In this document: piece after piece, positions 1-40,181 of the stretch
How the letters are laid out: every line of letters starts with the position of its first letter
Position numbering within the stretch: the stretch's first letter is position 1
NCBI RefSeq assembly: GCF_020514235.1
Contig: NZ_VTLB01000008.1
Coordinates: forward strand, 1-40,181
Origin: Synechococcus sp. MU1617
GTDB lineage: Bacteria > Cyanobacteriota > Cyanobacteriia > PCC-6307 > Cyanobiaceae
Length of the DNA: 40,181 nucleotides
Direction: 5' to 3'
Notes under the pieces: model-generated
What the model saw: the letters and a program-made list of their open reading frames with translations, nothing else
Told to the model about the DNA's origin: nothing
The model's database searches: none
Position numbers and translations under genes: made by a program

Positions 1-1808
1 CCGGCGCTGGACAAGGTGATTATTACTTCGATGATTACAACTACAACGACAAAGACATCTGGATTGACCTCGATGGTCAGATCTCTTTCCTCGATTACAA
101 CGGGGATCTAATCACTCCTCAAGCCGGTGAACAGGGCAATCAGTCAGGCGATGACCTCATCATTGGCTTTGAAGAACTAAATCTCGATGGCGTAATGTCT
201 GACTACAGAATCACAAAATCTCGAGATCTTGATGGATATTTTTACCAAGTAGTAAGAAATGATTCCTATTATGGAACCGATACATTGCGAAATGTTGACA
301 GGATTCAATTCGACGATTCCGTCTACCTCTTTAACGAAGACATTGACCCGGGGGATCGTGCATTACGCCTTCAGGCTCTATTAACGTCCGAATCTTCGAT
401 CCTGCCTCAGGTTGCCGTGCTAGGCGATTCAGTTGATCATGATTCCAGCTATTCACTTTTGATCACTGGCGAATCCCTGAAGAATGGTTACAACATCGAA
501 TCGGCGGACATAACACTACACTTTAATCCACTTCTTTTCGAGGACATCAAGGCTTCCGACATCCGGATTGGCGGGGAATTACCCATTGCAAATGCAGTAG
601 AAATTGACAACGAATCAGGCACATTGCGCTTTGCAGCTGCGAGCCTTTCGGCACTTGGCGCTGGGAAAAGCATCTCCTCAGAAGCAATGATCGCATCGAT
701 CAGCCTGGATTTTGACGAGGCTGCTCTGTCCACAATCGAAAAAAAATCAGACGGCAGTCTCGTCACCAACCCACTTTCCTTCTCACTATCTGCCAATGCC
801 GACGAGACGGTTTTCTCTAAAGACTTTGTTGATGCAACTGATTTTCTGAACCGCGAGATTGTCACTCTCAATGATCTCGGCGGTTACATGGCTGTCGACA
901 GTGAAGACGTCACCCTTTATGAGGCCAAGATCAACTTCGAGCAACTTGGTGATGGCCTCGTCTTAGGCACTCAGCGCGTCATCGGTGCTGATGCCACGTT
1001 TACCAATTTGATCCGCTCAGGAGACACACTCACCACATCCGTCGACTGGCTCAACGTCGGCAACATCCAAGCCAACAATCTCAACTACAGCGAGGTCTAC
1101 AACCAGAACGCCACCCTCGCTTCTGCTGACTTCTCACAGACCAGCGTTGCCAGTGGGTCTTTCATCGATGGTGTTTTTATCAGCGATGCCCGTGAATCCA
1201 CCACACTCACCACCGACATCAAGGTCATCGGTGCAGCTGGCAATGTCCTTGATCTCTCTGATGGCATCGTCTCCATCCAGGCCGACGGATCAGAGATCTT
1301 CACCAATGAAGGCAAAGGTTCCTCCAACCTGATCACCTTCCAAGGTGACCTCAACTACGACGGCCGGGTTTCGATGAAAGACCTTGCCTACCTCAATGCT
1401 GGCGCTGCACGTCAGCAAACAGTCATCCCCGGTGACAACGAAACCGATGCTGATGGGAACGGCATTGTCGATGCATCGCTCGCCAAAGATGTTGATGCTG
1501 ATTTCAACGGCAAGATCGACCTCGCTGACTTAGCTGTCCTCGACAATGACTGGGGCAAGACCCTGCACACAGGTGATCAGAATTTCCAAGGATCTGAAAG
1601 AGTCTCTTGGAATGAGCTCGATAGCCAGGGTGAAAATTCCACTTGGAATAACAGCTCCTTCAAGGAGCAAAACGCGATTGAGTCTGAGCCCGCTTATGTC
1701 GGCTCACTCGAAGCACCTGGGACCTCCGGCGTGATCGGTTCCGATGGCAACCAAGATGGGAACAATTCCCTCGAGGGTGACAACTTCCAGGATCCTTTGG
1801 CCGCTTAA
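1..1808 (+). CDS. C-terminal part of a large secreted/surface calcium-binding protein with dockerin-like tail (partial)
   Basis: The frame is open from base 3 to the stop at 1808 and has no natural start in the window, so this is the last ~600 residues of a longer protein. The first internal ATG is at 195. The protein is acidic and rich in Asp, Asn and Ser. A beta-rich segment (about bases 440-870) looks cohesin-like in pattern. Bases ~1344-1545 encode a dockerin-like stretch with EF-hand-type loops, DLNYDGRVSMKDL and DVDADFNGKIDLADL, with DADGNGIVDA between them. Family knowledge: large Ca-binding exoproteins of marine Synechococcus often carry such repeats and leave by type I secretion. No membrane anchor is visible in this part. 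Secretion route and role (adhesion, surface layer, motility) are inference; the N-terminal portion lies outside the window. Confidence 0.8.
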   Translation, partial: GAGQGDYYFDDYNYNDKDIWIDLDGQISFLDYNGDLITPQAGEQGNQSGDDLIIGFEELNLDGVMSDYRITKSRDLDGYFYQVVRNDSYYGTDTLRNVDRIQFDDSVYLFNEDIDPGDRALRLQALLTSESSILPQVAVLGDSVDHDSSYSLLITGESLKNGYNIESADITLHFNPLLFEDIKASDIRIGGELPIANAVEIDNESGTLRFAAASLSALGAGKSISSEAMIASISLDFDEAALSTIEKKSDGSLVTNPLSFSLSANADETVFSKDFVDATDFLNREIVTLNDLGGYMAVDSEDVTLYEAKINFEQLGDGLVLGTQRVIGADATFTNLIRSGDTLTTSVDWLNVGNIQANNLNYSEVYNQNATLASADFSQTSVASGSFIDGVFISDARESTTLTTDIKVIGAAGNVLDLSDGIVSIQADGSEIFTNEGKGSSNLITFQGDLNYDGRVSMKDLAYLNAGAARQQTVIPGDNETDADGNGIVDASLAKDVDADFNGKIDLADLAVLDNDWGKTLHTGDQNFQGSERVSWNELDSQGENSTWNNSSFKEQNAIESEPAYVGSLEAPGTSGVIGSDGNQDGNNSLEGDNFQDPLAA

Positions 1809-1874
1809 GCGAGCCACATTGCTCATCTCATTCATTGGGCTGCACAGCACAGCTCGCTGAATGCCTGCAGCAAC

Positions 1875-3074
1875 ATGGCGGCAAAGCCACCACAGGCAGC
1901 CGTGACCATGCGAAACCTCTGCCCTGCCCTGCAGAACAAGACGTACTTCAACTACGGCGGCCAGGGACCGTTGCCCAGTCCATCCCTCGAGGCGATCACC
2001 GCGAGCTGGGCGCGCATTCAGGAGTTGGGGCCGTTCACCACAGATGTGTGGCCCTACATCGCCAGCGAGGTGAACAGCACCCGGCGGCTTCTGGCCCAGT
2101 GCTGCGGTGTTCCGCCCCATCGGCTTGCCCTCACCGAGAACGTCACCAGCGGCTGCGTTCTGCCGCTGTGGGGACTTCCCTTTGCTGAAGGAGACCGGTT
2201 GCTGATCGGCGACTGCGAACACCCCGGAGTGGTGAGCGCCTGCGTTGAACTGGCGCGGCGCCAGAACCTCGCCATCGACGTGCTGCCGGTAAAGCATGTG
2301 CGGGGGGATCAAGCCCAGTGCGATGCCGCCGTAATCGAGGTAATCACGCAGACCCTCACCCCCCGCACGCGCCTGGTGGTGCTGAGCCATCTGCTCTGGA
2401 ACACCGGACAGGTGATGCCGATTGCCGCCGTCGCCGATCAGCTCAACCAACACCCCCAACAGCCCTTTCTGTTGGTGGATGCCGCCCAAAGCTTCGGACA
2501 GATCCCCATTGAAGAGGCCGCTGCCGCGGCAGACATCTATGCGTTCACCGGGCACAAGTGGGCCTGTGGGCCTGAAGGGCTGGGGGGTGTGGCGCTGTCC
2601 GAGCGTGTCGTTGCCGAGGCCGCTCCAACCGTGATCGGCTGGCGCAGCCTGCGCGATGAAAGCAAAGCCAATCTCAACAGCAGCGATCTGTTTCACCACG
2701 ACAGCCGCCGCTTTGAAGTGGCCACCAGCTGCGTGCCCTTGATGGCCGGCCTGCGCAGCTCACTGCAACTGCTGGAGAACGCTGGATCAGCCCAACAACG
2801 CTGGGACCACATCCGAACCCTCAGCAGCAAGCTCTGGCAGGAACTCCAGGGGCTAGCGGGCGTCACCCCCCTGCTGGAGGCGCCGCCCGCCAGCGGACTG
2901 GTGAGCTTTCAGATCAACGGAGATGTGCTCCCTGCAGAGCATGTGAAGCAGTTGGGTGCCCAGGGGCTTTGGATTCGCGATCTGGCAGACCCCAGTTGCT
3001 TGAGGGCCTGCACCCACATCAGCACCACAGACGACGACATCAACGCCCTAGTGGCAGCGATCAGCACCCTTTGA
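1875..3074 (+). CDS. Class V aminotransferase-fold PLP enzyme, probable L-cysteine/cystine lyase (C-DES-like)
   Basis: A 399-residue fold-type I PLP enzyme related to NifS/SufS cysteine desulfurases. The N-terminal NKTYFNYGGQGPLP motif and the FTGHKW motif, whose lysine should hold PLP, are clear, as is LLVDAAQSFGQ, which carries the PLP-binding Asp. The N-terminal motif is like that of the Synechocystis cystine C-S lyase (C-DES), which releases persulfide sulfur from cystine for Fe-S cluster assembly. A desulfurase or isopenicillin-N-epimerase-like function cannot be excluded from sequence alone. An alternative start is ATG 1908 (MRNLCPALQ), which keeps all conserved parts. The gene stands alone, between the large surface protein and convergent murE 33 bases downstream. 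Confidence 0.85.
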   Translation: MAAKPPQAAVTMRNLCPALQNKTYFNYGGQGPLPSPSLEAITASWARIQELGPFTTDVWPYIASEVNSTRRLLAQCCGVPPHRLALTENVTSGCVLPLWGLPFAEGDRLLIGDCEHPGVVSACVELARRQNLAIDVLPVKHVRGDQAQCDAAVIEVITQTLTPRTRLVVLSHLLWNTGQVMPIAAVADQLNQHPQQPFLLVDAAQSFGQIPIEEAAAAADIYAFTGHKWACGPEGLGGVALSERVVAEAAPTVIGWRSLRDESKANLNSSDLFHHDSRRFEVATSCVPLMAGLRSSLQLLENAGSAQQRWDHIRTLSSKLWQELQGLAGVTPLLEAPPASGLVSFQINGDVLPAEHVKQLGAQGLWIRDLADPSCLRACTHISTTDDDINALVAAISTL

Positions 3075-3107
3075 TCGGCTCAGATCAACCGCCTGGAGCA
3101 ACCAGCT

Positions 3108-4613
3108 TCAAAACAACCTCAAACGCAGGGCGCGTTCAGCTTCCTCGCGATCATCAAAGTGCACCTTCTCAGTGCCGAGAATCTGGTAATCCTCGTGCCC
3201 CTTACCGGCCACCAGCACCAGATCATCGGCCTCAGCCTCTGCGATAGCTGAGGCGATCGCACTGGCCCGATCGCCCTCCACAATGAGATCGATTCCGTCC
3301 GGAATCCCCGCCACCACGTCATCCAGGATCTGCTGAGGATCCTCGGTGCGGGGGTTGTCGGAGGTGACCACCACGCGGTCAGCCAGGCGTGACGCAATCG
3401 CCGCCATCTGCGGACGCTTGCCCCGATCCCGATCACCACCGCAACCGAACACGCAGATCAGCCGCCCGGTGCAGAACGGACGCGCTGCTGAAAGAGCGTT
3501 ACTCAAGCCATCGGGCGTGTGGGCGTAATCCACGAGCACCGGAGGCAAATTCGCTGCATCCACACCGTTCAAAATCACCCGCTCCATCCGGCCCGGCACG
3601 CCACCGAATCGGCCGATGGCCTCCAGCAGCACCGGCAAAGGCAACTGCTGCTGAAGCAGCACCCCAACCGCCTGCAGCAGGTTCATCAAGTTGAAGCGAC
3701 CCAACAAGGGCGAACGAAAACGGCCCTCGCCAACAGGGCTGATCAAGCGACCTTCCACCCCAGCGGCCGTCATCTGCAAATCGCTCATGCGCAACTCAGC
3801 CGATGGATCCTCAAGCGAACTGCGCCAACAGGCGGCGCCTAGCCGTTCAGCCAACCGCGCCCCCCAGGGGTCATCACTGTTGACCACCGATCGCGCATCG
3901 CCTTCCAACAACAGAGGATCCGCAAACAGCGACGCCTTCGCCTCGAAGTAGTCCTCCATCGAGGCGTGGTAGTCGAGGTGGTCCTGGGTGAGGTTGGTGA
4001 ACACGGCTCCCGCGAAGCGGCAGCCCGCCACCCGCTGTTGCGCCAGAGCGTGGGAACTCACCTCCATCGCCGCCAGGCCACAGCCGGCGGAGACCGCCTC
4101 GGCAAGTTGCCCCTGAAGGAGATCGGCAAAGGCCGTGGTGTGGGTGGCCGTGATGCTGTGGCCCGGCCAGCGGTTCACCAACGTGCCGAACAAGCCCACG
4201 GCTTGGCCGGACGAAGCAGCCAGATGCTCAATCAAATGGGTTGTGGTGGTTTTGCCGTTGGTGCCGGTCACACCAATCAGGGCCATACGCCTGCAGGGGT
4301 GATCCCAGTAGGCCGCTGCGATCTCACCGATCCGACGCGCCACCGGTTCCTGGATCACCACCACCGGGTCATCAGCACCTGGCGGTTGTGTGGCAGCAGC
4401 TTGAGCTCCAATCACTGCAGCGGCGGCACCGGCCTCAAGGGCTTGGGCCCAGAACGTGCCTCCATCCACCCGTTCGCCGGGGAGTCCGAGAAACAGGGTT
4501 CCAGGGCCGACGCGGCGGGAATCGGTGGTGATCGCCTCTAATCCAGGGTTAACCAGCCCAGGCGGCACTGCGATGCCTGCATCACTCAACAGGGCATGCA
4601 ACGCCTGCGTCAT
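3108..4613 (-). CDS. murE: UDP-N-acetylmuramoyl-tripeptide synthetase MurE
   Basis: Mur ligase that adds the third residue (meso-diaminopimelate) to UDP-MurNAc-L-Ala-D-Glu in the cytoplasm during peptidoglycan synthesis. Visible are the N-terminal UDP-binding domain ([18 protein letters not shown]), the ATP-binding P-loop [13 protein letters not shown] (about residues 114-126), the central [11 protein letters not shown] segment, and near the C-terminus the DNPRTEDP motif. That last motif is the signature of diaminopimelate-specific rather than lysine-specific MurE. The start at 4613 is chosen because GAGGGGAG lies just upstream; an ATG six codons earlier exists but lacks such a site. Length (501 residues) is normal. 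It is the last gene of a minus-strand run after yidD and the glutaredoxin-like gene. Confidence 0.96.
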
Positions 4614-4649
4614 CCCATCTCCCCTCTGCATGGGGGAGTTTTAAGCCGT

Positions 4650-4922
4650 TCAGAGCGCCGTGGACAGACAGCGTTGCAACCAATTCAACAGTCCCTCGCC
4701 CGTAAGACGTGGGGAGACCCGGGGGAGCTCAGATCCATCGAGAGCGAGCACAGGCACCTCGAGGTCGTAGCGGGCCTTCAGCTCCTGGGGGGTGCCGGTC
4801 GCGTCGATATCAATCACCGTCAGCTCGATCGACAGCCCCAAGAGATCGAGGGCACGCAAGCGGGATTCCAAGCCTTCACAGAGGCAGCAACCGGCGCGGC
4901 TGTATAGGGTGAGCTGCTTCAT
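4650..4922 (-). CDS. Glutaredoxin-like (DUF836) small redox protein
   Basis: A 90-residue thioredoxin-fold protein with the glutaredoxin opening LTLYSRAGCCLCEGLE, giving a CxxC pair (C12 and C15 from the ATG at 4922). The cis-proline region is VPVLALDG, and a C-terminal helix with LLNWLQRCL follows. It matches the DUF836/glutaredoxin-like family, small cytosolic proteins whose substrates are mostly unknown. The start ATG overlaps the stop of yidD by one base (TGATG), so translation is probably coupled. A TTG one codon earlier is possible but unnecessary. The redox role follows from the CxxC; its target is not known. Confidence 0.88.
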   Translation of the reverse strand: MKQLTLYSRAGCCLCEGLESRLRALDLLGLSIELTVIDIDATGTPQELKARYDLEVPVLALDGSELPRVSPRLTGEGLLNWLQRCLSTAL

Positions 4923-5167
4923 CAATCGGGCACCGGGTCACAGCCACAGGGAGTGAACGGATGGCAGCGCAGCAGCCTTTTCACGGTGAGCCAGCCCCCC
5001 TTCCAGGGACCATGCTTCTGGATGGCCTCCAGGCCGTAGGCGCTGCAGGTGGGCATGAAGCGACAGCGGGGCCCGATCATCGGGGAGATGAAGCGCCGAT
5101 AAAAACCAATACCGGCCAGGAGAACAGCCGCCAGAGCATGATTAATCGCCTGTCGCAGCTTGGCCAT
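4922..5167 (-). CDS. yidD: Membrane protein insertion efficiency factor YidD
   Basis: An 81-residue YidD family protein that sits at the inner face of the membrane and aids YidC-dependent insertion. The family signature is complete: an amphipathic N-terminal helix, then [32 protein letters not shown] and LLRCHPF, ending in GCDPVPD. The start at 5167 ([12 protein letters not shown]) gives the usual length. The frame stays open to 5266, but the added residues look nothing like the family. It is the first gene of the yidD - glutaredoxin-like - murE run and diverges from rpsD across about 110 bases. Confidence 0.94.
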
Positions 5168-5276
5168 CGGGCCGCCAGATAGAGTGGTTGATTCGTGCAT
5201 CGCGGCAGATGCCTGGGACTCTTTCGGTTCCAGCATGCCCAACAACCGCACGATCTCAACACACACCTTCCCACCT

Positions 5277-5885
5277 ATGTCCCGTTACCGCGGCCCTCGT
5301 CTGAGGATCACGCGGCGCTTGGGAGACCTCCCCGGTCTCACCCGGAAGGCCGCCAAACGGTCCTATCCCCCCGGTCAGCACGGCCAAGCCCGTCGCAAGC
5401 GCTCTGAATACGCGATCCGTCTCGAAGAGAAGCAAAAGCTTCGCTTCAACTACGGCGTCTCCGAGCGTCAGCTCGTGCGCTACGTGAAGAAAGCGCGCGC
5501 CCAGGAAGGTTCCACCGGAACCAACCTGCTCAAGCTGCTCGAGAACCGTCTCGACAATGTTTGTTTCCGCCTCGGCTTCGGTCCCACCGTGCCCGGCGCC
5601 CGTCAGCTGGTGAACCACGGTCACGTCACCGTGAACGGTCGTGTGACCGATATCGCCAGCTACCAGTGCAAGCCTGGTGATGTGATCGCCATCCGCGAGC
5701 GCAAATGCAGCAAAAAGCTGGCTGAAGCCAATCTCGAGTTCCCTGGTCTGGCCAACGTGCCCAGCCACCTCGAGCTGGACAAGTCCAAGCTGAGCGCCAA
5801 GGTCACCGCCCGTTGCGAACGCGAATGGGTTGCCCTGGAAATCAACGAACTGCTGGTGGTGGAGTACTACTCCAGAAAGGTCTGA
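5277..5885 (+). CDS. rpsD: 30S ribosomal protein S4
   Basis: A primary 16S rRNA-binding protein that nucleates assembly of the small-subunit body. The 202-residue length and [22 protein letters not shown] start are typical of cyanobacteria and plastids. The S4 RNA-binding domain is seen as [38 protein letters not shown], and the protein ends [11 protein letters not shown]. The frame extends upstream to 5160, but those residues are not S4-like, so ATG 5277 is the start. It is monocistronic: divergent from yidD and followed at once by a strong intrinsic terminator. Confidence 0.98.
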
Positions 5886-5915
5886 TCCAGATCCGCAGTT
5901 CAAATCCCCACGATG

Positions 5916-5948
5916 CGCAACCCTGGGTTCAGGGTTGCGTTTTTTTTT
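5916..5948 (+). terminator. Rho-independent terminator of rpsD
   Basis: A perfect 9-base-pair stem CGCAACCCT/AGGGTTGCG (5916-5924 with 5931-5939) and a 6-base loop are followed directly by nine T residues. It begins 30 bases after the rpsD stop codon. Confidence 0.95.
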
Positions 5949-6567
5949 GGTTGATCCCCAGGCACTGCAGTCGCTCACCAGCCACGACTGGCTCGGATTG
6001 ATCCACCCCGTGCTGATGATCCTGTTCGTCTACCCGGTGGTGGGCGCCACGATCCGGCTGGGAATCCTGGCGCGGGAGAAACGATTGAAGATCAACCCAA
6101 TCGCCGACACGGTGCCGGTGGAGCACGCGCAACACGGAGCCTGGGTTACCGGCGGGGTGCTGGTGGCGGTGCTGATCGGCCTCGGCCACAGCCTCTGGAG
6201 CAGCCATCCCCTGGGTCTGGTCGTCACCGGCAGTGCTGTGATGGTCAGCTTCGGACGCCTGCTGGCGACCCGAATGGTCTGGCAGCGCTTTCTCTGGGCT
6301 GTCGCCGCTGCAGGCGGCCTGCTTTTGCTGGGGCTGCAACCCGCCGTGGAGCGGTTCAGCGATGTTCCCTGGAGCCCCTTGTTCTGGCAATCCCATTTCT
6401 GGATGGGGATGTTGCTCACCACCCTGTTGCTGAGCTCAACAGCGCTGCAGCCCTTGATTGGTCATTCCGTGAAGGCCAGGCGCATTCACATCAGCAGCAA
6501 CCTGCTGGTGGCTTTACTCCTCGCCATGCAAGCGATCTCGGGAACGCGAAATCTGCTGCTGCATTAA
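5947..6567 (+). CDS. DUF4079 family integral membrane protein
   Basis: About 206 residues with several hydrophobic helices ([84 protein letters not shown]). It matches the cyanobacterial DUF4079 family, whose layout of His in transmembrane helices resembles cytochrome b561-like proteins; no function is established. The start is unclear. The only upstream ATG (5830) lies inside rpsD, so a TTG at 5947 (giving [16 protein letters not shown]), a CTG at 5965 or an ATG at 6016 must be used. TTG 5947 would overlap the rpsD terminator T-tract. The 3' end overlaps the convergent maf gene by four bases. Confidence 0.75.
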
Positions 6568-7136
6568 GTCAAAGCAGAAAGATGCTGACGCAACCAAGGA
6601 AGGCTCAAGCCGATCACGTTGGAATAACAGCCATCCAAGCCATCGATGCAGAGGCCGCCGCGGCCCTCGAGGGCAAACCCCCCGGCACATTGCAGCGGCT
6701 CACCACTGGCCACATAGGCATCGATCTCTGCCTGGCTGAGCGACGCAAAGCGCACCAGCGTTTCCACGCACGCCAATGCCTCAGGTTGTCCGCGACGGAT
6801 CAGGCAATGGCCCGTCAGCAGAGATCCACAGCCGCCAGCCATCCGCTGCCAACGCTCCATCGCTTCGGCTGGCCCCGAGGGCTTGCCGAACACCTGCCCT
6901 TCAAAACTGAGCACGGAATCACAGCCCAGCACGGCCGTGATCTCAGCATCGCCCACAGGATCAAGCGTCTGGGCAACAGCCGTGGCCTTGGCCTGAGCCA
7001 GCAATTTCACCAGCTCTACCGGATCTGCATGCTGGATCTGGTCCTCATCCACACCGCTGACGCGCACCTGATGCTGCACTCCCGCTTGCTCAAGCAAGCG
7101 GCGCCGCGCCGGCGAGGCGGAAGCAAGCATGAGCAC
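6564..7136 (-). CDS. maf: Maf-like nucleoside triphosphate pyrophosphatase
   Basis: A Maf/Ham1-superfamily pyrophosphatase that hydrolyses non-canonical or modified nucleoside triphosphates. Seen are the N-terminal [16 protein letters not shown] motif, a central [18 protein letters not shown] motif (catalytic Asp and Lys region), and [10 protein letters not shown] followed by [12 protein letters not shown] near the C-terminus. The GTG at 7136 gives the usual spacing to [12 protein letters not shown] 7130 two codons later is equally possible. The frame continues upstream to 7193 without conserved sequence. Its 5' end overlaps the divergently drawn start of the next gene if that gene really begins at 7129. 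Confidence 0.92.
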
Positions 7137-7572
7137 GGGAACACACCGCAGAACAACGCTCCGTAGGCTGCCAGGGACGGGAGGCTTCGCCATCGCTCAC
7201 CCCACCGAACTACTGGATCGACGCAGCCGTGACCGGGCTTGCCGGGCCATGGGATGCCTGCCCTTCTCTGAAGCCCTCTACCGGGATCTTCAGCAGCAAG
7301 GCTTGGATGCAGGAGACCTCTGGAGCGAACCCAGCCGCTACAACCGCAAGACACGCTGGTTCCGCAACAGCGAAGCCCTCGAGGACGACCTGCGTTGGCT
7401 GATCAGCGTGGGCGTGCTGCGCCGCGAAGTGGATGGCCAGGGGCTGACCAGCCGCTTCAGGCTCACCCCCCTGGGTCGACAACTTCTGGATGACGACCCT
7501 GCACTCCTGCAGCGTTCGATTCCGGTGCTGGAGCGTCTGCGTCACAGCCTGCGTCGGCACTGGCCGCTGTGA
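7129..7572 (+). CDS. Npun_F0494 family protein (function unknown)
   Basis: A cyanobacterium-specific small soluble protein. I recognise the family from [33 protein letters not shown], which is nearly invariant in it, and from an upstream [16 protein letters not shown] helix. The pattern suggests a winged-helix-like fold, but no function is known. The start is uncertain: ATG 7129 gives 147 residues but overlaps the start of maf. The conserved part begins near 7200, and ATG 7249 would cut into it. The last bases overlap the cobQ start by four (GTGA), so it is probably co-translated with cobQ. Confidence 0.75.
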
Positions 7573-9065
7573 TCCAAACCACGCCGCGGCCCCTGATGGT
7601 GTTGGGCACCTCCAGCGGTGCCGGCAAATCGCTGATGACGGCAGCATTGTGCCGGGTGCTCCAACGCCGGGGAGAACAGGCTCTGCCCTTCAAGGGCCAG
7701 AACATGAGCAACAACGCCTGGGTTGATGTCGACGGCGGCGAGATGGCCTACTCCCAGGCCATGCAAGCCTGGGCGGCGGGTCTTGAACCCTGCTGCGCCA
7801 TGAATCCCGTGCTGCTGAAACCCCGGGGAGACAGCACCAGTGAGGTGATCCATGGAGGCCAAAGCGTGGGGATCGCCCGCGCCGAGCACTACTACCGCGA
7901 CTGGTTCCGCCCCGGTTGGCAGGCGATCCGCAGCGGGCTGATGCAGCTTCAGCAGCAATGGCCCCAAGGCCGGCTGGTGCTGGAGGGGGCGGGAAGCCCG
8001 GTGGAAGTGAACCTGCAACGCCGTGACCTCACCAACCTGCGCCTGGCCCAGTACCTGCGGGCCAACTGCCTGCTGGTGGCCGACATTGAGCGCGGCGGCG
8101 TCTTTGCCCAGATCGTTGGGACGCTCGCTTTGCTGCGCCCGGTGGAGCGCCCGCTGATCAAAGGCATCCTGATCAACCGCTTCCGCGGCCGTCGGGAGCT
8201 GTTTGATGAGGGTCGCCGCTGGCTGGAAGCCAACACCGGGGTACCGGTGCTGGGGGTGATGCCCTGGCTCAACGAGCTGTTTCCACCGGAAGATTCCCTC
8301 GATCTTCTGGAACGCAAACCCACCCGCGGAGCAACGGATCTGGAGATCGCAGTGCTGAGGTTGCCCTCTTTGAGCAACTTTTCCGATCTCGATCCGCTCG
8401 AAGCCGAATCCAGCCTGAGGCTGCGCTGGATTCAAACCGGGGAACCCCTGGGGGAGCCAGATGCCGTAATTCTTCCTGGGAGCAAGCAGACGCTGCGGGA
8501 TCTGGAGGCGTTGAACAACTGTGGACTGGCCGATCAACTCCGGACCTACGCCCGCGCTGGTGGATCCGTATTGGGCATCTGCGGCGGGATGCAGATGCTG
8601 GGCAGAACCTTGAGCGATCCGGAGGGACTGGAGGGTACGGATCAGAGGGGGCCCCAGAACGGCTTGGGACTCCTGCCCCTGGAGACCACCTTCAGCGGAA
8701 CAAAACGACTGAGCCAGCGCAGCATCGATGGCCTCTGGCCCATGGAGACACCGCTGAGCGGATTTGAACTGCACTACGGAACCACCACCCCAGACCCCGG
8801 TCTTCAGCCCCTAAGCAGCGACCCTGGTTTGGGTTGGTGGGCTCTCGGCCCCAAGGGGTCGAGCGTGGTGGGCACCTACCTGCACGGCTTGCTCGACAAC
8901 GGCCCCTGGCGACGGGCCTGGCTCAACCGCCTTCGCGATCAACGGGGGCTGCAACCCTTAGCCAACGATCCCAAAAACCACAGCGCCCACCGTGATCTGT
9001 TGCTCGATCGCCTGGCCGATGCCTTCGAGCAGCATGTGAACCTCGCTCCATTGCTCCAGCCATGA
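7569..9065 (+). CDS. cobQ: Cobyric acid synthase CobQ
   Basis: Glutamine-dependent amidotransferase that amidates side chains of adenosylcobyrinic acid a,c-diamide in cobalamin (pseudocobalamin) synthesis. The N-terminal dethiobiotin-synthetase-like ATPase domain has [19 protein letters not shown] and [10 protein letters not shown]. The C-terminal class I glutaminase domain has [11 protein letters not shown] with nucleophile Cys338 and the catalytic His439 in GTYLHGLL. It starts with GTG at 7569, overlapping the preceding stop by four bases. At 498 residues it is full length. It leads a coupled set with the [2Fe-2S] protein and the ClC-like channel, neither of which has an obvious cobalamin role. 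Confidence 0.96.
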
Positions 9066-9301
9066 CTTCGATTCCTGTGCGCTGGCCCGATGGGCGCATA
9101 ACCCACGAAACCATTGGCCAGGACTGGTTGGTGGCCGCCAGTGAAGCGGGCATCAGCATTCCCACCGGTTGCCTGGGAGGCAGCTGCGGGGCATGCGAGA
9201 TCGACGTGAACGGCAAGACGGTGCGCGCCTGCATCAGCACCGTCCCGGCTTCGAAATCAGCGAAACTCAACGTTGAATTCGCCACCGACCCGCACTGGTG
9301 A
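9062..9301 (+). CDS. Compact [2Fe-2S] ferredoxin-like protein
   Basis: A 79-residue protein with four cysteines at 37, 42, 45 and 57 in [16 protein letters not shown] and VRACIST. This is the beta-grasp [2Fe-2S] fold, but the spacing CX4CX2CX11C differs from plant-type photosynthetic ferredoxin (last gap about 29). It equals the spacing in the iron-sulfur subunit of xanthine-dehydrogenase-type enzymes. No partner oxidoreductase is nearby. It overlaps the cobQ stop by four bases (ATGA) and its own stop overlaps the next start (GTGA). An electron-transfer role is inferred from the ligands. Confidence 0.88.
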
Positions 9302-10521
9302 CTCCCTTTCGCCTCAGCCTGATGGCCCTGCTCACCGGAGCCTTAAGCGGCGCCGGTGTAGCCGTTGTGATGGGTTGGATCGGCGGATTGAGCCAGCTGC
9401 TCTGGGGAGATCCGGTGCTCGAGGGCTTGGATCGCGGCCTTCCCCTGGGCTGGTCGCTGCTGATCTGCGGCGGCAGCGGCTTGATCTTGTCGCTGCTGCA
9501 TCGCCCGGGCCCCTCAACCTTGCTGCCTGAGCTGCGCGACACCCTGAGTGATCTGCGTGATCCAGACCAGGCTCCGAAACGCGATGAAACTCGCGGCCTT
9601 CTTGGAGCGGCCTTGGCCCAGATCGGTGGAGGTGCCGTCGGGCCGGAGGCCCTAATGAGCCGCATGGCCGCACTGATCAGCCAACGGATCTGGCGTGGTC
9701 GTGACCAGAAGCTTCAGGAGGCAACAGTGGCAGGGAGCCTCGCCTTTTTCGGAGCTCCACTGCTGGGGGGGGCTGTTGTTGGCGAAGCCCCCCAACCGAA
9801 CAGAAGACAAACTTTCCTCGACCGCTGGCTGCCTGGCAGCCTCGGCGGCCTAGCTGGTTTTGCTGCATTTCATGGCATCGGTGCCGCCAGCGGCGGATCG
9901 CTCCAACGGCTCCCCTACATCTGGCCCAGCAGCCTGGGGGAAGACCTCGGCACCCTGAGCGCAGGCGCACTGGGTGGAGTAATCGGCTGCGGACTGGGTT
10001 GGCTGCTGCTGCGCTGGCAAGGCTGGCTGGAACAGCGCCAACTCCTGGCCCGATGGCCCTGGTGGCCGCTGCTGACCGGTTTGCTGCTGGGGGCCTGCAT
10101 GCACTGGTTGCCGTTGGTTCCCTTCGCCGGGGAAGACCAGCTGCAGCCCCTGCTGGAAGGCCAGAACTCAAGTGAGGCCTGGGTCCTACTCCTCTCCGCG
10201 ATCGTGAAACTGCTGATGCTCGGCCTTTGCCTGGAAACCGGCTGGCGCGGAGGGGTGTTCTTCCCCTTGTTCCTAGTCGCCTGCGCACTTGGGATGGGAC
10301 TCCACCTGCTGCTGCCGGATCTGGGCAGCCTTGGCAGCTGGTGCGGCGCCCTCACAGGTGCGTTGTACCGCTCCGTGCTTCCTGCACCCTTGGCGGTTCT
10401 TGTGCTCGGGGTTGCCCTTCTGCAGGGCCACGGCACAGCAGGCCTGCTGGTGGGCCTCGGCATGGCGCACCTGATCAGGTGCCGTGCTGAGCTGGATGGT
10501 GGCCCTCCACTTCGCCGTTGA
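9298..10521 (+). CDS. ClC-family chloride channel/transporter-like membrane protein
   Basis: A 407-residue polytopic membrane protein. [11 protein letters not shown] (Glu117, at the usual gating-glutamate position of the GxxGPE motif) and [13 protein letters not shown] (the GGxFxP anion-site motif) mark it as a ClC family member of the short type without CBS domains. Whether it is a channel or an H+/Cl- exchanger cannot be told. The start is GTG 9298, coupled to the preceding stop. Its last 47 bases overlap the convergent 3' end of cbbX. Confidence 0.85.
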
Positions 10522-11380
10522 ACACACGGCTGGCCCGGATGTCCGCTTCCTCAAGCGTGGTGAGATCCTGCTTGGTGAGGGCTTCCCCCATCCGCGAAAA
10601 CAACCGGTTGGCCTGGCGCAGACGGGCCCGGTCCAAGGCATTGCGAACCGAGCGCGCATTGGCGAAAAAAGGCAGCTGACGCCGGCGCGAGACGTACTCG
10701 AAGAAAGCTGTCTCGGCCTTGGCACTGAACTGATAGTGCTGGGCCTCGAGGAGCAGGCCTGCGATCGCCATCAACTCGTCGTCGCTGTAGTCGGGGAAAT
10801 CGAGATGGTGCGCGACCCTTGAGGACAGGCCTGGATTGGAGCTGTAGAAGGTCTCCATCCGATCCCTATAGCCCGCGAAGATCACCACCACGTCGCTGCG
10901 CCGGCTCTCCATCTCCTGCAGGAGAATTTCAATGGCCTCGGCGCCGTAATCGCGCTCGTTGTCTGGTTTGTAGAGGTAATAGGCCTCATCGATGAACAGC
11001 ACGCCACCCTGGGCGCGCTTGATCATCTCCTTAGTTTTAGGGGCGGTGTGCCCCACGTACTGACCCACGAGATCGTCGCGGGTGGCCGTCACCACATGGC
11101 CTTTGCGCAGGTAGCCCAGACGATGCAGGATTTGCGACATCCGCTGCGCCACGGTGGTCTTACCAGTACCGGGATGGCCGGTGAACGACATGTGCAAACT
11201 GGGCGCGGTGCTGGGCAACTCCAGTTGCTGCCGCGCCTGATCCACCAGCAACAGGGCAGCGATCTCACGAATCCGCGTCTTCACCGGCGCCAGGCCGATC
11301 AGTTCACGGTCCAGTTGGTCCAACACCTCAGCCACGCCGGAATCGGCGTAGGCCGAAGCCAGATCAACCGAGGAGGGCAT
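10475..11380 (-). CDS. cbbX: Rubisco activase CbbX (AAA+ ATPase)
   Basis: A red-type Rubisco activase that removes inhibitory sugar phosphates from Rubisco by pulling on the RbcL C-terminal tail. From ATG 11380 the 301-residue protein has Walker [10 protein letters not shown] (68-76), pore loop YVGHT (108-112), Walker [13 protein letters not shown] with DE at 131-132, and the sensor region [12 protein letters not shown]. The frame extends 11 codons upstream to 11413, but [16 protein letters not shown] fits the family start. The start lies 17 bases inside the end of acRAF, so expression is probably coupled. It is the last gene of the carboxysome/CO2-uptake run and overlaps the convergent ClC gene at its 3' end. 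Confidence 0.95.
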
Positions 11381-11615
11381 CGATCTCTGCGGTAAAGGCG
11401 CGATCGGCTTCACTCAGCTGGGCCTCCGGGCCGTCATCCTCCGGCCGGATCGTGATGTTCACGTAGGTGCGCCCGAAGCTGATATCAGGAAAGCGCTGGG
11501 TCGCCTCGCTGTGCTCGCCAAGCTTGTCGAGAAAATCGCGGGTGGCGTCGTAGCTGTCGAACTCGAAACGACACTCGAGGCATACGGGCCGTTTCCGCTC
11601 TTGCCACTGATTCAT
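11364..11615 (-). CDS. acRAF: Alpha-carboxysome Rubisco assembly factor acRAF (PCD-like fold)
   Basis: An 83-residue protein of the pterin-4a-carbinolamine dehydratase-like fold. [30 protein letters not shown] and [20 protein letters not shown] match the alpha-carboxysome-associated family known as acRAF. That family acts as a chaperone for Rubisco assembly and is not expected to process pterins. It sits 34 bases after chpX and overlaps cbbX, which fits a Rubisco-handling pair at the end of the operon. Confidence 0.9.
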
Positions 11616-11649
11616 CAGAGCCCCCGTTCAGCCTGAACCTGCTGAAAAC

Positions 11650-12789
11650 CTAGAGGAGCGCCACCCGCTGACAGCCCATCAGGCGCCCAGACCAGGCCTC
11701 GGCGTAGGCCCGATTGGCGGCCTGCTGCTCGGGATCATCGGAATCCAGCGGATGCGGCATCGTTCCGGCGATGGCGGCATTGGTGACGCAGAACATCGAC
11801 TTCTGGAAGCTGATGCAGATCTGAACGTGCACATCGGTCTGCCCACGGCCGTTGTCGTCGTACCAAAGGCTCAGTTCTTCGGGTAGGTGGCGGTACATGT
11901 CCTGCATGCAGAGGCTCGGGGGAATCCCCGCACCCATGCTGGGAATCGGATCGGCGTAAAGGGCGCCGTACTTGAAATCACTGATGTCCGGTGAGATCTG
12001 CCGGGCCTGGGCGTTGTATGACACCGTGCCCAGGAAGGGCATGCCGCGGAAAAAAACAGCCTCCACGTAGGGCACCGCCACATCCACCAAGAAGGTGAGA
12101 CCTGCCTCCGGGGGGAGAACCCAGATCTCTTCACCACCGATCGACACCTTGTACTCAATCGGGCTTCCCGCCGCCGCCACCAAGCCATCACGGATGTGAT
12201 GCACCACATCGTTAACGCAGGTGACTTCCTTGATCGCGTAGCGACGGGCTAGGTCGACAAAGATGTCACTCATCACCCGCCAAAACAAGCCGAGGCAGTA
12301 GATCGTGGTGAGCGAGCGAATGGCCTCAGGCGCGAAGTCGGGATAGAGGCGGTTGTTCAGGGCCAGCAAAGGGTCGCGAGCCGACTTGCACTTGATGATC
12401 CGCTGGCAGGCCTCGGCAAATTCAGGCGTGTCGAGATAAGCATCGAGCCCACCGGTGCCATGCCAGAACATCGCCTTCTGGCAGTACTCCGCGTACTCGA
12501 AGTTGATCCGATCCCCCATCAGATGGGTCCAGAGGCGCTTGAGGCTGAAGCCCTCGTGGAAAAAGCGGAACACCGGGAAGGGATTGAGCATCTGCTGCTC
12601 GCCCTGGTCCACCAGGTTCTTGCTGTAGGCATCGAGAACCAGGCCATAGCTCTCGAGCACATTCACCACCTGCAGCAGATGGTCGGGGGTGTCCTTGAGC
12701 AGCGGTGCATCGCTGAGCAAACGACGGATCAACTCCTCCTGATCAGGAAGCACTGGGGGTTGAACGGGGGATGCGGATGTCGGGGTCAT
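11650..12789 (-). CDS. chpX: CO2 hydration protein ChpX/CupB
   Basis: A 379-residue cyanobacterial CO2-uptake subunit. In the specialised NDH-1 complex it converts CO2 to bicarbonate at the thylakoid, driven by NDH-1 electron and proton flow. Recognisable parts are LLKDTPDHLLQVVNVLESYG, NPFPVFRFFHEGFSLKRLWTH, the His/Cys-rich central region (FWHGTGGLDAY, CVNDVVHHIRDG), and the late segment TDVHVQICISFQKSMFCVTNAA. Together with NdhD4/NdhF4 neighbours it is assigned to the ChpX/CupB (low-affinity, usually constitutive) rather than ChpY/CupA class. ATG overlaps the ndhD stop by four bases. Confidence 0.93.
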   Translation of the reverse strand: MTPTSASPVQPPVLPDQEELIRRLLSDAPLLKDTPDHLLQVVNVLESYGLVLDAYSKNLVDQGEQQMLNPFPVFRFFHEGFSLKRLWTHLMGDRINFEYAEYCQKAMFWHGTGGLDAYLDTPEFAEACQRIIKCKSARDPLLALNNRLYPDFAPEAIRSLTTIYCLGLFWRVMSDIFVDLARRYAIKEVTCVNDVVHHIRDGLVAAAGSPIEYKVSIGGEEIWVLPPEAGLTFLVDVAVPYVEAVFFRGMPFLGTVSYNAQARQISPDISDFKYGALYADPIPSMGAGIPPSLCMQDMYRHLPEELSLWYDDNGRGQTDVHVQICISFQKSMFCVTNAAIAGTMPHPLDSDDPEQQAANRAYAEAWSGRLMGCQRVALL

Positions 12790-14276
12790 GACAGATCTCC
12801 AGTGATCAGGCTGAGGCCCGTGGTGGCCGCCTCACTGAGGTTCGAGAGCAGCTCCGGAGCAAGGCCAAGCACCAGCACACCGAGGCTGAGGGCGATGGCC
12901 GGAGCCTGCTCCCGCAGCGCCACGCGATCGAGGATACGGGGATTCACCACCTCGCCTGGGGCGATCGCGAGGCGACCAAAGAAGGCGCGGTTCACCAACA
13001 GCAGGAAGTACACCGCCGTCAGGCCCGATCCCACCATTGAAAGCAGCGTGGCCAGGGGGAAGGGTTGCAGGCTGCCGCGGAAAATCAGGAATTCGGAAAT
13101 GAAGCCGGCCATGCCGGGAATTCCGGCACTGGCCATCACGCCGACAATCATCAGAGATCCAGTCAGCGGAAGGCCGCGCTGGGGATTGAGCAGACCACGC
13201 AACACGTTGAGGTCGCGGGTGCCGGTCTGGGCATAAACCACACCCACCACCAGGAAGAGCACCCCGGAGATCAGGCCATGGCTGACCATCTGGAAGAGGG
13301 CTCCCATCAACCCGAGCGGCGTAGCGGCGGCGGCGGCAAGCAGCACGTAGCCCATGTGTCCAACAGAGCTGTAGGCCACCATGCGCTTCATGTCGGTCTG
13401 GGCAATCGCTGCCAGGGATCCGTAGAGCACCGAGATCGCGGCCCAGCCGGCCAGCCAGGGAGCAGCCACCTGCCATGCATCGGGGAACAAGCCAAGGCAG
13501 AAACGGAGCAGCCCATAGGTGCCCAGCTTGAGCAGCACGCCGGCCAGAAGAACGGACACCGGCGTGGAGGCCTCGGTGTGGGCATCCGGCAGCCAGGTGT
13601 GGAAGGGGAAAAGTGGAATCTTGATGCCGAAGCCGATCAGCAGAGCGCCCATCAGCACCAGCTGGGTGGTCATGCCCAGTTCACCGGCCAGGATCGGCCG
13701 CAGACTGAAGTCCATGGTTCCAGTGACAAACGCAATGCCGAGGAACGCGCCGAGAATCAGAACGCCTGAAACGGCCGTCACGATGAGGAACTTGGTGGCG
13801 GCGTAGGCACGATTAGAACCGCCCCAAACGGCGATCAACATCCAGAGGGGGATGAGTTCCAGTTCGTAAAACAAGAAGAAGAGCAGCAGGTTCTGGGCCA
13901 GGAAGGCCCCATTCACCGCTCCAGAAATCACCAGCAGCAGGGCGAAGTAAACCCGGGGTCGGTTCTCGATCGTGCGCGACGCAATGGCCGCCACGAGGCA
14001 GAGCACCCCGTTCATCAGCACCAGCGGTAACGACAGACCATCCAGAGCCAAGGCGTAATCAAGCCCAATGGCATGCACCCAGCGGGCCTGTTCCACCAAC
14101 TGCAAACCAGCATCGGCTGCATCGAAGGGCAACAGCAGGGCAAAGCTCGCCAGGCACTGCATCACCAGCAGCACGATGGAGACATCGCGCAAGCGTGCAC
14201 TGGACGGGGATCCCGGCCAGAGGATCAGAGCCAGAGCCCCGAGGAAGGGAATCAGAAGCAGGAGGGAAAGAAGCAT
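12786..14276 (-). CDS. ndhD4: NAD(P)H-quinone oxidoreductase chain 4, NdhD4-type
   Basis: Antiporter-like proton-pumping subunit of cyanobacterial NDH-1 in the thylakoid membrane, 496 residues with about 14 hydrophobic helices. Signatures include LLFFLFYELELIPLWMLIAVWGG, the loop FPFHTWLPDAHTEASTPVSVLLAGVLLKLGTYGLLR, and TDMKRMVAYSSVGHMGYVLL, with the lysines and glutamate used for proton transfer. The context, ndhF4 before and chpX after, places it in the CO2-uptake NDH-1 variant rather than the respiratory one. The 10-base gap to ndhF and the overlap with chpX indicate one transcript. Confidence 0.94.
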   Translation of the reverse strand: MLLSLLLLIPFLGALALILWPGSPSSARLRDVSIVLLVMQCLASFALLLPFDAADAGLQLVEQARWVHAIGLDYALALDGLSLPLVLMNGVLCLVAAIASRTIENRPRVYFALLLVISGAVNGAFLAQNLLLFFLFYELELIPLWMLIAVWGGSNRAYAATKFLIVTAVSGVLILGAFLGIAFVTGTMDFSLRPILAGELGMTTQLVLMGALLIGFGIKIPLFPFHTWLPDAHTEASTPVSVLLAGVLLKLGTYGLLRFCLGLFPDAWQVAAPWLAGWAAISVLYGSLAAIAQTDMKRMVAYSSVGHMGYVLLAAAAATPLGLMGALFQMVSHGLISGVLFLVVGVVYAQTGTRDLNVLRGLLNPQRGLPLTGSLMIVGVMASAGIPGMAGFISEFLIFRGSLQPFPLATLLSMVGSGLTAVYFLLLVNRAFFGRLAIAPGEVVNPRILDRVALREQAPAIALSLGVLVLGLAPELLSNLSEAATTGLSLITGDLS

Positions 14277-14286
14277 CTCGGGGCGA

Positions 14287-16131
14287 TCAGGTGAGGAACC
14301 AGCTCACCGCGGTGAGGAAAAGAACGATGGCCAGGAGCACGGTCAGCACATACGACTGGCTCTGGCCGCTGACGCTGAGCTTGAGGCTGTCAGCACTGGC
14401 CAGTGAGAAACGAGCCACCCCATTGAGAAGACCATCCACCACATTTCGGTCGAACCAGGAGGCCAGGCGAGAGAAGCCAGCCACCACGTTGACGATGGTG
14501 AGCCGATAGAAGCGCTCGGTGTAGAAGTCGTAGGCCAGCAGGTCCTGCCACCAGCGCAGCACCGGATTCAGCGAGCGGGACCAGGCCTTGCTCAAGGGGA
14601 GCACGGCGCCGGCAAGGAGGCCCAGCAGTCCGCTTCCCACCACCAGAGCTGCTGCCCAGAGGGGGAAAGCCAGCAAACCATCGAGGGATTCAAGCCGCAC
14701 CAAAAGGAGCGGAGTGATCAGCACAATCACGGTGAGCGCCACCATCGGCAGAGCCATCTGCCAGTTCACCTCGGCAGCCCGGCGGGACTTGATCAATGCA
14801 TTGCCCATGAACACATGGCGGAACACCCGCACCAACCCAACGGCAGTAAGGGCATTAGTCAGTAGGAACACGGCCATGAACGGCACAGAGCGCACGCTCA
14901 GCAACTCAATCGACTGAGCAAGCGCCAGGAAACCACCCAGGGGCAGGAAGCCCACTAAACCGGCACCCCCCACGAGGAAGGCTGTGGTGGTGGCAGGCAT
15001 CCGGCTGCCAAGGCCACCCAGCTCGGTGATGTCCTGACAGTTGGTGGAGGCAATCACCCCACCAATGCTCATCGACAGCAGAGCTTTGGAGACGGCATGG
15101 GTGAACAGGAGCAACAGGGCCAGCACCGGGATCTGCAGCGCAATGGCGATGAAGACCAGCCCCATATGGGCCGTCGTGGAGTACGACAGGGTTCGTTTGA
15201 TGTCGACCTGAGCCAGGGCCACCAGGGAGCCGCCGATCGCACTGATGCTGCCGATCACGAGCATCACGCCGATAGCGATGGGAGAGAGCTGCAGGATCGG
15301 CATCACCTTCAACAGCACAATCGCGCCGCAGGTCACCACCACCGAATTGCGGAGAATCGAGGCGGGATTCGGGCCCTCCATGGCTTCGTCCAGCCAGAGG
15401 TGCATGGGGAACTGGGCACATTTGCCCGTCGGACCGGCAACCAGGCCCAAACCCAACAGAGTCGCAGCCAGAGGAGAGAGGGTGTCCTGGGCGGCCCAGG
15501 CATAGAGGTCGTTGAACCCCATCACACCGGAGTAGCTGCAGAGCGCCACCACACCCATCAGCAGCAGCACATCACCAACGCGCTTGGTGAGGAAGGCATC
15601 CCGGGCAGCGGTCACCACCAGGGGTTGGGCATACCAGAAGCCCACCAACAGATAGGTGGAGAGGGTCAGCATCTCCAGCAAGAAATAGCTCTGGAACAGG
15701 GAGTCACTGAGCACAACGCCGCTCATCGCCCCCTCAAAAAATCCGAGCAGTGCAAAGAAGCGGGCCAAAGCCCACTCCTTGTCCATGTATCCCAGGGAAT
15801 ACACCTGGGACAGCAAGCTGAGGCCCGTGATCAGTTCCAAGGCCACCAAATTGGTAAGCGAAAGACTGAAGCTGATATCCAGCTCCAGATCCGCCACAGT
15901 GAGCCAAGGGAAGGCCAGATCCACTGGCCCCGATTGGTACACCTCCTGCAGGATCAGGCTTCCGTGAACGAAGGCCACCAGCGTCAGGAAAATATTCAGA
16001 TACGCCGCCGGTCGATGCGCATCACGCCTGAACCAGCCACAGGCCCACGGCAAAGAGACCAACATCCCGATGAACCCATAGAGCGGGATCAACCAGGCGG
16101 TCTGCTGAGGTAGCGAAAGCTCCGGAGTCAA
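14287..16131 (-). CDS. ndhF4: NAD(P)H-quinone oxidoreductase chain 5, NdhF4-type
   Basis: Distal antiporter-like NDH-1 subunit, 614 residues. The family pattern is seen in FFLLEMLTLSTYLLVGFWY, the QFPMHLWLDEAMEGPNPASILRNSVVV loop, and LAQVDIKRTLSYSTTAHMGLVFIA. Respiratory NdhF usually has [24 protein letters not shown] here; the WLDEAMEGPNPASILRNS variant is typical of CO2-uptake NdhF3/NdhF4. The C-terminal amphipathic region follows about residue 510. It starts 111 bases after the csoS1E stop, so a separate promoter or read-through from the carboxysome genes is possible. Confidence 0.93.
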   Translation of the reverse strand: MTPELSLPQQTAWLIPLYGFIGMLVSLPWACGWFRRDAHRPAAYLNIFLTLVAFVHGSLILQEVYQSGPVDLAFPWLTVADLELDISFSLSLTNLVALELITGLSLLSQVYSLGYMDKEWALARFFALLGFFEGAMSGVVLSDSLFQSYFLLEMLTLSTYLLVGFWYAQPLVVTAARDAFLTKRVGDVLLLMGVVALCSYSGVMGFNDLYAWAAQDTLSPLAATLLGLGLVAGPTGKCAQFPMHLWLDEAMEGPNPASILRNSVVVTCGAIVLLKVMPILQLSPIAIGVMLVIGSISAIGGSLVALAQVDIKRTLSYSTTAHMGLVFIAIALQIPVLALLLLFTHAVSKALLSMSIGGVIASTNCQDITELGGLGSRMPATTTAFLVGGAGLVGFLPLGGFLALAQSIELLSVRSVPFMAVFLLTNALTAVGLVRVFRHVFMGNALIKSRRAAEVNWQMALPMVALTVIVLITPLLLVRLESLDGLLAFPLWAAALVVGSGLLGLLAGAVLPLSKAWSRSLNPVLRWWQDLLAYDFYTERFYRLTIVNVVAGFSRLASWFDRNVVDGLLNGVARFSLASADSLKLSVSGQSQSYVLTVLLAIVLFLTAVSWFLT

Positions 16132-16182
16132 AACAGCGAGCGGAATGATGATCGAGCTTGTCGCTAGATGGCCGGCGAATCT

Positions 16183-16211
16183 AAGAGCCGATCATCAGCA
16201 AAAGGGCTCTT
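16183..16211 (-). other. Inverted repeat between csoS1E and ndhF4
   Basis: AAGAGCC (16183-16189) pairs with GGCTCTT (16205-16211) around a 15-base loop, 32 bases downstream of the csoS1E stop. There is no proper T-tract on the minus strand, so a true terminator is doubtful. It may be an RNA stem separating the carboxysome and ndh parts of the run. Confidence 0.35.
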
Positions 16212-16242
16212 TGTGAACGGCAATGAGGTGGCTTTTTGACCT

Positions 16243-16785
16243 TCAGCTACGGCGGGCTGCGCCACTGCCGGCCAACACTGGTTCCACTTCGTTGTGGGGG
16301 CGGGCAATGATGTGAGCGGCAACGAGGCCATCACCGACCCGCTCGCAGGCATCAGCTCCGGCACGCACAGCGGCATTCACGGCACCGGTTTCACCACGCA
16401 CCATCACCGTGACGTAACCACCACCGACGTATTCACGGCAGATCAGGGTGACTTCCGCAGCCTTGGTCATCGCATCGGCTGCCTCGATAGCAGGAACCAT
16501 GCCGCGGGTCTCGATCAAGCCCAAGGCCACACCGGGGACTTTTGGGGAAGGCATAGCAGCGGGTTTAGCCACAGCTGATCCACCACCGGATCCTGTGCTG
16601 GAGGCGCTGCTGCGACGGGTGGTCGTGGGCGAAGAGCGACGGGCTGTTGTTGCCGCAGGGGAGGCCTTGGCGGGAGTCGACGCCGGAGCAGGGGTGCTGG
16701 CCACGGGCTTCACATCAACGGTCTTGTTTGCCGCAGCCGTGCTGCGGGTGGTGCGACGACGGGGGGTGGGGGAAGGAGTGGCCAT
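16243..16785 (-). CDS. csoS1E: Carboxysome shell protein CsoS1E (BMC-H with N-terminal extension)
   Basis: 180 residues: an ~80-residue low-complexity N-terminal extension rich in Ser, Thr, Pro, Ala and Arg (RRRTTRS, TTARRSS, TTTRRSSAS), then a bacterial microcompartment hexamer domain (about 84-170). Over 87 aligned residues the domain matches CsoS1 of the same locus at 78 positions. It keeps REYVGGGYVTV around the pore and ends with AHIIARPHNEVEPVL. The known role of the fold is to form hexameric facet tiles. The extension is presumably disordered and could contact cargo or the shell interior, which is inference. It lies 53 bases after csoS4B. Confidence 0.92.
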   Translation of the reverse strand: MATPSPTPRRRTTRSTAAANKTVDVKPVASTPAPASTPAKASPAATTARRSSPTTTRRSSASSTGSGGGSAVAKPAAMPSPKVPGVALGLIETRGMVPAIEAADAMTKAAEVTLICREYVGGGYVTVMVRGETGAVNAAVRAGADACERVGDGLVAAHIIARPHNEVEPVLAGSGAARRS

Positions 16786-16838
16786 GGCTGTGAAGGTGTG
16801 GAAGCGGAACGGAAACGGCGGAGGGAAATAGGTGGTCC

Positions 16839-17090
16839 CTATCCGTCCGGATTCCAGAAATCGATGATTCCACCGATGGTCAGATCGGTGAGAACGGTGT
16901 TGTCAGGGCAGGCATGCCGTGCAGCTGAACCACTGGCAGTAAACACCCAGTTGCCCTCACGGGCCCCAACGGGATCAACGGCCACCAGCTTCTTGCCCTT
17001 GTTGTTGCGCAGGATGCGCAGATGCATGTGATCCAGTCCGGCAACCCGGTAGGAGCAGATCAACGTGCCCATCACCTGCATGATCTCCAT
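16839..17090 (-). CDS. csoS4B: Carboxysome vertex protein CsoS4B (BMC-P)
   Basis: An 83-residue pentameric shell-vertex protein of the CcmL/EutN family. It shows MGTLICSYRVAGLDHMHLRIL, LVAVDPVGAREGNWVFTASGSAAR and LTDLTIGGIIDFW. Pentamers close the twelve corners of the shell. The start codon overlaps the csoS4A stop by one base (TGATG). ATG at the fourth codon is an alternative start. Confidence 0.95.
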   Translation of the reverse strand: MEIMQVMGTLICSYRVAGLDHMHLRILRNNKGKKLVAVDPVGAREGNWVFTASGSAARHACPDNTVLTDLTIGGIIDFWNPDG

Positions 17091-17395
17091 CAGCTGGCCT
17101 TGCCTCCCGCGGGGTTGCTGGGGCTGGGAGATGGAGCAGAGGTCTTCGGAGGGTCGGGCTCCCAGTGATCAATGATCCCCACAATCGTGAGGTCACTTGG
17201 GTACGACTTGCTGCCGGCGGCTTCACGGGCGGCCGAGCTGCTAACGCAGATCACCCAGTCACCCGGCTTGGCACCGACCGCATCGACCGCCACCTTCTTG
17301 GTGCTGCCATCGAGCACCACCTGCAGATGCTTGTGCTCGAAATCGGGGATCCGGTTGGTGGAGACGAGCGGCTTGACGACCTTGACGATGAGCAT
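17090..17395 (-). CDS. csoS4A: Carboxysome vertex protein CsoS4A (BMC-P)
   Basis: A 101-residue paralogue of CsoS4B, with MLIVKVVKPLVSTNRIPDFEHKHLQVVLDG, VAVDAVGAKPGDWVICVSSSAAR and DLTIVGIIDHWEP. The C-terminal tail after position 84 is rich in Pro and Ser and is absent from CsoS4B. The start at 17395 is chosen from homology; the frame runs upstream into the end of csoSCA with no conserved residues. The gap to csoSCA is two bases. Confidence 0.95.
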   Translation of the reverse strand: MLIVKVVKPLVSTNRIPDFEHKHLQVVLDGSTKKVAVDAVGAKPGDWVICVSSSAAREAAGSKSYPSDLTIVGIIDHWEPDPPKTSAPSPSPSNPAGGKAS

Positions 17396-17397
17396 GA

Positions 17398-19143
17398 TCA
17401 GTGAGCCTCCGGAAGTTGCGGGTCGAGCGTGGAACCGACGACCTCGGCCGGAGCCGTCTGGTTGCGGTCGCGAATGGTGAGACAAGTGTGGAGCAGACCC
17501 TCATCGACGAGAGCTGCGTAGCGATCGGCGATGGCCTGGTTCACCCGTAGGCAATCAGCGATGGCCCGTTCCCGAGCACCGGGCACCCGGCCTGAGTAGT
17601 CGAAACGCACCACAACCGGAATCGGCAGATCCCGGGCGACATTCAGACCCTTGAAAATTTTCACGCCCACATCGAGATCAGGGGCGCCCTCTTCAACCGT
17701 GTCGAGGTGAGCGAAGTAGGTGAGGTTGCGCAGATGCACCTCTTTGAAGCCGATGCCAACACCGATGAACCGCTCCGCGTGCCCGGCATCCGGGTAAGTA
17801 CCCCCATGCAGATCCTGCACGTAATCGATTTGGGAGAAGTTGTTGGCGAGCAACCGGGTCAGGAAAGACACCATCCCGGCATCCATGGGGCCAGGAGCAG
17901 AGCTCTCAACGGCTTCTGCAATCTGCGCCATCGCCTGATCAGCACTCATCGATGCCGTAGCTGCATGTAGTTCTCTGGCGCAAAGCCAACGGTCGAGCAC
18001 CATTTCGCTGTCGCGGCTTGGGGGGTGAACCCGGATCGCATCGGTGTCGGTGTCGAGGCCGATCAGCAAAAGATCAACGGAGGCACCGCAGCAGAAGCTG
18101 TTTTCCACCGACTCACGAAAATCGAGCAGGCGCTGATGCCCCGCGGCTGCCGCCAGTTCATCATTGCTGCCATGGGCAGCGCAGCCCTGGTGGGAGGGAT
18201 CGAGGGAACTGAAGTGGTAAGTCACCACCTTCAGATAACGGGTCGGTTCGGTGGAGGGATTGGGTGAGCCTTCGCGGTAACGACGATGCTCGGTTTTGAC
18301 CCAGCGGTTCACCGTGTTCTCCACGTCGAACATGGCGCCGGCGTGGGAACGGCGACGCACAGCACTGAAGGGAATACGCAGGGCGTAGGCCACGGTATGG
18401 GCCAAACGACCATCAGCGCAGGGCGTTAGATCGAGCAGATGGATACCGCAGTCGAGCAGGAACTGTTCGAACTCTCTGGAGGCAGCACTGCCCGTACCGG
18501 CATCCAGTGGGTCGTCCTGGAAAAAGCGATCGCTAAACAGCCGGTGACTTTCGAACACACACCAGGCGAACAGGGCGCGCATGTCGAGAGGACGCACCCA
18601 GGCCCGCTGCAGGATGTGATCCGGCAGGTCAAACCCGAGTTCGGCCCGGCACAACCGCTGGGCTTGGGGGATGAAATCGGTTTCGTGCTGAAGCGCTGAA
18701 ACCTGTTGGAGCAGGGGAACGATCCGATCAAAACGTCCCTTGATCTCCAGCTCGTAGGCCTGAAGACGGGAGTTCGACGATGCATCCGTCAACGGATGAC
18801 GCCGATGGGTAATCGGCAGCGAACTGCGGCTCAGATTGAAAGGAACCGCCCGGGTAGCTGCTTTCTCGCGTCGTACCCAGCCCGGCTGAGAGGGAGCGGG
18901 ACGCTTGACGTCGTTGCTGGAGCGAATCCGACCGCCGCCCACTGAGCCGCCACCCAGTTGAGCGGCCTTACCCGAAGTGGTGAGGGCACGGCGGCGTTCC
19001 AGAGCGGCTTGGCGGGTGGAAGACTCCACCTCAGATGTTGTCTGGGCGGATTCAGAGATTGTGGCCAGCTGCTGAAGCTGGCGTCGAGTGGGTGCCGAGG
19101 GGGCCTGAGGTCGCCCGCCACGGAGAGGCTTGGAGCGAACCAT
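17398..19143 (-). CDS. csoSCA: Carboxysomal carbonic anhydrase CsoSCA (CsoS3)
   Basis: A 581-residue epsilon-class (beta-related) carbonic anhydrase that converts bicarbonate to CO2 inside the carboxysome. Likely zinc ligands are Cys242 in PCADGR, His310 in VVTYHF and Cys321 in HQGC, with Asp244-Arg246 as the catalytic pair. Spacings (68 and 11) agree with the Halothiobacillus enzyme (Cys173, His242, Cys253). The C-terminal degenerate half lacks such ligands, as in the family. The N-terminal ~100 residues are basic and flexible and contain AALERRRALTTSGKAA (46-61), almost the same as the first Rubisco-binding repeat of CsoS2. It starts seven bases after the csoS2 stop. Confidence 0.96.
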   Translation of the reverse strand: MVRSKPLRGGRPQAPSAPTRRQLQQLATISESAQTTSEVESSTRQAALERRRALTTSGKAAQLGGGSVGGGRIRSSNDVKRPAPSQPGWVRREKAATRAVPFNLSRSSLPITHRRHPLTDASSNSRLQAYELEIKGRFDRIVPLLQQVSALQHETDFIPQAQRLCRAELGFDLPDHILQRAWVRPLDMRALFAWCVFESHRLFSDRFFQDDPLDAGTGSAASREFEQFLLDCGIHLLDLTPCADGRLAHTVAYALRIPFSAVRRRSHAGAMFDVENTVNRWVKTEHRRYREGSPNPSTEPTRYLKVVTYHFSSLDPSHQGCAAHGSNDELAAAAGHQRLLDFRESVENSFCCGASVDLLLIGLDTDTDAIRVHPPSRDSEMVLDRWLCARELHAATASMSADQAMAQIAEAVESSAPGPMDAGMVSFLTRLLANNFSQIDYVQDLHGGTYPDAGHAERFIGVGIGFKEVHLRNLTYFAHLDTVEEGAPDLDVGVKIFKGLNVARDLPIPVVVRFDYSGRVPGARERAIADCLRVNQAIADRYAALVDEGLLHTCLTIRDRNQTAPAEVVGSTLDPQLPEAH

Positions 19144-19150
19144 CAGTGAA

Positions 19151-21523
19151 TCAGCCCCGTGCGCCGCCGGAGACGGTGATCAAGGAGCCCTTCTCGGTGT
19201 TACCGCTGGAGCCGGTCACGCGGCTCACAGGCCATTCGGTCTCCTCGTTGCGCTTGCGCTCGAAGGAAGACATGGCAGTCATCGGGCCAGGACGGCTGGG
19301 GTTACGACGGCGGGCCGAAGCACCCTCAGTACCGGTGACATGCTCCCCACGATCCCAGTCGTCGCCAGTGATCTTGGTGGAGGAACCCTCGCCGGTCACC
19401 CGAGATGCCGGCTTTTCAGAGGGCTCGCTGACCACAGCCACGGTGGGCTGGAACTGGCGCTGCTGCTGACGGTTCTGGAACTCGCGGTTATCGAAGCGGA
19501 ACTGCTCGGTACCGGTCACCTTGCCGCCAGCCATGTCAAAAGGGCCGGTAATGCGATTCCCATCCTCGTAAGACGTGCCAGTCACGCCGGAATTGGCCTC
19601 ACGTTGCTGTTGGGCAGCACGGGCGGGAGACACCACGCTGAAGCGGGTCCAGGCAGCACCCTCAGGGGCTTGACCATGGGTATCGGTGCCGGCAGGGGCA
19701 TCAGCGCCGCATGCAGAGGCCAGCTGGTCAGCACCCACATAAGGAGTGCCGGTGACTGCTTCACAAGCACCACGCTTGTCGCCGGTCATCACACCACCCA
19801 CGCCGGGTTGGATGCCCGTCATGGCCGCAGAAGGAGTGCCAACACGAACAGGAGTGCGCTCACGAATGGCCTTCACTGCGGGAGTACCGCAGTGTTGGCC
19901 GGCCTGCTCAAGGCCTGCATAAGGGGTGCCGGTGACGGCCTGGCAACTGCCTGGCTCATCACCAGTCACACGCTCCGAACGACCGGTGCGGGTGCCGCTC
20001 ACCACCTGGTTGCGGTTGGTAACACTGAAACCAACCTTGGCAGCTTCAGGCTCAGGCTTGCCGCCGCAAAAGGAATTGACCTGCTCAGCACTGATGTATT
20101 GATCACCTGTCACACGGTGGCAGGAGCCGAATTCATTACCGGTGACCTGGGAGGAGCGACCCACCAAAGTCCCAGTGACTCCCGTGCCCGACAGGGTGCC
20201 TGACAAACCGACCTTGGCTGCTGGACGGCCTTCGGGAAGGGGGTCAGAACCGAGGTATTGATCGCCAGTGAGGCTGCGATTCGCGCCGGCCTCATCACCA
20301 GTAACGCTGGCGGAGCGGCCAACCATGACACCGCTCACAGGACGACCCTGTTCGGTGAGGCTGTGACCCACCTTGCGAGGGGAAGTCGTGCCACCACCGC
20401 AGTAGGCCGCAGACTGATTGGCTGAGATGTATTCGGTGCCGGTCACGCTCTTGCAAGTGCCGGGCTCATCGCCGGTGACCTTTTCGGAACGGCCGACTTC
20501 GTTGCCGGTAACGCGGTTGCCGTGGCTGGTGGCAGTAACGCGCACCTTGGCAGGAGTGGTGGCAGCTGGAGCCGTCTGACAGAAAGTCTGGAAGACTTCA
20601 GCGCCCAAGTACTCCGTGCCTGTAATGGAACGGCAGGTGCTGGCTTCATTGCCAGTGGTTTTCACCGAGCGGTTGGCCTGGGTGCCAGTCACGGTCTGGC
20701 CAGACGTAGTGGTGCTTTCACCAACTTTCCAATGGGCATCAGCAGCAGCAGCTTGCTTGGCGCCGTGGCGGTTGGGACCGGTTGGGCGAGTCACACCAGC
20801 GCTTTGCTTGTTGCGGGCTCCGGCCTTGGTGCGCAACTCGCGCACCTGCTGGGCCAGCTCACGGCTGGTGAGATCGGGGTTAGCCTGACGAGCAACAGCA
20901 GCGGCACTAGTAGACTGCTTACCTGCAGTTTTGCCGTGCTTGGCCATGGCATCGCGGCGGGCCAAAACCAGGGCACGACTGGGGTTCTCAATAGCGCGGC
21001 GCTTAGGGGCCGCTGCACGACGTTCCGTGCGTGCAGAAAGATTGGGGGCCGAGGCACTCAATGAGGTGAGTGCAGTCTTCTCAGCAGCACGCTTGCCACC
21101 GCAGCCACAGCTCTTGGTGGATTCAGCAGGTGCAGCTGCAGGAGCAGCGGGCTTGGTTTGACGGGCCAAATCAGCGCGGTTGCGATCGCGGCTGGTGTCT
21201 GCGGTTTTGCCGCGACGGGACAGGGCTTCGCGACGGGCGAGCACCAGATCACGACTGGCATCGCGATGGGGCTTGACCTGTGAAGTGCGCCTGGAAGGAG
21301 CAGCGGTGAATGCAGTTGTTCGCTGCGGAGCTACAGCAGCGGGAACAACGGGTGCGGAAGCAGGTTCTGCAACTGCAGCCGCATTCGTACGGGTGGGACG
21401 GGCGTCATCAACGGTGCGAACACGGTTGGCGCCAGTACCAGCTGCAGCTGAGGACTTCTTACCGGAAGTGGTCAGCGCCTTACGGCGTTCTAGTGCGAGT
21501 TCGCGACTGGAGAGTCTTGCCAT
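19151..21523 (-). CDS. csoS2: Carboxysome assembly scaffold CsoS2
   Basis: A 790-residue intrinsically disordered scaffold that bridges Rubisco and shell. From ATG 21523 it has N-repeats at about 6-22, 90-106, 182-198 and a weaker one at 220-236 (type SRxLxLxRRxAxxxxGK, known to bind Rubisco). Six middle repeats follow at about 267-605, each with [VI]TG motifs; five carry a Cys pair with 17 residues between. A C-terminal shell-anchoring region (about 625-790) has VTGTE, ITGDDWD and MTAMSSFERKR, and ends in SLITVSGGARG. The frame extends 15 codons upstream to 21568, but MARLSSRELALERR is the family start. No A/T hexamer slippery site is visible, so only the full-length form is expected. Confidence 0.97.
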   Translation of the reverse strand: MARLSSRELALERRKALTTSGKKSSAAAGTGANRVRTVDDARPTRTNAAAVAEPASAPVVPAAVAPQRTTAFTAAPSRRTSQVKPHRDASRDLVLARREALSRRGKTADTSRDRNRADLARQTKPAAPAAAPAESTKSCGCGGKRAAEKTALTSLSASAPNLSARTERRAAAPKRRAIENPSRALVLARRDAMAKHGKTAGKQSTSAAAVARQANPDLTSRELAQQVRELRTKAGARNKQSAGVTRPTGPNRHGAKQAAAADAHWKVGESTTTSGQTVTGTQANRSVKTTGNEASTCRSITGTEYLGAEVFQTFCQTAPAATTPAKVRVTATSHGNRVTGNEVGRSEKVTGDEPGTCKSVTGTEYISANQSAAYCGGGTTSPRKVGHSLTEQGRPVSGVMVGRSASVTGDEAGANRSLTGDQYLGSDPLPEGRPAAKVGLSGTLSGTGVTGTLVGRSSQVTGNEFGSCHRVTGDQYISAEQVNSFCGGKPEPEAAKVGFSVTNRNQVVSGTRTGRSERVTGDEPGSCQAVTGTPYAGLEQAGQHCGTPAVKAIRERTPVRVGTPSAAMTGIQPGVGGVMTGDKRGACEAVTGTPYVGADQLASACGADAPAGTDTHGQAPEGAAWTRFSVVSPARAAQQQREANSGVTGTSYEDGNRITGPFDMAGGKVTGTEQFRFDNREFQNRQQQRQFQPTVAVVSEPSEKPASRVTGEGSSTKITGDDWDRGEHVTGTEGASARRRNPSRPGPMTAMSSFERKRNEETEWPVSRVTGSSGNTEKGSLITVSGGARG
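19703..20725 (-). repeat. Six CsoS2 middle repeats
   Basis: Approximate units: 20579-20725, 20399-20545, 20243-20371, 20066-20212, 19889-20035, 19709-19849. The unit pattern is VGxSxTxxGxxVTGTxxGRSxxVTGDE, then a Cys, then VTGTxYxxxxQxxxxC. Unit 3 lacks both cysteines and is shorter; unit 6 has a diverged first half. Confidence 0.9.
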
Positions 21524-21572
21524 GTCCGCCCGAGGGAGTCGTCGTGAGGTGGAAGGGCACTTGCCCATCCGG

Positions 21573-21604
21573 AAAAAACTGGAGCCCTGATCAGGTCAGG
21601 GCTC
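21573..21604 (-). terminator. Intrinsic-terminator-like hairpin between rbcS and csoS2
   Basis: On the minus strand GAGCCCTGA (21604-21596) and TCAGGGCTC (21590-21582) form a perfect 9-base-pair stem with a 5-base loop, followed by CAG and six T residues. It starts 21 bases after the rbcS stop and about 50 bases before the csoS2 start, inside the operon. It is probably a partial terminator or 3'-end stabiliser that lowers csoS2 relative to rbcLS. Confidence 0.75.
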
Positions 21605-21624
21605 AGAACCATTGGTCCGAAGGA

Positions 21625-21966
21625 TCAGCGTCCTTCGAAGACCACGAAGCAGGCACCCTGGCTCTGGGTGTAAGCGTCGTAACCGACGATGCGCACGTGG
21701 TGATCGGGGTATGCGCGATGGCAAGCCTCGAGCTCACTGACGACAACGTTCAGATCCTTCTCACCGAAGAAGGGGAGCTTCCAATAAGACCAATAGGTGG
21801 CCATGGAGTTGCTGGGATGGACGTGCTCGACGAGCGGGCTCCAACCCTGGGCAATGATGTACGCGATCTGGTCGTAGATCTCGTCCTGGGTCATCGGCGG
21901 GAGGAAGCCGAAGGTCTCCAGGGTGGCGACTGTTTGATAGTCACCCACGGTGCTCTGGAAAGGCAT
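21625..21966 (-). CDS. rbcS: Rubisco small subunit, Form IA
   Basis: A 113-residue small subunit that caps the L8 core. FGFLPPMTQDEIYDQIAYIIAQGW, YWSYWKLPFFGEKD and HHVRIVGYDAYTQSQGACFVVFEGR are typical of alpha-cyanobacterial and proteobacterial Form IA. It is separated from rbcL by 59 bases that hold a strong hairpin, and from csoS2 by 101 bases that hold a terminator-like hairpin. Confidence 0.97.
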   Translation of the reverse strand: MPFQSTVGDYQTVATLETFGFLPPMTQDEIYDQIAYIIAQGWSPLVEHVHPSNSMATYWSYWKLPFFGEKDLNVVVSELEACHRAYPDHHVRIVGYDAYTQSQGACFVVFEGR

Positions 21967-21984
21967 GGGGATCCTGGGTTTAAG

Positions 21985-22015
21985 AAAAAGGGTTGGCCGG
22001 TTGCATCAACCGGCC
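21985..22015 (-). other. Stable hairpin between rbcL and rbcS
   Basis: On the minus strand GGCCGGTTG (22015-22007) and CAACCGGCC (22003-21995) form a perfect 9-base-pair stem with a 3-base loop, 10 bases after the rbcL stop. It is followed by AACCC and then five T residues. It could act as a weak terminator, an RNA-processing boundary or a stabiliser of the rbcL 3' end. The 5-base offset of the T-tract argues against a full-strength terminator. Confidence 0.65.
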
Positions 22016-22025
22016 GAAGAAACGA

Positions 22026-23441
22026 TCAGTTCTGAACGTCGAGCTTGTCGACGGTGTCGAACTCGAACTTGATCTCCTTCCAGGTCTCGAGAGCGATGGC
22101 CAGCTCAGGGCTGTGCTTACCGGCTTCCATGAGGATGTCCCGGCTTTCCTTCTCGATCTCGCGACCGGCATTGCGTGCCTTGACGCAGGCCTCGAGGGCC
22201 ACACGGTTGGCAGCAGCACCTGCAGCGGAGCCCCAGGGGTGACCGTGGGTACCACCACCGAACTGCAGCACGGAGTCGTCACCGAAGATGGCGACCAGTG
22301 CGGGCATGTGCCACACGTGGATACCGCCGGAAGCAACGGCGAACACGCCAGGCATGGAACCCCAGTCCTGATCGAAGAAGTTGCCGCGGCTGCGGTCTTC
22401 GGGCACGAAGGATTCGCGCAGCTGGTCGATGTAGCCGAGGGTGGTCTGACGATCACCTTCCAGCTTGCCGACCACGGTGCCGGTGTGGAGCTGGTCACCA
22501 CCTGACAGACGCAGACACTTGGCGAGAACGCGGAAGTGGATGCCGTGCTTGGGATGACGGTCGATCACCGCGTGCATGGCGCGGTGAATGTGCAAGAGCA
22601 TGCCGTTCTTACGGCACCACTTCGACAGGCCGGTGTTGGCGGTGAAGCCACCGGTGATGAAGTCGTGCATGATGATCGGCATTCCGAGTTCTTTGGCGAA
22701 CTCAGCGCGCTCATACATCTCTTCGGGAGTGTTCGCAGTCACGTTGAGGTAGTGACCCTTGCGCTCACCGGTCTCCTGCTCGGACAGCTTGATGGCTTCC
22801 GCAACGAATTCGAAGCGGTTCTGCCAACGCTGGAAGGGCTGGGAGTTGATGTTCTCGTCGTCCTTGGTGAAGTCCAGACCGCCGCGCAGGCACTCATAGA
22901 CAACACGGCCGTAGTTCTTACCGCTCAGGCCGAGCTTCGGCTTGATGGTGCAACCCAGCAGGGGACGGCCGTACTTGTTCATCCGGTCGCGCTCGACCTG
23001 GATGCCGTTCGGCGGGCCGTAGCAGCTCTTGATGAACGCCATCGGGAAGCGGATGTCTTCCAGACGGAGGTGGCGGAGAGCCTTAAAACCGAAGACGTTG
23101 CCGACCAGGGAGGTCAGAACGTTGGTGATGGAACCCTCTTCGAACAGGTCGAGGGGGTAAGCGATGAAGGCATAGAAAGACTCCTTGTCACCAGGGACGT
23201 CTTCGATGCGGTAGCAACGGCCCTTGTAGAAGTCGAGATCGGTGAGGAGCTCGGACCACACAGTGGACCAGGTGCCGGTGGAGGATTCAGCAGCCACAGC
23301 AGCGGCAACTTCTTCCTTGGGCACACCTTCTTGGCCGGTGCACTTGAAGCAGGCCAGCAGGTCGGTGTCGAGGGGGACGTAATCAGGAGTCCAGTAGGTA
23401 TCCCTGTACTCCTTGACCCCAGCGTCGTACTTCTTGCTCAT
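22026..23441 (-). CDS. rbcL: Rubisco large subunit, Form IA
   Basis: A 471-residue catalytic subunit fixing CO2 onto ribulose-1,5-bisphosphate in the carboxysome lumen. The activation site is [11 protein letters not shown] with carbamylated Lys193 and Mg ligands Asp195 and Glu196. Catalytic Lys167 is in TIKPK, and loop 6 is [10 protein letters not shown]. Form IA assignment rests on the N-terminal [30 protein letters not shown] and on the alpha-carboxysome context. A good ribosome site (CGGAG) precedes the ATG. It follows csoS1 by 71 bases. Confidence 0.99.
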
Positions 23442-23485
23442 GGGAAATCTCCGTTAGGTCGGTGAAGAGGGTGAGACGTTCGCGT

Positions 23486-23499
23486 GCCTCGTCAGAGGC
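23486..23499 (-). other. Small stem-loop between csoS1 and rbcL
   Basis: GCCTC-TGAC-GAGGC on the minus strand, a 5-base-pair stem with a 4-base loop and no T-tract. It could protect the rbcL 5' end or the csoS1 3' end, but it is short enough to occur by chance. Confidence 0.3.
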
Positions 23500-23512
23500 T
23501 CAGCGGAAGATC

Positions 23513-23824
23513 TCAGTCCTTCTGACCAAGGAAATTGCCGTTGCCCAGTGCAGGCTCCACTTCGCGGTGGGGGCGGGCAATGATGTGAGCAGCAACAAGG
23601 CCGTCGCCGACGCGCTCGCAAGCATCAGCGCCAGCGCGCACAGCAGCGTTCACAGCACCGGTTTCGCCGCGCACCAGAACGGTGACGTAACCGCCACCGA
23701 CAAACTCGCGACCAATCAGGCGCACTTCGGCAGCCTTGGTCATGGCATCAGCTGCCTCGATGGCGGGGACCAGACCGCGGGTCTCGATCATGCCGAGGGC
23801 GATGCCCATGGTTTCGTTAGCCAT
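23513..23824 (-). CDS. csoS1: Major carboxysome shell protein CsoS1 (BMC-H)
   Basis: A 103-residue hexameric shell protein that tiles the carboxysome facets. It is one BMC domain: MGIALGMIETRGLVPAIEAADAM, GREFVGGGYVTVLVRGETGAV (pore region) and GDGLVAAHIIARPHREVEP. As the first gene of the rbcL-rbcS-csoS2 run it is expected to be the most abundant shell component. Upstream lies a 330-base region shared with the divergent rdgB gene. Confidence 0.97.
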   Translation of the reverse strand: MANETMGIALGMIETRGLVPAIEAADAMTKAAEVRLIGREFVGGGYVTVLVRGETGAVNAAVRAGADACERVGDGLVAAHIIARPHREVEPALGNGNFLGQKD

Positions 23825-24154
23825 TGCCTACCGGGAAAAGAGGTGGAATGTTCGCTGGGGACATTGCTTTGCCAGAACCCTTCCCGTCAAGCGATTGGGG
23901 CGACTTTCTCGATCACTGTCCATAGTGAACTAAATAAGCCAGGCTTATCACCCAGTGCCTCACTGTTCCGGTCTGCTGTGGTGGTTCCTGTGATCACATC
24001 CGCACAAGTCGTTGTCGAGTGCGATGAAGCTCCATAGGTTCACATTGCGACACGCTCCCGAAGCCTTGCTTAGGGGTGGAATGTTCAACCCAAATGCGTG
24101 TTGCAGGGTCGAATCCAGAGATTTTTAAGTCCTACCCCCCAATCAGCCCGCACA
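23825..24154. other. 330-base divergent control region between csoS1 and rdgB
   Basis: No gene is seen. The region holds a perfect LysR-type palindrome (23934-23948) and a 12-base direct repeat, GGTGGAATGTTC, at 23842-23853 and 24075-24086. A possible minus-strand promoter has TTGACG (23890-23885), an 18-base spacer and a poor CAATGT at 23866-23861. The main promoter of the carboxysome run should lie here. Confidence 0.6.
23934..23948. promoter_or_regulatory. Candidate LysR-type (CbbR/NdhR) operator
   Basis: ATAAGCC-A-GGCTTAT is a perfect 7-base inverted repeat around one base. Its core TAA-N7-TTA fits the TNA-N7-TNA (T-N11-A) operator pattern of CbbR-type regulators, about 110-125 bases upstream of the csoS1 start. 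Binding by a CbbR-like regulator is inference; no regulator gene is in the window. Confidence 0.5.
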
Positions 24155-24763
24155 ATGGAGGCCCTCATTTGTCGGCCCTCCTTGGCGCTTCAGCTCACCA
24201 TTGCCACGGGCAACCCCACCAAGGTTGCTGAAATCGAGGCCATGCTGGGTCCACTCCCCATTCACGTTCAGCGTCAACCCGACGATCTAGACGTTGAGGA
24301 AACGGGAAGCACCTACCGTGAAAACGCCGAGCTAAAGGCCTCTGCGGCAGCACTACGAACCAACGGTTGGGCGCTGGCAGACGATTCAGGACTTGAAGTC
24401 GACTCACTTCAATGCGCACCAGGACTGTTCTCCGCCAGATACGCCGAAGGCAACGACGCCAAAATTCAGAGAATTCTTTCGGAGTTGGGCGCTTCCCTCT
24501 ATCGAAGCGCCTGCTTCCGCAGCACGATGGTGCTGTGCGATCCCACAGGGACCTGCCGAGCGGCGGCAGAGGGCATTTGCTGGGGTGAGCTCCTCAACGC
24601 ACCGGCCTACCCAGGTGGCGGCTTTGAATCCTTGCTCTGGGTGCGTGAAGCTCGTTGCACCTATGGCGAACTCAACCCGGCACAACTCAGCCGACTGGGC
24701 AGTCGCGGCAAAGCAGCGCGGGCTTTGGCTCCTCAATTGCGCCAACTTCTTGGCCTGAACTGA
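24155..24763 (+). CDS. rdgB: Non-canonical purine NTP pyrophosphatase (RdgB/HAM1)
   Basis: A 202-residue house-cleaning enzyme that hydrolyses dITP, ITP and XTP to monophosphates. Seen are TIATGNPTKVAEIEAML (substrate/metal site), TYRENAELKA, ADDSGLEVDSL, and PGLFSARYA, which are the core Ham1 motifs. ATG 24155 gives the usual length; a TTG at 24181 is also possible, and the upstream extension to 24098 is not conserved. It lies on the strand opposite its carboxysome neighbours, dividing csoS1D from csoS1, and is convergent with csoS1D with a gap of nine bases. Confidence 0.93.
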   Translation: MEALICRPSLALQLTIATGNPTKVAEIEAMLGPLPIHVQRQPDDLDVEETGSTYRENAELKASAAALRTNGWALADDSGLEVDSLQCAPGLFSARYAEGNDAKIQRILSELGASLYRSACFRSTMVLCDPTGTCRAAAEGICWGELLNAPAYPGGGFESLLWVREARCTYGELNPAQLSRLGSRGKAARALAPQLRQLLGLN

Positions 24764-24772
24764 GCTCAGCGA

Positions 24773-25558
24773 TCAGAGCGATCGTGCATTTCGATTGACA
24801 TGGTCGATGGCGCGCATCGCAGCTGCCGCCGCTTCCTCAACATCACCTTCCCGCCCCACCAAAGTGAGGCGTCCAAAAGCACCCACCGCTTTCACGTCCA
24901 CCAAAGTGATGTTGGAGGCTTTTTCAGCCTCGTTGGCAGCAATCAAGACATATCCAGCCGGCTCAGTCTCCAGGATGAACATGCTCATTCCCGCCTCAAT
25001 CATGGAACCGCGTCGGTTCTGGCGGTTGATCAACACGGCATGGTCCGGAGTGATCGCTCGAATGACTTCGGTCCAGCTCACGTCCGCTGGAGAACGCTGC
25101 TCAATGGTGCTGCCGATCGCTTCCAGCACCACATCTCCGGAATGGAGAACAGTGCTCTGGTCACGGTGATAGAGAGCCATCGAACCAAAAGCCCGCTCCA
25201 CCACCATCTGGCCGAGGCGAACATTGCTGGCTTTCAGCGCAATGTCGGTCACGCGATGGACCGCCATGCCCGGTGAAACCTCCATCCAGAGGCAGGCGTC
25301 TCCAGGAATGGGCAGGAAACCTTGACTCACTGTCCCCATGTAGGCCGCAAGTTGGGGCTGCAGGGAGTCGATGAACACGTGCGTGCGCAGTTCGATCGAC
25401 TGCACATGGCTGTTTTGGCGAAGCAGCCTGGGTGACTCAGAATCCGTCGTGACAACACAACTTGCCCCTCCCTGCTGAGAGGTCACCTCAGTCCCGGTGA
25501 CGAGAGCACTACCGCCGCGTCGCCGCTCCCGAGCATCGAAGCTGGCAAAACGGGTCAT
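24773..25558 (-). CDS. csoS1D: Tandem-BMC carboxysome shell protein CsoS1D
   Basis: A 261-residue pseudohexameric shell protein made of two fused BMC domains (about 52-150 and 155-255). It forms stacked, gated pores thought to pass larger metabolites such as ribulose bisphosphate. The gating pair is conserved as Glu121-Arg122 in VVERAFGS. The N-terminal ~50 residues precede the first domain and contain [13 protein letters not shown] and [10 protein letters not shown], which resemble CsoS2 motifs. ATG 25558 is chosen by length; ATG 25585 adds nine residues and is possible. It is a satellite gene: same strand as the carboxysome run but separated from csoS1 by rdgB. Confidence 0.92.
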
Positions 25559-25676
25559 GGCGGGGAGTGTACCGGACGAATTCATCTGAAACGGCCCAAT
25601 AAAGAGTTGGAGCCTGCGGTCTTGCGCCTTTAAAAACAGCCGATACCGTCCGGAGAACCCCTCTAGAGATCTTGCA

Positions 25677-26054
25677 ATGACTGAGCAGTCTTCTTTGAAG
25701 CCAGTTGATCTCAACGCTGATCAAGCCCTTGGGATGGTGAGCTTCGGCCTGATGCAACGCCTTGCGCAGGATGGACAGGTGGACCTGCCCTGGCTGGAGG
25801 GATCAGGAAATGCAGACAGTGAGCGTCTGCGTCAGCTGCGTCAACGGCTGGAACTGACGTCTTTGGCCATCGAGACCGGTGCTCCCCTCACCACCGCGGA
25901 GGTGAGCATTCTGCTGGGAGCCCGGCCTGGAACGGAACGGGTGGAACGCGGTGGCCTCGTCGCCCGCCGTGTCAGCCGCAATGTCTGGCGGTTGAGCAAA
26001 GCAGAGGAGAGCGATCGATCCGAGCGTTACGACGGATTCCGTCGCCGCCTTTGA
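25677..26054 (+). CDS. Conserved hypothetical protein, possible helix-turn-helix
   Basis: A 125-residue soluble protein I cannot name. After an acidic N-terminus, [19 protein letters not shown] looks helical, then a charged helix ([19 protein letters not shown]). The C-terminal half has [15 protein letters not shown] followed by [20 protein letters not shown], a helix-turn-helix or winged-helix-like pattern with a basic stretch. It has no membrane segment or cysteine. It diverges from csoS1D across about 120 bases and precedes chlN by 113 bases. Either a DNA-binding role or a role with its neighbours would be speculation. Confidence 0.7.
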
Positions 26055-26149
26055 GCTTTAGCCAAGGTTGACCTGTCCTAAGCGATCCCAAAGAGTTTGA
26101 GCGACCTTTCCACTCCTCAGCGAATTTATTTGCAGCCTGGAGAGGTTGA

Positions 26150-27445
<1,296 letters not shown>

Positions 27446-27449
27446 CCCC

Positions 27450-29024
27450 ATGCAACTCACGCTCTGGACTTACGAAGGGCCACCCCATGTGGGGGCCATG
27501 CGCATCGCCGCCTCGATGCACGGCGTGCACTACGTGCTCCATGCCCCCCAAGGGGACACTTACGCCGACCTGCTATTCACGATGATTGAGCGGCGCGGGC
27601 AACGACCGCCGGTCACTTACACCACCTTCCAGGCCAGGGATCTGGGGGGTGACACCGCAGAACTGGTGAAACGGCATGTACGCGAAGCCGTGGACCGCTT
27701 TCAACCCGATGCCCTGCTGGTGGGTGAAAGCTGCACCGCGGAGTTAATTCAGGATCAACCGGGCGCCCTGGCCCAAGGCATGGAGCTGACCATGCCGGTC
27801 GTGAATCTTGAGCTGCCGGCCTACAGCAAGAAAGAGAACTGGGGGGCCGCAGAAACCTTCTATCAATTAATCCGCAACCTGCTCAAGGCACAGGTCCCCA
27901 CAGACACCCAACATGACCCACGGGCATGGAAACAGGAGGGCCGTCGACCCCGGGTGAACCTGTTGGGTCCATCACTGCTTGGCTTCCGCTGCCGCGACGA
28001 CGTACTGGAGGTGCAGAAGCTTCTCACCTTGCACGGCATCGATGTGGGCGTGGTGGCGCCCCTGGGTGCAGGAGTGGAGGATCTGAAGCGGATCCCCGAT
28101 GCCGATCTGAACGTTTGCCTCTATCCGGAGGTGGCCGAATCCAGCTGCAGCTGGCTGGAGCGCAACTTCGGCATGCCCTTCAGCCGAACGGTGCCGATCG
28201 GTGTCGGCGCCACCCACGATTTCCTCGTCGAAGTGCACGATCTGCTCGGGCTCGAAACACCCTCAGCTGATGAGGGCTACAAACGCTCACGCTTGCCTTG
28301 GTATTCGGAGTCTGTGGACTCCACCTACCTCACCGGCAAGCGGGTGTTCATTTTCGGCGACGGCAGCCATGCCATTGCAGCAGCACGGATCTGCAGCCAA
28401 GAACTGGGCTTCAGCGTGGTGGGGTTGGGCACCTATAGCCGCGAGATGGCCAGACCAGTACGGGCGGCCGCCAAGGCCCTGGGACTTGAGGCCTTGATCT
28501 GTGACGACTACCTAGAAGTGGAAGCCGCCATGGCCGAGGCAGCCCCAGAACTGGTGCTGGGAACCCAAATGGAGCGCCACAGCGCCAAGCGTCTGGGGAT
28601 TCCCTGCTCCGTGATCAGCACGCCCATGCATGTTCAGGACGTGCCCGCCCGAATGAGCCCCCAGATGGGCTGGGAAGGGGCAAACGTGATCTTCGACGAC
28701 TGGGTGCACCCGCTGATGATGGGACTGGAGGAACACCTGATTGGCATGTTCCGCCACGACTTCGAATTCGTGGATGGCCACCAGAGCCACCTCGGCCATG
28801 CCGGCGGTGCCGGCGCCACCGACAGTTCCGCCTTGAGTGATATCCCCGGGGAGGGCGACGGTGCCCTGCATTGGACAGCCGATGGGGAAGCCGAACTGAA
28901 GAAGATTCCCTTTTTCGTGCGGGGCAAAGTGCGACGCAACACCGAGGCCTATGCCCGCGATGCGGGCTGCCGAGAGATCAGCAGCGAAACGCTGTATGAC
29001 GCAAAAGCCCACTTCAAGGCATGA
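27450..29024 (+). CDS. chlB: Light-independent protochlorophyllide reductase subunit B
   Basis: NifK-like DPOR subunit, 524 residues. The unusual aspartate ligand of the [4Fe-4S] cluster is Asp36 in [12 protein letters not shown]. Other family segments are [36 protein letters not shown], and a C-terminal domain ending with [19 protein letters not shown]. Normal length. It is separated from chlL by 150 AT-rich bases. Confidence 0.97.
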
Positions 29025-29174
29025 GCATTTGCACTCATTTCTTTTTATTTAATTGAAAGAAATTCTGCTTTTGCAACGCAGCCAAGAAGTAGATCTTTCA
29101 TTTCTTGGTGAAAATCAACCACTGCACATCTACTGCTGTTGAATGAAACTGACTTCTCTTGCACAGGTCGCTGA
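29025..29174. other. AT-rich leader upstream of chlL
   Basis: This stretch is clearly richer in A and T than the flanking genes. It contains CCAAGAA (29082-29088) and TTCTTGG (29102-29108) as a 7-base inverted repeat. A separate chlL promoter or an RNA processing site is plausible; no terminator with a T-tract is seen. Confidence 0.4.
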
Positions 29175-30065
<891 letters not shown>

Positions 30066-30084
30066 CCGCAGGCCTTAAAAAGAT

Positions 30085-31098
<1,014 letters not shown>

Positions 31099-31107
31099 TC
31101 ACGAATC

Positions 31108-31461
31108 TCAGCGCCAGACCACTCGCAAACGATTGGGAGCGATCCACTGATCCTGCTCGCTGATCAGGCGCTTCTCTCCACCGATGCTGAACAGACGATC
31201 GAAGCGTTGTTGCAGCGTTTCCAATTTGGCCGACTCAATCGACACGACCGCCGCAATTTCACTGTGGCGATCCATTCGTTCCTGATAGGCCACCGACAGG
31301 CGAATCAAGCTCACGCAGCCCAACAGAACAAGTCCAGCCTTGGCGGCCAAGGCGAGAAGGCTGCACTGCAGCTCCTGTTGGTCGGTCTGCCGCTGAATCG
31401 CCGCAGCCATGCTGGCTGCGTCCGTGCGGGGAGCTGATCTTCGAACCTGACTGGCGGTCAC
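31108..31461 (-). CDS. Hypothetical single-pass membrane protein
   Basis: 117 residues, not recognised. A charged N-terminus (residues 1-30) is followed by one hydrophobic segment, LLALAAKAGLVLLGCVSLIRL (about 35-55), then a helical, probably coiled-coil stretch with SIESAKLETLQQRFDRLFSI, and a basic end with QWIAPNRLRVVWR. It lies between psaM (gap 88 bases) and por (gap 69 bases) on the same strand, so co-transcription is likely. A thylakoid location is a guess from its neighbours. Confidence 0.7.
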   Translation of the reverse strand: MTASQVRRSAPRTDAASMAAAIQRQTDQQELQCSLLALAAKAGLVLLGCVSLIRLSVAYQERMDRHSEIAAVVSIESAKLETLQQRFDRLFSIGGEKRLISEQDQWIAPNRLRVVWR

Positions 31462-31549
31462 CGCATCAGCACGTACATCCGCTTGTAACGCAATCCGTTC
31501 GCAGTGCCAAGACCAGCTCTAGGCCCGTTGATCTGGGCGCCCGTTGAAA

Positions 31550-31654
31550 TCAGGCTTCGTAGAGGCTGATGGAAAGACGCAGGGCCAGAACAGCGGCATG
31601 GGCAGCGACGACGAGGGCGATGAACACCTCGGGTGCAGACAGAACGGTTTCCAT
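31550..31654 (-). CDS. psaM: Photosystem I reaction centre subunit XII, PsaM
   Basis: A 34-residue single-helix subunit of photosystem I near the trimer interface. The peptide is METVLSAPEVFIALVVAAHA followed by AVLALRLSISLYEA; the pattern of VFIALV, an alanine-rich helix and RLSxxLY at the end is the PsaM signature. ATG is 31654-31652 and TGA 31552-31550. No other frame here codes for a recognisable protein. It is divergent from crr6 across 83 bases. Confidence 0.88.
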   Translation of the reverse strand: METVLSAPEVFIALVVAAHAAVLALRLSISLYEA

Positions 31655-31737
31655 GGGAGCCATGCATCAAACGGTCCCATTCTTCTCCGAGGGAGGGGCT
31701 GCAGGCCATCATTCGCAAAGGCCTGTCACACCAGCCC

Positions 31738-32208
31738 ATGGATCCGGTTCTGATCGATGCCCCTGCCATCCGCGCCTTGGATCTGCGGCCGCTGGAGATC
31801 TGGAGCCATCAGCCGCTGGATGCACTGCTCAGCCAAGGGCCGGTGCTGGAGCTTCGTTTCGACTGGCCCCGGGCGCAGGATGACCCGCGGGAACTGCCGG
31901 AATGCCCCGAGCCTCGCCTCTGGGCCCTGCGGGCCGATGCACGCTTCCCTTGGCTGCCGCTGGTGCTTGAACGCGACAACGGCAGCCTGATTCGCCATGT
32001 CGCCCTGGTGGTGCCCCACAGTTTCAGCCGCAGCGAAGGCCTGCGTTTTGACCCGGAAGCCTTGGAGCTCTGGGTGACGCATCGACTGATGCTGCTCGAC
32101 GATCTCTGCCAGCGGGAGCTCGGACGCCCGATGCGGGGCAACCTCTCCCAGATGGCCGCGGCGCTGGGTTATGAGCTCGATGCGGGTTTTTGGGGCCTGC
32201 TGACCTGA
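31738..32208 (+). CDS. CRR6 family (DUF1817) NDH-1 assembly factor
   Basis: A 156-residue soluble protein of the CRR6 family, which is required for maturation of the NDH-1/chloroplast NDH complex in plants and cyanobacteria. Recognised from LWALRADARFPWLPLVLERDNG, the HVALVVPHSFSRSEGLRFDPEALELWVTHRL core and the QMAAALGYELDAGFWGLL end. ATG 31738 is chosen because the longer frame to 31633 overlaps psaM and adds nothing conserved. In this window it would act with the ndhF4/ndhD4 products. Confidence 0.83.
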   Translation: MDPVLIDAPAIRALDLRPLEIWSHQPLDALLSQGPVLELRFDWPRAQDDPRELPECPEPRLWALRADARFPWLPLVLERDNGSLIRHVALVVPHSFSRSEGLRFDPEALELWVTHRLMLLDDLCQRELGRPMRGNLSQMAAALGYELDAGFWGLLT

Positions 32209-32212
32209 CCCA

Positions 32213-32980
32213 CTAGCTCAGCCAGAGCTGCAGGGCCCGCCTGGAGCTGTCGATCGCCAGGATGATGGCGAGCCCCCGCAGACAACGCACCAGAAGAGCC
32301 GCATCAAATTGATCGAGACGACTGGCGGTCCATTGAGCAGCGATCGCTGCCACAGCCCCCAGCAGCAAGCCCATCAGAGGCACCCCTCGTCCTTCATGCA
32401 GGAACTGCAGGGATGCTGCGCTGGCTGAGAAGAGCACCGCCACCGTGCTGAGCCGCACGGCCTGATGAATCGGCACAGACATCGGACCGCTCATCAGGGG
32501 CACCATCACCAGCCCCCCACCCAGGCCAAGCATCCCAGCGGTCCAGCCGGCGATACAGCCCACTCCAGCCAATTGCGGTGCGCTGCTGTCATCGACGTCT
32601 TGAGTGGCATCCGCCTCGGGCCGTTCGCGAACGCAGAACGCCAGCACGATGTACATCAGCGTCTGCATCGCCAACAGAATCCAGCCCGCCGCCAAACCGG
32701 CCAAACCACCGAACAGCAGTGCCGAACCAAAAGCGGCCAAGCCGATGGCGAGTCCAGGTCGGGTCGGCACCCGCCCCTGGCGCAGGTGAGTGATGGTGCC
32801 CGCCAAAGCTGTAGGCACAATGGCGAAACTGCTGGTGGCCAGAGCCTGATGGGGCGGGAGATCAAGCCAAAGCAGGAGCGGGGCAAAGATCAAGCCACCG
32901 CCAATCCCCAACAGCCCGGCCAAGCCCCCCGCCAGCAGGCCCAGGGCGATCAAGATCGGCACATCCCACCAGGGCACCAT
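32213..32980 (-). CDS. TauE/SafE family permease
   Basis: A 255-residue membrane protein built of two similar halves, each opening with a glycine-rich helix: GLLAGGLAGLLGIGGGLIFAP and AGWTAGMLGLGGGLVMVPLM. This is the TauE/SafE (DUF81) family, associated with export of sulfite or organosulfonates or with other anion transport; the substrate is not predictable here. The start is ATG 32980; the longer open frame to 33316 is antisense to the lipoate-ligase-like gene and lacks conserved residues. It ends four bases from convergent crr6. Confidence 0.9.
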   Translation of the reverse strand: MVPWWDVPILIALGLLAGGLAGLLGIGGGLIFAPLLLWLDLPPHQALATSSFAIVPTALAGTITHLRQGRVPTRPGLAIGLAAFGSALLFGGLAGLAAGWILLAMQTLMYIVLAFCVRERPEADATQDVDDSSAPQLAGVGCIAGWTAGMLGLGGGLVMVPLMSGPMSVPIHQAVRLSTVAVLFSASAASLQFLHEGRGVPLMGLLLGAVAAIAAQWTASRLDQFDAALLVRCLRGLAIILAIDSSRRALQLWLS

Positions 32981-32992
32981 GGCGTGCGATCG

Positions 32993-33724
32993 ATGCTTCC
33001 CTCCAGCATGCCCGCAACCGGGCGTCTGCTTCCCACCCAGCAAGCGGATGGACACACCCAGATGGCGTTGGATGCCTGGCTTCTGAGACGAAGCAACGGT
33101 CCGGCGCTGCGTTTTTACCGCTGGGATGGGCCCTGGCTCTCGCTTGGACGCCATCAACGCCACTGGCCTGAGCACTGGAATGATCTCGCCCGCCGCGGCC
33201 GCATCAGCCTGGTGCGACGCCCCAGCGGAGGCCGGGCAGTGCTCCATGCCGGCGGGCTCACCTATGCCTTGATCTGGCCGGATGCACCACGGCAACGCCA
33301 GGAGGCCTACCGGCAAGCCTGTCAGTGGTTGATCGATGGCTTCAAGGATCTCGGGCTAGCGCTGCACTTCGGTTCTGACCCCGCTGGTGCCGAGGCCAAC
33401 AACTGTTTCGCCACGGCAACGGTGGCCGACCTGGTGGATTCGAGCGGCGTCAAACGGGTCGGCAGCGCCCAGCGCTGGCAGAGCGGTCGCCTGCTTCAAC
33501 ACGGCGAAATCCTGCTGGATCCCCCTGCCGAGCTCTGGGAAGAAGTGTTTGAGGAAGAGGCACCAGCGGGAGCACCGGCCCAGATCAGCCGACTGGCGCT
33601 GGATCAGCAGCTGCGCCAGAGCCTGGTTCAGTCCTGGAGCCATTGCCCGTGGCAGATGCAACCCCTGGAGGCCGACGAAGTTCAGGACTTGGAAAGAGAG
33701 CTGGCGTCCTGGTCGGAGCTTTGA
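32993..33724 (+). CDS. Lipoate-protein ligase A family protein
   Basis: A 243-residue protein of the biotin/lipoate ligase fold. SLVRRPSGGRAVLHAGGLTYALI matches the family RRxxGGRAVxH motif, EANNCFAT fits the octanoyl/lipoyl-binding loop, and KRVGSAQRWQSGRLLQHGEILL contains the conserved lysine and HG. It should attach or transfer lipoyl or octanoyl groups to E2 or GcvH proteins; ligase against transferase activity cannot be decided. Start ATG 32993 or 33008. It diverges from the TauE gene over 12 bases, and its last 43 bases overlap the convergent M50 protease gene. Confidence 0.88.
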   Translation: MLPSSMPATGRLLPTQQADGHTQMALDAWLLRRSNGPALRFYRWDGPWLSLGRHQRHWPEHWNDLARRGRISLVRRPSGGRAVLHAGGLTYALIWPDAPRQRQEAYRQACQWLIDGFKDLGLALHFGSDPAGAEANNCFATATVADLVDSSGVKRVGSAQRWQSGRLLQHGEILLDPPAELWEEVFEEEAPAGAPAQISRLALDQQLRQSLVQSWSHCPWQMQPLEADEVQDLERELASWSEL

Positions 33725-34938
33725 TCCCTCATCGTCTGCACCATCTGAGGAAGCATCGCCAAACCCAAGGGATAGCCATTGCGCTTGCGCGCCTCGTCGA
33801 GAATCGCGGGGGGCAGGGTCACACCGAGACGCTTCAGCACCGCATCTCCCACATCCATGCGATCAAGGGTGCCGCAGGGAAGCCCAGCAGTACTCATCAC
33901 CAAAAGGCGTCCCTGGGAGGCCGCCTCCAGGGCCGGCACCGCTTCCACCATTGGGGCCGCACTGGTGATGGACGGCAGTTCAGTGAGGGGCCGCAGATGA
34001 TCCTCGAGGCGCTGTTGGTCCCATTGCTGCACTGGCAGCAGTTTCAGGGGCTGATCGTCAATCCAACCCACCCAACGGCCGCTCTTGCAGACGAGCACCC
34101 AATCGACAGGACCCTCACCCTCGCTGGCCGTAAGCCGCAGCTGGCTAAGGCGCCGCAAGGTCTGATCAGCCTCCAGCACGCGGAAGCGTTTGCCTGCCGC
34201 AGCCTCCACCTTCAACTCCCGCAGCACGGTCTGCAACTGCAGCATCTGGGTCTGACTGCGGTTGGCACTCAGGCCGAACCAACCGATCAAGATCAGCAGG
34301 AGGCCGTTAAGCCCCCAGCCCTGCCAAAGCAGGACACCGCCCAACACGATCATCAGCATCGACAAAGCCCGTCCGGACGCCGATGCCACCTGAACGCCCT
34401 TCTGCTGGCTGCCGCTCACCTGCCAGACCAGGGCCTTGAGAATCAGCCCACCATCCAGCGGTAGACCAGGCAACAGATTGAACAGACCCAGCATCAAGTT
34501 GAGCAAACCCACCTGGCTCAACAACTGCGTGGCCAAGGGCTGGGTGTCGGACAGCGCTGCAGCCCCCACCAGCATCCCGAAAGCCAACATCAAACTGACG
34601 ATCGGGCCAGCAGCTGCAATGCGCAAATTGCCCATGGCGGTAGGGCATTCCTTCTCCACCCGCGCGATACCGCCCAGATGAAACAGGGTGATACTCAGCA
34701 CCTTCACCCCTTCCCGCAGGGCCATAAGGGCATGGCCCAACTCATGCAGCAGCACGGAGCTGAACAACAGCAAGGTGGTCAGCAATCCCAGCCCCCAACT
34801 CACCGTGACCGAGGCCGTGGTCGCATAGCGGGATTGGAACAATGTGGTGAAGATCGCCACAGCAAACAACCAGCTGGGCTGGAGCCGCAGGGGGATTCCG
34901 CCAATTTTGAGCACCTGCCAGCCCTCTCCCACCGTCAA
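33682..34938 (-). CDS. Site-2 protease family (M50) membrane metalloprotease
   Basis: A 418-residue intramembrane zinc protease. Zinc ligands are His65 and His69 with catalytic Glu66 in LLHELGHAL, and the third ligand Asp162 is in NLLPGLPLDGG. About six hydrophobic segments lie in the first 235 residues. The last ~180 residues are soluble and look like the paired-CBS region found in one S2P subgroup. Such proteases cut membrane-bound regulators; the target is unknown. It diverges from trpF over 56 bases. Confidence 0.92.
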   Translation of the reverse strand: MTVGEGWQVLKIGGIPLRLQPSWLFAVAIFTTLFQSRYATTASVTVSWGLGLLTTLLLFSSVLLHELGHALMALREGVKVLSITLFHLGGIARVEKECPTAMGNLRIAAAGPIVSLMLAFGMLVGAAALSDTQPLATQLLSQVGLLNLMLGLFNLLPGLPLDGGLILKALVWQVSGSQQKGVQVASASGRALSMLMIVLGGVLLWQGWGLNGLLLILIGWFGLSANRSQTQMLQLQTVLRELKVEAAAGKRFRVLEADQTLRRLSQLRLTASEGEGPVDWVLVCKSGRWVGWIDDQPLKLLPVQQWDQQRLEDHLRPLTELPSITSAAPMVEAVPALEAASQGRLLVMSTAGLPCGTLDRMDVGDAVLKRLGVTLPPAILDEARKRNGYPLGLAMLPQMVQTMRDQSSDQDASSLSKS

Positions 34939-34994
34939 TCCCGTCGTGTGCCGCTACTGCGGACTGTCATCCACGATCCTAGGGAGAGCAATCG

Positions 34995-35666
34995 ATGCGG
35001 CCCTTGCGTGATCCCCGCCCCACTCCAGACCTGAAGATCTGTGGGATCACCGACCCCGAGCAGGCCCATGCCATTGCACAAATGGGCGTGCAGGCGATTG
35101 GCGTGATCGGCGTTCCTGCCACCCCACGCTTTGTGGAACCACCCCAGCGCAGGTCTTTGTTCCAGCTGCTGGAGGAGCAGCATCCCCAACTGCATCGCGT
35201 TTGGGTGGTGGCCGACCCCGACGATGACGCCCTCGAGGAAGCGCTCAACGGAGCAGGACAGCCCTCCGTGGTGCAGCTGCACGGCAGCGAGTCAGAAGAA
35301 CGCTGCCAACGCTTGAAACAGCGTTACCCCCGGCAGCAGTGGTGGAAAGCTTTACGGGTGCGCGAACCCGAAGACCTCGAGCAGCTTGAGCAGTACGCGC
35401 CCAATGTGGATGCCCTGCTCCTCGACGCCTGGAGCGCTGATCAATTGGGCGGCACAGGGCACAGGATCCCTCTTGATTGGCTCGGTGAGACCCAGTTATC
35501 GGTGCCTTGGTGGCTGGCGGGGGGAGTAAGTGCGGAATGGGTTCCGGAACTGCTTAGCCGCGTCACGCCACAAGGGCTCGATGCCTCCAGTCGGCTGGAG
35601 GAACGTCCGGGATGGAAAAACCTCGACAAGGTCCAAGCCCTTGTCGAGGCAGTGAAACGAGGTTGA
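34995..35666 (+). CDS. trpF: Phosphoribosylanthranilate isomerase
   Basis: A 223-residue (beta/alpha)8 enzyme of tryptophan synthesis that isomerises phosphoribosylanthranilate. LKICGITDPEQAHAIAQMGVQAIG holds the catalytic Cys, VVQLHGSES is the second conserved strand, LLLDAWS carries the catalytic Asp, and WWLAGGVSAEWV and GLDASSRLEERPGWKNLDKV form the phosphate-binding end. Monocistronic; convergent with folE, 11 bases apart. Confidence 0.96.
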   Translation: MRPLRDPRPTPDLKICGITDPEQAHAIAQMGVQAIGVIGVPATPRFVEPPQRRSLFQLLEEQHPQLHRVWVVADPDDDALEEALNGAGQPSVVQLHGSESEERCQRLKQRYPRQQWWKALRVREPEDLEQLEQYAPNVDALLLDAWSADQLGGTGHRIPLDWLGETQLSVPWWLAGGVSAEWVPELLSRVTPQGLDASSRLEERPGWKNLDKVQALVEAVKRG

Positions 35667-35677
35667 GTTGAGGCTGA

Positions 35678-36433
35678 TCAGGTGCTGAGCAGCGCTTCCT
35701 GCTGACGCACCAGCTCAAAGAACTCCTGCTTGAGGCTGGGGTCGTGGCGGAAATCACCGCGCACCACGGAGTTCACCATGCTGGTTTGGGGCTCCTTCAC
35801 GCCACGCCACTTCATGCAGTAGTGCTGCGCCTTGATGATGATGCCGAGACCCTGAGGCTCACAGAGCTTCTCGATTTCGTCGGCAAGGATCATCACAGCC
35901 TCTTCCTGGATGTGGGGGCGGGAGAAGACCCAGTCAGCCACACGGGTGAATTTGGAGAGGCCAATCACCCTGGCACCAGGCTTGATCCCAATCCAGCAGT
36001 TGCCCATGATCGGCACCAGGTGGTGTGAACAGGCGGAACGCACCGTGATCGGTCCAACGGTGTAGATCTCATCCAGCTGCTTCACATTGGGAAAGCTGGC
36101 CACCTTGGGTTGCTGGTGGTAGCGCCCTTTGAAGACCTCCTGCAGATACATCTTGGCGACCCGCTCCGCCGTCTCATGGGTGTTGTGGTCGTTATCGATA
36201 TCGATCACCAGGCTGCGCAACAGATCGCGGACCTTGTCAGCGACCTCAACCTGAAGCTGATCCAGTTCACCGGGATTGAGGTGATCAGCAATGTTGTCGT
36301 TGGCCAGGAAGGAAACGCCAGATTCGATTAAACGTTCACGAATTCGGGCTGAAACCTGGGGATTCAGGAGCTTTTTACCATTGCCGTTGCCGTTGGCGAC
36401 GCCGTTGGAAACGAAAGGGACTGTGGAGGTCAT
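35678..36433 (-). CDS. folE: GTP cyclohydrolase I
   Basis: A zinc enzyme that converts GTP to dihydroneopterin triphosphate, the first step of folate and pterin synthesis. 251 residues. Zinc ligands Cys135, His138 (SACSHHLVP) and Cys206 (QHYCMKWRG) are present. THETAERVAKMYLQEVFKGR and GLSKFTRVADWVFSRPHIQE are core motifs. The N-terminus has a Gly/Asn-rich stretch (NGVANGNGNGKK) typical of marine strains. It is last in the run aar - accA - SDR - folE (9 bases after the SDR). Confidence 0.97.
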   Translation of the reverse strand: MTSTVPFVSNGVANGNGNGKKLLNPQVSARIRERLIESGVSFLANDNIADHLNPGELDQLQVEVADKVRDLLRSLVIDIDNDHNTHETAERVAKMYLQEVFKGRYHQQPKVASFPNVKQLDEIYTVGPITVRSACSHHLVPIMGNCWIGIKPGARVIGLSKFTRVADWVFSRPHIQEEAVMILADEIEKLCEPQGLGIIIKAQHYCMKWRGVKEPQTSMVNSVVRGDFRHDPSLKQEFFELVRQQEALLST

Positions 36434-36442
36434 GGTGTTCGT

Positions 36443-37150
36443 TCAGAAGGCGCCGGCGGCCGGCATAAGGGTGAGGTCTTCGATCAACTGGTTGCTGGGT
36501 TGCATCGCCAGATTCGCCAGTGTTTCTGCCGCCTGATCGACAGAGAGCATGGCACGACGATCGAAATCGCTTTGTACGGTTTCCGCGTCCCACAGTGGTG
36601 TGTTCACGGCTCCAAGAGTGAGGGTGCAGGCACGAATGCCGTTGGCCCGTTCCTCTTCTGCAAGGCAGCGGGTGAAGCTGGCCAAGGCAGCTTTACTGAC
36701 GCAATACGCACCCCATTGAGGGAAGGCATTGCGAGCGGCGTGACTACTGATGTTGATCACCAGTCCGCCGTTCTTGCGCATGGCGGGAACGGCAGCAGAA
36801 CAAACCTGCATCACGCTGGTGACATTCAGCTGTAGCAGCCATTGCCAATGCTCAAGCGGCATGGCCAGAAGGTCGCCGGTGTAAGCAGCGCCAGCGTTGT
36901 TGATCAACACTGAAGGGGCCTCACCCTGCTGCAACAAGCCAGCCATCGCAGCTGCGATGGCATCAGATTGGGTCAGGTCGATGGCGGCATAGGCCACAGA
37001 AACACCTTGTGAGCTGAGCTGAGCACTCAGCCGCTCCAGTTGATCAGCGCTACGGGCCGTGAGAAGCAGGTCCCAGCCCTGGTGAGCAAGAAGCTCAGCA
37101 GTCCGGCGACCTATGCCTCGGCTCGCACCCGTGATTAGAGCCGTTGGCAA
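36443..37150 (-). CDS. Short-chain dehydrogenase/reductase
   Basis: A 235-residue classical SDR: NAD(P)-binding TGASRGIG (7-14), NNAGAAY, and active site Ser (INISS) with Tyr-Lys in YCVSK. The Arg in the third turn (LLTARS) suggests NADPH preference. Substrate unknown; FabG-like activity is one option given the accA neighbour, but a pterin-related reductase next to folE is equally possible. It follows accA by 24 bases. Confidence 0.9.
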   Translation of the reverse strand: MPTALITGASRGIGRRTAELLAHQGWDLLLTARSADQLERLSAQLSSQGVSVAYAAIDLTQSDAIAAAMAGLLQQGEAPSVLINNAGAAYTGDLLAMPLEHWQWLLQLNVTSVMQVCSAAVPAMRKNGGLVINISSHAARNAFPQWGAYCVSKAALASFTRCLAEEERANGIRACTLTLGAVNTPLWDAETVQSDFDRRAMLSVDQAAETLANLAMQPSNQLIEDLTLMPAAGAF

Positions 37151-37174
37151 AAACCGTTAGCAAACCACAACACC

Positions 37175-38164
37175 TTAAGCCGCTTTCTCCACATCCTGTG
37201 ACGTTTTTTCGAGGAACCGCCCCATCGCTCTGAATTTGGAGTAACGGGCCTCCCGCAGTTGTTGTTCCGAAAGGCTCAGCAATTCATCGAGATGACGCTC
37301 GATCGCCGCCCGCAGAATTTCTCCGGCCTCCAGTGGTGCCCAGTTGTTACCACCGGAGGGCTCCTCGAGCACCTCATCCACCACCCCAAGCTCCAGCAGG
37401 TCCCGACCGGTGATCCGCAAGGCTGCCGCCGCATCAGGCGCCTTGGCCGCATCACGCCAAAGGATGGAGGCACAGGCCTCTGGGCTGGCCACCGTGTAGA
37501 CGCTGTGCTCGAACATCATCAAGCGATCGGCCACCCCGATGCCTAAAGCACCGCCGGATCCGCCTTCACCGATCACAGTGGCGATCACCGGAACGCGCAA
37601 GCGAAACATTTCCCGCAAGTTGACCGCAATAGCTTCACCCTGGCCCTGCTCCTCGGCCTCGAGCCCGGCGTAAGCACCCGGAGTATCGATGAAGGTGAGG
37701 ATTGGTAGGCGGAAGCGATCGGCATGGTCCATCAAACGCATGGCTTTGCGGTATCCACCCGGAGCAGCCATCCCGAAGTTACGAGCGACGTTTTCCTTGG
37801 TATCGCGGCCTTTCTGATGGCCGATCAACATCACCGGACGATTGCCCACCCGTCCGACACCGCCAATCAGGGCCTGATCGTCATTACCGCGACGATCGCC
37901 ATGTAGTTCGACCCAGTCGTCGCAGAACATCTGGATGAAATCCAGCGTGCTCGGACGGTGCGGGTGACGGGCGACCTGAATTTTCTGAGCGGGGGTCAGC
38001 CCCTGAAAGATCTCCTGACGCCGTCGGGCTGCAAGGCTTTCCAGCTGCTGCAGCTGCTGCGAGACGTCAACTTCAGAATCCCGGGCCAGCTGGCGGATTT
38101 GCTCAATCTGCTGCTCCAGCTCGACCAGCGGTTTTTCGAACTCAAGCAAGGGGCGACGGGGCAT
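37175..38164 (-). CDS. accA: Acetyl-CoA carboxylase carboxyltransferase subunit alpha
   Basis: A 329-residue subunit that moves the carboxyl group from carboxybiotin to acetyl-CoA, making malonyl-CoA for fatty acid synthesis. Family motifs: [56 protein letters not shown], and [16 protein letters not shown]. It starts 19 bases after aar. The co-location fits the supply of acyl-ACP, the substrate of AAR. Confidence 0.97.
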
Positions 38165-38183
38165 GGCTCTGGCTCTCCGGAGG

Positions 38184-39224
38184 TCAGGCGGCAGTGGCCT
38201 GCAGGTTGGGATGGAGGTTCAAGGTGCTGAACCCATGACGGACCGATGCCGCACCAATGAAATCCATCTTCTCGAGGGTGATGTTGTTGCGCCCCCAGCT
38301 GAAGTTGGTGTGGCAGCGCTCGAACTCGAGCAGCATCGCTTCAGCGAAGCAGGCAAACATCTGACGCTGGGGCCGCTCCATCTCGGCGATGGCCATCATC
38401 GACCATCCGATGTCTCGGCAGAACTCAACAATTCCACCTTTGAGAACGTGGATGCCACCACCAGCGACCTTGGAATTGAGATTCTTGGGATAGCCCCCAT
38501 CAATCATCAAACAGGGCTTCTTCAAGCTGTTGTGGTCGATCTCAAGGGTGCGGGGCATGCTCGCCACCCAGACGACCACATCTGCCTCGGGCAAGGCTTG
38601 ATCGAGCGGCAGGATCCGTCCACCTCCCAGTTCTTGCTGAAGATCAAGCAGAGGCTGCTGCTGACGTGCCACCAGCAACAGCTCTGCGACCCCAGTACGC
38701 GCTTGCAGCCAACGACAGACGGCAGAGCCAATATCACCAGTCGCACCAACGACGGCCACCTTGGCCTTGCTCAGATCGATGCCAAGGGTTGGAGCGTTGT
38801 TCTCCACTTGGCGGCAGATCACCCAGGCCGTATGGGTGTTGCCGGTGGTGAACCGTTGCCAATCCAGGGTGGTGCTCCGCACCGTCTGGTGCTGAAGCAA
38901 GTTGAAATTCTCGAAAATAATCGAGGTAAAACCACCCAAAGCAGTGATGTTGATGCCCTTCTTTTGGGCCAGTTCCATCGCATTGAGCACCTTGCGCCGA
39001 GCCGTTTTGAAGCGGCTCAGCATCTCAGGCACGAAGCAGGAGTCGATGTAGGCACCCTCAATCGTCGTGCCCACCGGACTGGTGACTTCCACGTGCTCAA
39101 CGAGCTGTGGAGGTGCGCTGCACCACACATCCAAATCACCGTCGGCGATGTGATCGAACCCGAGTTCCATTGCCTTGCGGCGAGCAGCCTCAAAACTCGT
39201 TGAATGTCCGATCAGACCAAACAT
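38184..39224 (-). CDS. aar: Long-chain acyl-[acyl-carrier-protein] reductase (AAR)
   Basis: A 346-residue enzyme reducing acyl-ACP to fatty aldehyde with NADPH, the first step of cyanobacterial alkane synthesis. It opens [25 protein letters not shown], has the nucleotide site [15 protein letters not shown] (158-172), and the likely thioester cysteine is Cys292 in [17 protein letters not shown] works with aldehyde deformylating oxygenase, encoded just upstream on the same strand after a 114-base gap. Confidence 0.97.
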
Positions 39225-39338
39225 GTCTTACCGCTGACGTCTCAAAGAACACCTCGAATCACCATGCTCCCATGGCAAGCGGTATCGACGGCAACGTGCC
39301 TGTCGATGAACCGGCGTTGAATCAAGCCCTGGAGCGGG

Positions 39339-40058
39339 TCAAACGGCCAGAGCTGCCGCTGCCATGCGGGCGATGTCGCGAGAGGTGAAGCCGATCTCAC
39401 CCAAAGCTTCCTGGTAAGCGATCAGGAAATCTTCGATCAGGTCTTCCTTTTCCATGTGCAGGACGGCGGCATCAGCAGCAACGTCTTCCAACATCGAGCG
39501 GATCAGAGGAAGGTTGGCTTTGTTGGCCTCGAACAGCTCATCTTTACTGGCCTCGAAGTTGGCCTTGAGCCATTCCTGGCCGTAATTGAGGTGGGTGTAC
39601 TCATCCTTCACCACACCCTCAGTGATTTTGCGGGCGAAGGGATCTGCAACAGGGATATAGATGTGATAGGCCGAAATGGCGAATGCTTCGATCAACAGGG
39701 CCTGAATCAGCAGGCAAGTGACCACCTTGCCCTCCTTAAGAGCTGCCTGGAAATTGCCGTGAAGTGGTTCGAAGAACTTCTTGGCGAAGGGCAGATCAGC
39801 TTCAACCCCGAGGTTGCGACCACAGGAGGTGAAGCCCTTCATGTGCTTCATTTCCATCCGCGCCAGACGCTTGAGCTCCTCGGCCTGCTCAGGGATCAGC
39901 GTGCCCAGAGAAATGTAGTTGTCGTGAGCTTCCTGTTCGCCCTCGATCACAATGGCGTTGATCCGGCTGTAGGCGTCTTTGTAGGCAGCGGTTGTGAAAT
40001 CAGGCAGTGCGTCCTGGCCCTCCAGCACGGGTGCTTCAGGTGCATTGAGGGTCGTCAT
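39339..40058 (-). CDS. ado: Aldehyde deformylating oxygenase (ADO)
   Basis: A 239-residue ferritin-like di-iron enzyme that turns fatty aldehydes into alkanes or alkenes plus formate. All six metal ligands are present: Glu41 (EGEQEAH), Glu69 and His72 (MEMKHMKG), Glu124 (LIEAFAIS), Glu153 and His156 (DEYTHLNYG). They are offset by four from the structurally known Prochlorococcus MIT9313 enzyme. ATG 40058 ([14 protein letters not shown]) is the start; the frame runs to 40121 without conserved sequence. Confidence 0.97.
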
Positions 40059-40143
40059 AGGACGCTGTCCACCACGTTTAGTGGGACTGACAATAACCAG
40101 TGCCCCACGAGTTGGGGACACATGCGTCCAAGGTTCAGGACCT

Positions 40144-40168
40144 GGGGGGGCTTTGGGAGGGTTTGGGG
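40144..40168 (+). other. G-quadruplex-capable G-run cluster
   Basis: GGGGGGG-CTTT-GGG-A-GGG-TTT-GGGG fits the four-tract G-quadruplex pattern. It lies about 90 bases upstream of the ado start at the window edge, with the G-rich strand opposite the ado coding strand. Confidence 0.4.
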
Positions 40169-40181
40169 AGCAGGCTTTGGG

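Follow-up and report, generated by a model that had tools for sequence, protein, structure and literature searches.

The window, i.e. the whole 40,181-nucleotide stretch of Synechococcus sp. MU1617 DNA analysed here, carries a cso cluster at positions 16243-23824 with CsoS1, CbbL, CbbS, CsoS2, CsoSCA, CsoS4 and CsoS1E-type ORFs (named by eye; the CsoS2 ORF was identified by Pfam PF12288), and csoS1D is situated near this operon. The features relevant to the present analysis are collected in Table 1.

Table 1. Coordinates of csoS1D, of the segments of its product and of the related cso genes in the window
Feature	Position	Strand	Remarks
csoS1D	24773..25558	minus	261 aa tandem-BMC shell protein with 54-residue N-terminal extension
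-10-like box TACACT	25566..25571	minus	13 bases before the csoS1D ATG
Residues 1-17	25508..25558	minus	Poorly conserved, basic (ARERRR); holds the MTxxxSF word, itself unconserved
V20-T21-G22, conserved [VIL]TG core	25493..25501	minus	In 150/150 distinct upstream regions
Second block, residues 31-41	25436..25468	minus	TTD in 131 long forms, absent in 19 short forms
Tandem BMC core	24776..25396	minus	From I55; two proteobacterial CsoS1D start about here
csoS2	19151..21523	minus	Scaffold, its [IV]TG repeats being the model for the putative tag; start MARLSSREL chosen by eye
csoS1 hexamer gene	23513..23824	minus	Proposed receptor; His79 equivalent in GLVAAHII (by eye)

Judged by the sequence match across both BMC domains, the product of csoS1D is CsoS1D: the CsoS1D of MED4 (3f56) was matched over residues 10-255 with an E-value of 2.8e-127, and that of H. 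neapolitanus (7dhq) over residues 47-259 with an E-value of 1.1e-86. The open reading frame, its ATG at 25558 and the N-terminal residues were all found as given in a preliminary description of this DNA. In 82 of the 111 distinct upstream stretches (135 loci fitting the pattern), a TAnnnT box with one to two mismatches to TATAAT starts 13 bases ahead of the homologous ATG, and the type of box seen in the window and its relatives (L001-L074), TCCGGTAnnnTCC, resembles a -10 element. This conserved box suggests that csoS1D mRNA may be leaderless or nearly so. Furthermore, the csoS1D open frame starts at the homologous Met in three relatives (L057, L079 and L080), which, together with the box, makes a start at ATG 25558 credible.

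Sequences of csoS1D for comparison were drawn from contigs of public genomes (454 candidates, of which 80 loci were retained) and from the family of the window's strain (30 loci taken, with a match in 361 of 400 genomes, and 90 genome entries of diverse genera, some of them repeated). A csoS1D match was absent in 39 of the 400 family genomes and in 5 of the 251 more complete and clean ones. After omission of one 83-residue fragment (L140) and two proteobacterial entries (L198 and L199), 197 usable Cyanobiaceae entries gave 150 distinct 45-residue upstream regions; the window and L001, which are the same csoS1D gene, are both among the 197. It may be mentioned that contig QCFB01000017.1 holds two oppositely oriented copies of one and the same csoS1D (L051 and L052), perhaps as an assembly palindrome. 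A Pfam search for CsoS2 across 59 genomes of the phylum returned the window's genome only, and that sample therefore holds no comparison group outside the family.

All 150 distinct regions carry [VIL]TG ahead of the BMC core (69 ITG, 69 VTG and 12 LTG), so that the stricter [IV]TG is present in 138 and the remaining 12 have L; a smaller early tally had given 103/103. When tripeptides were scanned, this was the sole pattern to reach 150/150, the runners-up, TTD and [VIL]TT, standing at 131. Inside the 45-residue extensions [VIL]TG was observed in 144 of 150, against a mean of 8.1% in shuffled sequences. Free alignment brought the G of the motif together in 150/150 and the T in 147/150. Threonine is encoded by ACC (69), ACT (30), ACA (29) and ACG (22), and glycine by GGC (71), GGT (34), GGA (32) and GGG (13; n = 150 for each residue); the use of four codons for each places the conservation at the level of protein and not of DNA. 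CsoS1D relatives share a common ancestry, and 150/150 does not therefore represent 150 independent events. A stronger point is provided by the shortened extensions, which keep [VIL]TG after the loss of its flanks. Long (131) and short (19) forms were sorted by the presence of TTD, and the short ones, without GASC..TTDSE, belong to genera g8, g35, g37, g48 and g49 (L133-L139 and L185-L197). They retain [IL]TG in 19/19, with the next-best common tripeptide in 14/19 and a shuffled [VIL]TG rate of 2.7%. In one single-contig genome of these genera (G102), csoS1D lies about 115 kb away from csoS2.

When substitutions were counted along a BMC-core tree, the columns from -14 to -1 relative to the motif had changed 28-53 times, positions +3, +4 and +5 changed 8, 27 and 17 times, and those from +6 to +15 changed 25-53 times each; T and G show no change in this count because the rows were anchored on the motif. 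The residues after the motif are mostly T, S or A, followed by E, D or Q, and the CsoS1D of MED4 (3f56) carries SSLVTGSEV. As a rule there is one motif per extension, while a few freshwater relatives (for example L065, L143 and L151) have two, further apart than about eight residues, and between 14 and 52 residues separate the motif from the core. The fast turnover of the surroundings and their varying length suggest that [VIL]TG may sit in a disordered region. An AlphaFold2 model of CsoS1D (39 sequences, L041, L065 and L075-L078 being without part of the N-terminus) had a mean pLDDT of 38.5, too low to be informative. Downstream of the motif, Cys precedes TTD in 119 of the 131 long forms; in the window this residue is C34 (25457-25459, minus strand), 12 residues past VTG, and it recalls the Cys of CsoS2 M-repeats.

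Other proteins of the carboxysome served as controls. The N-terminal extension of CsoS1E, a shell paralogue of the same cluster, has [VIL]TG in 1 of 61 cases, and CsoSCA was set aside as a second control, its anchor having fitted 33 of 63 ORFs and left 11-12 distinct windows (none with the pattern). Proteobacterial CsoS1D (7dhq, Thiodictyon and Nitrobacter) share the tandem BMC core of the window's protein; unlike the cyanobacterial ones, those of Thiodictyon (MINLRTYVYIDS) and Nitrobacter (MKITLRTYVFMD) start at the core and have no extension. In the 7dhq match, chain residue 11 was aligned with query residue 47, and since the first ten residues of that chain lie outside the match, only a long extension is excluded in H. 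neapolitanus.

The motif resembles a known element of the carboxysome scaffold. [IV]TG of CsoS2 contacts His79 of CsoS1A and forms hydrogen bonds to its strand (PMC10484944), and with AAA in place of VTG in the M-region, growth in air was reported to drop dramatically, with hardly any or no turbidity left in the presence of CsoS1A (PMC11365436); the requirement of [IV]TG of CsoS2 for assembly has been established by others (PMC10484944, PMC11365436). Like the [IV]TG repeats of the M- and C-regions, the CsoS1D motif consists of V, I or L before T-G, lies outside the folded domains and frequently has T or S next, then E, Q or D, in a protein of the same compartment. The two also differ: CsoS2 presents many motifs on a scaffold, CsoS1D generally one on a shell protein; the flanks are mostly unlike, the repeat spacing of about eight residues is missing, and no Tyr follows the motif among the rows shown. 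The CsoS2 family is described as having N-, M- and C-repeats within one protein (PMC12918739), and CsoS1D, a BMC protein with one motif, does not belong to it by this definition.

Past the tripeptide, the likeness of CsoS1D to CsoS2 is weak. Among 639 distinct CsoS2 sites the first position is V in 64%, I in 19% and L in 17%, the restriction to these three residues being fixed by the pattern [VIL][TS]G used for selection, and the next residues are most often T and then E. With a position matrix of these sites, only 2 of 1822 other ORFs equalled or beat the window's motif; many CsoS1D relatives, however, took much lower ranks (742 of 1822 at the lowest), and for many listed CsoS1D the best-scoring place was in the BMC core. 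With such ranks and places, the context past the tripeptide argues only weakly for a relationship. The two low E-values from hhalign are both biased toward a match, since the inputs were chosen by regular expression and CsoS1D was cut around TG: long-form extensions against CsoS2 M-repeats gave E 0.0021 at a probability of 13.5%, and 12 CsoS1D N-termini against N-repeats gave E 0.0014 at 17%. Four other pairings gave 0.54-0.81, and for whole long-form extensions against N-repeats E was 0.54. In the M-repeat comparison GSLITGTEV was aligned to the first [VI][TS]GTxV of the repeat, which is, at that low probability, the closest CsoS2 counterpart by profile.

The preliminary description had proposed another counterpart, namely the C-terminal peptide of CsoS2, on the grounds of a shared MTxxxSF word and a VTG, and had read the two as a possible CsoS2-like docking tag. 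The peptide (MTAMSSFERKR...SRVTGSSG) is indeed present in the CsoS2 ORF, at 19202-19282 by count. The pairing itself could not be upheld, as MT...SF occurs in 13 of 150 distinct CsoS1D and MT..[SA]SF in 1 of 74 distinct CsoS2 C-termini, and on the same counts the peptide was rejected as a specific counterpart; by its distribution, the MTxxxSF likeness is a matter of chance, local to the window's strain and its close kin. What survives of the idea of a tag is the [VIL]TG, found in every extension examined: non-conservation of the combined MTxxxSF..VTG pattern, named beforehand as evidence against the proposal, was observed for its first half, while the second half is conserved in 150/150.

We also considered elements resembling the Arg-rich N-repeats of CsoS2. 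The full N-repeat word RxxxxxRRxxxxxxGK was not found in the extension among the 150 distinct CsoS1D, and the pattern R.{5}RR.{6}G, which lacks the final K, was present in 8 of the 150, all of genus g45, where the extension begins with SRDELALRRRREMALG or similar. A profile of 122 distinct N-repeats was run on 2008 ORFs (L001-L140 and the window, most of the eight g45 sequences falling outside this set); it retrieved 66 CsoS2 and 9 CsoSCA ORFs below 1e-3, with best E-values on CsoS1D of 2 (L077) and 3.4 (L112). With profile E-values of at least 2 and an hhalign E-value of 0.54 for whole extensions, the N-repeat was rejected as a general feature of the CsoS1D extension, and the g45 likeness can be taken as a hint only. 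We find it distinctly unlikely that the CsoS1D N-terminus would be a miniature CsoS2, with an Arg-rich head related to N-repeats (clearest in g45) and a [VIL]TG, wiring this large-pored shell protein to both Rubisco and the facet. CsoSCA offers a parallel, as its disordered N-terminus can likewise bear a linear motif of CsoS2 (PMC10614612); its motif is the Rubisco-binding N-repeat, whereas that of CsoS1D is of the shell-binding type. It should be noted that the CsoSCA N-terminus in the window (18967-19014, minus strand) carries RQAALERRRALTTSGK, resembling the Rubisco-binding N-repeat motif of CsoS2. Of 62 CsoSCA ORFs, the 9 with an N-repeat below 1e-3 comprise that of the window (2.1e-5) and eight others, also from Synechococcus; a CsoSCA N-terminal peptide with the Rubisco-binding word of CsoS2 was reported in a handful of Prochlorococcus (PMC10614612).

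We lean, with some reserve, towards the reading that the N-terminal extension of alpha-cyanobacterial CsoS1D may be a flexible tether with a CsoS2-type [VIL]TG linear motif. This motif would most likely dock at the His79 strand of CsoS1, the site used by [IV]TG of CsoS2, on the lumenal face of a neighbouring hexamer, and would thereby recruit the rare CsoS1D pseudohexamer to the facet or hold it there; with a single motif per chain and 14-52 residues of tether, neighbouring hexamers could be within reach. We infer that the CsoS1D copy binds where CsoS2 does, that its tether is flexible, that the contact lies on the lumenal side and that it serves recruitment. The histidine of the presumed receptor is conserved: at the position equivalent to His79, H stands in all 122 CsoS1 copies retrieved by the search pattern, 46 of them distinct. 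Published observations are of both kinds. With the MED4 proteins, CsoS1 was detectable on GST-CsoS2 only if CsoS1D was co-expressed (PMC4499774), which fits docking of a tethered motif; the MED4 CsoS1D has the motif. In H. neapolitanus, CsoS1D was found in shell samples but did not appear in the structures, and the way it is incorporated 'may be distinct' from that of other trimers (PMC11606499); its invisibility in those structures also fits. Conversely, in an array of CsoS2 8-mers (PMC4499774, section 2.12) both CsoS1 and CsoS1D bound the C- and N-regions and neither bound in the M-region, and co-evolution of CsoS1D with other shell proteins was called very limited (PMC10689251); the blank M-region and the limited co-evolution count against docking on CsoS1. 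A further objection is that CsoS2 binds through many repeats and CsoS1D has mostly one motif per chain, so that the affinity would be low.

An unlikely alternative, in our estimate, is that [VIL]TG makes a contact internal to CsoS1D, either with the edge strand of the protein's own BMC domain or between the two stacked trimers, where it would stabilise the double-layered pseudohexamer or its gate and have no role in reaching CsoS1. The extension is directly followed by the first core strand, CsoS1D crystals contain stacked trimers (PMC12918739), and TTDSE, close to the core and conserved in the 131 long forms, would suit packing on the protein's own surface. However, the spacing of 14-52 residues and the loss of TTDSE in the 19 short forms agree better with a tether, and two proteobacterial CsoS1D manage without the motif. 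Binding of the motif to CsoS2 or another partner instead of CsoS1, for instance in joining the CsoS2 condensate, appears very improbable. We know of no VTG-VTG contact, which speaks against it. The contacts described for [IV]TG are, moreover, to CsoS1A (PMC10484944), although MED4 CsoS1D co-purified with GST-CsoS2 at about 5:1 (PMC4499774), and the pairing of VTG with Cys in M-repeats (PMC11365436) has its likeness in the Cys found before TTD in most long forms.

We give least credence, as highly improbable, to coincidence combined with shared ancestry, by which VTG would be a conserved N-terminal word whose function has nothing to do with CsoS2. This explanation would accommodate the shortness of tripeptides, the shared ancestry of the relatives and the modest context scores; yet the motif stays while its surroundings turn over, T and G are each written with four codons, and the CsoS1E control yielded 1 of 61.

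A prior description of a CsoS2-type word on the N-terminus of CsoS1D was not found in the open-licence literature, in so far as its text was accessible, and an earlier mention is possible; a 2026 paper on CsoS1D gating does not contain the terms N-terminal or N-terminus. A 2026 review (PMC12918739) describes the position of CsoS1D in the alpha-carboxysome shell as unclear, and two structural papers (PMC11606499, PMC10689251) do not settle its role, its place or the way it is incorporated. If the proposed docking is true, the motif would provide a short peptide for placing proteins in engineered shells. The published MED4 pull-down could be explained by such a conserved word on CsoS1D, and a tether of this kind suggests how the rare CsoS1D pore protein may be installed in the shell. 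It also predicts that H. neapolitanus may be ill-suited to the observation of such docking, its CsoS1D being without a long extension.
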